Origin: Carboxylicivirga sp.
GTDB taxonomy: Bacteria > Bacteroidota > Bacteroidia > Bacteroidales > Marinilabiliaceae
Length of the DNA: 64,000 nt
NCBI GenBank assembly: GCA_025210475.1
Contig: JAOARW010000003.1
Coordinates: 62,001 to 126,000 of the forward strand
Reading direction: 5' to 3'
The first letter of the stretch is position 1; every line of letters begins with the position of its first letter. The position numbers were made by a program, and so were the translations under genes. Under the pieces are notes generated by a model, which saw only the letters and a list, made by a program, of their open reading frames with translations, was not told the origin of the DNA and ran no database searches. This document shows, piece after piece, positions 1-64,000 of this stretch.

Positions 1-413
1 TCATTTTGTGCAAATTGTGCAAATAATGTAATGATAGTGTCAGCCATTTTATTAACTGTACCATCATCATTAAGCATTACACATTGAGGATTAAGAAAAT
101 GAACATTAATTCGTTGTTCAGTAAATAATTCTATAGCATCTAGAATTATTTTACGTTTTCTACCAATTCTCGAAATTTGGTCGAAAACAATATTCAATTC
201 CCTTTTATTCGGGTAATTTTCGACATGTGTTAAAAGCTTTTTATATCCTTCCCTATCTTCTGTTCTAATTGTACCGCTAATCTCATCATAATAATCACCT
301 ATTATTTCAAGATTATTTGTTAAACAATACTTTTCAATTGGTGCTAATTGGCGTTGAATATCCTGCTTCCGAGAATCAGTTGATACCCTTCTGTAAATTA
401 ATGCCTTCATCAT
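1..413 (-). CDS. Serine recombinase (resolvase/invertase family), partial at window edge
   Basis: The gene starts at 413 (ATGATG; 410 is an alternative start) and runs off the left edge, leaving about 137 visible residues. The visible part reads as a resolvase N-terminal catalytic domain. It has YRRVSTD with the presumed nucleophile Ser11, a Q-D-x-Q-R-Q helix, an acidic YYDEISG strand, and FDQISRIGR, which matches the D-x-x-S-R-x-x-R active-site block of the family. The C-terminal DNA-binding part lies outside the window. Such enzymes invert, resolve or integrate DNA. The first 38 bases overlap the 3' end of the symporter gene on the same strand in another frame, so the catalytic serine motif lies inside the symporter reading frame. 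This could mark the edge of a mobile element; that part is inference. Confidence 0.8.
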   Translation of the reverse strand, partial: MMKALIYRRVSTDSRKQDIQRQLAPIEKYCLTNNLEIIGDYYDEISGTIRTEDREGYKKLLTHVENYPNKRELNIVFDQISRIGRKRKIILDAIELFTEQRINVHFLNPQCVMLNDDGTVNKMADTIITLFAQFAQN

Positions 414-1821
414 CAGTTTGTTTTTCTGCATCTAAATCTACAAATTGCGCTTGTACCAAACAAACCGTTGCATCACCAGTAACATTCACCACGGTACGTA
501 CCATATCTAAAATGCGGTCAACAGGCAGGATGATGCCAATCCAGGCAGGATTCAGTCCAACCGAACTTAAAACGATCATCAGCATAATTAAGCCTGCACT
601 CGGTATGGCAGCCGAGCCAATACTGGCGAGTGTAGCCGTCAGAACGATGGTGATTTGCTGCGCAAAGCTAAGATCAATCATGTGCATCTGTGCCAAAAAG
701 ATAACGGCAACGGCCTGATATAAACTGGTTCCATCCATATTAACCGTGGCTCCGATGGGCAAAACAAAACTCGATACTTTTGGATCGACTTTAAGGTTGT
801 CTTCTACACATTCGAGCGTAACAGGCAGGGTGGCAGCACTTGAGCTTGTTGAGAATGCTAACATTTGTGCCGGACTTATGCCTTTTAAAAAGCCGCTATA
901 GGTAAGTCGTTTAACGAAGAATTTCATCACCGTTGGATAAATAATAAAGGCCATCAGTAAAAGACCAGCTAAAACAGTTACAGAATACCAGGTCAGGCCT
1001 TTGAAAAGTTCGAATATCTTGGCCGGACTATCACCTGCCATCTCCGAAACAATCCCTGCCATCAGGGCAAAAACAAAGAATGGCGCTCCTTTCATAATCA
1101 TGTCTACCATCTTAAGGAAGACTTCACTCAGGCCATTCACCACATCGATAACCGGCTGTGCCTGTTTTTTCGGGATAAATAATAAGGCTATACCAAAGAA
1201 TAAGGCAAAGAATATAATTTTAAGCATACTTCCATTGTCCGACATGGCCATAAATACATTGTCGGGTACCATATCTTCAATAAATGCAAGGGGGCCGCTC
1301 TCTGATTGTTTTTTAGCTTCCTTCATGCGTTTTTGCATGGTTTCATCTTCGTCGAATCCTCTGCGCTTCGCCACTTCTGCAATGATGCTTTTATTGGCCG
1401 GATCATCCAACAGGTTCTTTGAGTCATGAACTTCTATGCCTTCCTGCTGAGCCCATAATTCATAGGCAACACGATTTTCCTTTCGCACATTATCATCCAT
1501 CAATTCACCCGGCTTAGCGGTGTTAACCAATACTAATCCCAATGATACGGCAATGACGGTGGTTGATAGATAGAGCAGGAGGGTTCGTAAGCCCATTTTA
1601 CCCAATTGCTTCGGGTCACCCAATCCAACAATCCCACCAATTATTGAAAACAGCACCAGCGGAATGGCTATCAATTTAAGCAGGTCAATAAAAATATTTC
1701 CCCAGGGGGCCAACCAGTTAAGGGTAAACTCACTCCAGCCAAAAAAACCGGATAGAACAGCCCAGATGACGCCTAAAAATAAGCCAATAATAATTTTCCA
1801 ATGTAGTGCTAATTTCTTCAT
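376..1821 (-). CDS. Dicarboxylate/amino acid:cation symporter (DAACS/SDF family)
   Basis: This is a 481-residue inner-membrane secondary transporter that would take up C4-dicarboxylates or acidic amino acids with H+ or Na+. The family hallmarks are clear: a serine-rich re-entrant loop (STSSSAATLP), NMDGT in the cation site, and several hydrophobic segments in GltP-like order. A hydrophilic insertion of roughly 80 residues (about 108-190) follows the third membrane segment; this is common in Bacteroidota members. The start at 1821 (MKKLALHW) is preferred over an in-frame ATG at 1923, because the extra 34 codons cross a strong hairpin terminator at 1900-1927. The C-terminal tail overlaps the recombinase gene. 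The exact substrate cannot be read from the sequence. Confidence 0.9.
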   Translation of the reverse strand: MKKLALHWKIIIGLFLGVIWAVLSGFFGWSEFTLNWLAPWGNIFIDLLKLIAIPLVLFSIIGGIVGLGDPKQLGKMGLRTLLLYLSTTVIAVSLGLVLVNTAKPGELMDDNVRKENRVAYELWAQQEGIEVHDSKNLLDDPANKSIIAEVAKRRGFDEDETMQKRMKEAKKQSESGPLAFIEDMVPDNVFMAMSDNGSMLKIIFFALFFGIALLFIPKKQAQPVIDVVNGLSEVFLKMVDMIMKGAPFFVFALMAGIVSEMAGDSPAKIFELFKGLTWYSVTVLAGLLLMAFIIYPTVMKFFVKRLTYSGFLKGISPAQMLAFSTSSSAATLPVTLECVEDNLKVDPKVSSFVLPIGATVNMDGTSLYQAVAVIFLAQMHMIDLSFAQQITIVLTATLASIGSAAIPSAGLIMLMIVLSSVGLNPAWIGIILPVDRILDMVRTVVNVTGDATVCLVQAQFVDLDAEKQTDDEGINLQKGIN

Positions 1822-1890
1822 TCGATGTGTGTTGTTTATGTAAATCGCTAATTTAATAAATTTTAAAAAATTACCTAAACCCACTGTATC

Positions 1891-1927
1891 AATATAAAAA
1901 AGGTTGTTCCCAAGCAGAAACAACCTT
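1891..1927 (-). terminator. Rho-independent terminator of the LVIVD lipoprotein gene
   Basis: Perfect 9-bp arms AAGGTTGTT/AACAACCTT enclose a 10-base loop. On the minus strand they are followed by a T-rich tract. It sits just after the stop of the upstream minus-strand gene. Confidence 0.75.
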
Positions 1928-1949
1928 AAATAAGTAAAAGTCAGGTGAA

Positions 1950-3218
1950 TTAATTACTGTATATCTGTATGTGACTTAGAAGCTTAATATCATCGATAGA
2001 TGAATAGTCGTATTGGTACAATCCATCGGTGCCAATAAGTAAAAGAATATCACCAAGCGGAATTACATCGAAGGCATTGATGTCGGAATAATGTGCGATT
2101 TGATTTTTATCAACCATCATCGGATCTTCGGCATCATAGATTTTTAGGCCATCGTTTCCATCGCAAATAAAAAGTATATCGCCGTCGATACCCAGGCCAT
2201 AGGGTTCTTTCATACTGTATGATTTGACCATCTTAGGATTTTCAATCGTAGAAATGTCAATTACGTTGAGTTGGCTTTCGATGGCACCACACAGGTTACC
2301 ACCACGAAGTGTTACATAGGCATAATCTCCTTCAACCACTACCGGGTCGCAGGCCGAGGCATGTCTGAATTGGGAAATGTATTCGGGATGAGCCGGATCC
2401 TGCAGGCTATAAACAAACATGCCACTTTGTGCTCCGATAAACAGGATGTCGTTATAAGGGAAGAGGGTTTCTATCTGCCAGCTGATGGGTATCTTTTTAG
2501 TGAAAGTGGGATCGCTGTTATTATCGACATTAAATAAATGCAAAGAGGCCTTGTCGATGATGTAAAGAAAATTTTCATGCAATGTAAAACGTGCCATGGA
2601 ACCACCTGTACCGGCTCCATTGGTATTTACCTTGGCCGACGATAAAGCATCAAAATTCACGAAGGCGTTTTCCCAAATTGGAAATCGATGGTAATAAACT
2701 TCATCACCAGTTACATCAACGGTTTTTTCCGTGACGGTATAGCCGGTGATAACCCCTTTGTTTTCATCAATGCTACTGATGCTGCCTTTGGTTATTTCAG
2801 GAATAATATAAGGAAATACATTTTCATCGCGGTCTACCTCTTTAATGTTGTCCATATCGCTGAGATCGATGGTGAGAAGGTCAACGTAACTGTCGGCATA
2901 GAGTTTATCGCCTTTAATGGCCATGTCAACATTACCAGGAATCTCCAGAAAGGTTACCCGTTGGGGATTGGAAGGGTCTGAATTGTCAATAATGTGAATG
3001 CCTTTCTGGTATTCATTAACAAATATAAGCTGATCTTTAAAATAGAATTTGCCCGGTTGTTTGATTGTTTGCGAGCTTTTCATCTGAAACGATGAGCGCA
3101 AGGCATCATAACTCATGTACTCAGGCGTATGTACGATATAGGTTTCTTCAATCTTATCGCTGCACGAAAAAAGGGCAGCAACAATGATTAACAGGAATAA
3201 GCCATTTATTTTTTTCAT
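1950..3218 (-). CDS. LVIVD-repeat (beta-propeller) lipoprotein
   Basis: This is a 422-residue exported lipoprotein. The signal peptide ends in the lipobox LFSC with Cys19. The body consists of repeated blocks of the form [hydrophobic]-x-DISD-x-x-NP-x (for example IHIIDNSDPSNPQ, LTIDLSDMDN, FVYSLQDPAHPE, LNVIDISTIENPK, LKIYDAEDPM). This is typical of LVIVD proteins predicted to fold as beta-propellers on the cell surface. No catalytic residues are evident, and its role is unknown. It stands alone between a terminator and a divergent promoter region of about 160 bp shared with the small barrel gene at 3378. Confidence 0.85.
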   Translation of the reverse strand: MKKINGLFLLIIVAALFSCSDKIEETYIVHTPEYMSYDALRSSFQMKSSQTIKQPGKFYFKDQLIFVNEYQKGIHIIDNSDPSNPQRVTFLEIPGNVDMAIKGDKLYADSYVDLLTIDLSDMDNIKEVDRDENVFPYIIPEITKGSISSIDENKGVITGYTVTEKTVDVTGDEVYYHRFPIWENAFVNFDALSSAKVNTNGAGTGGSMARFTLHENFLYIIDKASLHLFNVDNNSDPTFTKKIPISWQIETLFPYNDILFIGAQSGMFVYSLQDPAHPEYISQFRHASACDPVVVEGDYAYVTLRGGNLCGAIESQLNVIDISTIENPKMVKSYSMKEPYGLGIDGDILFICDGNDGLKIYDAEDPMMVDKNQIAHYSDINAFDVIPLGDILLLIGTDGLYQYDYSSIDDIKLLSHIQIYSN

Positions 3219-3377
3219 GATTACGGTTATACTTAATGGTTAAACTGATTTTTTGTTTCGAAACAGCACTTTTACATTTACTAAGATGGAGCAACATTTA
3301 AATGGTTGCGTGATAGTTTTTTATTTTATGACGCAACTATTGTGCGATTTTTAAATCATAGTATTAAAACCATTTCT

Positions 3378-3941
3378 ATGAAAACGAATCTAATCCTGTT
3401 ATTAGTGCTAATTCCCTGGCTGCTTAGTGCCCAGGAAGAGACCGCCGAAATAAAACAAAAAGGCTATTTTAATTACACATCCATCGGGTCTTTAATTGGA
3501 TCAAAAAGTGATGAAAAAACCTATATTACCTCACTTCTAATGGAGCACAATTATCAATTTAATAAGAATTGGGCTTTGGGGCTAGTCACTGGGGTTGAGT
3601 GGTTGGATGTTACCGTAATGCCATTGGGACCAAATGTAAAAGGTTTTCTGAGCGGTAAGAATAATGGTGCTTTCTTTGGCGCATTATCGGGTGGTTATGC
3701 CATTGCTTTGGAGAATATGGAATTCTTCGATTATGAAATTAAAGACACAAAAGGAGGCTATTTTATTAATACTGAAGTGGGGTACATCTTTCCAAGTAAG
3801 AAGGATTTTAGTGTTTTTCTGGCGATGGGCTACCGCTACCACGAATTTGAGTTTGTACGCGGAGATTGGAGCTTAAGAGAAGTGGAGCGAAAAACGACTT
3901 ATAACCGCTTTTCGTTCAGGTTAGGAGTACGTGTATTCTAG
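3378..3941 (+). CDS. Small outer-membrane beta-barrel-like protein, function unknown
   Basis: A 187-residue protein with a clear signal peptide ending in LLSAQ. It then has alternating polar/aromatic strands (YFNYTSIGSL, WALGLVTGVEW, GAFFGALSGGYAI, FSVFLAMGYRYHEFEF) and a C-terminal FSFRLGVRVF strand ending in Phe, a common outer-membrane insertion signal. This suggests an 8-10 strand barrel. The start at 3378 is chosen because the upstream in-frame ATG at 3306 would put 24 unlike residues before the signal peptide. The family was not recognised. The gene converges on the TonB receptor at 4030 with a shared terminator. Confidence 0.6.
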   Translation: MKTNLILLLVLIPWLLSAQEETAEIKQKGYFNYTSIGSLIGSKSDEKTYITSLLMEHNYQFNKNWALGLVTGVEWLDVTVMPLGPNVKGFLSGKNNGAFFGALSGGYAIALENMEFFDYEIKDTKGGYFINTEVGYIFPSKKDFSVFLAMGYRYHEFEFVRGDWSLREVERKTTYNRFSFRLGVRVF

Positions 3942-3963
3942 CTACCATTGCATTGTAATAAAA

Positions 3964-4002
3964 AATCCCTTGCTACATTTTGAATTGGTATAGCAAGGGA
4001 TT
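3964..4002. terminator. Bidirectional terminator between convergent genes
   Basis: Perfect 12-bp inverted arms AATCCCTTGCTA/TAGCAAGGGATT lie between the convergent stops at 3941 and 4030. An A-run on the left gives a U-tract for minus-strand transcripts. Confidence 0.8.
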
Positions 4003-4029
4003 GATTTCCTATTAAATATTTTAGGCGAT

Positions 4030-6633
4030 CTAGAAATAATCGTCGCCAATATGTTTTCTTTGGGCCTTTTGTTTTTTGTTGTTGAATGAATAACTCACAC
4101 CAATTTCAACGATTTGGCCTTCGTAATCATAAACGTATCCACGGCGCAATAGAATTTGTTCGCCTTCGTAAGCTGCAGTATAGCCTCCGGCCTGATTGGT
4201 GCCCATTATATCCAGCATCTTGGCTGAGAAAGCCCAGCCGTTTAGCTTTTTCGGCTTGTAATTAATGGCAGCATTCAATGCCTCGAACTGCAGGCTTTCA
4301 CCTTGCGGTGTTACCGAGCCAGACTTGATCGAATAGTCAACAGTTAATTTTAATGGATCGGTAATCATCCACGATGCATTTGATTTAAGATTCCAGTTGG
4401 TGCTGCGGCTATCACGGCTTTCGCCCAATAACTCATCATCCGCAATAACCCGGAAATCGTAAACGGCACCACCTACAAATAACTTCACTTTTTTAAGCAG
4501 ATCGAAGTTCATGCCCATTTCAGCTCCCAAAGCTTTCTGATTACCGGCATTGGTATAACTGCGCAATAGCACACCACCCGGGTTACCCATATCATAAGCA
4601 ACCCTGTTTACTCGGTAGATTGCATTATTAACGCCACGGTAAAAACCGGTTAAAGTCACATTGTTATTGCCAAAACGACGGGTGTAATTCAATTCTGCAT
4701 TTAAAGTATATTCCGGTTCTAACAGGGGATCGCCCATCTCGTAAATCTCCTGGTGACGACGGTATAAGAAAGGCGCCATGTCTTTTGCCGGAGGACGGTT
4801 AATTCGACGGCTGGCAGCCAGTGATAAGCTATTTTGTTCGTTCACATCATACTTGGCGTGCAGTGTTGGAAACAAATCAAACTTCCGTTGCTTAAAATCC
4901 TTTTGGTTAAAATCGCGGCCGTCGCCTACCTCTTTAAAATAGCCATATACGTATTCAAAATATTCGGTACCGCTAACATTCATTAATTGATCCATGTATT
5001 CGGCACGTAAACCAATAACGTAATTAAGCTTACCACTTGTTCCCTCATAATCGATGTATGCCGAGTAAACATCGCGCTTTAGGTCGATACTGTTGTCGTA
5101 GCTTTCGATGCTCGGATCGCCCCAATAACCATTTCCGATAATGGTGTCGTAGGCAAATTCACCATCCAGGCGAATCCATTGTGGCTGCACACCTGTATTA
5201 ATGGTGTTGCCATTGTCAAACTTGTGTTGATAGTCCAAAACAAAGCGATAGGCGTTCAGTGGTGTTTCGTCGCTCTGAAATGAGTGGAAGTCTGGCGTGT
5301 CATCGTAATAATAGCGCTCGCCATCGTACTGAAATTCTTTATTGTCGATGGTTTGTTCCAGGTTGGACGTTTCATAAATAAAGGACGTGCTCAGCTTCGA
5401 TTGCTCATTGATCGTTTGGATATAATCCACACTGAGGTTGCTGAACCAACCATCGCGGTGAATATCGTTGGGATTGTAGATTTCCTGCAACGTACCGGGA
5501 TATGGTTCTCCTTCGGGCGAATCAGCAAAATAGGCCTTATAAACATAGTTGGCAGTACGCCCGCTTGTCCGCTTGGAGTACTGATAGCTGGCCGCCAATT
5601 CGGCATTGTCGCTCAACTGATAGTTAAGGCCGAAGTTGGTTATCATATTGGTGTACCACTTTGGACGCGAACCTTCTCCATCCAACACATAATAGCTTCC
5701 CGGGTAGCCACTGACCGATTCTTCGGGATGCTGATAAATGTATGGATCGATAATACCACGACCTTTGTTATTGCGCGATTGCATACTCAGTGCCCCACTA
5801 ATTGATAAGCGATCTTTGTTATACATGAGGCTAAGGCTGGTATTGTAACGGTTGTTATCGAGTTTCTGGCGACTATAAACATCATCTTTATTGGTCCACG
5901 GAGTGCCTCCAACCATTCCGCTGGCGGTCACCGATAATCCATCCGTTGCTCCTTTTTGAGTGGTGATGTTAATGATACCACCTTTTCCCTGTGCATCATA
6001 GCGCGCACCCGGTACGGTAATGATTTCTACATTTTTAATTTGGTCGGCTGGCAACTGCCCTAAAATATCGCTGGCACTGGTTTGGGTTGGTTTACCATTG
6101 ATATAAACCAAAAAGTCACTGGTACCTCTTACCGAAACAATGCCTTCACCATCAACGGATACAGCCGGTAATTTATCCAATACATCTACAGCCGTTCCAC
6201 CACTGGCTGTGGCAAAATCAGACGCACGATAAGATTTTCGATCTATTTTTGAAGATGCCGTTTGTGCCATGGCTTTCACTTCAACGCCTTCGATATTAAC
6301 CGACGATGCTATAAGTTTTACCTTTTTAAGATCGATTAGTTTTACATTATCACTGATAACGATGTCATTGATGGTATTGGCCTCATAGCCCAAAAACGAG
6401 ACAGAGACACTGTAATTGCCATTATCGACCTGATCTATTTTAAATACGCCACCGTCATCGGTTACGGCGCCGGTAACAATATTACCATCTTTTAAGAGTG
6501 CAATATTGGCAAAGGGTATCTTTTCATTGTTATCCGCGTCAACAACGCGACCTTTTATGCTTCCTGTTTGTGCAAATGTTGCTGTTGCAATTAAAAAGGC
6601 TACAACAACACTCATTGTGTGTTTATAAGTCAT
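4030..6633 (-). CDS. TonB-dependent outer-membrane receptor with CarboxypepD_reg-like domain
   Basis: An 867-residue receptor. A signal peptide ending TATFAQ is followed by a carboxypeptidase-regulatory-like domain (about 25-115, GSIKGRVVDADNNEKIPFAN). Next is a plug domain (about 145-235, with TAVDVLDKLPAV, VYINGKP and GGIINITTQKG). A long barrel with many Tyr/Trp strands follows and is closest to the OMP_b-brl_3 type. It would import a large ligand using TonB energy; the ligand is unknown and no SusD partner is adjacent. An AraC regulator lies about 200 bp upstream on the same strand and may control it. The 201-bp spacer contains a degenerate inverted CTCTGTGTCTTTG-type intergenic phrase. 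Confidence 0.88.
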   Translation of the reverse strand: MTYKHTMSVVVAFLIATATFAQTGSIKGRVVDADNNEKIPFANIALLKDGNIVTGAVTDDGGVFKIDQVDNGNYSVSVSFLGYEANTINDIVISDNVKLIDLKKVKLIASSVNIEGVEVKAMAQTASSKIDRKSYRASDFATASGGTAVDVLDKLPAVSVDGEGIVSVRGTSDFLVYINGKPTQTSASDILGQLPADQIKNVEIITVPGARYDAQGKGGIINITTQKGATDGLSVTASGMVGGTPWTNKDDVYSRQKLDNNRYNTSLSLMYNKDRLSISGALSMQSRNNKGRGIIDPYIYQHPEESVSGYPGSYYVLDGEGSRPKWYTNMITNFGLNYQLSDNAELAASYQYSKRTSGRTANYVYKAYFADSPEGEPYPGTLQEIYNPNDIHRDGWFSNLSVDYIQTINEQSKLSTSFIYETSNLEQTIDNKEFQYDGERYYYDDTPDFHSFQSDETPLNAYRFVLDYQHKFDNGNTINTGVQPQWIRLDGEFAYDTIIGNGYWGDPSIESYDNSIDLKRDVYSAYIDYEGTSGKLNYVIGLRAEYMDQLMNVSGTEYFEYVYGYFKEVGDGRDFNQKDFKQRKFDLFPTLHAKYDVNEQNSLSLAASRRINRPPAKDMAPFLYRRHQEIYEMGDPLLEPEYTLNAELNYTRRFGNNNVTLTGFYRGVNNAIYRVNRVAYDMGNPGGVLLRSYTNAGNQKALGAEMGMNFDLLKKVKLFVGGAVYDFRVIADDELLGESRDSRSTNWNLKSNASWMITDPLKLTVDYSIKSGSVTPQGESLQFEALNAAINYKPKKLNGWAFSAKMLDIMGTNQAGGYTAAYEGEQILLRRGYVYDYEGQIVEIGVSYSFNNKKQKAQRKHIGDDYF

Positions 6634-6834
6634 TCCCTATGGTTGTTAATTCTAATCAAGGATTAAAAAATGAACGCTGAGACGAGACAAAGAGTTTAAA
6701 TTTCCTCAGTGTCTTTGTATCTCTGTGTTTTTTCAACTTTTGATTGGCATTGTTAATATTATGGCAGCAAAATTAACTTAGTCCACATCAGGATAATGGT
6801 ATTATTATACCTAATTATAGTAGATTTTGTCGCT

Positions 6835-7638
6835 TCAGAACTTTTTACGGAATTCCATTGGAGTCAGGTTGGTTTTCGATTTAAAAAACTTTACAAAGTG
6901 CGAAGGATCGGTGTATTGTAATTCAAAGGCAATTTCTGATATGGTGTTGGAAGTATAGCGCAACAAGCGTTTGCTTTCCATTACCAGTCGTTCGGATATG
7001 ATGGAACTGGCCGGTCGACCCAATTCTTTTGAACAAAGGTTGCTAAGGCTTCGGTTGGTCATTCCCAGTTGATCGGCATAAAAGCCAATGGTTTTATGAG
7101 TTTTGTAATGTTTATCAACCAAAGACTTAAAAATGGAAATGCTTTTATGCTCGCTGGCTACAGCATTGGTATTTTGCAATAGGTCGCAAATCTTATATAT
7201 AATAATATTCAAATAACTTTTTAGAATCTGTGTATTTGTGCCTGATGATTCATACTCATTCATCATTAATTCGAAGTCAGAAAAGATGCTTCGATAGGCT
7301 TTTGATACACGCATATGCGTTGGAATAGAAGTCAGCAAATGAGCAATGTTATTAAATTCATCGAGGAATTCTTCTTTAAATATCATCACATAGCCTTTGG
7401 GTATTTGTGTAAAATCCCAACAATGTACTTGTCCGTTTTTGAGGTAAAATAGGGTGGGAGGGTTTACTTCGTAGTCCTGCTCGTCGATGGTATGGATTCC
7501 TGCTCCTTCATCCAGAATTATAAATTCATGATAGCCGGCATGTTTATGTGGTTTGGTTGGTTTAATAACCTCTTTCATGCGACTAATTTTAAATAATTGT
7601 TCTTTTTTTATTTTATTTTTCTTTCCAATCGGTTCCAT
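6835..7638 (-). CDS. AraC-family transcriptional regulator with N-terminal cupin-like sensor
   Basis: A 267-residue cytoplasmic regulator. The N-terminal half has AraC-type cupin features (HKHAGYHEFIILDEG...IHTIDEQDY). The C-terminal 100 residues contain the two helix-turn-helix motifs of the family: IGFYADQLGMTNRSLSNLC, then ISEIAFELQYTDPSHFVKFF ending in TPMEFRKKF. It lies between two TonB-receptor loci, upstream of the receptor at 4030-6633 on the same strand and divergent from the small protein/receptor pair at 7838-10790. It could therefore control either. The effector is unknown. Confidence 0.9.
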   Translation of the reverse strand: MEPIGKKNKIKKEQLFKISRMKEVIKPTKPHKHAGYHEFIILDEGAGIHTIDEQDYEVNPPTLFYLKNGQVHCWDFTQIPKGYVMIFKEEFLDEFNNIAHLLTSIPTHMRVSKAYRSIFSDFELMMNEYESSGTNTQILKSYLNIIIYKICDLLQNTNAVASEHKSISIFKSLVDKHYKTHKTIGFYADQLGMTNRSLSNLCSKELGRPASSIISERLVMESKRLLRYTSNTISEIAFELQYTDPSHFVKFFKSKTNLTPMEFRKKF

Positions 7639-7802
7639 ATTCTCAATCCCTAAATCACTACAATTGATATTTTAATTATGGAAGCAAAGTTAATCGCAAC
7701 AGCCTCTTGCATTGTTTAAAATCGTTCAAAAAATCATTCAAATTTGACACTTCTGTCTTTTTTATACCCAAAATGCCTGATAAAAATCACCACAAATAGG
7801 GA

Positions 7803-7834
7803 TTTGGATTATTAAAGATTTTTTTCATTTTTGC
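7803..7834 (+). promoter_or_regulatory. Candidate Bacteroidota-type promoter before the His-rich protein
   Basis: TTTG at 7803-7806 is separated by 19 bases from CATTTTTGC at 7826-7834, one mismatch from TAnnTTTGC. The predicted transcription start (about 7838-7841) falls on or next to the GTG start codon, which implies little or no leader. Confidence 0.5.
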
Positions 7835-7837
7835 ACC

Positions 7838-8182
7838 GTGATAAATAAGTATATAAAATACCAAAAGGTCTTTAATAGGCTAGCCTACGTGCTTCTGGTG
7901 ATGTTTGCAGTGCAGATTGCAAGCAATGCTTTCTTTTATCACAGCCATACAATTGATGGTAAAACATACAGTCATGCCCACCCGGGATGTGATGGTCATT
8001 CGCACACTGCGGCTGATTTTGCTTTTTATCAACAATTGCAAAACATTGTTTCTGAAGAAACGCCAACTCTACTTAAGGATGTTATACCGGTTTATCTGCA
8101 GGATATTCAAACTGAGGTATGCATCAGTGTTTCGGAAAAATACTCCGATAACAATGCCGGCAGGGCTCCCCCTGTAGCATAA
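7838..8182 (+). CDS. Small His-rich exported or membrane protein upstream of a TonB receptor
   Basis: A 114-residue protein with a GTG start; there is no in-frame ATG upstream before a stop, and the next ATG at 7901 would cut the hydrophobic segment. One hydrophobic segment (about 16-33) acts as a signal or anchor. It is followed by three His pairs, YHSH, SHAH and GHSH (His 35, 37, 46, 48, 54, 56), around Cys51. The C-terminus ends GRAPPVA. Short proteins with a hydrophobic N-terminus, His motifs and an RAPP-like tail often precede metal-linked TonB receptors (compare DUF2946-type proteins); I make this comparison from memory only. It lies 127 bp before the receptor and is probably co-transcribed with it. 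A metal-binding role (Zn, Cu or similar) is inferred. Confidence 0.6.
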   Translation: MINKYIKYQKVFNRLAYVLLVMFAVQIASNAFFYHSHTIDGKTYSHAHPGCDGHSHTAADFAFYQQLQNIVSEETPTLLKDVIPVYLQDIQTEVCISVSEKYSDNNAGRAPPVA

Positions 8183-8309
8183 TTCAACGAACTACATTTT
8201 CTGATACTGTCTCTCAAAAGACGGGATCTGTGACCGTGGGTCACCATATTTTATTATAAATCAGATTTCACAACCTGTTACTCACAACAGTAATAATCAT
8301 TTTTTTACG

Positions 8310-10790
8310 ATGAAGAATAGAATTCTTAATGCTCTATTTTTAGTGTGCCTATTTATTTCGGCAAGTATTTATGCTCAAACACCTCCACCAGAACCTCAGT
8401 GCAGTGTTAAGGGAGTTATCACCTCCGAGGGAGCACCATTGCCATTTGCAACCGTAACCATTAACAATACCACTCTTGGAACAGCCTCCGGTCTGGACGG
8501 TGAATTTGAATTTGGTCATATTCCCGAAGGAGAGTTTGTTGTTAAGGCTCAGGCCATGGGATATAAACCAATTGAAAAAACAATAACTTTTAAGAAGGGC
8601 AGTCCCATTAATATAAACTTTGAATTGGAAGAAGATGTACTGGGACTGGAACAGGTAGTTGTTACAGCTGATCGAAATGAGCAGAAAAGAACAACAGCTT
8701 CGGTAATTGTAAATACATTGACACCTAAGTTGCTTGAAAATACGCAGTCTGTATCGGTTGCCGAAGGACTTAATTACGTTCCTGGATTGCGACTGGAGAA
8801 CAACTGCCAAAACTGTGGATTCACACAAGTGCGAATGAATGGTATGGACGGTGCACACTCGCAGATATTGATTAACAATCGGGCCATCTTTAGTAATTTA
8901 GCCGGTGTATACGGTTTGGAGCTTTTGCCTGCCAGTATGATCGAACGCATTGAGGTTGTTCGTGGCGGTGGCTCGGCACTGTATGGAAGTAATGCGGTTG
9001 CCGGAACCATAAACCTGATTACCCGCGACCCGATGAATAATTCTTTTGATATTACTTCGCAATACAGTGCGATTGGCGCCGGAACCGATGGTGATGTGGC
9101 GAATGATTATTCATTAAACATGAACTCGACTCTGGTAAGTGATGATAAGAAAACCGGTTTGGCCTTGTTTGGCTTTTATCGTGATAAAGATCCTTTTGAT
9201 GCCAATGGTGATGAGTATTCGGAATCATCGAAGATTGAAAACCTGACTTTTGGTGGTCGTTTGTATCATCGAATCGATTACCGGAATAAGATTACACTGG
9301 ATTTCATTCGGGTAAATGAAGAGCGCAGGGGAGGTAATAAGTTCGACTACCTTAACCACGAAGCTGATGTTTCGGAAGCTGTGGATCATAAAATCACAAC
9401 AACAGCCTTAACTTACGAGCGCTTTATTGGTGCAGGAAGCATGTTATCTGTGTATGGATCGGCTCAAAATGTGGACCGCGCTTCGTATTATGGCGCTAAT
9501 CAAAGTTTATCTGACTATGGACAAACCGATGGGTTAACCTATAATTTAGGTACTCAGTTTAAATCTGATTTTGGTAAAAACAGCCTGGTAACCGGTATTG
9601 AATTAGTACATGACGATATGCTGGATAAAAAATTAGGCTATCCTGATTATAGCCAACCAATTTACGAAGACGATGGTACTACGATCAAAGAATTTGTACA
9701 TACCGATAATACTACGATTACCGATCAGAACAAGAGTGTTTATGGGGTATTTGCACAATACGACCGTCGATTTGGATCGGTGAAAGCTTCTTTGGGTGCC
9801 CGTTTCGATCGCTATGAAATAACAGATTTGGATCATAAAGAAGGTAATAACTCGGGAAATGTATTTTCACCACGTGTTAACGTTCTTTGGGACATTGCTC
9901 CAGCTTTGCAGTGGCGTGTGAGTTATTCGCAGGGATATCGTGCACCACAGGTGTTTGACGAAGACTTGCACATCGAAACTTCTGGATCAAGAAAGGTAAT
10001 ACATAAGAATGCCGCGGATCTTAAGCAGGAAACCAGTCACTCCTACATGAGTTCATTTGATTACAACCGTAAGTTAGGTTTGTGGAATGTAGGTCTGTTG
10101 GTTGAAGGATTCTATACCAACCTGGACGATGCATTCTCGCAGACACCCGAATTTGATGAAGCGACAGGTGTTACGACCTATGTTAGAAATAATGCCGAGA
10201 ACGGCGCTAAAGTTCAAGGTGTTAACTTTGAATTAACTGCTTCTCCGGGGCGTAAATTATATTTACGAGCTGGTTATACCGCTCAGTCAAGCGAATTTGG
10301 TGATGCTGTTGAATTAGGTGAAAAAGCATTCTTGCGTACACCTGATGATTATGGATTCTTCTCGGTGGATTATGGTGTATCTGACAAGTTGACGCTGATT
10401 GCCAGCGGTACCTACACTGGTAAAATGAAGATTGCATATTATGGCTCAGAATTTAATATGGGAGAATGGGTATTAATAACAAATGAAGATGGTGAGATTG
10501 TGAAATCAGAAAAATATTCTGGTCAGGATATTACACTTGAAGATGGACAAACAGCCGGTGCAATGCGCACAACACCAACCTTCTTCGATTTAGGCTTAAA
10601 AGCTGAATACGATTTAAAAGTAGCTGGCTTGCCATTTAAAGCTTTTGCTGGTGTTAAAAACATCTTTAATTCTTATCAGGATGACTTTGATTCTGGTGCT
10701 GATCGTGATCCGGCCTATATTTACGGACCAACCAACCCACGCACCATTTATTGTGGTATTAAACTAAGTAATGTATTCGGTGCTCATTAA
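8310..10790 (+). CDS. TonB-dependent receptor with CxxC-containing plug (probable metal or metal-chelate uptake)
   Basis: An 826-residue outer-membrane receptor. It has a signal peptide ending SIYAQ, a CarboxypepD_reg-like domain (about 30-110), a TonB box-like EQVVVTADR (114-122), and a plug domain (about 125-235) with RIEVVRGGGSALYGSNAVAG and INLITRDP. A 22-strand-type barrel follows, ending SNVFGAH. The plug carries Cys166 and Cys169 in NNCQNCGFTQVRMNG, a CxxC pair that could bind metal. Together with the His-rich protein just upstream, this suggests a metal ion or metal chelate as ligand. BtuB/FhuA-like siderophore or corrinoid uptake is the main alternative. It is followed by a strong terminator. 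Confidence 0.85.
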   Translation: MKNRILNALFLVCLFISASIYAQTPPPEPQCSVKGVITSEGAPLPFATVTINNTTLGTASGLDGEFEFGHIPEGEFVVKAQAMGYKPIEKTITFKKGSPININFELEEDVLGLEQVVVTADRNEQKRTTASVIVNTLTPKLLENTQSVSVAEGLNYVPGLRLENNCQNCGFTQVRMNGMDGAHSQILINNRAIFSNLAGVYGLELLPASMIERIEVVRGGGSALYGSNAVAGTINLITRDPMNNSFDITSQYSAIGAGTDGDVANDYSLNMNSTLVSDDKKTGLALFGFYRDKDPFDANGDEYSESSKIENLTFGGRLYHRIDYRNKITLDFIRVNEERRGGNKFDYLNHEADVSEAVDHKITTTALTYERFIGAGSMLSVYGSAQNVDRASYYGANQSLSDYGQTDGLTYNLGTQFKSDFGKNSLVTGIELVHDDMLDKKLGYPDYSQPIYEDDGTTIKEFVHTDNTTITDQNKSVYGVFAQYDRRFGSVKASLGARFDRYEITDLDHKEGNNSGNVFSPRVNVLWDIAPALQWRVSYSQGYRAPQVFDEDLHIETSGSRKVIHKNAADLKQETSHSYMSSFDYNRKLGLWNVGLLVEGFYTNLDDAFSQTPEFDEATGVTTYVRNNAENGAKVQGVNFELTASPGRKLYLRAGYTAQSSEFGDAVELGEKAFLRTPDDYGFFSVDYGVSDKLTLIASGTYTGKMKIAYYGSEFNMGEWVLITNEDGEIVKSEKYSGQDITLEDGQTAGAMRTTPTFFDLGLKAEYDLKVAGLPFKAFAGVKNIFNSYQDDFDSGADRDPAYIYGPTNPRTIYCGIKLSNVFGAH

Positions 10791-10815
10791 TCGGGTAGAT
10801 TAAAAATTATAAATG

Positions 10816-10855
10816 GAAGATGATATCTATTATGGGTATCATCTTCTTTGTTTTT
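10816..10855 (+). terminator. Rho-independent terminator after the TonB receptor
   Basis: Perfect 10-bp arms GAAGATGATA/TATCATCTTC are followed by TTTGTTTTT, 25 bp after the receptor stop. Confidence 0.8.
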
Positions 10856-10858
10856 GTG

Positions 10859-11426
10859 CAACCAGTTCCATTAATAAATTCCGACCAAGGGCAGAGTTGC
10901 ATGCAAGCTTCCTTGAACCTACTTCCAACAAGGTGGAAACCATAAACCAGTTCTGTTTATAGGTTTCGACCAAGGGCAGAATTACAAGCAAGCACCTTTG
11001 ATCCGACTTCCAACGAGGTGGAAACCGCAAATCAGTTCTATTTATAGGTTCCGACTGAAGACGGAGTTATAAGCAAGCTCCATTGATCCTACTTCCAACG
11101 AGGTGGAAACCATAAACCAGTTCTATTTATAGATTTCGACCGAAGACGGAGTTACAAGCAAGCTCCTTTGACCATACTTCCAACACGGTGGAAACCATAA
11201 ACCAGTTCTGTTTACAAGTTTCGACCCAGGGCAGAATTGCAAGCAAGCACAGTTGACCATGCTTTCAACAAGGTGGAAACCACAAATTAGTTCTGTTTAT
11301 AGATTCCGACCAAGGGCAGAGTTACAAGCAAGCACAGTTGACCATACTTCCAACAAGGTGGAAACCACAAATCAGTTCTGTTTATAGATTCCGACCAAGG
11401 GCAGAATTGCAAGCAAGCTCCTTTGG
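10859..11426. repeat. Tandem array, 85-bp unit, about 6.7 copies
   Basis: The anchor GGTGGAAACC recurs at 10932, 11017, 11102, 11187, 11272 and 11357, exactly 85 bp apart each time, with partial units on both sides. Copies differ at scattered positions but keep their length. Each unit holds TTCCA-N6-TGGAA, which can form a short hairpin. The two halves of the unit resemble each other weakly (TTTCGACCAAGGGCAGA against TTCCAACAAGGTGGAAA), suggesting an ancient 42/43-bp dimer. Because 85 is not a multiple of three, the frame changes every copy and the array is not coding. The remaining 11427-11672 holds no gene that I can support. Confidence 0.9.
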
Positions 11427-11672
11427 CCTCCCAAGAGAACTCCGCGACTCCGCGACTCTGTGTTGCTTTACCCATAAGTATAAGAACAAAACGAGCTACA
11501 CAATAGATAACAGCCAGTTGCTTTATCGTTGATAGAAAGAACTAATTATCGATTCCTTGCCTCTCTATATGCAGAGCTGCTCAACCACGCTAATAATATT
11601 ATACAAATGATTTCTGCCCATTCTTATAATATTCTTGTTTAAGTATATTATCTTAGTGCGGATTTTTAAAAT

Positions 11673-12113
11673 ATGATTCAAAAGCAGAAAATAGAAGCGC
11701 AGTATTTAAAGCTCATCGGGGTAACACTTCTGATGACGGCTGCCTGTGTTTCAGATTCAGGAAACAAAAAATCCCTGTTTTTTGCTGATGATCATGTTCG
11801 TGAAATAATCCTGGAACAATTTCAATTCCTGTCAACGGCTCAATATCATGAGGTGCTTGATTGGGAAAATGCGATTAACGAAGCTGGCGGACTGCCACAA
11901 CAGGAGCATGAATTGGAGGATGTTCACAGTTATACTGTAGTTACATCTAATCAGTCTTTACCTGCATTCGAAGCTCCAGCTACGGTTGGCAAGGGCTTGC
12001 CGGTTAATGTATTTGATGATGGTCTGAAACTACTTCTTGGACCCGATCAGATTACTTTCTTCACCGAGCGCAACAAGCACTCGCATGTAACTCGCGCCGG
12101 CCCCTTGGCCTAA
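11673..12113 (+). CDS. Small putative lipoprotein, family unknown
   Basis: A 146-residue hypothetical protein. The N-terminus has a hydrophobic stretch ending MTAAC (Cys25), a plausible though imperfect lipobox. A Gln/Glu-rich middle (DVHSYTVVTSNQSLPAF) and a hydrophobic FDDGLKLLLGPDQITFF segment follow. The C-terminus, NKHSHVTRAGPLA, has a His pair and an R-A-G-P-x tail that recalls the RAPPVA tail of the small protein at 7838. It lies between the 85-bp array and a palindromic element, with no evident operon partner. No function can be assigned. It could be a decayed remnant, but the reading frame is intact. Confidence 0.5.
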   Translation: MIQKQKIEAQYLKLIGVTLLMTAACVSDSGNKKSLFFADDHVREIILEQFQFLSTAQYHEVLDWENAINEAGGLPQQEHELEDVHSYTVVTSNQSLPAFEAPATVGKGLPVNVFDDGLKLLLGPDQITFFTERNKHSHVTRAGPLA

Positions 12114-12129
12114 TTTCTAATGGTCATAT

Positions 12130-12214
12130 GCTACCGCGCGAATCCTTTCGCGTGGGAAGATAGCCACACGAAGGGATTCGTGCGGCAGCCTAAGGAAAAG
12201 ATTCGCACGGTAGC
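12130..12214. repeat. REP-like imperfect palindrome with an extra half-site
   Basis: The 26-base arms at 12130-12155 and 12164-12189 are inverted with four mismatches, all compatible with G-U pairing, around an 8-base loop. A further half-copy (ATTCGCACGGTAGC) follows at 12201-12214. It lies just upstream of secA and is G+C-richer than its surroundings. It resembles REP/BIME-type elements and could act as a terminator for the preceding lipoprotein gene. Confidence 0.7.
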
Positions 12215-12272
12215 TTAATCTAACAGTCTAATAGTCTGTTTTAATATCTAAAAATCTTATAATTATAATAAT

Positions 12273-15200
12273 ATGGCACTTACGGGTTTGATTTCCAAAC
12301 TATTTGGAAACAAGTACGACAGAGATATGAAAGAGGTGGAACCTTTTGTAAAGAAAATCAAAGAGGCTTATCCACAAATTGAGAAACTATCGCACGATGA
12401 ATTACGTGCAAAATCAGCTGAATTGCGCGATCGTATTCAAGGCGCAGTAAAAGCTGAACAGGACAAGATTACAGAACTAAAAGCCAAAACGGAGTCTAAC
12501 GACGTTTCGGTTGGCGAAAAGGAAAAAATATACAAAGAAGTTGATAAGCTTGAGAAAGATATCACCGAGAAGCTGGAAAAAGCTTTGACTGATGCTTTAC
12601 CTGAAGCTTTCTCCATTGTAAAGGATACAGCCCGTCGTTTGGCTCAAAACGAATCCATTAAAGTTGAAGCCACGCAATTCGACCGCGATTTATCGGCTAC
12701 TAAAGATTTTGTTGAGATAGAAGGTGATAAAGCCGTTTACTTCAACTCTTGGATGGCCGGTGGTAACGAAATCACCTGGGACATGATTCATTACGATGTA
12801 CAGCTGATTGGTGGTGTTGTACTTCACAGCGGTAAAATTGCCGAGATGGCAACCGGTGAAGGTAAAACATTGGTGGCGACCTTACCTGTATTCCTGAATG
12901 CCTTGGCAGGCCGTGGTGTTCACGTGGTAACGGTGAATGATTACCTGGCTAAGCGTGACTCGGAATGGATGGGACCTTTGTACCAATTCCACGGTTTATC
13001 AGTCGACTGTATTGATAAGCACCGTCCGAATTCACCGGAGCGTCGTGCAGCCTACAAGGCCGACATTACCTTTGGTACCAACAACGAATTTGGTTTCGAT
13101 TACCTGCGCGATAACATGGCTATTTCACCTGATGATTTGGTGCAGCGTCCACATAACTATGCCATCGTCGATGAGGTTGACTCGGTATTGATTGATGATG
13201 CCCGTACTCCTTTAATCATTTCTGGTCCGGTACCAAAAGGCGACGATCAGTTATTCGGCGATTTAAAGCCAAAAATCGAGAAGATTGTTGAGGTACAGAA
13301 AAAGTTGGTGACCGGCATTTTGGCCGAAGCCAAGCAAAAGCTTAAGTCATCCGATAAAAAAGTACAGGAAGAAGGTTCTTTATTGTTATTGCGTGCTTTT
13401 AAAGGTTTGCCAAAGAACAAAGCCATTATTAAGTTTTTGAGTGAGGTGGGTGTAAAAGCCAGCATGTTAAAGACTGAAAACTTCTACATGCAGGAGAACA
13501 GCAAAAACATGCACATCGTTACTGATCCTTTGTATTTTGTGATCGATGAGAAAAATAACTCCATCGAATTAACTGATAAAGGTCTGGACTTAATCACCGG
13601 TTCGGCCGAAGATCCTGAGTTCTTCGTACTGCCTGATGTAGGTTCTGATATTGCAGCTCTTGAAAAAGAGAAAATGTCTGAAGAGGATCGCACCAAGAAG
13701 AAGGATGAGATTCTTCAGAATTTCTCCATTAAATCAGAGCGTGTTCACACCATCAACCAGTTGTTAAAAGCTTATACTTTATTCGAGAAAGATGTGGAGT
13801 ATGTGGTGATGGACAACAAGGTGAAGATTGTGGATGAGCAGACGGGTCGTATCATGGAAGGACGCCGATACTCAGACGGATTGCACCAGGCCATTGAAGC
13901 CAAAGAACGTGTTACCGTTGAGGCGGCTACACAGACCTACGCAACCATTACTTTGCAGAACTATTTCCGTATGTACAACAAACTGTCGGGTATGACGGGT
14001 ACGGCGGAAACGGAAGCAGGCGAGCTTTGGGATATCTACGAATTGGATGTGGTGGTGATTCCTACCAACCGTCCTATTCAGCGTAACGATATGGAAGACA
14101 TCGTTTACAAAACCAAGCGCGAGAAATACAATGCCGTAAGTGCAGAGATTATTCGTTTGGTAGAAGCAGGTCGTCCGGTATTGGTGGGTACAACCTCGGT
14201 TGAAGTTTCGGAGTTGTTAAGCCGTACCTTAAAAATGCGCGGTATCAAGCACAATGTACTGAACGCGAAATTGCACCAGCGAGAGGCCGAGATTGTGGCC
14301 GATGCGGGTACTGCAGGAGTGGTAACCATTGCAACCAACATGGCCGGTCGTGGTACCGATATTAAGTTGTCGAAAGAGGTGAAAGAAGCTGGTGGTTTGG
14401 CCATTATTGGTACCGAGCGTCACGAATCGCGTCGTGTCGACCGTCAGTTACGTGGTCGTGCCGGTCGTCAGGGAGACCCGGGTTCTTCTCAGTTCTTTGT
14501 ATCGTTGGAAGATGATTTGATGCGTTTGTTTGGTTCTGATCGTATCGTTAAATATATGGACCGCCTTGGTTTGGAAGATGGAGAGATGATTCAGCACAGT
14601 ATGATCACCAAGTCCATTGAGCGTGCCCAGAAGAAGGTGGAAGAAAACAACTTTGGTATTCGTAAGCGCTTGCTGGAGTACGATGATGTAATGAACTCGC
14701 AGCGTGAGGTGATTTATACCAAGCGTCGTCATGCCTTGTATGGTGAGCGTATCCAGGTGGATATTTCCAACATGATGGCCGATACTTGTACCGATATTGT
14801 TGAGGAATACCAAAATGCCGGCGATTTCGAAGGCTTTAAGTTGGAGTTGATCCGCGTATTCTCGGCACAGTCGCCATTTGAAGAGGAAGAATTCCTGAAA
14901 GGACGTGCTGATGAGTTATCCACACAGTTATTTGAAAAAATGTGGGATGCTTATAAGCGCAAAGGCGAGATTATTGCTCAGCAGGCTAATCCGGTTATTA
15001 AAGATGTTTACGAGACCAAGGCAGAAATGTATAAGAACATTGTGGTGCCGATCAGTGATGGTCAGAAAGTATATCAGATTACCACGAACCTGAAAAAGGC
15101 TTACGAAACTGAGTCAAAAGAGTTGGTTCGTTCATTCCAAAAAGCTTCGATGTTAGTAACCATCGATGATGCCTGGAAAGAGCACTTACGTGAATTGGAT

Positions 15201-15572
15201 GACTTGCGTCAGGCGGTTCAGAATGCCACGTATGAGCAAAAAGATCCTTTATTGATTTATAAGTTTGAGTCATTCAACTTGTTTAAGGCAATGGTAGGTA
15301 GCAACAATAAAGATGTTGTTTCCCTGTTGTCGAAAGGTCATATTCCAATCCAGAATGCCGATGGTGTTCAGGAAGCTCAGGAGCGCAAGCGTCAGGATTA
15401 TAGTAAGATGCAAACGCGTAAGGATGAGTTCTCTCGTGGCAATGGTTCATCGGAAGGTGGACAGAAAAAGCCAGAAAGAGTAGAGCCTGTTCGCGTTGAG
15501 AAAAAGGTGGGCCGTAACGAGCCTTGTCCTTGCGGTAGTGGCAAGAAGTATAAGCAATGTCATGGAAAATAA
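12273..15572 (+). CDS. secA: Protein translocase ATPase SecA
   Basis: A 1099-residue motor of the Sec pathway, driving preproteins through SecYEG. The nucleotide-binding domain has Walker A ATGEGKT (193-199), [14 protein letters not shown], and the DEVD box in [17 protein letters not shown]. The second half has the translocation DEAD motor features ([33 protein letters not shown]). The extreme C-terminus is the SEC-C zinc/SecB-binding tail, [17 protein letters not shown]. It is longer than the roughly 900-residue E. coli protein because of lysine/glutamate-rich insertions near 75-100 and 340-400, as is usual in Bacteroidota. It is followed by lgt after a 67-bp spacer, possibly in one transcript. 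Confidence 0.98.
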
Positions 15573-15599
15573 AACATAGTACCCGGTGCATGGTGCCTC

Positions 15600-15627
15600 G
15601 TGCACTGCGCACTGTGCACTGTGCACT
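15600..15627. repeat. Heptamer tandem repeat GTGCACT x4
   Basis: Four consecutive heptamers (GTGCACT, GCGCACT, GTGCACT, GTGCACT) fill much of the secA-lgt spacer, preceded by a degenerate GGTGCATGGTGCC. GTGCAC is itself palindromic. Confidence 0.85.
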
Positions 15628-15639
15628 AATAAAAGAAAT

Positions 15640-16425
15640 ATGATACTCAATTCAATCAATTGGAATGTTGATCCGGAGATTTTTAATGTAGGCCCCATAC
15701 ATGTGCGCTACTATGGTTTGTTGTTCGCCTTGGGCTTTATGTTGGGTTATTACATAATCGAGAAAATGTTTAAGTCGGAAGACATTCAGCAAGAGTGGCT
15801 CGATAAGTTATTTATGTACGTTGTGATAGCAACTGTGGTAGGAGCACGCTTAGGGCATGTCTTTTTCTATGGTTGGGATTATTACGCGCAAAATCCGGGC
15901 GATATAATTAAGATTTGGGAAGGAGGATTGGCCAGTCACGGCGGTGCCATCGGAATTCTGATCGCCCTCTATTATTATTCTAAGAAAGTAACACGTAAGA
16001 GCATGATCTGGACACTGGACCGTTTGGTGGTGCCGGTTGCTCTCACGGCTGTTTTTATTCGCCTGGGTAACCTGATGAACTCAGAGATATATGGCCATGC
16101 AACTGATTTGCCCTGGGGATTTGTGTTTGAACGTCGAGGAGAGACGGTAGCTAAACACCCAACCCAGTTATATGAGGCACTGTGTTATTTGGTAACATTT
16201 ATCGTTGTATTCTTTACCTATTGGAAAACAAAGGCTAAAGAGAAACAAGGATTGATTTTCGGTATCTTCCTGATTGGGATCTTTGGTTCGCGTTTCTTTA
16301 TCGAATATGTAAAAGAAGTACAGGAGTCCTGGGAGCAAGACATGACCCTTAATATGGGACAATGGTTAAGCATTCCTTTTATTATTGGTGGAATCTACTA
16401 CATTTATAAAGCACTGAAGAAATAG
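15640..16425 (+). CDS. lgt: Prolipoprotein diacylglyceryl transferase Lgt
   Basis: A 261-residue inner-membrane enzyme that moves diacylglycerol from phosphatidylglycerol to the lipobox Cys of prolipoproteins, the first step of lipoprotein maturation. It has about seven membrane segments. Family motifs are HVRYYGLLFALGF near the N-terminus, GLASHGGAIG with the essential His, and the Lgt signature RLGNLMNSEIYG, followed by KHPTQLYEA. The start at 15640 (MILNSINW) is preferred to an in-frame ATG at 15586, which would read through the heptamer repeat. Several lipoproteins in this window (1950, 29348, 32472) would be its substrates. Confidence 0.96.
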   Translation: MILNSINWNVDPEIFNVGPIHVRYYGLLFALGFMLGYYIIEKMFKSEDIQQEWLDKLFMYVVIATVVGARLGHVFFYGWDYYAQNPGDIIKIWEGGLASHGGAIGILIALYYYSKKVTRKSMIWTLDRLVVPVALTAVFIRLGNLMNSEIYGHATDLPWGFVFERRGETVAKHPTQLYEALCYLVTFIVVFFTYWKTKAKEKQGLIFGIFLIGIFGSRFFIEYVKEVQESWEQDMTLNMGQWLSIPFIIGGIYYIYKALKK

Positions 16426-16449
16426 GATTGATTAGCAATCGATATAAGG

Positions 16450-16481
16450 ACCGGAATCATTAAGTTGGTTCTGGTTTTTTT
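16450..16481 (+). terminator. Rho-independent terminator after lgt
   Basis: Arms ACCGGAATCA/TGGTTCTGGT (10 bp with two G-U pairs) enclose the loop TTAAGT and are followed by a T7 run. Confidence 0.75.
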
Positions 16482-16533
16482 ATGCGAAATCACTAAAAGT
16501 ATACGATAGTCGTTCAAATATAATAAAAACGTA

Positions 16534-16542
16534 TATATTTGC
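16534..16542 (+). promoter_or_regulatory. Candidate -7 promoter element of the tetR/ABC operon
   Basis: TATATTTGC matches TAnnTTTGC and lies 21 bp before the regulator start. Its upstream TTTG element is weak. Nearby GTATACGATAG and ACGTATATA could be half-sites for autoregulation; this is speculative. Confidence 0.45.
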
Positions 16543-16563
16543 TCCGAAAGTAACGTTTAGAGG

Positions 16564-17151
16564 ATGAAAGATTATTCAAAGAATAAAAAGTACCAGGCAG
16601 TTTTCAAAAAAGGTAAAGAACTGTTCTGGAAGTATGGAATGAAACGTGTTAGTATTGAGGAGATTTGTAATGAGTCTTCGGTGAGTAAAATGACATTTTA
16701 TAAGTTTTTCCCCAATAAAGTGGAATTGGCTAAAAGTATTATTCGGGAAATGATGGAGGAATTATTGGATGAATTTTCTCTTTGTATGCTATCGGATGTG
16801 AGTGTAGAAGAAAAAATCAAGAAGGCGATTTTTATGGAGGTGAAAATTTCCAAAGATGTTAGTATCGAATTTGTTAATGATATATATGGTAATAATGAGA
16901 CAGAGATTATTAATCTGCTTCAACATTATAAAGATCAGGGTAAAACAATGATTTATTCCATTTTGGTTCAGGCTCAGGAGGAGGGAATAATCAGAAAGGA
17001 TGTGAAAATCGATTTTATCATGTATCAGTTTGATAAGTTATTCGAAAATTTAAATAACGATAATCTTTTAAGCCAATACAGTTCCTTTCAGGAGTTTTCA
17101 CTGGAGAATATCAACTTCATGTTATACGGATTAATGCCTAAGAAAAGATAA
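16564..17151 (+). CDS. TetR/AcrR-family regulator, first gene of the ABC/LolA-like operon
   Basis: A 195-residue cytoplasmic regulator. The N-terminal helix-turn-helix is typical (FWKYGMKRVSIEEICNESSVSKMTFYKFFPNKVEL). The rest is a helical ligand-binding/dimerisation domain with no recognised ligand. It ends 5 bp before the outer-membrane barrel gene and is transcribed with it, so it probably controls the whole unit through 23814 by repression or autoregulation. The divergent C-terminal domain is normal for the family, whose ligands cannot be predicted from sequence. Confidence 0.88.
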   Translation: MKDYSKNKKYQAVFKKGKELFWKYGMKRVSIEEICNESSVSKMTFYKFFPNKVELAKSIIREMMEELLDEFSLCMLSDVSVEEKIKKAIFMEVKISKDVSIEFVNDIYGNNETEIINLLQHYKDQGKTMIYSILVQAQEEGIIRKDVKIDFIMYQFDKLFENLNNDNLLSQYSSFQEFSLENINFMLYGLMPKKR

Positions 17152-17156
17152 GTATT

Positions 17157-18307
17157 ATGAAACTTTGGCCTGCCCTGATACTATTAATTTGTTGTTTCGC
17201 TAATACGAATGCGCAATTAAAACATCAGCGAACGAAGCAACTTGGTATAAAAGGTCAGGCAGTTGGATGGCTGCATTACAATCCCGATAATCCCTATCCG
17301 CTTTATCTGGGAGCGCGTTTTATACCACAGCTTAACTATGAGGTTAACCTCGCCAATGAGGCTTTAATTGATTTTGAAGCATCAGTTAATATGGTTGGTG
17401 ATGTCGGGCTTCAGATACCCGATTCAACGGAATGGAATGGTAAGGTTTCGCCTTATCGTTTATGGGGGCGTTATTCCAACGAGCAGCTGGAAGTGCGTGC
17501 CGGCCTGCAAAAAATCAATTTTGGTTCAGCCAGTCTGTTGCGTCCTTTAATGTGGTTCGATCAGGTTGATCCACGCGATCCACTTCAGTTAACCGATGGT
17601 GTTTGGGGTGTTCTGTCGCGCTATTATTTTATGAATAATGCCAACCTGTGGGTTTGGCTTCTCTATGGCAATGACGAAGTAAAAGGCTGGGAGCTGATAG
17701 CCAGTCACAAACATATTCCTGAATTTGTGCACGCTTTCAAATGCCGGTACCACTCGGTGAAGCTGCTTTATCGTTCCATCACCGGGTGGCTGATGCCAGA
17801 AGTGTCAATGTTTATTTATCCGGATATGAGAAAATTGCTGAAAACCGAATTGGCTTTGATGCACGTTTCGATAAAGTAATTGGTTTCTGGCTGGAAGGCA
17901 GTTGGGTGGGTACTGGCAAGAACATCGGGAGGTTTACAAACCAGGTTAATTTAAATCTCGGGGCTGATTATACCTTTAATTGGGGCAGCGGATTGAATGC
18001 CGTTATTGAGCATCTGATCAGTTCATACGATGAAAAGGCTTTTGCTTTTGATAATTCCATTAGCATGACGGCTTTGTCATTGAATTATCCCATTGGCATG
18101 TTTGATAACTTAAATACCATAGTTTTTTACAATTGGGAGGATAAGCAATTATATAATTTCATAAATTGGAGTAAGCAATACGATTCCATCGTTCTGAATA
18201 TTATGGGCTATTGGAATCCCGATGATTATAACATGCCCATTCAGGCCAATGCCGAGAATTTATTTGGTGGCAAAGGCTTGCAGATGATGCTGGTTTATAA
18301 CTTTTAA
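17157..18307 (+). pseudogene. Outer-membrane beta-barrel protein gene interrupted by one frameshift
   Basis: Two overlapping frames (17157-17879 and a frame used from about 17727 to 18307) are halves of one protein. The first half has a signal peptide ending NTNAQ and barrel strands (VRAGLQKINFGSASLLRPLMWFDQ, GVLSRYYFMNNANLWVWLLYG). The second continues with GEAALSFHHR and ends LQMMLVYNF, a typical terminal strand. The junction reads GAATTTGTGCACGC. Adding one G after GAATTTG gives E-F-G-A-R-F-Q-M-P and restores a 383-codon frame. It is therefore a one-base deletion or a sequencing error. The barrel resembles porin-like proteins encoded beside LolA-like/ABC genes; the exact family was not recognised. 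Everything else in the gene looks under selection, so sequence error or recent mutation is likely. Confidence 0.8.
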
Positions 18308-18330
18308 ATACCGACTAATACCTATCTATA

Positions 18331-19029
18331 ATGGATGATATCATACAATTACAAAACCTTACCAAGCGATTTCCTGTTGGGAACGGACATTTTACAGCTT
18401 TATCCGATATCAATCTTTCCTTTGGTAAAGGCCAATTTGCCGGTTTGGTAGGACCCAGTGGTTCGGGCAAAACCACCTTGTTAAACATTATTGGCTCGTT
18501 GGATGTACCAAGTGAAGGTACTGCAATGGTGCTTGGTAAGTCAATTGCAGAATTGAGTCAAAAGCAAGCGGCCAACCTGCGTAATCATAGCATTGGATTT
18601 ATTTTTCAGACCTATAACCTCTTGCCGGTGTATACGGTTTATGAGAATGTGGAATTTGCCCTTTTGCTGCAAAATATGTCGGCCGGCGAACGACGAAAAG
18701 CCGTTTTGCAAGCACTTGAGTGGGTGGGACTGACAGATAAGGAAAAATCCAAACCATCCATGTTGTCAGGAGGTGAATGTCAGCGTGTGGCCATTGCACG
18801 ATCCATGGTGAAGAAACCGGTTATTGTCCTGGCCGATGAACCAACCGCTAACCTGGATTCAAAAAACTCACACCATATTCTTCAAACCATGCAAAAATTG
18901 AACGAAGAGCTGGGGGTTACCTTTCTTTTTTCAACCCACGATGAAAAGGTGATGCAGTATTTAAAACGAAAGATCTCTTTAGCCGATGGGCGAGTGGTGG
19001 CCGATGAGCTTGTAGGTGTGAAGGTATAG
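18331..19029 (+). CDS. ABC transporter ATP-binding protein, LolD/MacB-like
   Basis: A 232-residue ATPase for the FtsX-type permeases that follow. Visible motifs are Walker A GPSGSGKTT, the Q-loop FQTYNLLPVYTVYENV, signature LSGGECQRVAIARS (LSGGE rather than LSGGQ), Walker B VIVLADEPTANLD and H-loop STHD. LolD/MacB-type ATPases drive mechanotransmission across the periplasm rather than classic import. It sits 23 bp after the barrel gene and upstream of three permease genes, although a LolCDE complex needs only two permease subunits. Confidence 0.94.
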   Translation: MDDIIQLQNLTKRFPVGNGHFTALSDINLSFGKGQFAGLVGPSGSGKTTLLNIIGSLDVPSEGTAMVLGKSIAELSQKQAANLRNHSIGFIFQTYNLLPVYTVYENVEFALLLQNMSAGERRKAVLQALEWVGLTDKEKSKPSMLSGGECQRVAIARSMVKKPVIVLADEPTANLDSKNSHHILQTMQKLNEELGVTFLFSTHDEKVMQYLKRKISLADGRVVADELVGVKV

Positions 19030-19147
19030 GGTTTAATGGTTTATAAGTTTAATAGTTTACAAGTTTACAAGTTGAGGAGTGAATAGTTTAATAATATATC
19101 ATCCATCATAAATCATCATTCGACCATCATAAATCATAAATCCAAAC
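19030..19147 (+). repeat. Low-complexity intergenic spacer (GTTTA- and CATCATAAAT-type phrases)
   Basis: The first half repeats GTTTAATAGTTTACAAGTTTACAAGTT-like words. The second half repeats ATCATAAATC/CATCCATC words. The same two-part composition recurs at 20309-20435, and the first part alone at 21594-21625. No gene is visible. Confidence 0.6.
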
Positions 19148-20308
19148 ATGCTTGCATTTAAACTAGCCTATAAAAATCTGATTGGAGCCGGACTAAGAAC
19201 TTGGTTGAATGTAACGGTTTTGTCTTTTGCTTTCGTTTTAATCATCTTCTACAATGGCATGATCGATGGTTGGAACCGGCAAGGACGCAACGATACACAA
19301 AACTGGGAGGTAGCCAATGGCCAATATTGGCACCCTACCTACGATAAATACGATGTTTTCAGTATTCGGGATAGTCATCAGGCCTTGTCGTCGGAGTTAT
19401 TGGCGGCTGTTGATTCGGGTCGCTTGGTGCCATTGCTAATCCAGCAGGCCACCATTTATCCGCAGGGTCGCTTGTTCAGTATCTTACTAAAAGGAATACC
19501 TACTCAGCAGGATTTGTTAAAGCTGCCAACACATCACCTTCGGAATAAGTCAGGTGAATTATTGGCGATTATTGGTAAACGAATGGCCGCAGCAACAAAA
19601 TTGAGCACCGGAGATAAATTGCTGATACGTTGGCGTGACAAAAACGGAACTTTCGATGCGCGCGAGTTGCATATTGTCGAAGTGTTTCAATGTGATGTTC
19701 CCTCGGTTGATAACGGGCAGGTTTATATTGATTTTGATGCGATGCAGGAAATGATGGGGCTATCAGATCATGCGACGCTAATCATCACCGGCGATGAGGA
19801 GCCGGCTGAAATTAATAACTGGGTATTTAATGATTTAAAGTTTCTATTGGCCGAACTGGATCAGATGATTGAGTCGAAAAAAGGTGGAGGCATTGTTCTT
19901 CAGGCGGTTCTGCTATTAATCGCCTTATTGGCCATTTTTGATACACAGGTATTATCCATTTTTCGTCGCCAGAAGGAGATAGGAACCTATATAGCATTGG
20001 GCTTAACCCGACGGCAAGTCGTAGGGATATATACTGTTGAAGGGGCGGCACACAGTATATTGGCTGCATTGGTAGGCGCTGCTTATGGCATACCTTTCTT
20101 TTGGTGGCTCGATAGTGTGGGACTGAGTTTCGGAACAGTCGATGTGGGCATCACCATTGCTGAGAAAATATACCCCTATTACAGCATTGGTTTGATTTTC
20201 TCCACCTTATTACTGGTGGTTTTTTCGGCAACGGTAGTGAGTTATTTACCCGCTCGAAAAATTGCCCGCATGAAACCAACGGACGCATTAAAAGGGAAGA
20301 TCCAATGA
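19148..20308 (+). CDS. FtsX-like ABC permease, copy 1 of a tandem duplication
   Basis: A 386-residue inner-membrane protein of the MacB/LolC/LolE type. It has one N-terminal membrane helix (TVLSFAFVLIIFYNGM), a periplasmic MacB_PCD-like domain of about 220 residues, and three C-terminal helices ending LPARKIARMKPTDALKG. That ending is the usual coupling tail of FtsX permeases. The next gene encodes a very similar protein (about 60% identity judged by eye, identical in blocks such as MIDGWNRQGRNDTQ and RWRDKNGTFDA). The two could form a heterodimer as LolC and LolE do. It belongs to the operon with the ATPase at 18331. Confidence 0.92.
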   Translation: MLAFKLAYKNLIGAGLRTWLNVTVLSFAFVLIIFYNGMIDGWNRQGRNDTQNWEVANGQYWHPTYDKYDVFSIRDSHQALSSELLAAVDSGRLVPLLIQQATIYPQGRLFSILLKGIPTQQDLLKLPTHHLRNKSGELLAIIGKRMAAATKLSTGDKLLIRWRDKNGTFDARELHIVEVFQCDVPSVDNGQVYIDFDAMQEMMGLSDHATLIITGDEEPAEINNWVFNDLKFLLAELDQMIESKKGGGIVLQAVLLLIALLAIFDTQVLSIFRRQKEIGTYIALGLTRRQVVGIYTVEGAAHSILAALVGAAYGIPFFWWLDSVGLSFGTVDVGITIAEKIYPYYSIGLIFSTLLLVVFSATVVSYLPARKIARMKPTDALKGKIQ

Positions 20309-20435
20309 ATGAGTTTATTTTTTTGAAAGTTGAAGAGTTTATGAGTTTAAAAGTTATTTAAAAAAGTGTCACAACAAAAATCCAACATCATATATCATCA
20401 CTCATCCATCATAAATCATCCATCATAATTCCAAA
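20309..20435 (+). repeat. Low-complexity intergenic spacer, second copy of the phrase type at 19030
   Basis: GAAGAGTTTATGAGTTTAAAAGTT words are followed by ATCATATATCATCACTCATCCATCATAAATC words. The arrangement matches the preceding permease spacer, suggesting that the spacer was duplicated together with the permease gene. Confidence 0.55.
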
Positions 20436-21593
20436 ATGCTCGCACTTAAATTAGCCTATAAAAACCTCCTTGGAGCCGGATTGAGAACCTGGTTAAATGT
20501 CAGTGTTTTATCATTGGCTTTTGTGCTGATTATTTTTTACAATGCCATGATTGACGGTTGGAATCGCCAGGGGCGCAATGATACGCAGGACTGGGAAATT
20601 GGTCAGGGGCAATATTGGCACCCGAAATACGATCGTTATGATGTATTTAGTTATCTGGATGCCCATCAAAAGATATCGTCCGGGGAGCAGGACCTGGTTG
20701 ATAAAGGGCTTCTGGTTCCGCAATTGGTGCAGCAAGCAACCATTTATCCGCAGGGACGAATGCATAGTGTTCTACTGCGCGGAATACCAGCCTCGCAAAG
20801 TATTCTTAAGTTACCTACGGCGCAACTACAATCCTTGGATGGCGAGGTAAAAGGCTTGATTGGAAGGCGCATGGCCAAAGCTACCAAGTTAAATAAGGGA
20901 GATAGGGTATTGTTGCGCTGGCGCGATAAAAACGGCACTTTTGATGCCCTGAATGTGCTGATTGTTGATGTTTTTAAGTGCGATGTGGCCAATGTGGATA
21001 ATGGCCAGATATACCTGGGTTATTCAGTGATGCAGGATATGATGGGATACGATAACGAAGCCAGTCTTTTGGTAAGCGGAACTGAAACAGGTATGGAACT
21101 CAACAATTGGCTATATCAATCACCCGATGTATTATTAAAAGATCTTGATGATTTGATCAATTCGGAGCGAATCAGTGGGATGATTATGCAGATGATTCTC
21201 TTGATGATTGCCCTGTTGGCCATTTTTGATACACAGATTCTTTCAATTTTTAGAAGGAAAAAGGAAATAGGTACCTACATTGCTCTGGGCTTAACCCGGC
21301 AGCAGGTGGTTGCGATCTTTACCATCGAAGGAGCCTTTCACAGTGTATTGGCAGCCATATTGGGCGCTACATATGGAGTTCCGTTGTTTGTGTGGATTAA
21401 TACCGTAGGAATTAGTTTTGGAAATGCGGATATGGGCATTACCATAGCCGAAAAGATATATCCTTACTACAGTTTGCCATTGGTGTTTGGAACCATACTG
21501 CTGGTGCTGGTTTCGTCCACTATTGTTAGTTTTATTCCGGCACGAAAAATTAGCCGTATGAAACCGAATGATGCACTGAAAGGAAAGGGTTAA
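20436..21593 (+). CDS. FtsX-like ABC permease, copy 2 of a tandem duplication
   Basis: A 385-residue paralogue of the preceding permease with the same topology: one N-terminal helix, a large periplasmic domain and three C-terminal helices, ending FIPARKISRMKPNDALKG. The central periplasmic part (about 95-240) is the most diverged from copy 1, while the membrane helices and the segment QILSIFRRKKEIGTYIALG are nearly identical. This pattern suggests a duplication followed by specialisation of the substrate- or partner-facing domain. It is likely to pair with copy 1 or with the third permease. Confidence 0.92.
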   Translation: MLALKLAYKNLLGAGLRTWLNVSVLSLAFVLIIFYNAMIDGWNRQGRNDTQDWEIGQGQYWHPKYDRYDVFSYLDAHQKISSGEQDLVDKGLLVPQLVQQATIYPQGRMHSVLLRGIPASQSILKLPTAQLQSLDGEVKGLIGRRMAKATKLNKGDRVLLRWRDKNGTFDALNVLIVDVFKCDVANVDNGQIYLGYSVMQDMMGYDNEASLLVSGTETGMELNNWLYQSPDVLLKDLDDLINSERISGMIMQMILLMIALLAIFDTQILSIFRRKKEIGTYIALGLTRQQVVAIFTIEGAFHSVLAAILGATYGVPLFVWINTVGISFGNADMGITIAEKIYPYYSLPLVFGTILLVLVSSTIVSFIPARKISRMKPNDALKGKG

Positions 21594-21650
21594 GTAAAGA
21601 GTTTAAAGTTTAAAAGTTGAGGATAAACCCGGAACCTAGAACCAATAAAT

Positions 21651-22925
21651 ATGATAAAATTTCTGATCAAAGGTATATTACGCGATAAAAGCCGAAGTTT
21701 GTTACCGGTCATCGTTGTTTCGTTGGGGGTGTTTTTAACCGTCTTTATGAGTGGCTGGATGAAGGGCATTTTTGGCGATATGATTGATATGAATGCCAAT
21801 TATATGATGGGACATGTCAAGGTGATGACACGTGCCTATGCTGAAAATGAAGCGCAGATTCCCAATGATTTGGCATTGCTCGATGTAACGGAGCTGATGG
21901 AGCAATTATCCAAAGAGTATCCGGATATGGAATGGGTTCGTCGCATTCAGTTTGGCGGATTGCTGGATGTGCCGGATGAGAATGGGGAGACCAGGGCTCA
22001 GGGACCGGCGGCAGGTCGGGCAGTTGATTTATTAAATCCTGATTCCAAAGAGGCTGAGCGTTTAAATATTCCCAAGTCGATTGTTCAGGGCCGCATGCCA
22101 CAGAAGCAGGGTGAGGTATTGATCAGCGATGAGTTTGCCCGCCGTTTTAATGTTCAGCTGGGCGATGATATTTCCATATTGGGTTCAACCATGTACGGAA
22201 GCATGGTGGTGCCCACATTTAAAGTTTGTGGTACCATCAATTTTGGCATGGCAATGCTCGATCGGGGTGCCATCATTATGGATATAAGCGATGCCGGTTT
22301 AGCTTTTGATATGGAGGATGCCGCAGGTGAAGTGCTTGGTTATTTTAAAACCGGTTTATATGATGATGAAGTGGCTCTGTCGGTTCGCGATGCCTTTAAT
22401 CAGAAGTACAGTCAGGCCGAAGATGAGTTTTCGCCTCAGATGGTGCGATTGCGCGACGAGGCCTCCTTAAAACAATATCTGGATATGGCTGATAACATGA
22501 GTGCAATGATGGTTACCATCTTTATTATTGCCATGTCGATTGTGCTGTGGAATACGGGTTTGCTCGGCGGATTAAGGCGTTACACCGAGTATGGGGTTCG
22601 CCTGGCCTTGGGTGAAGAAAAAGGACATATTTTCAAGACCATTATCTACGAAGCCATCATCATTGGTTCCATTGGATCTTTGGTAGGGTCGGTACTTGGC
22701 ATTGTGCTTTGTTACTATTTGCAGGAGAATGGCATTGACTTTAGTGCGTTGATGAAAAATGTGACCATGATGATACCAACTGTTTACCGCGCCAAAGTAA
22801 CGCCAGAGTTGTTTTACATTGGTTTTATACCGGGCTTATTTGCCATGACTTTAGGGAATGCCTTGGCTGGTTATGCAATTTATAAACGTAAAACGGCTCA
22901 ACTATTCAAAGAGCTGGAGGTTTAA
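21651..22925 (+). CDS. FtsX-like ABC permease, third and diverged
   Basis: A 424-residue MacB/LolC-type permease with an N-terminal helix (LLPVIVVSLGVFLTVFMSGW). Its periplasmic domain is larger than in copies 1 and 2 (about 40-280, including GRMPQKQGEVLISDEFARRF, typical of LolC/E). Three C-terminal helices follow (IFIIAMSIVLWNTGLLGG; ...). It is only distantly related to the two preceding permeases and may be the LolE-like partner of either, giving two alternative transporters with one ATPase. It is the last permease before the LolA-like gene; a dispersed repeat lies in the gap. Confidence 0.9.
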   Translation: MIKFLIKGILRDKSRSLLPVIVVSLGVFLTVFMSGWMKGIFGDMIDMNANYMMGHVKVMTRAYAENEAQIPNDLALLDVTELMEQLSKEYPDMEWVRRIQFGGLLDVPDENGETRAQGPAAGRAVDLLNPDSKEAERLNIPKSIVQGRMPQKQGEVLISDEFARRFNVQLGDDISILGSTMYGSMVVPTFKVCGTINFGMAMLDRGAIIMDISDAGLAFDMEDAAGEVLGYFKTGLYDDEVALSVRDAFNQKYSQAEDEFSPQMVRLRDEASLKQYLDMADNMSAMMVTIFIIAMSIVLWNTGLLGGLRRYTEYGVRLALGEEKGHIFKTIIYEAIIIGSIGSLVGSVLGIVLCYYLQENGIDFSALMKNVTMMIPTVYRAKVTPELFYIGFIPGLFAMTLGNALAGYAIYKRKTAQLFKELEV

Positions 22926-22927
22926 TC

Positions 22928-22995
22928 AATAGAATTCCCAGAGGCTTGCCTCGATGGCAGCTTTTCTCCCTTGAATTTCAGAGGGCTTAATAAAG
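22928..22995 (+). repeat. Dispersed palindromic element, internally deleted copy
   Basis: It shares AATTCCCAGAGGCTTGCCTC, CAGCTTTT-CTCCC-TTGAATTTCA and GAGGGCTTAATAAAGA with copies at 31587-31697 and 48679-48788. The middle block containing CCGATTTATCGG is missing. Confidence 0.75.
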
Positions 22996-23079
22996 ATAAC
23001 AAGCGCTTGTGCGCATATACGCTTAAGCGGCATAAAATTTGACAAAGAAATCGATAGTTAACAATCAAATACAATAAAT

Positions 23080-23814
23080 ATGAAATTCCTAATTATAATA
23101 TTTTCAGTCGTTTTTTTGAGTTTATCTGCCAATGCGCAATCGGCCGATGACATCATGAAAAAGATTGATCAGAATATGTCCTCTGAAAATCGAATTGTCG
23201 AATCCAGTATGACCATCCATGGACGACGAAATAGCCGAACCATCACATCGGTAAGTTATACAATTGGAACTGAGAAATCTTATACCGAGTATTTATCGCC
23301 TGCAAGAGAGAAAGGAACAAAGATGCTTAAGCTGGAGGATCGTTTGTGGACCTATTATCCTTCAAATGATCGAACTGTGCAGATATCAGGTCACATGCTT
23401 CGGCAGTCGGTTATGGGTTCCGATTTATCCTACGAAGATATGATGGACGATCGTAAACTCGGTGATATTTATACCGCCGAAATACTATCGACAGAGGAAT
23501 ATGAAGGAAGAAAAGTGTATGTACTTAATTTAAAAGCAAAAGTTGAAGACGTAGCTTATGACTCACGCAAGTTATGGGTGGATGCCAAATATTTTTTGCC
23601 TCACAAAGAAGAGTTGTATGCAAAAAGTGGTCAGTTGTTAAAGCAAACAACACTTAGCAACTTCAAAAAGATTGAGGGAAGGTGGTATCCAATGAAATTG
23701 AATTTTAAAGATGTACTTAAGCAGGGAAAAGGAACAGATTGGGAAATCACAAGCATCAAGTTTAATGCTGAGATACCGGCATATCTATTTACAAAGGCCG
23801 CTTTAAAACAATAA
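23080..23814 (+). CDS. LolA-like outer-membrane lipoprotein-sorting protein (LolA_like, PF17131-type)
   Basis: A 244-residue periplasmic protein with a signal peptide ending SANAQ. The body matches the LolA-like fold: an N-terminal helix SADDIMKKIDQN, then alternating beta strands that make a half-barrel (IVESSMTIHGRR, TEYLSPAREKGTKMLKLEDRLWTYYP, GSDLSYEDMMDDR, YVLNLKAK, KLWVDAKYFLP). Family members bind lipid or lipoprotein acyl chains in the periplasm. Here it follows an ABC ATPase and three FtsX permeases, so it is the natural shuttle between the inner-membrane complex and the barrel encoded at 17157. It is not the canonical lolA, which normally works alone with LolCDE. Confidence 0.85.
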   Translation: MKFLIIIFSVVFLSLSANAQSADDIMKKIDQNMSSENRIVESSMTIHGRRNSRTITSVSYTIGTEKSYTEYLSPAREKGTKMLKLEDRLWTYYPSNDRTVQISGHMLRQSVMGSDLSYEDMMDDRKLGDIYTAEILSTEEYEGRKVYVLNLKAKVEDVAYDSRKLWVDAKYFLPHKEELYAKSGQLLKQTTLSNFKKIEGRWYPMKLNFKDVLKQGKGTDWEITSIKFNAEIPAYLFTKAALKQ

Positions 23815-23871
23815 AACAAAGAGCCGTAAGAGCTGAGTGCTAAAGATTCTAATTTAATTAATGCGCGGCAT

Positions 23872-24137
23872 TTCCCAAATGGGCAAAGTGCTACTTTTTG
23901 AAAAACCACCGTTTGCCCAAACGGGCAAAGTGAGAAAAATGTAAAAGACAGTGTTTGCCCAAACGGGCAAGGCTCAAAAATTACAAAAGTCAACCAATGC
24001 CCAAACGGGCAACGCTTTCCCGTGAAAAAAACATCCATTGCCCCAATGGGCAAAACTCGTCCAACAAAAAAGTGACCCATTGCCTGTTTGGGCAATGCTC
24101 GAAAAATACAAAAGTTGGGTTTTGTCCGTTCGGGCAT
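23872..24137 (+). repeat. 42-bp-periodic palindrome array, 7 units
   Basis: A TTTGCCCAAACGGGCAAA-type palindrome recurs with its GGGC at 23881, 23923, 23965, 24007, 24048, 24090 and 24132 (steps 42, 42, 42, 41, 42, 42). Some units carry compensatory changes that keep the stem (GCCCCAATGGGC, GCCTGTTTGGGC). The 23-25 base segments between stems differ but are A-rich in the middle. It lies between the LolA-like gene and its terminator, so it is probably transcribed as a 3' untranslated region with up to seven hairpins. There are no cas genes, and the stems are too short for a CRISPR array. Confidence 0.88.
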
Positions 24138-24183
24138 CGACTAATATTGAATGATTGCTAGCATTCAAAAAAGGATAAAAGAG

Positions 24184-24216
24184 GATCGCATCATGTTTAA
24201 GTGGTGCGATTTTTTG
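24184..24216 (+). terminator. Rho-independent terminator after the palindrome array
   Basis: Arms ATCGCATCA/TGGTGCGAT (one G-U pair) are followed by T6. It is the first clear terminator after the LolA-like gene. Between it and amtB (24217-24503) is a 287-bp leader with G-rich blocks around 24290-24310 and a possible -7 element TAAATTTGG at 24331-24339. Confidence 0.7.
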
Positions 24217-24503
24217 TAAATATACTTTTTCAAAAGGATGAGATATAAAAATAGGGGTCTTGACAAAATAAAAACCAAAATATAAAACATTAGGGGTGTG
24301 GTGGGCAGGGTTTAATTAAAATAAATGTAATAAATTTGGAATTACACCCCTTGGTTTGTATGTTTGTTGGCGTAAAAAATGTTTTTGTCACAACAACCCC
24401 CTTCAAAACCTGGGGTAATATGGTTTTTTTGAAGTAAAATCACTCACAAAGGGGGTAATAACCACTAGCTGTGACTGCAGACGTTAACCTTTATCACATT
24501 AAT

Positions 24504-25844
24504 ATGAAATTGAATTTGAGATTAAAAAAGAGAATGCTGCTTACCCTTTTTATAATTATGGGGTGTGGCGGACTAATGGAGCTGAGTGCACAGCCCGGTG
24601 TTGATTCGGGTGCCACAGCCTGGATGATTACTTCAACGGCCTTGGTGTTATTAATGGTACCGGGATTGGCCATGTTTTATGGTGGATTGGTTCGTTCCAA
24701 AAACGTTTTGGGCACCATGATGCATAGCTTTGCGGCTATGGGTGTTATGAGTGTACTTTGGGTAACGGTAAGTTACAGCATGTGTTTTGGACCCAATGTT
24801 CTTGGCGGATGGTTTGGATGGAATCCGGACTATGTGTTCCTTAAGGGAATTGATGAGACGGTTATGGAGGGAGGAGTGCCCGAATATGTCTTCTCAATGT
24901 TTCAGGGAAAGTTTGCCATTATAACACCGGCATTAATTGCAGGAGCTTTTGCTGAGCGCGTTAAATTCAGAGGCTACCTGGTGTTTATTACCTTATGGGG
25001 ATTATTAGTCTACAATCCACTTTGCCATTGGGTGTGGGCCGAAGATGGCTTCCTGTTTAATATGGGCGCTGATGGTGCCATCGATTTTGCAGGTGGAACG
25101 GTGGTGCATATTTCAGCGGGAATCAGTGGATTGGTAGCCGCTATTTATTTGGGGGCTCGTCGTGGTTATCCGCATCGACAAATGCGACCAAACAACCTGG
25201 TGATGGTGATGATGGGAGTTGGCTTGCTGTGGGTTGGCTGGTTTGGTTTTAACGCAGGTAGCAGCGTTTCTAGCGGATTAAGCACGGCTCAGGCATTAAC
25301 GGCTACTCAGGTAGCAGCAGCAGCCGGAGCATTAACCTGGATCATTATTGAAGGATTCCATCAGGGTAAAATGACGGCACTCGGGTTCGCTTCCGGTATC
25401 TTGTCTGGTTTGGTGGCTGTAACACCGGCAGCTGGTGTCGTACAACCATTAGGCGCAATGGTATTAGGAGCCCTTGCAACAGTTATTTGCTACCTGATGT
25501 TGATTGTAAAAGATAAGATGGGTTACGATGATTCATTGGATGCTTTTGGTATTCATGGTGTTGGAGGGATAGTAGGAGCAGTGGCGCTTACATTCTTTAT
25601 CAGGGATAGTTGGATGGCCAATGCAGCAAATGCCGCCGGAGGAACCTGGACCATATGGCAACAATTAGGTGTGCAGGTAGCTGCAGTTGCAATAGCGATT
25701 GTTTACTCCATTGTACTTACCTTACTTATTTTGGTGATCGTCGAAAAATTATTCGGACTTAAGTCAACACCAGAAGAAGAAATGCAAGGCCTTGATCATG
25801 CCTATCATGGTGAGCGAGGTTATGGTATGTTAAATCCAAATTAA
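24504..25844 (+). CDS. amtB: Ammonium transporter AmtB
   Basis: A 446-residue ammonium channel with a predicted signal peptide (ending MELSAQ), as in many AmtB precursors, and 11 membrane helices. Family features are ITSTALVLLMVPGLAMFYGGLVRSK, WVGWFGFNAGS, and the twin pore histidines His202 (in VVHISAG) and His351 (in FGIHGVGG). It takes up NH4+/NH3 under nitrogen limitation. The start at 24504 (MKLNLRLKKR) gives a positively charged signal region; 24534 is an alternative. It is followed 21 bp later by a PII gene, the classic amtB-glnK pair, whose product gates the channel. No sigma-54 -24/-12 motif was found upstream. Confidence 0.96.
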   Translation: MKLNLRLKKRMLLTLFIIMGCGGLMELSAQPGVDSGATAWMITSTALVLLMVPGLAMFYGGLVRSKNVLGTMMHSFAAMGVMSVLWVTVSYSMCFGPNVLGGWFGWNPDYVFLKGIDETVMEGGVPEYVFSMFQGKFAIITPALIAGAFAERVKFRGYLVFITLWGLLVYNPLCHWVWAEDGFLFNMGADGAIDFAGGTVVHISAGISGLVAAIYLGARRGYPHRQMRPNNLVMVMMGVGLLWVGWFGFNAGSSVSSGLSTAQALTATQVAAAAGALTWIIIEGFHQGKMTALGFASGILSGLVAVTPAAGVVQPLGAMVLGALATVICYLMLIVKDKMGYDDSLDAFGIHGVGGIVGAVALTFFIRDSWMANAANAAGGTWTIWQQLGVQVAAVAIAIVYSIVLTLLILVIVEKLFGLKSTPEEEMQGLDHAYHGERGYGMLNPN

Positions 25845-25865
25845 TAATCGTCAAAGCAAAAAATA

Positions 25866-26219
25866 ATGAAATTAATTACAGCTATTATACGCTCTTATCA
25901 GTTGGATCAGGTTCGCGAAAGCCTGATTTCAGCTGGTATTACCAGAATTACAGTTAGTCGTGTATCGGGACATGGTGTGCAAAAAAGAGAAGAAGTTTAC
26001 CGGGGCAAAAAGGTAGTTCCGGCACTTATCCCTAAAATGAAAGTTGAAATTGCCGTTAATGATGACTTTGTAGATACAACAGTAAATGCTATTATTGCAG
26101 GTGCAAAGTCGGAAAGTGATGTGGTAGATGGAGAAATTGGTGATGGGAAAATATTTATTACGCCACTGGAAGAGTGCATTCGGATTCGAACGGGAGAGAA
26201 AGGTAGTAATGCTATATAA
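25866..26219 (+). CDS. glnK: PII nitrogen regulatory protein (GlnK-type)
   Basis: A 117-residue trimeric signalling protein that binds ATP/ADP and 2-oxoglutarate and blocks AmtB. Motifs are MKLITAIIRSYQLDQVRESL, the T-loop GHGVQKREEVYRG, IPKMKVEI, and GEIGDGKIFITPLEECIRIRTGE. Aligning the T-loop with E. coli GlnB without gaps from Tyr46 (here Tyr45) places Val50 where Tyr51 is uridylylated. The usual modification site is therefore absent and control is probably by effector binding only. The B-loop region before GEIGDGK is a few residues longer than in E. coli. It is in an operon with amtB. Confidence 0.95.
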   Translation: MKLITAIIRSYQLDQVRESLISAGITRITVSRVSGHGVQKREEVYRGKKVVPALIPKMKVEIAVNDDFVDTTVNAIIAGAKSESDVVDGEIGDGKIFITPLEECIRIRTGEKGSNAI

Positions 26220-26268
26220 ATGATTACAGGTACTAAGTGCCTGAATATTCCAAATCTATGAAAATCAA

Positions 26269-26302
26269 AATCCCTTATTGCTCGCAATAAGGGATTTTTT
26301 TA
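26269..26302. terminator. Terminator between glnK and the convergent DUF4301 gene
   Basis: Perfect 12-bp arms AATCCCTTATTG/CAATAAGGGATT enclose the loop CTCG and are followed by T7. The hairpin can serve both directions. Confidence 0.85.
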
Positions 26303-26323
26303 TAATAGGATTTTGAAATACTT

Positions 26324-27835
26324 TTATTTAGCCGGCTGATGCTGAGGACGCAGCAAATCCATAACTGTTTTTACGGGGTTAAAAGTACTGACTGGTACTT
26401 CAACAAAAAAGGTTAACCAATGGGCCATGGCACCGTTCCACAAGCCTGGTAATTCAAGTGCTTTTAAAGATTTACCGTTCTGAGTTTTTTCTGAAATAAA
26501 ACCGGTTTCAGGATCGACATAGTGGCTCAGATCAAATTTATTACCCTTGTAATCTTTTGTATAACAAACCAAATCAACCGGATTAAAGTGTGTGCTGGCT
26601 TTTAAAATGGCTTGTTGAGCTTCATCGTTAGGATCAATTTGTGCTCCTTCAACAATTTGAAGGCTTACATTACCATCTTTCTGTTTTACCCAAAATGGTC
26701 CACCTCCGGGTTCGCCTTCGTTCTTAACCATGCCACAAACGCGTATCGGACGATTTAACTTATGCTTAATCAGTGTAGCTTTTTCCTCATCACCAAGTTT
26801 CTCAATATCGTCGCGTTGCATTTGCAGTTCCTCGCATAAAAAGTCAACCCCCTCAGTTAATTTATTCTGTACGTCATCCAGAATGTTGAATATCTTTTCC
26901 TTTTTATTAATTAAAATACCGGCCAGTAGCTTTTTGTTACGAACTGTATCAGCCATTAAATGTTCAGGCACCACATTGTCGATGTTTTTTATAAAGATCA
27001 AATCTTCATTAAGCTCATTGAGATTTTCAATTAATGCTCCATGACCAGCTGGTCTGAATAATAAAGAGTCATCAGCTTGTCTGAAAGGTGAATTGTCCGG
27101 ATTAACAGCTATGGTATTGGTTGACTTCTTTTGGAATGAAAAATCAACCAGGTATTTCATATCGAACTTCTTTTCTAAATCGGCCTGACTTTTATTTAAT
27201 TGTGTATTAAAAAGAGCATGGTGTTCCGGACTTACTGTAAAATGAACTTTACCTTGCTTATTGCAAGCGGCATATTCGGCAGTTTCTTTCAAGTGTTCTT
27301 CCAGTGGGGTGAAAGTCGCATTTTCATCCTCATGGAATTTTAAAAGTCCTTTAGGAAGCTTTCCATAGTTTAGGCCTATTGGCAATAACAAGTGTTCAAT
27401 AATGGTTTTACCCAAATTGGCATCTATATTTTTTGGGTCGATTTTCTGATTAATGCTTTTTTCAAGTTCATCGACAAAGGCAAAATCATCTAATCTACTA
27501 AAAAAGGTATGATAAGGTTCTTTCGAAAGTAACGCTTCCTTTTCGTTGCTGCTGGCCTGTATAAATTCAAAAAGAGATTTAAACATTCGCGTTGCAGCTC
27601 CTGAAGCAGGAACAAACTTAATTACCGAAAGGCCTTTGGCAAGAGCTTCTTCATACTGCTCAATATATTGTTGTTCCAGTTCTTTATTGGGGGAAATTAT
27701 ACCATCATTAATGGTTGCGGCTTTGGCTAATGACGAAAAAGCAAAACCATTTTTAAAATGATTTAATTGAATATTGATCAATTCTTCCGAAATATCATCG
27801 GTCTTTAATTGTTCAAGGTCTCGTGGAGATAGCAT
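26324..27835 (-). CDS. DUF4301 family protein
   Basis: A 503-residue cytoplasmic protein. Near the N-terminus FVPASGAATRMFK resembles the glycine-rich nucleotide loop of nucleotidyltransferase-like proteins. Later FRPAGHGALIENLN, RVCGMVKNEGEPGGGPFWV and the C-terminal AMAHWLTFFVEVP fit what I remember of DUF4301, a Bacteroidota-centred family of unknown function. Sugar-nucleotide or phosphomutase-like chemistry has been suggested only by fold resemblance. It stands alone, with a 285-bp divergent gap to the FadL-like gene. Confidence is high that it is a gene and moderate for the family name. Confidence 0.8.
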   Translation of the reverse strand: MLSPRDLEQLKTDDISEELINIQLNHFKNGFAFSSLAKAATINDGIISPNKELEQQYIEQYEEALAKGLSVIKFVPASGAATRMFKSLFEFIQASSNEKEALLSKEPYHTFFSRLDDFAFVDELEKSINQKIDPKNIDANLGKTIIEHLLLPIGLNYGKLPKGLLKFHEDENATFTPLEEHLKETAEYAACNKQGKVHFTVSPEHHALFNTQLNKSQADLEKKFDMKYLVDFSFQKKSTNTIAVNPDNSPFRQADDSLLFRPAGHGALIENLNELNEDLIFIKNIDNVVPEHLMADTVRNKKLLAGILINKKEKIFNILDDVQNKLTEGVDFLCEELQMQRDDIEKLGDEEKATLIKHKLNRPIRVCGMVKNEGEPGGGPFWVKQKDGNVSLQIVEGAQIDPNDEAQQAILKASTHFNPVDLVCYTKDYKGNKFDLSHYVDPETGFISEKTQNGKSLKALELPGLWNGAMAHWLTFFVEVPVSTFNPVKTVMDLLRPQHQPAK

Positions 27836-28120
27836 ATTTTCTAGTTTTAGTTGATTGTAATAATAGTTTTTTTGGCAGTATTTAGCAAGCTTCCTTAGTT
27901 ATATATTGGTTAACGTTATGAATACACAATTGTGAGTGTCTAAAGATGACAGTGTTATCATAAATATGACAGAACGTTATTGGGTATGAAATAATCGACT
28001 AAATGACCCTAATGTTCAAAAGGACTGATAATCAATTATTTAAATGTTTAGATTTTTCGAAAAATGTCATATATTCGCCAAGTTAAAAATTCTTAATAAA
28101 TATTCACTAATCATTCTTGT

Positions 28121-29335
28121 ATGAAGAGAATAGGATTGTTGTGCGGGTTATTATTGCTTGGCCTACAGGTGTTTGCTGAAGGCTATCAGGTTAATCTGCA
28201 AGGAAATCGGCAAACAGGTATGGGGCATACCGGAGCCGGCTTATTTATGGGAGCTTCCAGTATGCATTTTAATCCGGGAGCCTTAAGTTTTATGGATAAA
28301 AAGTATGATTTCTCATTTGGAGGTAGTTTTATCTTCTCAAATAATACCTTTCAAAAACAGGCTTCTGTTTATGAAGCTAAATCGGATAATCCCTTAGGAA
28401 CACCATTCTATTTTTATGGGGCCACTAAGGTAAATGATAAATTAGCATTTGGTTTGGCAGTGACTACACCTTATGGTAATTCTTTAAAATGGGGCGATGA
28501 GTGGGATGGCAAATTGCTTATTCAGGATATTTCTTTACGTGCCATTTTTGTGCAACCTACATTATCGTATAAAATTAACGACAAATTAGGATTCGGTGTT
28601 GGATTAATGGCAGTGAATGGTAATGTTGATTTAAATAAAGCGTTGCCGGTACAATATGATGCGGGTGATGCCAGTGTGAATATTGCTGGTAATACATGGG
28701 CATTTGGTTTCAATGCGGGATTAAGTTATAAGGCAAGCGAGCAATTATCGTTTGGTTTAAGTTATCGATCTGAAGTATTGGTAAAGCTTGAAGAAGGGGA
28801 TGCAGATTTTACAGTACCTGGTTCATTAAGTACTTTATATCCTGATACCAAATTTGATTCAGAATTACCAATGCCGATGAATATTACTTTTGGGGTTGGT
28901 TATCAGGTAAATGATAAGCTATTATTGGCAGCAGATCTTCAATATGTTGGTTGGTCGACTTATGAGAGCTTAAATTTTGACTTTGAAGCAGAATCAATTC
29001 CTGATTCATATAATCAGCGTGATTTTGAAAATACCATGATTTATAGATTGGGAGCGGAATATAGCTTGAATGAAAAGTTCCAGTTTAGAGCTGGTGTATA
29101 TTACGATAGCACACCAATACCGGAAGATTTACTAACGCCTGAAACTCCGGGAACCAATAAGATCGGCTTATCATTGGGTTGTGGTTATCAGATTAACGAT
29201 AAACTTTCATTGGATGCATCATTGCTATATATTCACGGTACGAAACGTGAAGATGGTTATGCACCAACTAATTTTTACGGAACATACTATACCAATGCGG
29301 TAATTCCCGGTATAGGAATCAATTATTCATTTTAA
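28121..29335 (+). CDS. FadL/OmpP1/TodX-family outer-membrane transporter
   Basis: A 404-residue outer-membrane channel for hydrophobic molecules. The signal peptide ends QVFAEG. It is followed by the N-terminal hatch motif of the family (GNRQTGMGHTGAG, then SSMHFNPGALSFM). Regular barrel strands with KINDKLGFGVGL- and YQVNDKLLLAADLQYVGWSTY-type repeats follow, ending GIGINYSF with a terminal Phe. It probably imports long-chain fatty acids or hydrocarbons. It is followed after 12 bp by an SGNH-hydrolase lipoprotein, so a lipid/ester uptake role with surface hydrolysis is likely. The leader carries TATATTCGC at about 28069, a possible -7 element. Confidence 0.92.
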   Translation: MKRIGLLCGLLLLGLQVFAEGYQVNLQGNRQTGMGHTGAGLFMGASSMHFNPGALSFMDKKYDFSFGGSFIFSNNTFQKQASVYEAKSDNPLGTPFYFYGATKVNDKLAFGLAVTTPYGNSLKWGDEWDGKLLIQDISLRAIFVQPTLSYKINDKLGFGVGLMAVNGNVDLNKALPVQYDAGDASVNIAGNTWAFGFNAGLSYKASEQLSFGLSYRSEVLVKLEEGDADFTVPGSLSTLYPDTKFDSELPMPMNITFGVGYQVNDKLLLAADLQYVGWSTYESLNFDFEAESIPDSYNQRDFENTMIYRLGAEYSLNEKFQFRAGVYYDSTPIPEDLLTPETPGTNKIGLSLGCGYQINDKLSLDASLLYIHGTKREDGYAPTNFYGTYYTNAVIPGIGINYSF

Positions 29336-29347
29336 TAGACAATAGCG

Positions 29348-30574
29348 ATGCAAAAAAATATATTGAAGTACACACTTTTATTGGGTATTGCCGCTTTATG
29401 GTCTTGCGAACCCAATGTTGATGAATTTAAGCCGTCAAAAGGAACGGCCGATTTCTCAAAGTTTATTGCTATTGGCGATTCTTATACTGCTGGTTATACC
29501 GATGGAGCACTTGGTAAAAGAGGTCAGGAGGAAAGCTTTAGCTATATTCTTGGTAAACAGTTAATGTATGTGGGTAGTTCGTCCTACAACCAACCATTGG
29601 TTAAGGCAGAGGGAAGTATAGGTTCTGCTTTGAACGGTTACTATAAATTGGAAGTAATTGAAGGTTCACTTGCTCCTGTTCCTGGAAAGGGAAATCCAGC
29701 TATTTTGGCGGAACGAGTGCATAGTGAAGAAAACCAAAGCTTTGGAGTTCCTGGGGCAAAATCATATCATTTATTAGCGCCGGGCTTTGGTAACCCAGAA
29801 GCTGGAATAGGTAATTACAATCCTTTCTACACACGTTTTATGTCAGCTGCCAATGCTTCTGTGATGGGTGATGCTATGCAAACTCAGCCAACTTTTATTT
29901 CTTTAATGATTGGTGGAAATGATGTTTTAGGATATGCTTTAGCAGGAGGGGAGGCTGATGCAATTACTCCAGTTGATCAGTTTGCAAATTACATGAGACT
30001 TATAACAGGAAGTGCTTTCGGAAACGGACAACAAGGAGTTATTGCTAATGTACCCAGTGTTGATTTTTTACCTTATTTCAATCATATCTTAAAAGATGGC
30101 CATTTGCCTTTAGTTGTAGAAGATGATGCTTCTCCTGTTGGTGTTCGTCAACTTGTAGAAGGCGAAAAGGTTTTATTATCCGCCAGCACCATGTTGCAAA
30201 TGGGTTATGGTCAATCACCAGATAAGCCATTACCAGCAAAATATATTTTGGATTTGGATGAGTTAACAGATATTAGAACTGCAACTGCAGCGTATAATCA
30301 AACCATTAAAACCTTAAGTGATCAATATAAATTGGCTTTAGTTGATTTATCTGATTTATTAAAACAATTAAGTACAACAGGCCTGATAATTGATGGAAAT
30401 CGTTACACTGGTACTTTTGTTTCAGGGGGTGTTTTCTCTCTTGATGGTATACATACAAGTGGTCGTGGCTCAGCCATTATTGCAAATGCCTTTATTGATG
30501 CAATAAATGCTAAGTTTGGCGCTACTGTGCCACGTGCAAATATAAATGACTATGATATGGTGATGTTTCCTTAA
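29348..30574 (+). CDS. SGNH/GDSL-family hydrolase lipoprotein
   Basis: A 408-residue lipoprotein with lipobox ALWSC (Cys20). Block I is FIAIGDSYTAGY with nucleophile Ser45. A block III-like GGND follows (MIGGNDVLGY), and block V is LDGIHTSGRG with Asp366 and His369. These form the expected Ser-Asp-His set of SGNH esterases/lipases. The insertion between blocks III and V is longer than in minimal family members. It is probably displayed on the cell envelope. Its position directly behind a FadL-like porin suggests that it frees fatty acids or other acyl groups for import. A terminator follows. Confidence 0.9.
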   Translation: MQKNILKYTLLLGIAALWSCEPNVDEFKPSKGTADFSKFIAIGDSYTAGYTDGALGKRGQEESFSYILGKQLMYVGSSSYNQPLVKAEGSIGSALNGYYKLEVIEGSLAPVPGKGNPAILAERVHSEENQSFGVPGAKSYHLLAPGFGNPEAGIGNYNPFYTRFMSAANASVMGDAMQTQPTFISLMIGGNDVLGYALAGGEADAITPVDQFANYMRLITGSAFGNGQQGVIANVPSVDFLPYFNHILKDGHLPLVVEDDASPVGVRQLVEGEKVLLSASTMLQMGYGQSPDKPLPAKYILDLDELTDIRTATAAYNQTIKTLSDQYKLALVDLSDLLKQLSTTGLIIDGNRYTGTFVSGGVFSLDGIHTSGRGSAIIANAFIDAINAKFGATVPRANINDYDMVMFP

Positions 30575-30602
30575 TATTTAGGAATAATAATATGAGTGGT
30601 TA

Positions 30603-30628
30603 AAGGAGGGGCAACCCTCCTTTTTTAT
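30603..30628 (+). terminator. Rho-independent terminator after the SGNH gene
   Basis: Arms GGAGGG/CCCTCC with loop GCAA are followed by T6. Confidence 0.85.
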
Positions 30629-30646
30629 TAGCAAAAAATTGGCGTA

Positions 30647-31465
30647 TTAACCGATTTCTTCTTCAATAAGCTTTGAAAGCCCTTCTTTAAGCTTAAGAAA
30701 AATGGGCGTGTCTACCGGAAATTTTTTATCGGCTACTTGTTGTATGGGTAATATTCGAGGTGTAGTACCGCTTATAAAGGCAGCATCCATTTGTATTAAT
30801 TCGTCAATATTAACTGCCTGATAGCGGATGTTTATTCCGAGTTTACTTGCTGTTTTAATTACTTGCATGCGCATGATGCCTGAGAGCACCATCGACTCGT
30901 CAGCAGTAAACAATTCATTTTCTTTTATAAAAAATAAATTGGAACGACTCCCTTCAGTCAGGTAATTTTCGGAATTGACCAGCAAAGTTTCATAAACCTC
31001 CTGTTGTTCAATAATGTTATCAGCTTTGTTACGAACAGTCGGATTATAGATTTTGGCTTCAGGATGATGGCGTTCAGAAAATTGCAGTGAACACCTTATT
31101 CCTTCACTAATGGTTGAGGCATCGGGGTAGTTGGTCTCGATAAAATAGGCCATAAACAGCATCTCGCCATTGGGCATGCTTCTGAATTCAAGTTTAACAT
31201 TGCCATTTTCAATATTATTGGCCGAAAACAACATGTTGAGCGAAGCAGGTAAACGATCCACATTGATGTGTGGCTTTATTTCGGCAATTCTTAAGGTGTT
31301 TTTTAGCCGCTTTAAATGCTCGTTGAGGAAGAGAGCTTTAAACCTTTCGATGCGAAAAACCTCATAAACGCATATGGAATCAGGAGTCAGCGAGGCATTG
31401 TAGTAACTCACAGACTTAAGGGTTCGATCCATTAAAAAATATTGGCCATCAATAACCGGCTGCAT
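30647..31465 (-). CDS. Class IV (fold-type IV) PLP aminotransferase/lyase
   Basis: A 272-residue enzyme of the branched-chain aminotransferase / aminodeoxychorismate lyase superfamily. Features are VYEVFRIERFKALFLNEHLKRL near the N-terminus, NPTVRNKADN with the likely PLP lysine, LTEGSRSNLFFI (the conserved substrate/PLP-phosphate block), and FISGTTPRILPIQQV. These fit a pabC-like or D-amino-acid-transaminase-like enzyme, but its specificity cannot be read. It converges on the SGNH gene. Upstream is a spacer of about 250 bp that holds a dispersed palindromic element. Confidence 0.87.
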   Translation of the reverse strand: MQPVIDGQYFLMDRTLKSVSYYNASLTPDSICVYEVFRIERFKALFLNEHLKRLKNTLRIAEIKPHINVDRLPASLNMLFSANNIENGNVKLEFRSMPNGEMLFMAYFIETNYPDASTISEGIRCSLQFSERHHPEAKIYNPTVRNKADNIIEQQEVYETLLVNSENYLTEGSRSNLFFIKENELFTADESMVLSGIMRMQVIKTASKLGINIRYQAVNIDELIQMDAAFISGTTPRILPIQQVADKKFPVDTPIFLKLKEGLSKLIEEEIG

Positions 31466-31586
31466 TGTAATGAGGTATGGTTTAATTTGACGGATGAAGA
31501 TAGGTAATTTTATCGGGCTGGCAAGTGTGCTTGATTAAACTTTGGCGAACAAGCTTATACGTTTTACGAATTGGTGTTTTTTTATA

Positions 31587-31697
31587 AATAAAATTCCCAG
31601 AGCCTTGCCTCTTGTTCAGCTTTTTCTTCCCTGAATTTTCGGGGAGATGGTCGATTTATCGGTAGGGATTAATAAAGAAAACTGGGTTTTCTTTATG
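31587..31697. repeat. Dispersed palindromic element, full copy
   Basis: AATTCCCAGAGCCTTGCCTC is followed by three short inverted repeats: TCCCTGAATTTTCGGGGA, CGATTTATCG, and AATAAAGAAAAC-TGG-GTTTTCTTTAT, which is nearly perfect and terminator-like. It is related to copies at 22928 and 48679 and to a fragment at 40822. It occupies the gap between two minus-strand genes. Confidence 0.8.
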
Positions 31698-31714
31698 CAA
31701 TCAATGAGGTATAA

Positions 31715-32407
31715 CTAAAGGAAAGTTAGCAACTCCTGAAGATTATTAATCTCATAGGTAATCTCTTCGTTATGCTCCAAACCTTTGGAGTTAAAAAAGA
31801 CCTGATCGATTCCAGCTTTGCGGGCTCCTTTAATATCAGCTTCCAGGCTGTCGCCAATTACCAGACATTCCTTAGGATTGGCATGGCTGCTTTTAACCGA
31901 ATAATCGAAAAAGTACTTGTCCGGCTTCTGTACGCCAATCAATTCTGATATGAAAATATTTGTGAAGAATTGTCGGAGGCCACTATTTTCCAGCTTTTTA
32001 TTCTGCACTTCTTTAAAGCCGTTGGTAATGATGTGCAGTTGGTATTTGCTTTTAAGTATCTCCAGTACATCAAGTGTATTTGGAAACAAGAGGGTTTTGG
32101 TAGCGCTGATATTGAGGTAGTCGTTGGCAAATTGCTGCGCAACCATAATGTCGTCGAAACCAACCTCTGAAAAAGGAAGGTGAAAACGCTGAAGGTTCAG
32201 CGTTTTTTTAGTCACCTTATTCTTTCGGTATTGAGCCCAGAGAAACAGGTTATGAACCTCATAGCGGGCATGAAAATCATTGTAATCATCAAAAAAGCGT
32301 TCCAGTTGGTATGAATCAAACATCTCTCGCAAGGTTGCTTCTGAGTTAGTTTCAAAGTCCCATAAAGTATGGTCTAAATCGAAAAAGAGATGTTTGTAGT
32401 GCTTCAT
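31715..32407 (-). CDS. yjjG: HAD-superfamily pyrimidine 5'-nucleotidase, YjjG family
   Basis: A 230-residue HAD phosphatase. Motif I is FFDLDHTLWDF (Asp10, Asp12). Motif II is HIITNGF. Motif III is the Lys in VQKPDKYFF, and motif IV is VIGDSLEADIKGARKAG. The helical cap after motif I and the overall length fit the YjjG group, which dephosphorylates non-canonical pyrimidine nucleotides as housecleaning. It is cytoplasmic. It is followed downstream by the repeat element at 31587 and preceded by the coiled-coil lipoprotein gene; co-transcription with either is possible but not evident. Confidence 0.9.
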   Translation of the reverse strand: MKHYKHLFFDLDHTLWDFETNSEATLREMFDSYQLERFFDDYNDFHARYEVHNLFLWAQYRKNKVTKKTLNLQRFHLPFSEVGFDDIMVAQQFANDYLNISATKTLLFPNTLDVLEILKSKYQLHIITNGFKEVQNKKLENSGLRQFFTNIFISELIGVQKPDKYFFDYSVKSSHANPKECLVIGDSLEADIKGARKAGIDQVFFNSKGLEHNEEITYEINNLQELLTFL

Positions 32408-32471
32408 TGCTGATAATGGTTTTAATACCTGTATTTATGATTTATATCTTTTGTCTTAATCTTGAATCTTC

Positions 32472-33338
32472 CTATTTATTCACTTGAATAACTAAGTGTC
32501 TGGTCAGGCTCCAAAAGTTTTCTTTATCGCTGATGCGTACAACCATCGAACCGTCGTTGGCCGTTTCCAATGAGTAGGATGAAGCCGGGTGGTTGGATAG
32601 AATCTTCGCTTTAGGCATAAAAACATTTAAAGAGTCCAGTTCACGATAATCTACCGATGTAAAATAATCCTGAGCAAAGCCTTCCGATAATAACTTCTTT
32701 TTGCTTAAGAAACCATCGTTCGAGATAATCTTTTCTTCTTTCAATTCTTTTTTTGTACCGAAAACATAATAGGCACGATAAAGCTTTTCGGTGGTTTCAG
32801 CTAGCTGCTGCTGGGTGGCATATTTCACCCGCTCTAATGAATCAACAACGCCCTGAAGTCCATCGATGGTGAAGTTAAGATCAGCAATCTCCAGGCTCTG
32901 ACTTTCGAGTTTCTGCTGTAATTGAATAATCTCGATTGTTTTGTTTTTTAACTGGTTATTCAGACGCTTTACCAGCTTATTTAAATTGGTGTTGTTAGAG
33001 CCCGATTGTTGCAGTTGTTTTTCCAATTGCGAAATCTGTTCTTTGTTTTTTAATACCAGGTCGTATATGGCTTTAATATCGCGATTAATGCGATCTTCCA
33101 AAGCTTCGCCACCAGTTTCAATATCTTTGGCAGACAGGGTAATTATCTGTTCTTTTTCTTTTATTTCCTGCAGGTTATCATCGATTTCGATGAGCGCAGA
33201 AACCAAACTATTCATCTGACGGTCTTTTTCGATGGTCATCATCTGCAAGGAGTCAATTGCCTGATCTTTTTTCATCGTATCTTTCTGACCGCAACTGAAA
33301 AGAAAAATTAGGGATGCTAATGTAAGTAAGTACTTCAT
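32472..33338 (-). CDS. Coiled-coil lipoprotein, function unknown
   Basis: A 288-residue lipoprotein: the signal peptide MKYLLTLASLIFLFSC has lipobox Cys16. It is followed by a long helical, heptad-rich region (about 30-200, rich in Q, E, K, L, I, e.g. QIIQLQQKLESQSLEIADL-type sequence) that predicts a coiled coil. The C-terminal 70 residues are beta-rich (FLSKKKLLSEGFAQDYFTSVDYRELDSLNVFMPKAKILSNHP spans this region). The start at 33338 is chosen over 33431 because it gives the signal peptide directly. It resembles Bacteroidota coiled-coil lipoproteins thought to work in the envelope, but no function is known. It lies downstream of rsmI on the same strand. Confidence 0.7.
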   Translation of the reverse strand: MKYLLTLASLIFLFSCGQKDTMKKDQAIDSLQMMTIEKDRQMNSLVSALIEIDDNLQEIKEKEQIITLSAKDIETGGEALEDRINRDIKAIYDLVLKNKEQISQLEKQLQQSGSNNTNLNKLVKRLNNQLKNKTIEIIQLQQKLESQSLEIADLNFTIDGLQGVVDSLERVKYATQQQLAETTEKLYRAYYVFGTKKELKEEKIISNDGFLSKKKLLSEGFAQDYFTSVDYRELDSLNVFMPKAKILSNHPASSYSLETANDGSMVVRISDKENFWSLTRHLVIQVNK

Positions 33339-33460
33339 GTGTATTAATTTTATTCTAAGGCTTTTTCGGAATTTAATACGTTCACCATCCTCGGTCAGGA
33401 GAATTGTCATGTAAGAATTCTTATTGCCCAATGTGAGTAAGGATTATTGCATGCAACAAA

Positions 33461-34162
33461 CTACTGCTTGTTGTCTTTTTTCTTTTTAATTTCTGTTTTG
33501 CCCTCAACAATTATAACAATTTCTCCTTTAACGGTTTTCGACGAGAAATATTGCTTCAATTCTTCCAAAGTACCTTGTTTGTTTTCTTCGTGTAGCTTAG
33601 TCAACTCACGCGATACCGAAGCTTTTCGATCACTTCCGAAATGCTCGCCCAATTGCCCGAGCGTTTTTACCAGTCTGAAAGGTGATTCATAAAAAACGAT
33701 TGTGCGACTTTCATTGGCTAACAATTCCAAGCGTGTTTTACGACCTTTTTTCTGGGGCAGAAATCCTTCGAAGCAAAACCGATCGTTGGGTAAACCCGAA
33801 TTAACCAAGGCGGGAACAAAAGCCGTTGCACCCGGTAAACACTCCACCTCAATGTTTTCTTCCAAACATTTTTTCACCATGAGGTAGCCCGGATCGGAGA
33901 TGGCAGGTGTGCCCGCATCTGAAACTAAAGCACCGGTTTCACCCGATTTAATACGTTCAGCAACCTTATCAACCGATGAATGCTCGTTAAATTTATGGTG
34001 CGAAAACATACGGGTAGATATTTCAAAATGCTTTAATAGAAAACCAGTTGTTCGGGTATCTTCGGCCAAAATAAAGTCGGCTTCTTTTAGAATGCGTATG
34101 GCGCGATAGGTTATATCTTCCAGGTTGCCAATGGGTGTTGGTACAACGTATAATTTACTCAT
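33461..34162 (-). CDS. rsmI: 16S rRNA (cytidine-1402-2'-O)-methyltransferase RsmI
   Basis: A 233-residue SAM-dependent methyltransferase that modifies C1402 in the ribosomal decoding centre. Signature blocks are LYVVPTPIGNLEDITYRA, ILAEDTRTT, LVSDAGTPAISDPGY, LPGATAFVPALVNSGLP and FEGFLPQKKGR. It is shorter than E. coli RsmI at the C-terminus (it ends in a basic KTEIKKKKDNKQ tail), as in other Bacteroidota. It lies downstream of the heptapeptide-repeat protein and near tdk, a neighbourhood often seen in the phylum. Confidence 0.96.
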   Translation of the reverse strand: MSKLYVVPTPIGNLEDITYRAIRILKEADFILAEDTRTTGFLLKHFEISTRMFSHHKFNEHSSVDKVAERIKSGETGALVSDAGTPAISDPGYLMVKKCLEENIEVECLPGATAFVPALVNSGLPNDRFCFEGFLPQKKGRKTRLELLANESRTIVFYESPFRLVKTLGQLGEHFGSDRKASVSRELTKLHEENKQGTLEELKQYFSSKTVKGEIVIIVEGKTEIKKKKDNKQ

Positions 34163-34237
34163 TAATCAATTTTTAGTCTTGCTTCTCTTTATTCAGATTT
34201 CAATGTCGATTATTAATCAACCAACACTTTTAGTTCT

Positions 34238-35242
34238 CTAAATAAACCTTCTTTTAATACTCTTGTAAAACGATTCTGTAGCTTCATTATCATTTTCCCA
34301 GCTGTAGTTGGATTGCAGAAAACGAAGCGCCGAATCATAGGAATCCATTTGGTTGATTTGATCCAATGTCTGATTGAATAAATCGGAATTGTTATCAAAT
34401 AGCTCGCGTTGGAAATAGAAACGGTCGTTTAGTCCAAAGGCCTTTTTTACATCGCTTACCGGCTTACCAATTTGCTTGATATCCTCAATCTGCTCCTTTT
34501 TATTAGCCATGGCCTCATTTACCGACGAATTATCTTTATTGATGACTTCGCCTAATACAGCCGGCCTTGTTTTGCTCACACCTTTTTTAATGGTGTTTGC
34601 TTCAATTTGCTCAGGAATGGCTTCTGACTCATAGGTTACAGTATCAGAATCCTTGGTGATGCTTTCTGAATAATCCTTTACGACTTCTTCCTGATCGGTG
34701 ACCTCCTTAAAATCATTCGTCACCGTTTCAGAATCATTTTTTGCCGGTTTTACATCATTCTGTTGTGGTTCCGCGTTGTTCATTTTTGGTTCCGAATGAC
34801 TTTGTACCGGTTTCGAATCATTTATAACTGGTGCCGGATCACTTTGTAATGGTACCGGATCATATTTCACTTCTTTTGCCTGTGTTGGTTTGGGTTCAGG
34901 CTCATTTTTTACTGGTTCAGAAGGCTTCTGAAGCGCTTCATCAGTTTTGCTTGACTCACCCTCTGCAAACCGACTCGAAGATTCGGCAATGGCCCAATTA
35001 TCTTCTTGCTGGCTATTGCTAACACCCTCAGAAGTTAAGGCCGATTCTGTTTTTTTTCCAATACCTTTTTCAGCATTAAGTTGTTCCAACAGTGCCAACT
35101 CCTCGTTAATGTTTGCTATTTTAGTGCGGGTTAAATTGATAAAAGCTGCATTCAACTCATTTTTACCTTTAAAGGTGTTTACAAGAGTGTGAACTTCTTT
35201 TATATCGTTAAGGATAATATTGATGAGTGCTTCTTTTTCCAT
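34238..35242 (-). CDS. Acidic protein with 14 tandem heptapeptides, unknown function
   Basis: A 334-residue cytoplasmic protein; the start at 35242 (MEKEALIN) is preferred to 35347, which would overlap tdk. It has three parts. A helical N-terminal domain (1-60, LNDIKEVHTLVNTF...INEELALLEQL) comes first. A disordered, acidic, Pro/Ser/Thr-rich linker follows, in which residues 111-208 are 14 head-to-tail heptapeptides of the form x-x-x-[DNE]-x-x-[PTES] (VKYDPVP, LQSDPAP, VINDSKP, VQSHSEP, ...). The conserved-looking C-terminal domain (about 265-334) has FGLNDRFYFQRELFDN and DSALRFLQSNYSW. The repeats are 21 bp at the DNA level. It is divergent from tdk across 69 bp. The family was not recognised. 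Confidence 0.75.
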   Translation of the reverse strand: MEKEALINIILNDIKEVHTLVNTFKGKNELNAAFINLTRTKIANINEELALLEQLNAEKGIGKKTESALTSEGVSNSQQEDNWAIAESSSRFAEGESSKTDEALQKPSEPVKNEPEPKPTQAKEVKYDPVPLQSDPAPVINDSKPVQSHSEPKMNNAEPQQNDVKPAKNDSETVTNDFKEVTDQEEVVKDYSESITKDSDTVTYESEAIPEQIEANTIKKGVSKTRPAVLGEVINKDNSSVNEAMANKKEQIEDIKQIGKPVSDVKKAFGLNDRFYFQRELFDNNSDLFNQTLDQINQMDSYDSALRFLQSNYSWENDNEATESFYKSIKRRFI

Positions 35243-35311
35243 AGTAACAAGATGGCTTTTTAACTTATGTACAAAGTTAACGATTGGAATTAAATAATAA
35301 GGATACACTGA

Positions 35312-35887
35312 ATGTTTCTTGAAAGTAAAGCGAACAGAGATTCGCAAAAAGGATGGGTCGAGGTAATTGTCGGCTCGATGTTCTCGGGAAAAACGGAAGA
35401 ATTACTGCGCCGGCTTAAACGTGCCAAGATAGCACAACAAAATGTTGAGATTTTTAAACCAATGGTGGATGTGCGTTACAGCACCGATGAAGTGGTTTCG
35501 CATGATGCCAATGCCATACGCTCAACGCCGGTTGAATCATCGGGTAACATCATGTTATTAAGTGGTAATGTAAATGTAGTGGGTATTGATGAGGCCCAGT
35601 TTTTTGATAATGGATTGGCTGAGGTGTGTCACCAATTGGCTAATCAGGGGATTCGGGTGATTGTGGCCGGATTGGATATGGATTTTAAAGGAAAACCTTT
35701 TGGTCCCATACCTGATTTGATGGCAACGGCCGAATATGTTACAAAAGTGCATGCCATTTGTATGCGTTGTGGTGATTTGGCTCATTTTTCGCATCGCTTA
35801 TCCGATGATGAAAAACTGGTTCTTTTGGGTGAGAAAAATGAATACGAACCGTTGTGTCGGGCTTGTTTTATGAAAGCTAATTCGTAA
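35312..35887 (+). CDS. tdk: Thymidine kinase (type II)
   Basis: A 191-residue salvage enzyme making dTMP from thymidine and ATP. It has Walker A GSMFSGKT (21-28), DEAQFF with the catalytic Glu94, and two zinc Cys pairs (Cys150/Cys153 and Cys182/Cys185). It is cytoplasmic and probably tetrameric. The stop lies 2 bp before the murF-alr start, so the two are translationally close and in one operon. Confidence 0.96.
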
Positions 35888-35889
35888 TT

Positions 35890-38340
35890 ATGGGGTATAG
35901 TGTTAGTCAGTTAGCCCAAATGGCTTCAGCACGTGTAATTGGTAAGGGGAATATAGGTGTTGACAAAATTGTTTACGATAGTCGCAAAACCTTTATGCCT
36001 GACCAAACTCTTTTTGTGGCCATTCAAACCACCAATAACGATGGGCATAACTACATAACTGATTTATACTATAAAGGAATCAGGGCCTTTATTGTTGAAG
36101 AAAGGGCAAGTATTGATTATAATAGTTTCCCGGATGCCGGTTTTATTGTTTGTAAGGATTCGATCCAATGTTTGCAGGCGATTGCAGAACAAATCCGGCG
36201 GAATTACCAGATACCTTTTATTGGCATTACAGGTAGCAACGGAAAAACCATTGTGAAAGAATGGTTGAGCAAAGTGCTGGACTGTAAGTATAAGCTTGGG
36301 CGATCTCCGCGAAGTTTCAACAGTCAGATTGGAGTACCTTTATCCATATGGATGCTGGATAAAGACATTGATTGTGCTGTAATCGAAGCCGGTATTTCGA
36401 AGCCTGATGAAATGGAAAATCTTGTCAGGTGCATTCATCCTGAAATTGGTATTTTAACGAATATCGGGCAAGCTCATCAGGAGAATTTTGAAAGCGTGGA
36501 GCAAAAGCTCAGAGAAAAGCTGCAGCTGTTTAAAGAAAGCAATACCATTTTATTTGATGGCGATGATAAGCTCATCACTCAAACCATTCAGGAAATTTAT
36601 CCCAATAGGAAATTAAAAAGCTGTGGCCGCAATGCTGATAATGACTTGCAGTTATGTGAGCAGGAATTTCATGCGAATGGAAGCAAGCTGACTTTGAAAT
36701 GGGAAAGCAAAGTGTTTGATGTCCATTTTGCGTATCAGGATCGGATATCGATTGATAATTTACTATTGGTGATATTAGCGGCTTTAGTAAATGATATTGA
36801 GATTGATCAGCTGCAAGGTCAGGTGGATTCGCTACAGCCAATAGCCATGCGACTTGAGCAGAAAGAAGGTGTTAATAATTGCTTATTGATTGATGATGCT
36901 TACAATGCTGATTTAACTTCGCTCGAACTGGCTTTGGATTTTCTCAATCAGATGGGAGCCAGGCGCGATCTTTCCAAAACATTGATTTTATCGGATATTT
37001 ACCAAAGCGGAATTGATGCCAATGCCTTGTTTTCGAAAATCAGGCGATTGTGTAAAGAGAAAGGCGTCAGTAAACTAATTGGTATTGGGAAGCATTTGTA
37101 TGCAGCCATGGAAGGGATTAATGCATACCGTGATACGGATGATTTTTTGCGCAATGCCGATTTGAATGAGTTTAAGGATGAAGCCATTTTGCTTAAAGGT
37201 TCGCGTAATTTTGCTTTCGAACGAATTTCGGCACATTTAGAGCAACGACGGCATAAAACAGTTTTGGAAATTAACCTGAATGCTCTAACTGAAAATGTTC
37301 AGTGGTTTCGGTCAAAGCTGAAAAAGAATACCCGGCTATTGGCTATGGTTAAGGCCTTTTCGTATGGAACTGGTTCTTTCGAAATAGCCAATTTATTGCA
37401 ACATCAAAAGGTCGATTATTTGGGTGTTGCATTTGCCGATGAGGGTATCGAACTAAGAAAGGCAGGTATCACATTGCCCATCATCGTGATGAATCCTGAA
37501 TTAAGTAGTTTCCCATTGATGCTCGAATATGAGCTGGAGCCTGAAATTTATAGTTTTGAAGTTTTAAATGCGTTTCGCAAAGCGGTTCAGCGTCAGGGAA
37601 TGACCAATGTGCCTATCCATATAAAAGTGGATACTGGCATGAATCGTTTGGGATTCTTAATTGATGAGCTGGATGATTTACTTGATCAGTTAAAATCATC
37701 AGGTCAGTTGAAAGTAAGCAGCGTATTCTCACACCTGGCTGGCAGTGACGAAGCCATTCACGATGGTTTTACGGAGGAGCAGATTCACGCTTTTAAATCA
37801 GCATGTAGCAAATTAAAGCTAGGCTTGGGCTACGATTTTATAAAGCATATTTTAAACTCAGCTGGCATTGAGCGCTTTCCCAATGCTCAATTTGACATGG
37901 TTCGGTTGGGAATCGGTATGTATGGCGTGTCGGCCACCGGGCAAAATTTGGCACAGGTTAATTGTCTTAAATCTTATGTGTCGCAGATTAAGGTGGTAAA
38001 AGCCGGTGCAACAGTTGGCTATAGCCGCAAAGGACAATCGGAGAATGAAACCCGTATTGCTGTTATCCCCATTGGTTATGCCGACGGATTTAACCGACAG
38101 CTCAGTAATGGAGTAGGACAAGTATCGATAAGAGGGCAAAGAGCAAAGATTATTGGCAATATTTGTATGGATATGTGTATGGCCGATGTAAGCGATTTAA
38201 AGATTAAGGAAGGCGATGAAGTTGAAATATTTGGGAGTGTTATCACACTTCACGAGGTGGCCAGCACCTTAAATACCATTCCCTACGAAATTTTGACAAG
38301 TATTAGTCGTCGGGTGAAACGTGTTTACGTGATGGAGTAG
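35890..38340 (+). CDS. murF-alr: Bifunctional MurF ligase / alanine racemase fusion
   Basis: An 816-residue fusion characteristic of Bacteroidota. Residues about 1-455 are a Mur ligase: the ATP loop GITGSNGKTIVKEW, FNSQIGVPLS, VIEAGISKPDEME, ILTNIGQAHQENF and DDAYNADLTSLELAL. This adds D-Ala-D-Ala to UDP-MurNAc-tripeptide. Residues about 456-816 are an alanine racemase: LAMVKAFSYGTG with PLP Lys488, HIKVDTGMNRLGF, MVRLGIGMYG, and the second catalytic Tyr711 in VGYSRKGQ, then PIGYADGFNR. The fusion thus makes D-Ala and uses the dipeptide derived from it. A separate Ddl is still needed. It is in an operon with tdk. Confidence 0.96.
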   Translation: MGYSVSQLAQMASARVIGKGNIGVDKIVYDSRKTFMPDQTLFVAIQTTNNDGHNYITDLYYKGIRAFIVEERASIDYNSFPDAGFIVCKDSIQCLQAIAEQIRRNYQIPFIGITGSNGKTIVKEWLSKVLDCKYKLGRSPRSFNSQIGVPLSIWMLDKDIDCAVIEAGISKPDEMENLVRCIHPEIGILTNIGQAHQENFESVEQKLREKLQLFKESNTILFDGDDKLITQTIQEIYPNRKLKSCGRNADNDLQLCEQEFHANGSKLTLKWESKVFDVHFAYQDRISIDNLLLVILAALVNDIEIDQLQGQVDSLQPIAMRLEQKEGVNNCLLIDDAYNADLTSLELALDFLNQMGARRDLSKTLILSDIYQSGIDANALFSKIRRLCKEKGVSKLIGIGKHLYAAMEGINAYRDTDDFLRNADLNEFKDEAILLKGSRNFAFERISAHLEQRRHKTVLEINLNALTENVQWFRSKLKKNTRLLAMVKAFSYGTGSFEIANLLQHQKVDYLGVAFADEGIELRKAGITLPIIVMNPELSSFPLMLEYELEPEIYSFEVLNAFRKAVQRQGMTNVPIHIKVDTGMNRLGFLIDELDDLLDQLKSSGQLKVSSVFSHLAGSDEAIHDGFTEEQIHAFKSACSKLKLGLGYDFIKHILNSAGIERFPNAQFDMVRLGIGMYGVSATGQNLAQVNCLKSYVSQIKVVKAGATVGYSRKGQSENETRIAVIPIGYADGFNRQLSNGVGQVSIRGQRAKIIGNICMDMCMADVSDLKIKEGDEVEIFGSVITLHEVASTLNTIPYEILTSISRRVKRVYVME

Positions 38341-38401
38341 AGGCGTTTGGAGATCGGATGTGAACAATTCAGTATTTTTTTTACGCGTTTTATAACACAT
38401 G

Positions 38402-38436
38402 TTTGTCATATGGATGCAGTTTAATTTTATTTTTGC
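38402..38436 (+). promoter_or_regulatory. Bacteroidota-type promoter immediately before the nucleotidyltransferase-like gene
   Basis: TTTG (38402-38405), 22 bases, then TATTTTTGC (38428-38436), a full match to TAnnTTTGC. The predicted transcription start is about 38440-38443, on the ATG at 38441, so the mRNA may be leaderless. Confidence 0.6.
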
Positions 38437-38440
38437 AGCC

Positions 38441-38749
38441 ATGAATGAACAGACAGGTGATATTTCTGATTTAGTGAAGAAGCATATTCAGGCGCTTGAC
38501 CCGTATGCTGAGGTAGTGATTCTATTCCCCGAGGGTGTAAGTATTCATGAAGATATCGTGGTATATGTTTTAACGAATGAAAAGGTTAACTTCCAGCTGG
38601 AGCAACAATATCTGGACGCCCGATACAACGTAGAACTCGAATCAGGAAAATCAATTTCACTTTATATCTACTCAAAAGAAGATTGGCATAAGCAATTTAA
38701 GGATACCCCAATTTATAAGAAAGTTCACCTTGAAGGTGTTTATTTGTAG
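38441..38749 (+). CDS. Degenerate MNT-type nucleotidyltransferase-like protein
   Basis: A 102-residue protein. The C-terminal half (LEQQYLDARYNVELESGKSISLYIYSKEDW..., then TPIYKKVHLEGVYL) matches the remembered pattern of small MNT nucleotidyltransferases of Bacteroidota (…SKKEWE…TPFYENV…EGI). However, the catalytic GSRARG...DSDID block is replaced by FPEGVSIHEDIVVYV. The glycine-serine loop is lost and no D-x-D pair remains, so it is unlikely to transfer nucleotides. It could be a structural or antitoxin-like remnant. No HEPN partner is adjacent. The start at 38441 is supported by the promoter; 38399 would lie inside the promoter. Confidence 0.6.
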   Translation: MNEQTGDISDLVKKHIQALDPYAEVVILFPEGVSIHEDIVVYVLTNEKVNFQLEQQYLDARYNVELESGKSISLYIYSKEDWHKQFKDTPIYKKVHLEGVYL

Positions 38750-38767
38750 GCAGATATTTGTATAAGT

Positions 38768-40669
38768 CTATTCGTTGATTGATAGAGGTATTGAAAAATA
38801 AAAAGTAGAACCTTTATCAATTTCACTATCCAACCAAATTTCTCCACCAAGTATTTCAACAGCCATCTTGGAGATAGCCAGTCCCAAACCAGCACCCTCA
38901 TTAATTGATGAACTGTTAGTGGCCTGCCAAAAAGGTTTAAAAACTGAAGCCTGATTTTCAGTATCAATACCCAAACCTGTGTCAGCGACCTCAAATATCA
39001 GGCAATTCCCGCTGGTAGAATAGCTAATTGTGACCGAACCTTCCGGTGTGTATTTAATAGCATTGGATATTAAATTATTAAGAACCCGTTGAACTAGAAC
39101 TCTGTCGGAGGTAAGCTGAATGTCATTGTCAATCGTTTCAGATTGATTTATAATATCAATGTTGTTTTCCAGTTTATAAGAGAATAATTCGATGCTATCT
39201 CTGATAATTTGTTTGGCCGAAAAACTAGTCAATAATGGTTTGGTAACACCAGCATCCATTTTGGCTACTTCAATAATATTATTTAAGATGGCCAATAGCT
39301 GGTTTCCGTTATTAACGATAGTTTGAGCGTAATATTTTAACAATTCATTGTCGTGCAATTCTTCCTCCAGAATTTGGGCAAAGCCTAAAATACTATTCAT
39401 CGGCGTGCGAATCTCATGACTGATATTGGCCATAAATGATTTAGTTAGTTTTTCGCTTTCGCCTGCTTTTTCAATTGCCTTTTTTAACTCTACATTGATT
39501 TTCTTTAACTGGCTTTTTTCACTGGTCAGATCCGAATTGGAGATGTTTAAGCGATTAATCATTATCAGCAACTGCTTTTGCATCTGATCAAATTCTTTTG
39601 CCAACTGCCCGATTTCATCGTGTCGATTGATGAGCCGGTCTTTAACCCTTACATCAAGCTTGGAGTGTGCTATTTGGTTGGATAACTGCGTGAGGTGAAT
39701 GATTGGTTTGGAGATGTTTCTCGCAATCAGCGACGAAACAAACAGAACCAATATCGATACGATGATTGTCAACCAGATTGTATTGTATCCAATAACATTG
39801 ATAAGTGACAGGATGTCTTTCTGCGGAATGACCATTACCACGCGATAACCTGCCGATCCTAAATTAATGCTGGCTAACTCATATGTATCATCGTGAAACT
39901 TTATTTCTCTAATTATTTGCTCCTTCGGACCAGCAGTCAGCTCATCAATAACATGATCATCGAATAGGGCTTTTAGATTAATATTTATCTCATTTTCCTC
40001 TTTGGATATGAGGATTTTTCCTTCATTGTCAATAAGCCAGAGCTGTGTGTTTTCAGTGGTTTTATGCTCCTCGAAATGATCAATAAGAATGGTAGGATCA
40101 ATGCCTACTCCCGCTACTCCAATTGGATTGTTGGGGGAGCCCATAATCACATTAACGAATAACATGGATTGTTTGAGAATATTGTTATAATCGTAGTTGA
40201 GAGAAATCTTCTTTTTACTTTCTAAAGCTTCAAAGAACCACGTGTCATCCGGATCGAATTTAGTAACGACATCAAGAAGTCGAAAATCCTCGCACCAATA
40301 TTCATTTGTGTTTCTGTTGACGGCAAATATGGTTGAATATCCTAATTCTTTATGAATGAAATCAAGTTTTTGAAGCGCAATTTCTTTTAATTCAGGATTT
40401 GGTTTCTGAGAACCAAACCATTTTACAAAAGCCGGATCATCAGCTAAACTATGTGATGTTTCAATTGCTTTTTCGATAATAATCTGTAGATCACTCTGAT
40501 GTGCTCTAAGAATGGCGATAAGCTGGTTATCATATACTTCGGATAGTATTGATTTGCGTACAGAAAAATAATGTACCCAACTCAATGCCAATACAGTTAA
40601 TATTACAAATAAGCCTACAGTTAATACTAAATTATGTTTTATCGAATTGAATTTAAGCATATTAATCAA
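38768..40669 (-). CDS. Orphan sensor histidine kinase (extracytoplasmic sensor, HAMP, HisKA, HATPase_c)
   Basis: A 633-residue inner-membrane kinase. A first membrane helix (about 13-34) is followed by a dCache-like periplasmic sensor of about 260 residues (DDTWFFEAL, VNVIMGSPNNPIGVAGVGID, TQLWLIDNEGKILIS). A second helix (about 293-318), a HAMP segment (ISKPIIHLTQLSNQIA), a coiled coil, and HisKA with His418 in ANISHEIRTPMNS come next. The HATPase_c domain has QRVLNNLISNAIKYTP (N box), VADTGLGID and GAGLGLAISK. There is no receiver domain and no adjacent response regulator. The dCache domain suggests sensing of a small organic ligand. It is divergent from the receptor/macroglobulin pair across 212 bp. 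Confidence 0.92.
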   Translation of the reverse strand: MINMLKFNSIKHNLVLTVGLFVILTVLALSWVHYFSVRKSILSEVYDNQLIAILRAHQSDLQIIIEKAIETSHSLADDPAFVKWFGSQKPNPELKEIALQKLDFIHKELGYSTIFAVNRNTNEYWCEDFRLLDVVTKFDPDDTWFFEALESKKKISLNYDYNNILKQSMLFVNVIMGSPNNPIGVAGVGIDPTILIDHFEEHKTTENTQLWLIDNEGKILISKEENEININLKALFDDHVIDELTAGPKEQIIREIKFHDDTYELASINLGSAGYRVVMVIPQKDILSLINVIGYNTIWLTIIVSILVLFVSSLIARNISKPIIHLTQLSNQIAHSKLDVRVKDRLINRHDEIGQLAKEFDQMQKQLLIMINRLNISNSDLTSEKSQLKKINVELKKAIEKAGESEKLTKSFMANISHEIRTPMNSILGFAQILEEELHDNELLKYYAQTIVNNGNQLLAILNNIIEVAKMDAGVTKPLLTSFSAKQIIRDSIELFSYKLENNIDIINQSETIDNDIQLTSDRVLVQRVLNNLISNAIKYTPEGSVTISYSTSGNCLIFEVADTGLGIDTENQASVFKPFWQATNSSSINEGAGLGLAISKMAVEILGGEIWLDSEIDKGSTFYFSIPLSINE

Positions 40670-40821
40670 ATAGAATTACCGCGAAGATGCAGAATTATTT
40701 CTGCCTACGCAATCGGGTATTAAAATGTTATTGAAGAGTAAGAAATATTGATTTTTTAACATGGAATAGAAGTGAATTTTTGGTTACGAAAAGGTGTTTT
40801 TCATTTTTTTTAAATGTTATT

Positions 40822-40857
40822 TATGGAATTCCCACAGGTGCTGCATCCTCTTGTTAG
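40822..40857. repeat. Fragment of the dispersed palindromic element
   Basis: GGAATTCCCACAGGTGCTGCATCCTCTTGTTAG resembles the first 35 bases of the copy at 31587. The rest of the element is absent. Confidence 0.45.
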
Positions 40858-40881
40858 AAAAATGTAAATTCTAAAACACCG

Positions 40882-43755
40882 ATGATTATGCACATGTACC
40901 TAACCCACAAAAGTCTGTTATTGTTTATATGGATATTAATCTGGCCTTATTCGCTTCAGGCTCAAAATGAAGAGATATTGGTTGTTGGCACCATGACTGA
41001 TAAACAAGGCGAAGCAATACCCGGATTATCAGTTTTTATTGAAGGCTCAACTAAAGGCACCGTTACCGATATAAATGGTCATTATTCGATAAAAGCACCA
41101 TTAGGCTCAACGCTCGTTTTTAGCTTTATTGGGATGAAAACACAACGGGCGAAAGTAACGCGTACCGGATTAAATCCTAAAGGCACAAGAAAAATCATAC
41201 CTTATAATAAATTATCTGATGATGGCCGCTTTAAAAAGGAACAAGCAATTCAGGCGAAAAAGGATTCCATTAAATACGATAAACGGATTAAAATGTACCG
41301 GCGCTATCTGGCTGATTCTGCTATCCTGAGGACTTACGATAGACAACATGTGGAGGCTGTGGAAATGAATAGCGGGAGAGCAAAGCGTAAAGTACGTCGT
41401 TACACCGATCCCTATGGCAATCGAAACTTTTTAATGGGCAACGTCGTGATTGAAAGTGATGTTTCCATGTTGACTACAGGCCGATTGCCTAATTTACAAT
41501 CGACCAATTCACAAGGCAGGCCTTTAGGTGGTCAGTTGCTTTATCGGGGACCTGAAACCGGCGAATATTATTCCTGGGGACCACCTGTTCGAAATTTGGA
41601 GTTTGATGGTATTCCAACATCCAATGATTCGAATGGGTCTTTGGTTTTTAAGGGAATGGGTAATGGTAAAGCTGCCAATAATTACGAGTCAACTAATTTC
41701 TTTCGAACCGGATTTGAGCGCTCCATTGGGATTGCCTCTTACCAAACAATCTTCGGTATGAAAACCAACCTGTTTTATCAAAACCAAAAAGGTGAAGGAG
41801 TTATTCCAAACGAAGAAAATACACAACATACTTTACGCTTTAAACTAAATTGGAATGAGCGGCTTAAAGTCAGCCTGAACTACAGCAATAATAAACAAGG
41901 TTTCAAGAATGGATTGATGCAGTCACGCATTTTGGCAGCCGTCTATCAAACACCTGTAAGTTTTGATAATGCTTTCGGTTTGTCTTCCAAAGAAGCTTTA
42001 AAGCAGGCCAGTAGTATTTATCATCCCGATGGAACAGTTCGAAGTGCTTCACCAGGCAGGCTCGATAATCCTTACTATATGGTTAGGGAAACTGGTGATT
42101 CAAGGAAAATAAACGCCTTCCAATACAAACTTAATTACAAAACAAATTGGAATAAAGGATCGCTTAATGCTAATGTTTCAGGTGAGATGTACCGCGATGA
42201 TCGTTACCTGGCTTTACCTGATTTAGTGGCTGGAAATTCTTCAAACAGATCCAGTGAACGCCTGGAGGAACTGGATAACTACTTTGTTGGTGCAAATTTA
42301 AGTAATCAGCTTTTCAACTATCAATTGCAATTAAAGGTTCCGGTTCGCTCCGAGTTTTATAATTACAGTCGAAGTTTAAGCCTGGATCATTCAGATCAAA
42401 TACCGGTTAACAATTCGAGACAGCTATTAATGGCTAATCCGCATCTGCAGTTCAAACACGATCAGGATATCTTTCTAATAAAGTCAGGACTGAATCTTTA
42501 TTCATCGTCTACCAGCGGTAAAACTTACTTAAGGCCTAATGTGGGAATCTATTTTAATCCCTTTCAATTTTTAGATGATGCATTTATTTGGAGTACCAGT
42601 GAGGTATTTCAAACCTTCAAATTGAGCTATAATTACCATACACAGATGAATGAGTATAGTTTTCAGACACCAGTCGGTTTATGCAACTCCTTGTTTTATA
42701 ATGTCAGTGAGTTCAATTCCTATTTCGAAGAGCGTGAGATTGGTGTCACGGAAGGTATAGTGCCGGAGCATGTAAGTAAGCATAATTTATCGCTCAACAC
42801 ATCCTTCCTATATGGTCGCCTTAATTCCGAAACAACTGTTTATTGGTCAAAGCGTGAAAACAGTATCTTCCCCATTGTTGAAGGCGATGCCCTGATGTTT
42901 AAAAACATTGGTGATATTAAAACAAAAGGCTGGGAGCAGGTAATTGAAGCCCGTTTGTTTCAATCGGGTTTTAGATGGAACGCCAGTCTGCTTATTTCTC
43001 AAACAAAACCTGAGCTTGAAAAACTCTTTGACAACGAGGTTGTGGCGGTGGCCGGTTTCAAGGATGTTCACACCGCATTAATGGAAGGTGAAGTTCCGGG
43101 AGTAATTAGAGGAAGTGCTTACCAACGAAATGATAGAGGCCAAAAGGTTATTGGCGATCATGGTTTTCCTTTGGTTGATGACCAGGTAAAGGTGCTCGCC
43201 GATCCCAATCCTGACTGCCTGATTGGTTTTAGTAACCGCTTTAGTTCGCGAGCCTGGAGTTGGGGTTTCACAATTGATGGGGTTATCGGTGGAGATGTGT
43301 GGAATGGAACACAGTCAAGCCTGGATTATTATGGCGTTTCGGAGCTTACTGCCAGGCAACGTCTTGTATCCGATTATATTTTTGATGGCGTTAATATGGA
43401 TGGATCGATCAATAATACCCTGGTGGATTTTGCACCTAAAGAAGGCAGCGTTGAAGAAAACAGATGGGTTCGCTATGGAAAAGGTGGCGTGGCCGAAGAC
43501 TACATCCAGGATGCATCGCGTTTGGTACTGAAGGAGCTTTACCTGAAGTATGATTTTAATAAAAAAAAGATAGCATCATGGGGCCTTGAGAAACTTTCAG
43601 TTTCCGCTTATGCCAACAACTTGGTCACCATATCCGCTTATGATGGAAATCTGGGATCAAACACCTTATGGGGACACCATAACACTATGGGACTCGATTA
43701 CTTTAATACTCCACAGATTCGTCGTTACGGCCTTAAATTAAAACTAACCTTTTAA
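40882..43755 (+). CDS. SusC/RagA-like outer-membrane barrel lacking a recognisable plug domain
   Basis: A 957-residue exported protein. It has a signal peptide ending SLQAQ (27) and a CarboxypepD_reg-like domain (about 33-94, GTMTDKQGEAIPGLSVFIEGSTKGTVTD). A Lys/Arg-rich linker of about 90 residues (95-183) with no plug motifs follows. From about 184 the sequence is that of a SusC barrel: ESDVSMLTTGRLPNLQSTNSQGRP, YRGPETGEYYSWGPPV, LEFDGIP, FFRTGFERS, to the terminal YGLKLKLTF. The normal plug signature (YG-x-x-x-A-NGVI-x-I-x-TK-x-G) is missing here but present in the product of the next gene, 26 bp downstream. No SusD-like lipoprotein accompanies it. The ligand is unknown. Confidence 0.82.
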   Translation: MIMHMYLTHKSLLLFIWILIWPYSLQAQNEEILVVGTMTDKQGEAIPGLSVFIEGSTKGTVTDINGHYSIKAPLGSTLVFSFIGMKTQRAKVTRTGLNPKGTRKIIPYNKLSDDGRFKKEQAIQAKKDSIKYDKRIKMYRRYLADSAILRTYDRQHVEAVEMNSGRAKRKVRRYTDPYGNRNFLMGNVVIESDVSMLTTGRLPNLQSTNSQGRPLGGQLLYRGPETGEYYSWGPPVRNLEFDGIPTSNDSNGSLVFKGMGNGKAANNYESTNFFRTGFERSIGIASYQTIFGMKTNLFYQNQKGEGVIPNEENTQHTLRFKLNWNERLKVSLNYSNNKQGFKNGLMQSRILAAVYQTPVSFDNAFGLSSKEALKQASSIYHPDGTVRSASPGRLDNPYYMVRETGDSRKINAFQYKLNYKTNWNKGSLNANVSGEMYRDDRYLALPDLVAGNSSNRSSERLEELDNYFVGANLSNQLFNYQLQLKVPVRSEFYNYSRSLSLDHSDQIPVNNSRQLLMANPHLQFKHDQDIFLIKSGLNLYSSSTSGKTYLRPNVGIYFNPFQFLDDAFIWSTSEVFQTFKLSYNYHTQMNEYSFQTPVGLCNSLFYNVSEFNSYFEEREIGVTEGIVPEHVSKHNLSLNTSFLYGRLNSETTVYWSKRENSIFPIVEGDALMFKNIGDIKTKGWEQVIEARLFQSGFRWNASLLISQTKPELEKLFDNEVVAVAGFKDVHTALMEGEVPGVIRGSAYQRNDRGQKVIGDHGFPLVDDQVKVLADPNPDCLIGFSNRFSSRAWSWGFTIDGVIGGDVWNGTQSSLDYYGVSELTARQRLVSDYIFDGVNMDGSINNTLVDFAPKEGSVEENRWVRYGKGGVAEDYIQDASRLVLKELYLKYDFNKKKIASWGLEKLSVSAYANNLVTISAYDGNLGSNTLWGHHNTMGLDYFNTPQIRRYGLKLKLTF

Positions 43756-43781
43756 GCTTAACCTTCAAATATATCATTAAG

Positions 43782-46700
43782 ATGAGAACAAAAATATATA
43801 TATCAATCCTGTTGTTATTGGCATTGATCGCAACGGGCTTTACTCAGCCTGCTGATTTGTTTTTGCGCTATCTGCAAAAGAAACTAACAGAATACAATAT
43901 GCTCTATCCGGCAGAGAAAGCTTATTTGCATACGGATAAAACGTTTTATAAACCGGGTGATGATATCTGGGTGGCCGCTTACCTTTTGGATGGTGTCAAC
44001 CATAGGGCTTCTGACATTAGTAATGTACTTTATGTGGAGCTGATCGATCCCAAGGGAGTCACCATCAAACAGCATATGTTTCAGGTTGAGGATGGCAAAT
44101 GTGAGGCTCACCTGCATTTACCCTACGAAGCACCGGGCGGGCTTTATAAGCTAAAGGCCTATACCAAATGGATGTCGAACTTCGGAAGTAAATTTACCTT
44201 CGAAAAAAAGTTGCAGGTGCAGAAGATTGTTAAACCTCGTATTCTTTCCATATTGGATTTTACCAAAGAGGCTTATGGCGCTTCCGATACAGTAATGGCC
44301 AATCTGAATGTACGCGATTTAAGCAATGTACCAATTCGCAACCAGTCTTTTAGTTTTATGGTGCATCTGAAAGGCAATTTGCATCAGCGGGGTAAGGCAA
44401 CAACCGACCATAAGGGAGATGCCATCATACGGTTTGTTTTGCCTCAAAAGCTAAATTCTTCTGATGGGGTGCTAAATGTGCTTTTATCGCACCGCGGCCG
44501 TAACGAATCCATCTCGGGAGCGATTCCGATTGTATTGAATAAGCTGGATTTACAATTTATGCCCGAAGGGGGTGATGCCATTGCCGGGCAGCCTTGTCGC
44601 ATGGCATTTAAAGCTCTGAATGAGTTTGGCAAGCCAGCCGATGTGAAAGGACAGATTTACAATAGCAAAGATTCTTTGGTCGCTAACTTCGAAAGTTTTC
44701 ATCAGGGAATGGGCGCCTTCGAATTTGTGCCGGTTATTGATGAGGTTTATTCCGCGGTAATTCAGAAACCATCGGGGGTGAACCGCCGATACACGTTACC
44801 GAAAGCCCAGACAGAAGGATGTGCATTGCACCTGAAAGATCGCGATGGTTCAGTGTATCGATTCGAACTGAATAGTAATGTTACACAAAAGGTGCATGTG
44901 GTGGCTCATTTAAGAGGACAGATGCTTTACAGTGAATCCTACAACTTAAAAGGTGCCAAACAGGTATTACCAATTACCATAGAAAAGAAGGGTTTGAGCG
45001 GTGTTGCTCAAATAACAGTTTTTGATGATTATGAGCGTCCTTTGGCCGAGCGATTGTTTTATGTTTTTCCAGAGAATAGGTTAAGTATTGAGCTAAAAAC
45101 CAATAAAAAGACTTATGCTCCTCGTGAAAAGGTGGAGATGGAACTTCAGGTTAACGATGCGAAAGGAAATCCTGTTGAAGGAAATTTCTCCTTGGCTGTG
45201 GTGGATGATAAGCTCATTACTTTTGCCGATGACAAGCAAGACAATATCTTATCCAACCTTTTACTGTCATCTGATTTGAAGGGCGAAATATACGAACCTT
45301 CCTTTTATTTTAATCCTAAAGAAGAAAAAGCAGCGGAAGCCATTGATTACTTACTCTTAACGCAAGGGTGGCGACGATTCAACTGGTCGGAGGTACTGCA
45401 CATGAAAAAGATTAAGTTGCAGGAACCCGAACGATTTGATCAAATACTTGGACAAATCACCAGCAATGCTGGCAAAGGCGTTAAAGCCAAGGTGGTGATT
45501 GTGGATGATCAACTCAATAAATTCGCCAAAATAACTACGGAGGAGGGCGGACGATTTTCAGTATCGGGTCTAAAAAATTACAAGATGCTGCAGGTTTATG
45601 CTTTCCCACTCAATCGTAAGGAAAGAAATATTCGCATTAACATCAGTCGGGCAAATCCGAATATAAAAAAGTACTCGGCCGATAGTCACGTTGGCTTCGG
45701 TAAAGTAAAAGTCACGGCATTAACCGCCCAAACTGAAGGTGTTGATGATGTGATTGAAATGGCTGTGGCTGATGAGGATATTGATCAGGTAATATCTGGT
45801 ACGGGCATTGGCTTTGCTATGGAAGAGGAATCAGTTGCATTGGAAGAGGTGGTTCTGATGGGTTATGGTAGTTCGCGTAAGAGTGATTTAACCGGAGCTG
45901 TGACAAGGGTCGTCTCAGATGAACTTCAGGGCTATACTGCAAGTGTCAACAGTGCCTTAAGTGGTAATGTAGCCGGTGTGCAGGTAATAAATGACAGTGG
46001 TATCTATGGCAGTCGTTCATCTGTTTCCATCCGGGGAAGCTCTTCGCTAACAGGAAACAGTCAGCCTTTGTACATTTTGGATGGAGTACCGGTTACCGGC
46101 ATGCCACCTGTTCAGCCTAACGAAATAGAAAGTATCAGTATTTTAAAAGGTGCTACATCAACCGCTTTATATGGTAGTCGGGCAGCCAATGGGGTAATCA
46201 TCATTAATACCAAAGAAGGATACCACGAACTTTATCACCGAACACGAAAATATGCCCGTAAAATGGTAAAGCAGTATGTGGCTAACTCCTTTGTTTTCGA
46301 TAATGTAAAGGAGTTTTATGTACCGCAATATGGTCGAAAGGAATTTTTGAATGAAAAGCTGGATAAGCGCGAGACCATCTATTGGAATCCGCTTATAAAA
46401 ACCAATAAAAAAGGTAAAGCTAAGGTGGTATTTTATAATTCAGATGAGGTAACTACTTTTCGCGCAACACTTGAAGGCTTTTCAGAGAAAGGATTGTTAG
46501 GGCGAACCGAGTATTATTATAATGTTGTGAAGCCTTTAAGCATCGAATGCAAAATTCCTCCTTACGTGGTTTTTGAAGACATTATTAGATTACCAGTTTT
46601 GATCACCAACAATTCAGATGTGCCTTTGGAAGGAACTTTGGATGTAAAACTCCCTGAAAGTTGGCAATGGGTTGATACGCCCCCTGCAAAAGTTCAAATA

Positions 46701-48422
46701 AATGCCAATGGTTTTGCTGAGCTGGTATTAGCCGTAAAAGTTGGAGCTGCTGTTGGTAAGGAAAGTGTAAAGCTAAATTTCGATGCCGGCTCATTAAAAG
46801 CCGAAGATATTAACGAAACACAGGTAGTCAGCAAAGGTTTTCCGGCTGAGATGTCTTATTCAGCAAGGGCCAAAGAGGCTTCATTTACATTTGATTTGTC
46901 TCAGGCAGTCAACCAAAGTACCGAAATGAGTATCTCGGTATATAATAATGTATTGGCTGAAATAATGGACGGTATCGAGTCAGTGATTCGTCAGCCTCAC
47001 GGTTGTTTTGAACAGGTGAGTGCTGCCACCTATCCGAATATTTTAATTCTGAAATACCTGGAGGAAAATGGAGAATTGAGCGATGAACTTAAAGGGAAAA
47101 CGCTTAGTTATATCCGAAGCGGCTATAAGAAACTGGCGGCTTATGAAACCAAAGATTATGGTTTTGAATGGTTTGGCAAAACACCTCCTCACGAAGGCTT
47201 GACTGCTTTTGGCTTGATGGAATTTTACGATATGATGGCGGTTTATGCTGATGTGGATGCAAATATGCTGAAACGAACCAGGCAGTGGTTGTTAAGCCGA
47301 AAAGATGGCAAGGGTGGTTTTGTAACCAACAAGGGTAAATATGGTTTTTCCGGTGCATCGGATAAGGTAACGGCCGCTTACCTGGTTTACGCCTTTTCGG
47401 AAGTGGGGATACCTCCCGAAAAATATCAACTGGAATACGATAAGGCCTGGAACGAAGCATTTAGAAGCAAGGATGCTTACCGTATGGCCTTAATGGCCAA
47501 TGCCGGATTAAACCGCAAAGATCAGGAGAAAGCCACGCAATTGATAAATGTGATGCTGCAGAAACTCAAAAATGGTAAAGTTGAGAAGCTAAAGGCCGAC
47601 CATTCCATTGTGCGCTCATGGGGTAAATCGTTGCAGGTTGAGGTGGCTGCCTTAACTGCTTTGGCTCTGATGAAACAAGGTGATCAGCATTTTACCGAAG
47701 TTATGATGCTGATGGATTACATCTTTGGTGCGCGCAGTTATGGTGGATTCGGATCGACCCAAGCCACTGTATTGGCACTTAAAGCCATTACCGAATATGC
47801 TTCCATCGTTAATAAAATGCCCGAAGATGGTTCGCTAATAATTCGTATTAATGGGAGAGAAGTTGCAACAAAGGCCATAAAGAGCAGCGATAAAATTGTG
47901 AAAATAGATGGTTTGGAGGATTACCTGACAAATGGAGTTCAAAAAATTGATGTTCGTTTTAATAACTTATCCAACCCTCTCTCATTCTCGGCCAATGCCA
48001 GCTGGCGTCAAAAAGTACCGGTATCGTCTAATGCCTGCAAGGTGCAAATTGAAACCAAACTGATGAAAGAGACCTGCAAGAAAAATGAATTGGTTCGCTT
48101 ATCAACACGACTCTTTAACAGAAGCATGAGCGGTTTGCCAATGACAGTAGCCATGGTGGGCATTCCTTCGGGACTTTCGGCTCAGCCCTGGCAACTAAAG
48201 AAGATGCAGGAAGAGCATGTGTTTGACTATTATGAAATTCATAAGAACTACGTGGTGTTTTATTACCGCGAGCTGGGACCGAATGCCAGAAAAACAATTC
48301 ATCTGGATCTGAAGGCAGAGGTGCCGGGGCAATATTCATCGCCGGCCAGCTGTGCTTATCTATATTACACCAATGAGCATAAAGACTGGCATATGGCTGG
48401 TAATATTGAAATTATGGAATAG
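43782..48422 (+). CDS. Alpha-2-macroglobulin family protein with an inserted SusC-type plug domain
   Basis: A 1546-residue exported protein whose signal peptide ends near TGFTQ; there is no lipobox. An MG2 domain lies at about 45-140 (EKAYLHTDKTFYKPGD), followed by more macroglobulin domains and a CarboxypepD_reg-like segment (about 560-630). Residues 687-813 are a complete TonB-receptor plug: LEEVVLMGYG, SALSGNVAGVQVI, SVSIRGSSSL, PLYILDGVPV, GATSTALYGSRAANGVI and INTKEG. The A2M/MG7 region resumes at about 855 (ETIYWNPLIKTNKKGKAKV). The thioester domain follows with PHGCFEQ (Cys1075, Gln1078) and an alpha/alpha toroid to about 1370, then a C-terminal receptor-binding-like domain. The plug sits about where the protease bait region lies in macroglobulins. 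It is in an operon with the plug-less barrel. Confidence 0.88.
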   Translation: MRTKIYISILLLLALIATGFTQPADLFLRYLQKKLTEYNMLYPAEKAYLHTDKTFYKPGDDIWVAAYLLDGVNHRASDISNVLYVELIDPKGVTIKQHMFQVEDGKCEAHLHLPYEAPGGLYKLKAYTKWMSNFGSKFTFEKKLQVQKIVKPRILSILDFTKEAYGASDTVMANLNVRDLSNVPIRNQSFSFMVHLKGNLHQRGKATTDHKGDAIIRFVLPQKLNSSDGVLNVLLSHRGRNESISGAIPIVLNKLDLQFMPEGGDAIAGQPCRMAFKALNEFGKPADVKGQIYNSKDSLVANFESFHQGMGAFEFVPVIDEVYSAVIQKPSGVNRRYTLPKAQTEGCALHLKDRDGSVYRFELNSNVTQKVHVVAHLRGQMLYSESYNLKGAKQVLPITIEKKGLSGVAQITVFDDYERPLAERLFYVFPENRLSIELKTNKKTYAPREKVEMELQVNDAKGNPVEGNFSLAVVDDKLITFADDKQDNILSNLLLSSDLKGEIYEPSFYFNPKEEKAAEAIDYLLLTQGWRRFNWSEVLHMKKIKLQEPERFDQILGQITSNAGKGVKAKVVIVDDQLNKFAKITTEEGGRFSVSGLKNYKMLQVYAFPLNRKERNIRINISRANPNIKKYSADSHVGFGKVKVTALTAQTEGVDDVIEMAVADEDIDQVISGTGIGFAMEEESVALEEVVLMGYGSSRKSDLTGAVTRVVSDELQGYTASVNSALSGNVAGVQVINDSGIYGSRSSVSIRGSSSLTGNSQPLYILDGVPVTGMPPVQPNEIESISILKGATSTALYGSRAANGVIIINTKEGYHELYHRTRKYARKMVKQYVANSFVFDNVKEFYVPQYGRKEFLNEKLDKRETIYWNPLIKTNKKGKAKVVFYNSDEVTTFRATLEGFSEKGLLGRTEYYYNVVKPLSIECKIPPYVVFEDIIRLPVLITNNSDVPLEGTLDVKLPESWQWVDTPPAKVQINANGFAELVLAVKVGAAVGKESVKLNFDAGSLKAEDINETQVVSKGFPAEMSYSARAKEASFTFDLSQAVNQSTEMSISVYNNVLAEIMDGIESVIRQPHGCFEQVSAATYPNILILKYLEENGELSDELKGKTLSYIRSGYKKLAAYETKDYGFEWFGKTPPHEGLTAFGLMEFYDMMAVYADVDANMLKRTRQWLLSRKDGKGGFVTNKGKYGFSGASDKVTAAYLVYAFSEVGIPPEKYQLEYDKAWNEAFRSKDAYRMALMANAGLNRKDQEKATQLINVMLQKLKNGKVEKLKADHSIVRSWGKSLQVEVAALTALALMKQGDQHFTEVMMLMDYIFGARSYGGFGSTQATVLALKAITEYASIVNKMPEDGSLIIRINGREVATKAIKSSDKIVKIDGLEDYLTNGVQKIDVRFNNLSNPLSFSANASWRQKVPVSSNACKVQIETKLMKETCKKNELVRLSTRLFNRSMSGLPMTVAMVGIPSGLSAQPWQLKKMQEEHVFDYYEIHKNYVVFYYRELGPNARKTIHLDLKAEVPGQYSSPASCAYLYYTNEHKDWHMAGNIEIME

Positions 48423-48479
48423 TTTTCATTTATCTATTGAACGTTATGAAATAATAACTTAAATTGCAGAAACTTGTTT

Positions 48480-48507
48480 CGCGGTACCGACGGGAATCGG
48501 TGCCGCG
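48480..48507. repeat. Strong G+C-rich hairpin after the macroglobulin gene
   Basis: CGCGGTACCGA/TCGGTGCCGCG arms (one G-U) enclose a 6-base loop, flanked by CTTG...CAAG. It lacks a T-run, so it may be a mRNA-stabilising or REP-like hairpin rather than a classic terminator. Confidence 0.6.
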
Positions 48508-48678
48508 ACGCAAGATTTCTTACTAATTGGGATACAGTATCACGCATCGTAATATTTGCTTGAGCAGATGCGTACACGTTCTTTGACATACTGCAATCCC
48601 TTGTAAAAATCCTTACATACTTTTATTCTCAGGATCAGGAGCTCATACCAATGGATGAGTTAAAATTTTAATTTAATC

Positions 48679-48788
48679 AATAAAAGTCCCGGAGGCTTGC
48701 CTCAGGGCGCGCTTTTTCTCCCCCTGAATTTGAGGGGAGATGTCCGATTTATCGGTCAGAGGGCTTAATAAAGAAAACTGGGTTTTCT
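48679..48788. repeat. Dispersed palindromic element, full copy
   Basis: It has the same modules as 31587-31697: GTCCCGGAGGCTTGCCTC, CTCCCCCTGAATTTGAGGGGAG, CCGATTTATCGG, and AATAAAGAAAACTGGGTTTTCT. A degenerate head-only copy (CCCGTAGGTTTGCCTCGGGG) follows at about 48821. Confidence 0.8.
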
Positions 48789-48880
48789 GCAATAGCAGAA
48801 ATAAAGTCGCCGAAATACCCCGTAGGTTTGCCTCGGGGGTAGGTGTCTATAAGAGTTATCTTTATTTCGGGAGGATACCA

Positions 48881-49271
48881 GCTGTTGAGAGGAATATACG
48901 ATTCTGTTTTTCGTTCATGCAAGTTGTAAAGTCGAATGAACGATTCTGAATATGCCTCTCGCAACTTGTAAAGGGCTTTGAACGCTTCCGAATTTATTTC
49001 CTGCAAGTTGTACGGTAAAGTAAATGCTTCCGTGTTTCCTTCCTGCAGCTTGTAAAATAGTTCGAACGCTTTTGAGTAATGTTCTCGCAAGTCGTCAAGC
49101 AGCTTAATTGTTTCTGATTTTCTTCTCGCAAATAGTAAAACCGATTGAGCGGTTCTGTTTTTTGATCTCGCAACTTGTAAAGTCGTTTGGTTGCTTTTGT
49201 TTTTCTTCTCGCAAGCGGTGAAGTAGCCAGAGCGGTTTTGTAATTCCTTCTTGCTGCTTGATGAGGAGGAT
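48881..49271. repeat. 42-bp tandem array, about 9 units
   Basis: The anchor GCAA[CG]TTGTAAAG and its variants recur at 48919, 48961, 49003, 49045, 49087, 49128, 49170, 49212 and 49254 (one step of 41, all others 42). On the minus strand units read as 14-residue peptides of the form Y-x-L-x-E-x-x-[ST]-E-[AS]-F-x-x-L in the left half. In the right half the 41-bp step shifts the frame. There is no hairpin. The flanks 48508-48678 and 49272-49441 hold no gene that I can support. Confidence 0.88.
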
Positions 49272-49441
49272 CATCGCCATTGCGAATTGCTTTTTAGAAT
49301 CTAAAGGCTGGTAAACGGCATTTTTTCTTAACACGAATGTCTCGTTAGTTCGTTATTTACCACATGTACTTATCCGGTTACTAATCGGATCTCTAATAAT
49401 TTCTTTTGAATTATTTTTTATAAACTTTAAAGAACATTCAT

Positions 49442-50161
49442 ATGCATAAAATTGCCTATTCATTGTTTTCGCACAAGGCCTTTTTCACTTTTGTAAAGGG
49501 ATTATTGGCCATATTGAGTTCGGCGAGTGTTGATAATACCGGGATGACTGTTTTTATTGAAAAGGTATCGCGTGCATTCCATAATTTCGACCTCGCTTTA
49601 ACGCGTGACCTGGTTGATCCTTATACGGTGAAAATTAATGCGGCCGACCGCATGCGCGATCTTCGTTTTCTGGGCTTCAAAAACTATGTAGAAGCCTGTA
49701 GTTATCGTAAGCAGGAAGGCTGGCAGGAAGCTGCCGTTCAGATAAAAGCTGCCATCGAGCGTTACGGTAATGATTTATACCGACTCTCCTTGCCGGAAGA
49801 ATCTGCCGCTTTGCAGAATCTGATGAGTGATTTGGAGCAAGAACCTTTAAAAGCAGCTTGTGATGTTATTCAGCTGCAGCCCTGGATTGAGGAGTTAAAC
49901 CTTGCACAAACGCATTTTGAAGCTTTACGTCAGCAGCAAAATAGTCAGGATCATAGCGTTAATAAAACACTTCTGGAGACTCGTAAGCCATTAAACAGAG
50001 CCGTTAAAAATCTATTAAAGATGATTGAACTGCAACAGGTTGTTCAGGAATCGGATGCATTTAACGCCATGGTCAATCAAATTGATAACCTGATTGCCAC
50101 CAGCATGTCGAGTGCGCGCTTGTCGAGGTCGTTGAGTGATCGAATTGATATTGAGGGTTAG
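49442..50161 (+). CDS. Helical protein, DUF6261-like, unknown function
   Basis: A 239-residue soluble protein with no signal peptide, predicted almost entirely alpha-helical (Leu/Ala/Gln/Glu rich; MRDLRFLGFKNYVEACSYRKQEGWQEAAVQIKAAIERYG). Its length, helical character and the RMRDLRFLGFKNY region recall DUF6261 proteins of Bacteroidota. That assignment is from memory and is tentative. No catalytic motif is visible. It lies directly after the 42-bp array and is isolated from other genes. It may be linked to the repeat-rich region, as similar genes tend to occur in variable parts of the chromosome; that is inference. Confidence 0.6.
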   Translation: MHKIAYSLFSHKAFFTFVKGLLAILSSASVDNTGMTVFIEKVSRAFHNFDLALTRDLVDPYTVKINAADRMRDLRFLGFKNYVEACSYRKQEGWQEAAVQIKAAIERYGNDLYRLSLPEESAALQNLMSDLEQEPLKAACDVIQLQPWIEELNLAQTHFEALRQQQNSQDHSVNKTLLETRKPLNRAVKNLLKMIELQQVVQESDAFNAMVNQIDNLIATSMSSARLSRSLSDRIDIEG

Positions 50162-50352
50162 GTTACAGAGGAAAGGGATTGCAGTAGTCATTTTTGATTA
50201 ATACGGTACCTTAATCTGGACAAGTCAGAAATTATCAAGATGCTCAGTTTGCTTAAGATATTCAGCCAAAAATACACTGCAGCCACGTTTCACTGAAGGA
50301 TTTCAATTTTAAAATACAAAATCAAATATAAAAGAGGATGTCCAACACCAAA

Positions 50353-50446
50353 GTTCGTTCATCGAGCGGAGTCGAGATGGTTCAATTAGTGTGTTTGATT
50401 ATTTGCAAATAATCACTTCGACTCCACTCAGTGAGCGAGTCATCTG
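50353..50446. repeat. Inverted CGAGCGGAGTCGA / TCGACTCCACTCAG intergenic element
   Basis: Imperfect inverted arms (TTCATCGAGCGGAGTCGAGATG and CACTTCGACTCCACTCAGTG) flank an AT-rich core that includes the perfect 18-bp palindrome GATTATTTGCAAATAATC at 50397-50414. This is the common 'GAGCGGAGTCGA' type of Bacteroidota intergenic palindrome and may terminate both convergent genes. The rest of 50162-50492 holds no gene. Confidence 0.7.
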
Positions 50447-50492
50447 GATTGTTAGTCATCCACTTTTCTCATTAAACGTATGAGCCTGCTTC

Positions 50493-51839
50493 CTATTTAA
50501 ACTCCATAGGTTTCCTGTTGATCCATTTTCCTCTGGTGAAATCCGGGAAGTATTGCGGTGCACTGCCTTGTGCAATGGATGCCTCTGATAGCGGTGTGAT
50601 AGCACTCCAGGCAGCGGCATCGTATACATCCAATACCGGCTGTCGTTGTTCTTTTACGGCATTTACAAATTCGCGGGCGACAAAGAAGTCCATTCCACCG
50701 TGGCCGGCACCTGCAGCCTCTTGCTCATATTTCTTCCAGAGCGGATGATCGTATTTATCCTGGAAAGCTTGAAAATCGTCCCATCCGTGACCTTGGCTCT
50801 GGCCTTCCACATAAATGCGTCTGTGACCATAATCAAAATCAGTTAGTCCATCGGTTCCCTGCACCCTGAAGCCCAATGAATAGGGACGTGGCAAGTTACA
50901 ATCGTGAGTAACGATAATGGTTTCGCCATTTGTGGTTTTAATGGTGGAAGTAATTACATCGCCTTGCTTCCATGGTAGTTTGGCGTGTGGATGATCTTTT
51001 CCACCCTGTTCTTCAATATAATCTTTCAAACCAACTGCTTTGGTTGCTGTTGAGGTAAGGTACAAGAAGCGGTTACCACGATTTATGTCCATCATGGCTG
51101 CAATTGGACCAAGGCCATGGGTTGGATATACGTCGGCATTACGCTTTAGTGAATGTTGTGTACGCCAGGCCGCCTCGCCATGCGCTCCTTCTCCAAACTT
51201 AAGGTCTTTGTTGAACTTCACATTTAACAAGCTGTGTAGGTAACCACAACGGCCATGAACCACTTCGCCAAATAAGCCTTGCTTCACCATATTTAGTACC
51301 GCCATTACATCGCGGCGGAAATTAACATTCTCCAGAATCATGCAGGGGATACCCGTTGCTTCAGATGTGTTTACCAAATCCCAACACTCCTCAATGGTAT
51401 TGGCTGCCGATACTTCAAGGCCGGCATATTTACCGGCTTTCATGGTTTGTACGGCCATATGTGTGTGCCACAACCAGGGCGTTGAAATAATAACGCCATC
51501 AACATCGTCACGCTTTAACAACTCTTCAAAGGCATAATCGCCATCGCTGTAAGCTGTTATTTTCGTGTGACCATGTTTAGCCAACAGGTTTTTAGTTATC
51601 TCAATTGCTTTCGGATCGATATCACATATGGCGGTAATTTCAACGCCGGGTGTCATGGCTACATTTCTTACGTGCGTTCGACCGCGGCCGCCAACACCAA
51701 TAAATGCTATATTTGTTTTACCTGATTTTTTGCTCTTTTTATTCTTTTTTGAATTGGCCTGAACCATATGTGGAGCAACAGCAACACCTGCACTCACCAT
51801 GGTAGCCTTTTTAAGAAAATCTCTTCTGCTAGAACTCAT
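50493..51839 (-). CDS. Gfo/Idh/MocA-type glycoside hydrolase, GH109 family (alpha-N-acetylgalactosaminidase-like)
   Basis: A 448-residue protein exported by Tat: SSSRRDFLKKATMVSAG carries the RR motif. An NAD-binding Rossmann fold follows (FIGVGGRGRTH, then AICDIDPKAIE). Its later blocks match GH109: DVDGVIISTPWLWHTHMA, NFRRDVMAVLNMV, WRTQHSLKRNADVYPTHGLGP and DINRGNRFLYLTS. GH109 enzymes cleave terminal alpha-GalNAc by an NAD-dependent redox mechanism. The start at 51839 is chosen because it gives the Tat signal; 51932 adds 31 unlike residues. It lies downstream of a LamG-type membrane regulator and near galM, which suggests host or polysaccharide glycan use. Confidence 0.85.
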   Translation of the reverse strand: MSSSRRDFLKKATMVSAGVAVAPHMVQANSKKNKKSKKSGKTNIAFIGVGGRGRTHVRNVAMTPGVEITAICDIDPKAIEITKNLLAKHGHTKITAYSDGDYAFEELLKRDDVDGVIISTPWLWHTHMAVQTMKAGKYAGLEVSAANTIEECWDLVNTSEATGIPCMILENVNFRRDVMAVLNMVKQGLFGEVVHGRCGYLHSLLNVKFNKDLKFGEGAHGEAAWRTQHSLKRNADVYPTHGLGPIAAMMDINRGNRFLYLTSTATKAVGLKDYIEEQGGKDHPHAKLPWKQGDVITSTIKTTNGETIIVTHDCNLPRPYSLGFRVQGTDGLTDFDYGHRRIYVEGQSQGHGWDDFQAFQDKYDHPLWKKYEQEAAGAGHGGMDFFVAREFVNAVKEQRQPVLDVYDAAAWSAITPLSEASIAQGSAPQYFPDFTRGKWINRKPMEFK

Positions 51840-51948
51840 GACTTGAATTTTAAGTTGAATAATAGCAGCTAAAATATTAATGCGGGTATGAACAAAAAGG
51901 GGGATAAAGGGGGTAATGCATAAGAAAATCACCCGTTTTATGCTCTTT

Positions 51949-54330
51949 TTAATCAGTTAATTGCTGATAATTCATCGAAAAATCTTCACCATAAAGTGCC
52001 GCATAATGTTTACAAAAGCGGTTGTATTCATCTTTAGCCATTCCATGCTTGCCGGCATTTGCCAACTCTTTGACCAGTACTTTTAAAGCAAATTCATTTA
52101 ACTGGTCAAATTGTAAGATGGTTTTAGCCAATTGGCAATTAATCTCCTTATTGGTATCCGATTTTACATCATCATAGATTGACATCAAAAGATCAATCAC
52201 TTCTTCTGTAACCTGGTTTTTATAAGGGTCGAGCCATTCGGCATGGGTATTCTGCAAAATGTTGCCCGGTTGCAGGAGTAACAAGAGGAACCTGACATCT
52301 TTTAAATTTAATGCTTTGTTCGCCAATTGCTCTTTTATTTGCAGTCGGTATTGCCCAAAAGTTTTAATATCTACAAATAAATCGTTGCTGACTTCAATCC
52401 TCCATTTCTTTTCATGATAAACGATGTCGATGCCATCAAATGCCTGCAGAATCTTTCGTAGTCGCTTCACATTGGTTCCTCGATTGTCCTTTGCTTTGTC
52501 AGCCGGAAAGCCCGGCCAGAAGGTTTCGGTAAATTGAGCAACCGGTACGCCTTGATCGTTTTTGATGGATGACAATAATAAATAGGTAAAAATCTGTTTT
52601 AGCAACGGAGAGAAGCCGGAGATGCTTTGCACCTTGCCATCCACAATCCATTGAAAGGTGCCAAAAATACGGAGGCCATTAGCAGGCAAAGCGATTTCTT
52701 CTTTCTCGACAGGAGATTCTGCCTGATTAATAGGAGTTGAAGGTATAGTTGTCGGCTTTCTTTTTCGAACCATCAATATAATAACACCAGTAGCAATTAC
52801 CAGAAGAATAAGCATTAAATACGCCACTTTGTAATTTCCTGTATCACTACTTTGCAGGTAGAGTTGTGTTATCTCCTGATCAGACAAACCTCTATTCCAT
52901 ATCTTCAAATCATCAATACTTCCATAAAATTGTTCGCTCCATACATTGTTACCAATTACCAGAGCATGATTATTGGGGTTAATCTCAGACGTCGCAATTT
53001 CATCGGCCATCTGCCCATTGATGAAGAAGCGAACGGTATAATCCGGGGAGAAAACAACCGCCAGATGTGTCCATTGCTTTGCCTGGATGGAATCGTTCAC
53101 AATGTGATCTTGTATGGTAGCCGTAGTAAAGTCGGGACTGGCATAGCGTAATTTAAATGAAAACGAAGAACCAAAACCAATGATACTCATGAATCTTTCA
53201 AAGCGATCGGGTTTTACCCAAACAGATATGCTGATGGGAGCGTTAAAATCCAGTGTGTTTTTTCGTCCATAGTCGATAAAAGAGTTAGTTTCCGAAAAGT
53301 GCAGAACAGTACCTCTTTGATCATCCTCAATAAATTCAGCACCCTTAATCAGGCTGCCACTCCAATTGGCTTCCAGCTTGTTCAGGAAGGCTCCGTCAAA
53401 AGTCAGGTCGTATACCAGATCATCTTCCGGCAGCATATCGTATGCATTGAATATCCGGTGTTCATCCGACATAAAGGTGTGGTGAATGACTTCTCCAGGA
53501 CTGATTTTGTAGCCATGTTTGTTTGGCTTGTAAACGGCGCTGTATTCAAACATGGGAAAAGAAAAACGGGCAGGAGAGATAACGCTTTTGGCATGGTTCC
53601 AGCTGATCTCATTTAAGCCGTAATTTTCGTAGACTACTTCGCCGGCAAAGTGTTTTATTTTATTTAACGAGTCGGCAACCGCATTCAATTGATCCAGAGA
53701 AAGGTATTTTGAATAAATAAAATTGGGGCGTTTACCAGTTGTGTTCCAGGCGTCAATACAGTCTTTTGTGTAATCATTTACCGATTGCTTTTCTGATGTG
53801 AATAGTACAAGTTTATCCAATGGATCCTTTGTAAAACGATCGTGATATTTAATGTTATTATTGATTTTTTTACTGCTTGTTTTGGTGATTTCATCTTCAA
53901 AAACCAAAAGCAGAGGACTTGTATGATTGTTGATTGATTGGCCCGGGATGGTGTCTGTTTGTCGAGTTAAGTGGTACCTTTCCAAAAGCAATTCCTGCAA
54001 TTTGTTTTGTATCGTATCTTGATCAACATCACCGGTAATAACAAGTATGTTAGGTGTGGAATCAGGTTGCTGGATCGATAATAAGTCCTTGCACCAATCT
54101 GTTAAAGTGTAATTGTTTAAAAGCGTATTGTTAACGATGTGGTTTTGTTGACTTTTCTTCAGATCTATAATTAAAGATTGAGTACCAGCTTTTAGACTTT
54201 GGGCGAAATTACTTAAATCAAGTTCACAGGAAAAGCTTTGTTCGCTGATGGGTTTCGTGTTATTCGACAGAAGATAAGTCGTATTTATTAAAAGGATAAA
54301 TAGGGATATATATAATTTTAGGTGCTGCAC
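51949..54330 (-). CDS. Membrane-spanning one-component regulator: LamG sensor, TM helix, winged-helix and BTAD output
   Basis: A 793-residue protein with an unusual order. A signal peptide is followed by an exported region of about 480 residues. Its first 300 residues are unassigned (NILVITGDVDQD faintly recalls M16 peptidases). Residues about 315-495 are a LamG/concanavalin-like domain (FDAPISISVWVKPDRF-like block, WTHLAVVFSPDYTVRFFINGQ, FYGSIDDLKIWNRGLSDQEI). One membrane helix lies at about 502-522. The cytoplasmic part begins with a winged-helix DNA-binding domain (about 545-640, VDGKVQSISGFSPLLKQIFTYLL, ...NVKRLRKIL). It ends in a helical BTAD-like domain. It would sense glycan outside and bind DNA inside without a phosphorelay. 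It is upstream of GH109 on the same strand. Confidence 0.8.
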   Translation of the reverse strand: MQHLKLYISLFILLINTTYLLSNNTKPISEQSFSCELDLSNFAQSLKAGTQSLIIDLKKSQQNHIVNNTLLNNYTLTDWCKDLLSIQQPDSTPNILVITGDVDQDTIQNKLQELLLERYHLTRQTDTIPGQSINNHTSPLLLVFEDEITKTSSKKINNNIKYHDRFTKDPLDKLVLFTSEKQSVNDYTKDCIDAWNTTGKRPNFIYSKYLSLDQLNAVADSLNKIKHFAGEVVYENYGLNEISWNHAKSVISPARFSFPMFEYSAVYKPNKHGYKISPGEVIHHTFMSDEHRIFNAYDMLPEDDLVYDLTFDGAFLNKLEANWSGSLIKGAEFIEDDQRGTVLHFSETNSFIDYGRKNTLDFNAPISISVWVKPDRFERFMSIIGFGSSFSFKLRYASPDFTTATIQDHIVNDSIQAKQWTHLAVVFSPDYTVRFFINGQMADEIATSEINPNNHALVIGNNVWSEQFYGSIDDLKIWNRGLSDQEITQLYLQSSDTGNYKVAYLMLILLVIATGVIILMVRKRKPTTIPSTPINQAESPVEKEEIALPANGLRIFGTFQWIVDGKVQSISGFSPLLKQIFTYLLLSSIKNDQGVPVAQFTETFWPGFPADKAKDNRGTNVKRLRKILQAFDGIDIVYHEKKWRIEVSNDLFVDIKTFGQYRLQIKEQLANKALNLKDVRFLLLLLQPGNILQNTHAEWLDPYKNQVTEEVIDLLMSIYDDVKSDTNKEINCQLAKTILQFDQLNEFALKVLVKELANAGKHGMAKDEYNRFCKHYAALYGEDFSMNYQQLTD

Positions 54331-54380
54331 TCTTAATCATTTTCTGTGTAAGGGCTATAAAGATAAAGATTACTAAATAA

Positions 54381-54417
54381 CAAACCCGCTAAAGAAGCAA
54401 CTCTTATAGCGGGTTTG
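54381..54417 (-). terminator. Rho-independent terminator after galM
   Basis: Perfect 11-bp arms CAAACCCGCTA/TAGCGGGTTTG are followed on the minus strand by TTATTTAG. It separates galM from the downstream regulator gene, so the latter has its own promoter. Confidence 0.8.
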
Positions 54418-54440
54418 TATTATTCTGTAATTAATATTGT

Positions 54441-55499
54441 CTATTGTTCTGCCAGTCCGAACTTATAAACCGTTGTCTGACGGTAAGTTTCACCGGGTAA
54501 TAGTTCTGCACTAGGAAATTCTGGTTTATTAGGGCTGTCGGGATATTTTTGGGCTTCGAAGCAGATGCCGTAGTTTTCCTTAAATGGAATATCATCTCTT
54601 TCAAAACGTCCGTCAAGGTAATTACCGGTATAAACCTGGAAACCGGGTTCAGTTGTATAAAATTCAAGAGAGCGACCGGTACTGCTATCCACCAATCGAG
54701 CCCCCATATTTAAATCACCTTCGAAACCATTTATCACAAAATTATGATCGTAACCTTTTCCATCTACATCAGCTATTCGTTCGCCAATTAATCGAGGCAA
54801 TAAAAAGTCAACAGGAGAGTCATTCACGGCTACGATCTCACCAGTTGGAATGTCGTACTCATCCTTGGGAGTGAATTTATCTGCATACAATACCATTAAA
54901 TGATTAAGCACATCGTGCTGCATGCTTGATAAATTAAAGTAACTGTGGTTGGTTAGGTTGACAATGGTTTTTTTATCGGTTGTGGCTTCATAATCAATAA
55001 CCAATTCATTATCGAAAGTAAGGGTGTAGGTCATCTTAATTTTAAGGTTACCCGGATAACCTTCCTCCATATCCTTCGATTCGAGCGTCAGAATCACACC
55101 GGTTCGTTTAGGCTCTTTGAAGGTTTCCATTTCCCAAATCTTTTGATGAAAACCGCCCGGTCCACCGTGCAAAGCATTCGGACCATTGTTGCAATTAAGT
55201 TGGTAGTCTGTACCGTCAATACTGAATTTACCATGTTCGATACGGTTGGCATAACGCCCCACAGCGGTTCCAAAATAAGGGCAATTGTTTTTGTAGTCTT
55301 CCGTTAAATAGTCCTCAACGTCATTAAAACCCAATGCAATCTCGGCGAAATTACCTCTTCGATCGGGTGTTTTAATGCTCATTATGATGCCACCATAGTT
55401 GGTGACTGTTACCTGAGTGTGCTTGCGATTTTGCAGCGTAACTGTTCTTACTTCCGCATTTAAAGCGGGAATAAACTGTTTTTTCTCGTTAATTATCAT
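54441..55499 (-). CDS. galM: Aldose 1-epimerase (mutarotase)
   Basis: A 352-residue cytoplasmic enzyme interconverting alpha and beta aldose anomers, typically galactose. Motifs are VTNYGGIIMSIKTPDRRG, the substrate block GTAVGRYANRIEHGKF, NNGPNALHGGPGGFHQKIWE with the conserved His, LTNHSYFNLSS with the catalytic His, and a C-terminal GICFEAQKYPDSPN with the catalytic Glu. The start at 55499 (ATG) is preferred to a TTG nine bases upstream. It is separated from the regulator by a terminator but belongs to the same glycan neighbourhood as the GH109 gene. Confidence 0.95.
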   Translation of the reverse strand: MIINEKKQFIPALNAEVRTVTLQNRKHTQVTVTNYGGIIMSIKTPDRRGNFAEIALGFNDVEDYLTEDYKNNCPYFGTAVGRYANRIEHGKFSIDGTDYQLNCNNGPNALHGGPGGFHQKIWEMETFKEPKRTGVILTLESKDMEEGYPGNLKIKMTYTLTFDNELVIDYEATTDKKTIVNLTNHSYFNLSSMQHDVLNHLMVLYADKFTPKDEYDIPTGEIVAVNDSPVDFLLPRLIGERIADVDGKGYDHNFVINGFEGDLNMGARLVDSSTGRSLEFYTTEPGFQVYTGNYLDGRFERDDIPFKENYGICFEAQKYPDSPNKPEFPSAELLPGETYRQTTVYKFGLAEQ

Positions 55500-55721
55500 A
55501 GTGGTCAATGAAGATTATCTATTACAAAAGTAAGAAAAAAGTTGGTTGTAATATTTGATTCAAACGCCAAGTTTGGCTTCATTTCGTAATAATTTTAGTC
55601 AAATGTGCCCTTGCTTCAAAAATTAACAGGCTCATAATTGATTATTGATATAAGTTTAATCATTATGTGCACAATCACTAAATATTCATTGAAATTATAT
55701 TTGATTTCTTGTATTTGCTCT

Positions 55722-55872
55722 TGAAAAAATAGTAGTTTTATACCTGAAAGCGTTGGTAAGGCTTTCGTTTCTACTGACTACTTTTATCCGAAAGGATAGT
55801 TTATTATAAGCGCAGGTAGTTTTTTGGTTTTAGAGAGAAGAGCTTATTCTAAGGAGTAAGCTCTTTGTTTTG
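55722..55872 (+). ncRNA. Candidate structured RNA or leader element upstream of purL
   Basis: An about 150-base intergenic segment with organised inverted repeats. P1 TACCTG/CAGGTA (55741-55746 with 55813-55818) closes a junction holding P2 GAAAGC/GCTTTC and P3 TATCC-GAAA-GGATA (a GNRA tetraloop). Alternative pairs are possible: ACTACT (55777-55782) can pair with AGTAGT (55731-55736) or with GGTAGT (55815-55820), a switch-like arrangement. A strong terminator (GAGCTTATTC/GAGTAAGCTC, loop TAAG, then TTTGTTTT) ends it at about 55870. A promoter-like TGTATTTGC lies at 55709-55717. It may be a free-standing sRNA or a riboswitch/attenuator for purL. No known class was recognised. The rest of 55500-55981 shows no gene. 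Confidence 0.55.
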
Positions 55873-55939
55873 TCAATAAAATGTTCAAAAGTTCATCAAT
55901 AATCATACTTTATCTACATAAAAACTACTGAACTATTAT

Positions 55940-55948
55940 TAAATTTGC
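55940..55948 (+). promoter_or_regulatory. Candidate -7 promoter element of purL
   Basis: TAAATTTGC matches TAnnTTTGC and lies 33 bases before the purL start. The upstream TTTG element is weak (TTTA near 55909). If real, purL can be transcribed independently of the preceding RNA element. Confidence 0.45.
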
Positions 55949-55981
55949 AGCTCAATAAAAACAAATTCAAAACATTCATTC

Positions 55982-58900
55982 ATGGTTCTGTTTTTTAAGG
56001 GAAACACAAAGCAGATAATTGCGGTAGGTACGCAAGCCAATCTCTCGGCTGATAATATTAGTAAGTTAGAGTGGCTATTTAGTGGGGCAAAGCTTTCTGA
56101 AAGTAAAACTTTAGAAGGCTTTTTTGTTGGTCCACGTAAGGAAATGATTACTCCCTGGAGTACCAATGCTGTTGAAATCACCCAAAATATGGGAATCGAT
56201 GGTATTTTGCGTATCGAGGAGTTTTTTGAAGTCGATTCTGATAAAGCAGAATTTGATCCAATGCTTCAGGCAATGTATGAAGGTTTGGAAGATGGTATTT
56301 TTACCATTGATAAAGAGCCTGATCCGATTGTGCACATTGAAGATATTGCAGCATACAATGTTCAGGAAGGCCTGGCCTTGAGTGAAGAGGAAATAAACTA
56401 TTTAAATGAGCTCAGTGAGCGTCTGGGGCGTAAATTAACCGATAGTGAGGTGTTTGGATTCTCACAGGTTAACTCGGAGCACTGTCGTCACAAAATTTTC
56501 AATGGCATCTTTATCATTGATGGTGAGGAAAAAGAAAGCTCATTGTTTAAATTAATAAAGCGCACATCTGAAACAAATCCTAATTACATTGTTTCGGCTT
56601 ATAAAGATAATGTAGCCTTTGTGGAAGGTCCGAAAGCCATGCAGTTTGCCCCGGGCCGTCAGGATACAGCGGATTTCTTCGAAACTAAAGAAATAGATAC
56701 GGTTCTATCCTTAAAAGCAGAAACGCATAACTTCCCTACAACGGTAGAGCCATTTAATGGTGCTGCAACGGGTAGTGGTGGAGAAATTCGCGACCGTTTG
56801 GCTGGTGGACAAGGTTCATTGCCATTGGCCGGTACTGCCGTATACATGACATCCTATTCGCGCTCGGAAGAAGGTCGTGCCTGGGAAAAAGATACGCCTG
56901 CCCGTAACTGGTTATATCAAACACCGGAAGAGATCTTAATTAAAGCTTCAAACGGAGCTTCGGATTTTGGTAATAAATTTGGTCAGCCAATGATTTGCGG
57001 TTCGGTGTTGACATTTGAACACTTTGAAAATCAGAAGAAATTTGCCTTTGACAAAGTAATTATGTTGGCTGGTGGCATTGGTTTTGGTCGTAAAGAGCAT
57101 GCTATTAAAGCCGATCCTGAAAAAGGTGATAAAGTGGTGATTTTGGGAGGTGACAACTACCGCATTGGAATGGGTGGTGGAGCTGTTTCTTCGGTAGCAA
57201 CTGGTGAGTATGATAACTCAATTGAGTTGAATGCTGTTCAGCGCTCCAACCCGGAAATGCAGAAGCGCGCCATGAATGCCATTCGTGCCTTGGCCGAGTC
57301 GGATGAGAATCCGATTGTGTCGATCCATGATCATGGCGCAGGTGGACACCTAAACTGTTTGTCGGAATTAGTAGAGACAACAGGAGGAACCATTCACTTA
57401 GATAAGTTACCTGTTGGTGATCCAACTCTTTCTTCAAAAGAAATAGCCGGTAATGAGTCGCAGGAGCGCATGGGATTGGTGTTGAAAGATAAAGATATTG
57501 AGAACTTAAAGAATATTTCAGCTCGTGAGCGTGCTCCTTTCTACGAAGTGGGCGAAACAACAGGCGATATGCACTTTAAGTTTGAAGATGATAAAGGCAA
57601 TGCGCCAATTGATTGGAAGTTGGCTGATATGTTTGGTAATCCGCCAAAAACCATCATGAAAGATGAAACGGCCGATGAAAAATTTGCCGCAGTTGAATAT
57701 GAAACAACGGCCATTGAGCAATACATCAGCGATGTGTTGCAACTGGAAGCGGTTGCTTGTAAGGACTGGTTAACCAATAAGGTAGACCGTTCGGTAACCG
57801 GTAAAGTAGCCAAGCAGCAGTGTGCCGGTGAATTGCAGTTGCCATTGAATAACCTTGGAGCCTGTGCCATTGACTACAAAGGAGAAAAAGGTATTGCGAC
57901 GTCTATTGGTCATGCACCAGCGATTGGATTGGTTGATCCGGCTGCAGGAGCAGTAGTTTCTGTTGCAGAGGCATTAACTAACCTGGTTTGGGCACCATTA
58001 ACACATGGTTTAAAAGGTGTATCGTTAAGTGCCAACTGGATGTGGCCTTGTAAAAATCAAGGTGAGGACAGTCGTTTATACCGTGCTGTTGAGGCAGTGA
58101 GTGACTTTAGCTGCGAGCTGGGCATCAATATTCCAACTGGTAAAGACTCCTTATCGATGACGCAGAAGTACAAGGATGGTGATTTGGTTTACAGTCCTGG
58201 TACGGTAATTATTTCGGGAGCCGGTGAAGTTAGTGATATCAAAAATATCGTGGAGCCTGTATTGGTGAAAGATACCGAGACGCATCTGTTACACATCGAC
58301 TTATCGTTTGATAGCCTGAAGTTAGGTGGAAGCTCGTTTGCCCAGGTGGTGAATAAGCTGGGTGCCGAAGCGCCGACTGTTACTGATGTGGACTACTTTA
58401 AGGATGGTTTTAACACCATTCAGGAGTTGATTAATAAAGGTCTTGTGTTGGCGGGGCATGATGTTTCTGCAGGTGGTTTGGTAACTGCTTTGTTAGAGAT
58501 GAACTTTGCCAATACTTCGTTTGGAGCTAAAGTAAGCCTAAGTGATTATGAAGAGAATGATTTAATTAAGTTACTGTTCTCTGAGAATCCTGGTGTGGTA
58601 ATTCAGGTGAAAGATTTAGCTGCTGTTTCAGCAATTTTGGAGGCTAATGGTATTCAGTTTATGGAGCTAGGGCAGCCGGTTGAAGCACGTGAGTTAGTGA
58701 TTGAAAACAACGGACAGGTATTAAACCTGGATATCGATAAGTACCGTAACGCCTGGTACAAAACATCTTATTTATTGGACCGCAAGCAAAGTGGCGAGAA
58801 ATTAGCCAAAGAGCGTTTCGACAATTATGCCAACCATGCTTTGGACTATAACTTCCCAACAGCATTCACCGGTCAGTTAGATCAGTGGAACCTGGCATTG

Positions 58901-59671
58901 GATCGTAAAGAGTGTACCGGCATTAAAGCTGCTATCATCCGCGAAAAAGGGGTGAACGGTGATCGTGAGATGGCCTATAGCATGTTCCTGGCCGGTATGG
59001 ATGTGAAAGACGTTCATATGACGGACCTGATTAATGGTCGCGAGACGCTGGAAGATGTGAACATGATTGTATTTGTTGGTGGTTTCTCCAACAGTGATGT
59101 GCTTGGTTCGGCCAAAGGTTGGGCAGGCGCTTTCCTATACAATCCACAGGCCAAAAAGGCATTGGATAACTTCTATGCCCGTCCTGATACATTGAGTTTA
59201 GGTATCTGTAATGGTTGTCAGTTAATGGTTGAGCTTGGTTTGGTTTATCCTGATCATGCTGAAAAGCCAAAGATGCTGCACAACGAATCGCACAAGTTCG
59301 AATCGATCTTCCTGAACATGGAGATAGCCAAGAATGATTCGGTAATGTTAAGCTCTTTGTCCGGAACCAAGTTAGGTGTTTGGGTTGCTCATGGCGAAGG
59401 AAAATACCAATTGCCATATACCGAGGATCAATATAATATTGTAGGTAAATATGCCCAGGAAACGTATCCGGCTAATCCTAATGGTAGTGACTACAATGCC
59501 GCAGCGATCTGTTCAAACGATGGTCGTCATTTAGCGATGATGCCTCACCTGGAGCGTGCCATTTTCCCATGGCAGTGGGGTTATTACCCGGCTGAGCGCA
59601 AAGGAGATCAGGTATCGCCATGGATTGAGGCTTTTGTAAATGCACGTAAGTGGATTGCAGCTCAGAAATAG
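55982..59671 (+). CDS. purL: Phosphoribosylformylglycinamidine synthase, large single-chain form
   Basis: A 1229-residue cytoplasmic enzyme of purine synthesis converting FGAR, glutamine and ATP to FGAM. The N-terminal and AIR-synthase-like domains carry FSQVNSEHCRHKIF, LSLKAETHNFPTTVEPFNGAATG, GGQGSLPLAGTAVY and VSIHDHGAGGHLN. The C-terminal glutaminase has Cys1076 in LGICNGCQLM and His1189/Glu1191 in MPHLERA. This is the long (Proteobacteria-like) form with its own glutaminase, not the PurS/PurQ/PurL split type. It is preceded by the structured RNA candidate and followed by a strong terminator. Confidence 0.97.
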   Translation: MVLFFKGNTKQIIAVGTQANLSADNISKLEWLFSGAKLSESKTLEGFFVGPRKEMITPWSTNAVEITQNMGIDGILRIEEFFEVDSDKAEFDPMLQAMYEGLEDGIFTIDKEPDPIVHIEDIAAYNVQEGLALSEEEINYLNELSERLGRKLTDSEVFGFSQVNSEHCRHKIFNGIFIIDGEEKESSLFKLIKRTSETNPNYIVSAYKDNVAFVEGPKAMQFAPGRQDTADFFETKEIDTVLSLKAETHNFPTTVEPFNGAATGSGGEIRDRLAGGQGSLPLAGTAVYMTSYSRSEEGRAWEKDTPARNWLYQTPEEILIKASNGASDFGNKFGQPMICGSVLTFEHFENQKKFAFDKVIMLAGGIGFGRKEHAIKADPEKGDKVVILGGDNYRIGMGGGAVSSVATGEYDNSIELNAVQRSNPEMQKRAMNAIRALAESDENPIVSIHDHGAGGHLNCLSELVETTGGTIHLDKLPVGDPTLSSKEIAGNESQERMGLVLKDKDIENLKNISARERAPFYEVGETTGDMHFKFEDDKGNAPIDWKLADMFGNPPKTIMKDETADEKFAAVEYETTAIEQYISDVLQLEAVACKDWLTNKVDRSVTGKVAKQQCAGELQLPLNNLGACAIDYKGEKGIATSIGHAPAIGLVDPAAGAVVSVAEALTNLVWAPLTHGLKGVSLSANWMWPCKNQGEDSRLYRAVEAVSDFSCELGINIPTGKDSLSMTQKYKDGDLVYSPGTVIISGAGEVSDIKNIVEPVLVKDTETHLLHIDLSFDSLKLGGSSFAQVVNKLGAEAPTVTDVDYFKDGFNTIQELINKGLVLAGHDVSAGGLVTALLEMNFANTSFGAKVSLSDYEENDLIKLLFSENPGVVIQVKDLAAVSAILEANGIQFMELGQPVEARELVIENNGQVLNLDIDKYRNAWYKTSYLLDRKQSGEKLAKERFDNYANHALDYNFPTAFTGQLDQWNLALDRKECTGIKAAIIREKGVNGDREMAYSMFLAGMDVKDVHMTDLINGRETLEDVNMIVFVGGFSNSDVLGSAKGWAGAFLYNPQAKKALDNFYARPDTLSLGICNGCQLMVELGLVYPDHAEKPKMLHNESHKFESIFLNMEIAKNDSVMLSSLSGTKLGVWVAHGEGKYQLPYTEDQYNIVGKYAQETYPANPNGSDYNAAAICSNDGRHLAMMPHLERAIFPWQWGYYPAERKGDQVSPWIEAFVNARKWIAAQK

Positions 59672-59709
59672 TGAAGTGATTTAGGAGTATAGAATATAGT
59701 AATATAGTT

Positions 59710-59746
59710 AACCGGTCAGGATTTTAAATTCTGACCGGTTTTTTAT
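59710..59746 (+). terminator. Rho-independent terminator after purL
   Basis: Perfect arms AACCGGTCAG/CTGACCGGTT enclose an AT-rich loop and are followed by a T-run. The remaining 59747-59994 carries the helicase promoter and no supported gene. Confidence 0.9.
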
Positions 59747-59929
59747 TGATGGCAATAGAACTTCTTATAAAAACAGACTGATTTTACTTGTTTCAGTCCA
59801 ACAGAAACCAGAATGCCATAGGATAGATGTCTGCAATTTTGATAGGCCAAAGCGAAATCCTTATCCTGAAATTTTTCTTGTTGACTATCAGCGATATCAA
59901 AAATAACGCGACAAATACCAAAGTTTAAA

Positions 59930-59963
59930 TTGCTGTCTTTTGCCCGAGTGTTTGTATTTTTGC
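59930..59963 (+). promoter_or_regulatory. Bacteroidota-type promoter of the SNF2 helicase gene
   Basis: TTG at 59930-59932, 22 bases, then TATTTTTGC at 59955-59963, a full match to TAnnTTTGC. The start codon is 31 bases further on. Confidence 0.6.
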
Positions 59964-59994
59964 GGATTAGCACTTTTCAAATTGAAGATAGAAT

Positions 59995-62900
59995 ATGGCG
60001 GAAAGCGTAAGAGATTTTATTAGTGGCGAGATAGATTTTTATGCATCAAACGATATAAATAGTTCAGGGACTAACTTTTATAAAGAAGGGAAGGTGTCGC
60101 TTCAGCTTTATCAGAAGGCACTTGATAACTGGATATTCTCAGTTAAGGACACTAAAATGCATAAGGTGCAGATTCGAAACCTGAATCAACGTCAGATCGA
60201 AACCATGTGTAATTGCTCCTACATAGGAGGACGATTTTGTGCGCATACGGTGGCGGCCTTATTGTTTATCGCCGATATTGATGGTAACATTCAGTTGGGA
60301 TTTGAAAAGCGCAATGAACAAACCAGTCAGCGCGCTGTATCTGGGCGATCTGTACTCGGTTTTGAGTTGCCTTCGTTTGAAATGATTACCGAATCGTTTG
60401 TTAAGGAAAATACGACTTATTCGATTTTAAGTGCTGTTTCGTACAGCTATCAGGTAAGCTATATTTCGGAACTAATTATTCTCAAGGATAAATTAATAGT
60501 TCAGCTCGATCAGAACTTTAAAAAGCATGTAAGGGTTGTTTTTAGCAAGGTAGAAGATAAGGTGTATGTATCGCCCGATGAGAAGACCAATCTGCAAACC
60601 TTAACTGAACCGGAAGTAATTTGTTTGCTAAAAATAGCTCGGTCTGGCAGTCCCGATTTGCTCAAGCGTGTTTTTCAGTTCAGCCTGGAAGGCATAAAAT
60701 CAGAAACACTGCTGAAGCATGGATTGAAAGATGTGGATTTTGATACATACTTTAAAATAGGTTTTGACGAAAAACAAGGATTAGTAGCACAGCAGACTGA
60801 TTTTGCCAAAGGATTAATTCCGGTTAATGACGAGGCGCAAATTGTTTCACAGATATTAAAAGAAATAGATGTAGAAACCTTTCGTTTGGAAACGCAGGAT
60901 GAGGTGCAAAAAGAAGAACGGGAGATGGGCTTTATACTGGAGCTTAGCACCACTAAAACCTATTTCAGCGATAATTATGTCATCGAGCTTACGCCAATTA
61001 TCGGTAAGCCCAATAAAACGCGGCAGGCTTTAAGCTCGCATATTACCGAATACGACGGTTTGCATGAGGATTATATGCTTCATATCAGTGAGCACCAAAA
61101 AGAACTACTGGCGTTAATTGATGATTGCAATGCTTCAATTCCGGCATCCGAATTGTTTATTGTGCATAAGCGCATCATGGAGCTATTGGCTCAGGAAAAA
61201 CATGTTTATGTCAATCATTCGAGTAATTACAAACTTAAAAAGGGTGATCTTGAGCCCATCAATATTGCATCTGAATCCATCGACGGATTTTACGAAGTGA
61301 AAGAGGATAATACCTTCGTGTATTTAAATCCCCGCCTGCGAATTGGAGATCGTATTCTTTCGGTTGATGACATTGATATCGAACAATCGGGACAGTTTAT
61401 TTATGTGATTGATGGTACGTATTACGTTACCAAAGATTACAGGGTAGCCAAACTGATTGTTGAGCACAAAGATCCGATTAAGGTGGTTAAATCGGAGAAA
61501 GAGTATTTCTTCGAAAAAGTGATTAAGCCTTTGGCCCATAGTTTTGATATGGATTTTGATAAAGGCATCTATCCATTGGAAACGGCCGAGCTGGATTTTA
61601 AAAAGAAACAGGTTTTCCTTTCAGAACAAGATCAGCATTTGATTATAACGCCTCAGGTAGAGTATCACCATGGGGTATCGGTTAAGCTGACCACCAATGG
61701 TAATGTGCTGATTGAGGAAGACGGGAAGATTATGCAATATAAGCGTAACTTTGAGTTGGAAGACGACTTTGCCGAGCAGTTGTCGACCTTGCATCCACTC
61801 TTCGAAGCACAAAAAAGCAGTAAGGTTTTTCACCTTCACTATAACGAGTTTAATCACGATATGTGGTTCTACAAGTTCTTTGATGCATTGCAGATTAACA
61901 ATGTGGAGGTATATGGTTTAAATGATCTCAAAAGCTTCAAATATTCGCCACATAAAGGTAAAATATCCACTTCTATCAGCTCCGGTCAGGATTGGTTTGA
62001 CATTACGGTGAATGTGAGTTTTGGCGATAATGTTGTTAAACTAAGCGATATTCGTAAGGCTGTTTTAAAGAAGCAGCGCTACATTCAGTTGTCGGATGGT
62101 TCTGTGGGGGTATTGCCATCTGAGTGGTTTCACCGTTTCGAAAAATACTTCCGACATGGCGAGGTGAATGGCGAACAGTTAACGGTTTCAAAGTTACGTT
62201 TCTCCATTGTTGATGAATTGTTTGATAACATAGATGATGCGACTGTTTTAACGGAGTTATCTGAGAAGCGCAGAAAGCTGGCATCGTTTACTCAAATTGA
62301 AGATACTGCTGTTCCTGAAGGCATTACTGCCGATCTGCGTCACTACCAGAAAGAAGGTTTGAATTGGCTTAATTTCTTACACGAAATGGGTTGGGGAGGA
62401 ATTTTAGCCGATGATATGGGATTGGGTAAAACGCTACAAGTATTGACCTTTTTAAAACGGGTGCTGGAGCGCGATTCAACTACTAACCTGATTGTTGTTC
62501 CAACTACTTTGTTGTTTAACTGGGAAAATGAGATCAGGAAATTTGCCCCGTCCTTAAAAGCACATTACCATTACGGTGTGCAACGAGTTAGCGATACTCA
62601 GTTTTTTGATGACTTCGACATTGTATTTACCACCTATGGTATATTGTTGCGCGATATAGAAATGCTGAAGGAATACGCCTTTAACTACATTGTTCTGGAT
62701 GAATCGCAAGCCATCAAAAACCCGGCTTCCCGACGATATAAGGCAGCCAGTTTGCTAAAGGCCAAGAGTCGCCTGGCGCTTTCTGGTACGCCAATCGAGA
62801 ATAGTACGTTTGATCTATATGCTCAGATGAGTTTTGTGAACCGTGGATTTCTTGGTGGTGTTGCCAACTTTAAAGAGAGCTTTTCGAATGCCATTGATAA

Positions 62901-63720
62901 GGACGGTGATGAATTGATAGGCGGTGAACTACAGCGATTGATTAACCCGTTTGTATTGCGCCGAACCAAGGAAAAAGTGGCATCTGAATTACCACCCAAA
63001 ACCGAGGATGTTATCTTTTGTGAGATGGATACTGCCCAACGCAAGGTGTATGATGCTTACCGAAATCAGTTCCGCGATCAGTTAATCGGTAAGGTGGAAG
63101 AAGAAGGAATGGGCAAATCGAAGTTAATGGTTCTGGAGGCCTTAACCCGCCTGCGACAGATTTGTGATTCGCCGCAGTTAATTGGCAATAAGGATATTGA
63201 CGAAACTGAATCGGTTAAGATCAAGGAGATAATTCAGCACATTACCGACAAAACGGCCAACCACAAGATTCTTATTTTCTCGCAGTTTGTAAAGATGCTG
63301 GGATTAATCAAAGATGAATTAACCCGTCGCAATATTGAGTTTGAATACCTTGATGGTAAAAGTACAACACGCCAGCGCGAACAGTCGGTGAATAATTTCC
63401 AGAATGATGAAGAGCTACGTGTCTTTTTGATTAGCCTTAAGGCAGGTGGTACTGGATTGAATTTAACGGCAGCGGACTATGTATATATTGTCGATCCGTG
63501 GTGGAATCCGGCAGTTGAAAACCAAGCCATCGACCGTTGTTATCGTATTGGGCAAGATAAGAATGTTTTCGCTTATCGCCTGATTTGTCGTGATACGGTG
63601 GAAGAGAAAATTTTGAAGTTACAAGACCGCAAGAAAAAGGTAGCGGGCGATATAGTTCAAACAGATGAAAATATCATGAAGAACTTATCGATCGATGATA
63701 TCAAAGATTTGTTGACTTAA
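59995..63720 (+). CDS. SNF2/Rad54-family helicase with N-terminal SWIM zinc finger
   Basis: A 1241-residue DNA-dependent ATPase. The N-terminus has a SWIM zinc finger, Cys72-x-Cys74 and Cys82-x-His84 (MCNCSYIGGRFCAH). A long middle region with a bacterial SNF2-associated domain follows. The helicase core is complete: ILADDMGLGKTLQ (Lys812), DESQ box 902-905, LSGTPIENS, LRRTKEKV, FSQFVKML, LKAGGTGLNL, DPWWNPAVENQAIDRCYRIGQ. Proteins of this build are widespread in bacteria, with a role in DNA or chromatin-like remodelling or in restart after transcription blocks; the exact role is not established. It is a single gene with its own promoter and terminator and no defence genes next to it. Confidence 0.95.
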   Translation: MAESVRDFISGEIDFYASNDINSSGTNFYKEGKVSLQLYQKALDNWIFSVKDTKMHKVQIRNLNQRQIETMCNCSYIGGRFCAHTVAALLFIADIDGNIQLGFEKRNEQTSQRAVSGRSVLGFELPSFEMITESFVKENTTYSILSAVSYSYQVSYISELIILKDKLIVQLDQNFKKHVRVVFSKVEDKVYVSPDEKTNLQTLTEPEVICLLKIARSGSPDLLKRVFQFSLEGIKSETLLKHGLKDVDFDTYFKIGFDEKQGLVAQQTDFAKGLIPVNDEAQIVSQILKEIDVETFRLETQDEVQKEEREMGFILELSTTKTYFSDNYVIELTPIIGKPNKTRQALSSHITEYDGLHEDYMLHISEHQKELLALIDDCNASIPASELFIVHKRIMELLAQEKHVYVNHSSNYKLKKGDLEPINIASESIDGFYEVKEDNTFVYLNPRLRIGDRILSVDDIDIEQSGQFIYVIDGTYYVTKDYRVAKLIVEHKDPIKVVKSEKEYFFEKVIKPLAHSFDMDFDKGIYPLETAELDFKKKQVFLSEQDQHLIITPQVEYHHGVSVKLTTNGNVLIEEDGKIMQYKRNFELEDDFAEQLSTLHPLFEAQKSSKVFHLHYNEFNHDMWFYKFFDALQINNVEVYGLNDLKSFKYSPHKGKISTSISSGQDWFDITVNVSFGDNVVKLSDIRKAVLKKQRYIQLSDGSVGVLPSEWFHRFEKYFRHGEVNGEQLTVSKLRFSIVDELFDNIDDATVLTELSEKRRKLASFTQIEDTAVPEGITADLRHYQKEGLNWLNFLHEMGWGGILADDMGLGKTLQVLTFLKRVLERDSTTNLIVVPTTLLFNWENEIRKFAPSLKAHYHYGVQRVSDTQFFDDFDIVFTTYGILLRDIEMLKEYAFNYIVLDESQAIKNPASRRYKAASLLKAKSRLALSGTPIENSTFDLYAQMSFVNRGFLGGVANFKESFSNAIDKDGDELIGGELQRLINPFVLRRTKEKVASELPPKTEDVIFCEMDTAQRKVYDAYRNQFRDQLIGKVEEEGMGKSKLMVLEALTRLRQICDSPQLIGNKDIDETESVKIKEIIQHITDKTANHKILIFSQFVKMLGLIKDELTRRNIEFEYLDGKSTTRQREQSVNNFQNDEELRVFLISLKAGGTGLNLTAADYVYIVDPWWNPAVENQAIDRCYRIGQDKNVFAYRLICRDTVEEKILKLQDRKKKVAGDIVQTDENIMKNLSIDDIKDLLT

Positions 63721-63745
63721 TTTGGAGCTTAAATCATTGAATATA

Positions 63746-63784
63746 AAAAAGGATGTCACATTGTTAAATGACATCCTTTTTTTG
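63746..63784. terminator. Terminator between the helicase gene and the convergent acyl-CoA synthetase gene
   Basis: Arms AAAAAGGATGTCA/TGACATCCTTTTT form a perfect stem with T-runs on both strands. Confidence 0.9.
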
Positions 63785-63913
63785 GTTTTATAATTCGTTA
63801 AGTCTTTGAATGTGATTGAGAATGTGTCACATGTTGGTATTTGGTGTATAGTTTTAAGTTAAAGATTTTAAGTGTATTGCAAATTAATCTTTAGTCTATA
63901 ATTTAACGACCTA

Positions 63914-64000
63914 TTAATACATGGCTTCAATATGTTCTTTATAAATTTGATTAACCTGTTTTCGTCTAACTTTTAAAGAATTGGTAAGCATGCTGTTATC
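63914..64000 (-). CDS. AMP-dependent (long-chain fatty-acid) acyl-CoA synthetase, C-terminal end only
   Basis: Only the last 28 codons are inside the window. They read ...LTNSLKVRRKQVNQIYKEHIEAMY followed by TAA. The LTxxLKVRRK-x-V-x-x-x-Y block with a final IEAMY matches the C-terminus of long-chain acyl-CoA synthetases of the AMP-binding superfamily, where the Lys/Arg-rich segment is conserved. The segment is short, so the assignment is by motif only. If correct, it extends the lipid theme of the FadL-like/SGNH pair, though it is 33 kb away. Confidence 0.65.
   Translation of the reverse strand, partial: DNSMLTNSLKVRRKQVNQIYKEHIEAMY

Follow-up and report, generated by a model that had tools for sequence, protein, structure and literature searches.

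TonB-dependent transporters are, to our knowledge, understood as single chains that join plug and barrel, and in the SusC type both Ton box and barrel start face the periplasm. In the type 9 secretion translocon, the large barrel of SprA-Plug is stoppered on its periplasmic face by a distinct protein, as we propose below for a pair of proteins from Bacteroidota; this barrel and its plug are however unrelated to those of the pair, are not of the TonB type and involve no alpha-2-macroglobulin (A2M). The SusC/RagA TonB-dependent transporters with SusD (Bt1762-63, BT_2264, RagAB) share the barrel fold and the N-terminal CarboxypepD extension with the pair, and their plug and Ton box are of the same family as in its A2M, P0002. 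In the pair, on the other hand, plug and Ton box reside on a separate protein, and no SusD gene is adjacent. Type I (thioester) bacterial A2Ms such as ECAM and SaA2M share the MG domains, A2M/MG7, the thioester domain (TED) with C-x-E-Q and the C-terminal MG domain, whereas A2Ms of the P0002 type carry a plug and Ton box in the bait slot, display no lipobox pattern and have a barrel gene as partner. PMC4498604 describes a link between ECAM of E. coli and Pbp1C.

The window, the whole 64-kb stretch of DNA that was analysed, contains the two ORFs P0001 and P0002 exactly where an earlier note had placed them, and the intergenic gap of 26 bp is confirmed. Judged from sequence, P0001 is a SusC-type barrel without plug and Ton box, while P0002 is an A2M with a thioester motif, harboring a SusC plug and a Ton-box-like motif in its bait-region slot. 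The features are as follows.

38768..40669, minus strand: divergent sensor histidine kinase gene (dCache below cutoff, HAMP, HisKA, HATPase)
40882..43755, plus strand: P0001, plug-less SusC-type outer-membrane barrel gene, 957 aa
40987..41169, plus strand: CarboxypepD_reg-like N-terminal extension, residues 36-96 (Pfam PF13715, 1.3e-14)
41170..41430, plus strand: K/R-rich linker, residues 97-183, at the usual place of the SusC Ton box and plug; unconserved among relatives
41431..43752, plus strand: barrel proper, residues 184-957 (start from alignment; family profile against 5fq6_B 162-984)
43782..48422, plus strand: P0002, plug-bearing alpha-2-macroglobulin gene, 1546 aa
43917..44174, plus strand: MG2, residues 46-131 (Pfam PF01835, 2.9e-14)
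44913..45212, plus strand: MG5/6a, A2M_BRD-like (bait-region match), residues 378-477, weak (Pfam PF07703, 0.0041, below cutoff)
45441..45578, plus strand: CarboxypepD_reg-like piece in the bait slot, residues 554-599, weak (Pfam PF13620, 0.0062, below cutoff)
45840..45863, plus strand: Ton-box-like motif LEEVVLMG, residues 687-694
45879..46196, plus strand: SusC-type plug in the bait-region slot, residues 700-805 (Pfam PF07715, 2.2e-16; SusC signature 781-811; 5fq6_B 16-172)
46374..46640, plus strand: MG6b/MG7 (A2M/MG7), residues 865-953 (PF00207)
46932..47798, plus strand: thioester domain TED, residues 1051-1339 (PF07678, 1.4e-29)
47001..47015, plus strand: thioester motif GCFEQ, residues 1074-1078
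48141..48383, plus strand: A2M receptor-binding/C-terminal MG domain (A2M_recep), residues 1454-1534 (PF07677, 2.1e-6)

P0001 had earlier been read as a CarboxypepD_reg-like domain and a basic linker leading into a barrel with no plug. Domain and missing plug hold, as CarboxypepD_reg-like domains are the only Pfam matches (best at residues 36-96) and no Pfam Plug match appears even at E<=10; the K/R-rich linker at residues 97-183 is real, but shows no conservation in an alignment of ten sequences. Pfam Plug is absent from all nine barrels scanned (P0001 at E<=10, the others at E<=1). In a permissive plug-profile scan (hmmsearch --max) 61 barrels of this type never exceeded 0.6 bits, compared to 84-160 bits for their partner A2Ms, and a strict Ton-box pattern is found in none of the 61 (residues 61-260). 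A plug hidden in residues 95-183 of P0001, considered beforehand as the reading that would overturn the note, is rejected: neither Pfam nor the permissive scan detects one there, and the best plug-profile score of the protein, -2.6 bits, falls at residues 805-852, outside this stretch. NCBIfam TIGR04056 (SusC) matches P0001 in three stretches, the best at residues 607-957 (6.5e-50, below the whole-protein cutoff), and the barrel family profile aligns with residues 162-984 of the solved SusC 5fq6_B (5.6e-46). We also rejected P0001 as a frameshifted or truncated SusC, with 57 complete plug-less relatives present among the best 80 of 466 stretches.

Congruent with the earlier description of a plug inside a macroglobulin scaffold, Pfam Plug lies between MG2 and A2M/MG7 in P0002, and MG2, MG7/A2M, TED and the C-terminal MG domain are present in A2M order. 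The bait slot is occupied by CarbD, linker, plug and linker, in that order. Among the 61 paired A2Ms, the GCxEQ thioester motif is found in all (L036, outside this set, reads GCFMQ), a strict Ton-box pattern precedes the plug in 56, and a simple lipobox pattern occurs in none. For comparison with LEEVVLMG, the Ton box of Bt1763 is DEVVVTG in PMC7782687. P0001 and P0002 match complementary portions of 5fq6_B (barrel 162-984 and plug 16-172, respectively), and together they supply Ton box, plug and barrel in full, as parts of a predicted assembly.

A single-sequence search of genome contigs returned nothing, and the matches stem from an alignment-based search. The barrel survey exploited a profile built from the plug-less barrels found beside A2Ms, which other plug-less kinds could escape, and kept the best 80 of 466 related stretches. 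Within these 80, a plug-bearing A2M directly follows 56 of 57 complete plug-less barrels, the 57th being followed by a split A2M, while none of 25 plug-bearing SusCs directly precedes such an A2M. SusD adjoins 23 of these 25 (SusC first), as opposed to 0 of the 57; its identity was confirmed by Pfam in all eight cases tried, and the same SusD profile found no SusD-like ORF within the window. Eight incomplete barrel rows were omitted, including L126 and L134 (A2M with plug next), L109 (contig ending within the next ORF, which contains MG2 and plug) and L145 (N-terminus cut; next ORF of 446 aa without A2M and plug); broken Chryseobacterium barrels (L126, L142) and edge pieces (L100, L113) are among them.

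The complementary survey started from A2Ms instead of barrels. Here, 83 A2M matches (19 + 66, two shared) yielded 81 with an A2M ORF, L187 and L188 being end fragments without one. The tally took 79, omitting L019 and L034 with part of their domains missing, and the table retained 72 after removal of seven with less than 1500 bases upstream (two with SusC plug, one with a weak plug and four without). Among 11 A2Ms with a SusC plug, 10 have a barrel of this type upstream, compared to none of the 61 without such a plug (Fisher 2e-11, kinship ignored). L049 has an A2M with plug and no barrel within 2.8 kb upstream, and its draft genome holds two barrel matches, both with plugs. A barrel fragment on contig 681 of G174 was considered as an unpaired plug-less barrel and rejected, because the C-terminus scores highest against ordinary SusCs. 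Co-occurrence, which the earlier note had left to a genome survey, is near-perfect in both directions: plug-less barrel and plug-bearing A2M form a conserved pair across Bacteroidota.

Trees suggest that SusC plugs have replaced A2M plugs at least twice. The plugs of L109 and L123 are closest to SusC plugs, while their scaffold and barrel are closest to other pairs (AU p 0.0004 and 0.0065, with groups named after tree inspection); the plug tree omitted six loci (duplicate genomes and L035) and plug matches shorter than 95 residues. Ordinary SusC plugs and the A2M plug seem interchangeable, and A2M plugs follow the SusC conservation profile (Spearman 0.73; seven duplicate, distant or truncated plugs omitted). 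However, plugs of 'anti-sigma-like' membrane proteins, our label for the upstream plug-bearing proteins of Chryseobacterium, which have no Pfam anti-sigma match, share this profile as well (0.62), and thus the profile alone is no proof of a barrel partner.

The complementary halves, the almost constant pairing and coinheritance, and the apparently exchangeable plug support a split TonB-dependent transporter as the most likely identity of the pair, with the A2M stoppering the barrel from the periplasm. A periplasmic A2M is probable, and docking of its plug in the barrel in trans is likely; for the putative gating in trans suggested by the earlier note, genomics provides good support. Devoid of plug, Ton box and SusD lid, the barrel would reside in the outer membrane, and the A2M would be a soluble periplasmic protein that exposes its plug on a long insertion occupying the bait-region slot of MG6. 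As Ton box and barrel start are periplasmic in SusC, a loop-inserted plug could dock with the A2M body remaining in the periplasm. The plug would then enter the barrel lumen from the periplasm and form a seal, TonB/ExbBD would pull it out via the Ton box of the A2M, and entering material would meet the A2M cage. A SusC plug is able to leave its own barrel, and a barrel with the plug cut off was crystallised, according to PMC7782687.

Plug extraction, or cutting of the linkers that hold the plug, may moreover act as the bait trigger, upon which an incoming protein or protease would be caught by the thioester; we regard such triggering as possible, if doubtful. Coupling of cleavage or thioester capture to pore opening or signalling, as put forward in the earlier note, would fit the bait-slot plug, the thioester motif of all 61 pairs and ECF sigma genes at some loci. 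A TonB-powered covalent trap, where the plug replaces the protease bait and the thioester binds an incoming protein as it reaches the periplasm, is somewhat unlikely. Pore cargo would lead TonB to extract the plug, or a pore-borne protease would cut the plug linkers, and the A2M would spring; in Chryseobacterium, the second plug on the anti-sigma-like protein may occupy the vacated barrel and report the event.

Alternatively, the A2M plug, along with the anti-sigma-like plug in Chryseobacterium, may compete for the barrel, with occupancy informing an ECF sigma factor of damage or ligand, a rather improbable reading. It draws on 17 Chryseobacterium and Cloacibacterium loci among the best 80 of 466 stretches, where a plug-bearing protein is located directly upstream of the barrel, preceded in all 17 by an ORF of 160-190 aa, which Pfam identified as a sigma factor in both cases tried (L097 and L088), and on L050 and L080 of Flavobacterium, which have a sigma gene alongside. 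None is seen next to the window pair, however, where the upstream neighbour is the histidine kinase, and in many other lineages inspection by eye of the two ORFs upstream recognised none; signalling may be an add-on. Upstream neighbours of the pair vary between lineages. The histidine kinase possibly regulates the window pair; by eye, L071 has an ORF of similar length (634 aa) at the same place.

It is quite unlikely that the plug merely tethers the A2M beneath the barrel as an ordinary protease trap, with no transport and no TonB-driven opening. The conserved thioester motif would agree with an anchor, as would plug-bearing MG proteins without a nearby barrel: L009 and L010 (plug-bearing MG2 proteins, Bacteroidota) and L013 (a 1961-aa A2M with plug) likewise carry a plug, or what remains of one, on a macroglobulin scaffold and, unlike the window pair, show no plug-less barrel in the stretches fetched, as is true of plug-bearing MG proteins of the window genome other than P0002. 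A Ton-box motif ahead of the plug in nearly all pairs would nevertheless be superfluous for a mere anchor, and the seeming replacement of A2M plugs by SusC plugs also speaks against it.

Distances of barrel and A2M scaffold correlate at 0.75-0.94, lowest for TED, and those of plug and barrel at r 0.44-0.45 in the pairs versus 0.75-0.77 in ordinary SusCs (29 proteins). Given the other A2M segments, the partial correlation of plug and barrel is 0.07-0.12 versus 0.29-0.42 for MG6b-7 (all segments present in 81% of sequence pairs), indicating no special coevolution. For 61 pairs (Neff 41.6), a small set in which clades differ strongly, MI-APC gave no plug-barrel enrichment either: the plug accounted for 8 of the top 1000 column pairs, where 78 would be expected, and for 0 of the top 300, which we read as tentatively negative. 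The weaker plug-barrel correlation and the missing MI-APC signal speak against the split transporter, as do L049 and the plug-bearing MG proteins of the window genome with no plug-less barrel in the stretches fetched. That one ancestral rearrangement placed the plug into an A2M beside a decaying SusC, both kept by operon linkage without interaction, would accord with this missing signal and with a single origin of plug-bearing A2Ms, not rejected in a quick tree (AU p 0.085), yet is very improbable in light of 57 intact complete barrels (best 80 of 466 stretches) at 23-54% identity to P0001 despite differing upstream neighbours, of L185 and L186, which are nested among plug-bearing A2Ms (long branches, placement unsure) and have neither plug nor barrel, and of plugs that look swapped for other plugs, not decayed.

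Returning to the split transporter, a barrel without a built-in plug and a neighbouring A2M with a matching plug suggest, at the level of sequence, a two-part gate across Bacteroidota, for which a limited literature search found no description. Many Bacteroidota encode plug and barrel apart and place the plug where a complement-like trap has its trigger slot. Provided that it docks in trans, the pair would represent a natural system for controlling, swapping and assaying plug removal, and would bear directly on how far the plug exits the barrel in transport, a question still open. Bacterial macroglobulins would then also gain a defined location and a non-proteolytic trigger and, were the covalent trap true, the cell would filter its large-pore traffic.

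The barrel gene and the macroglobulin gene of the window lie on the same strand, separated by 26 bp, and the proteins they encode are built as follows.

40882-43755, + strand: P0001, SusC-type barrel, 957 residues
P0001, N-terminus: signal-like (by eye)
P0001, residues 36-96: CarboxypepD_reg-like domain (Pfam)
P0001, residues 97-183: K/R-rich linker, with barrel sequence after it (order along the protein)
43782-48422, + strand: P0002, alpha-2-macroglobulin (A2M), 1546 residues
P0002, in order: MG2, bait-region domain (weak), CarboxypepD (weak), Ton-box-like motif, SusC plug, MG7, thioester domain (TED), C-terminal domain

The earlier note had described the barrel as plug-less, linker included, and its neighbour as a macroglobulin scaffold bearing the plug, and both descriptions hold. 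Pfam Plug is absent from P0001 even at E ≤ 10, and an unfiltered scan with a plug profile scores it at -2.6 bits, with the match outside the linker; P0002 carries Pfam Plug (2.2e-16) together with the SusC signature TIGR04057, and GCFEQ in its TED. Residues 680-816 of P0002 match residues 16-172 of 5fq6_B, the BT_2264 SusC structure, and a profile built from 48 plug-less barrels aligns with residues 162-984 of that chain. Judged by these sequence matches, the two proteins jointly contain the parts of one SusC, namely Ton box, plug and barrel. Elsewhere in the window, adjacent ABC-permease-like ORFs at 19148-20308 and 20436-21593 resemble, by eye, a tandem duplication.

The same pairing recurs in other genomes. 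A profile (A1) of 10 plug-less barrels was searched against one genome per species, and the best 80 of 466 loci, which were used, contain 82 complete barrels of SusC type, of which 57 lack a plug and 25 have one. Within these 80 loci, a plug-bearing A2M directly follows 56 of the 57 plug-less barrels as against 0/25 plug-bearing ones, and a SusD-like gene comes next after 23/25 plug-bearing barrels as against 0/57 plug-less (Pfam verified SusD in all 8 cases tried). The 57th plug-less barrel, at locus L081, is followed by an A2M that is divided between two ORFs. The gap between barrel and A2M is -29 to +9 bp in 51 of the 56 pairs, which by record titles and families span Marinilabiliaceae, Dysgonomonas, Azobacteroides, Flavobacteriaceae, Weeksellaceae, Chitinophagaceae, Cytophagales and others. 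In two Chryseobacterium genomes the plug-less barrel gene is in pieces (L126:4434-6903 and L142:8755-11296), with a plug-bearing A2M following the former and none seen next after the latter. Among the 150 of 362 candidates scored in the genome of the window, the window gene is the only strong near-full-length barrel match in a frame below 1000 residues; the other strong matches lie in frames of at least 1002 residues, and one weak partial match in a 941-residue frame also holding a plug.

The reverse survey employed the C-terminal part of P0002, which lacks the plug, as query; it matched in 17 of 393 genomes from the order and in 66 of 395 from the class, sets that sample larger groups and share some genomes. 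All 83 distinct matches were fetched, yielding 79 ORFs with MG2, MG7 and TED together, and the table comprises the 72 for which a barrel was seen or the upstream sequence ran to 1500 bases or more. A plug-less barrel lies immediately upstream of 10/11 A2Ms with a SusC plug versus 0/61 without (Fisher 2e-11, kinship ignored). The sole exception, L049, belongs to a draft genome of 1670 contigs (91% complete) with only two barrel-profile matches at 1e-40, both with plugs of their own. The co-occurrence for which the earlier note proposed a survey is thus found from either gene.

Two results weigh against a plug acting in trans. Mutual information (MI-APC) across 61 pairs (effective number near 42) gave no plug-barrel signal, the plug figuring in none of the 300 highest-ranking column pairs and in 8 of the first 1000, with 78 expected; at this effective number the method cannot resolve contacts, and it gives the model no help. 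Furthermore, the genome of the window encodes plug-bearing macroglobulin proteins and a further A2M with no adjoining plug-less barrel, so that a macroglobulin plug alone does not imply a dedicated barrel. That A2M (L013:6431-12316, 1961 residues) has CarboxypepD and plug just before MG7 and no barrel neighbour. The MG2 proteins at L009:6079-8685 and L010:1906-4518 (868 and 870 residues) each contain a part that resembles a degenerate plug, and the stretches fetched show no plug-less barrel.

PMC4498604 places the disordered bait region of A2Ms within a single macroglobulin domain, which is MG8 in E. coli and corresponds to MG6 in the human protein; the trap is sprung when the bait region is cleaved. 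Both the plug and the CarboxypepD piece of P0002 fall between the Pfam matches to MG5/6a (378-477) and PF00207 (865-953), a stretch that we read as the putative bait slot. Among related A2Ms that lack a SusC plug, the slot is taken by a linker, and in some of them also by a TonB C-terminal domain (PF03544 by Pfam in L041, L046, L047 and L048; a profile match in L034) or by a non-SusC plug that we label Oar-like (Pfam Plug in L042 and L047). The slot thus acquires modules of the TonB system repeatedly. At these six loci no plug-less barrel was seen where upstream sequence was available.

GCxEQ is present in all 61 A2Ms of the pairs; a separate plug-bearing A2M, L036, has GCFMQ in place of GCFEQ. 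A strict Ton-box pattern precedes the plug in 56/61 A2Ms, the other five being near misses by eye, and occurs in 0/61 barrels; for comparison, the SusC Bt1763 has DEVVVTG as its Ton box (PMC7782687). A simple pattern found no lipobox-like motif near the start of the 61 A2Ms, and a 13-sequence alignment has nothing long beyond the last macroglobulin domain, which makes a soluble periplasmic protein the simplest reading of the A2M.

Barrel and A2M distances agree (r 0.75-0.94 for either barrel half against macroglobulin, TED and C-terminal segments), indicating that the two genes travel together. The A2M plugs agree with neither (r 0.31-0.48), whereas plugs of ordinary SusCs follow their own barrels more closely (r 0.75-0.77, n=29), a mismatch partly explained by A2M plugs not being one group in the tree. 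The AU test rejects a single clade for the 15 A2M plugs from Flavobacteriaceae (p 0.0004; 0.0065 without L109), with p values that are indicative, as the groups were named after the tree was seen. The plug of L109 (Flavobacteriaceae) shares 58-60% identity with SusC plugs of the Aquimarina type; its eight nearest rows include just one A2M plug, at 50%, whereas for its scaffold and barrel other A2M pairs are closest. For the L123 plug the closest is a SusC plug from Saprospiraceae (58%), with A2M plugs close behind (53-56%). Together, tree and relationships make it seem that ordinary SusC plugs were inserted into the A2Ms of pairs and retained, the best sign available that plugs in these A2Ms fulfil the same role as those in SusCs. 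At L109 and L123 the plug was apparently swapped for a SusC one, with scaffold and barrel retained. Site conservation in A2M and SusC plugs correlates (Spearman 0.73, 141 columns), and at 52 of the 71 columns that are highly conserved in SusC plugs the A2M plugs retain the residue. On a quick scaffold tree (LG+G4) a single plug origin is not rejected (p 0.085); L185 and L186, with neither plug nor barrel, are nested there on long branches.

Among the titles and abstract openings listed from the open-licence literature, outside which lie preprints and most subscription papers, none describes the barrel-A2M pairing. As no known kind of system coupling a TonB plug to an A2M was found there, we rate the arrangement as a new kind; its parts belong to known families, and to class the arrangement among TonB-dependent transporters, as a split variant, would also be defensible.

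According to PMC7782687, SusC plugs can be ejected from the barrel, a barrel was crystallised after its plug was lost to proteolysis, and the Ton box is on the periplasmic side. With the Ton box there, a periplasmic A2M could dock a plug carried on one of its loops into the barrel from below. Given ejectable plugs and such docking, we read the pair as a putative TonB-dependent transporter that is split over two proteins and has no SusD lid. Judging from the place of the plug in the bait slot, its removal, or cutting of its linkers, may trigger the thioester. The window pair neighbours a divergent histidine kinase. In 17 loci of Chryseobacterium and Cloacibacterium, the gene just upstream of the barrel encodes a membrane protein that bears a plug itself (of the six plug-profile proteins scanned, five gave Pfam Plug and that of L088 did not); in 17/17 this gene is preceded by an ORF of sigma-factor length (an ECF-type sigma in the two tried). 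These loci, among L088-L148 (e.g. L097, L098, L102, L104, L132), thereby place two plug proteins around one barrel, in the order ECF-sigma-like, anti-sigma-like membrane protein with plug, plug-less barrel, A2M with plug; some anti-sigma-like proteins carry VWA/YfbK domains. Their plugs follow SusC plug conservation less closely than A2M plugs do (Spearman 0.62; 39/71 columns keep the residue). The arrangement suggests that barrel occupancy may be read as a signal in these two genera.
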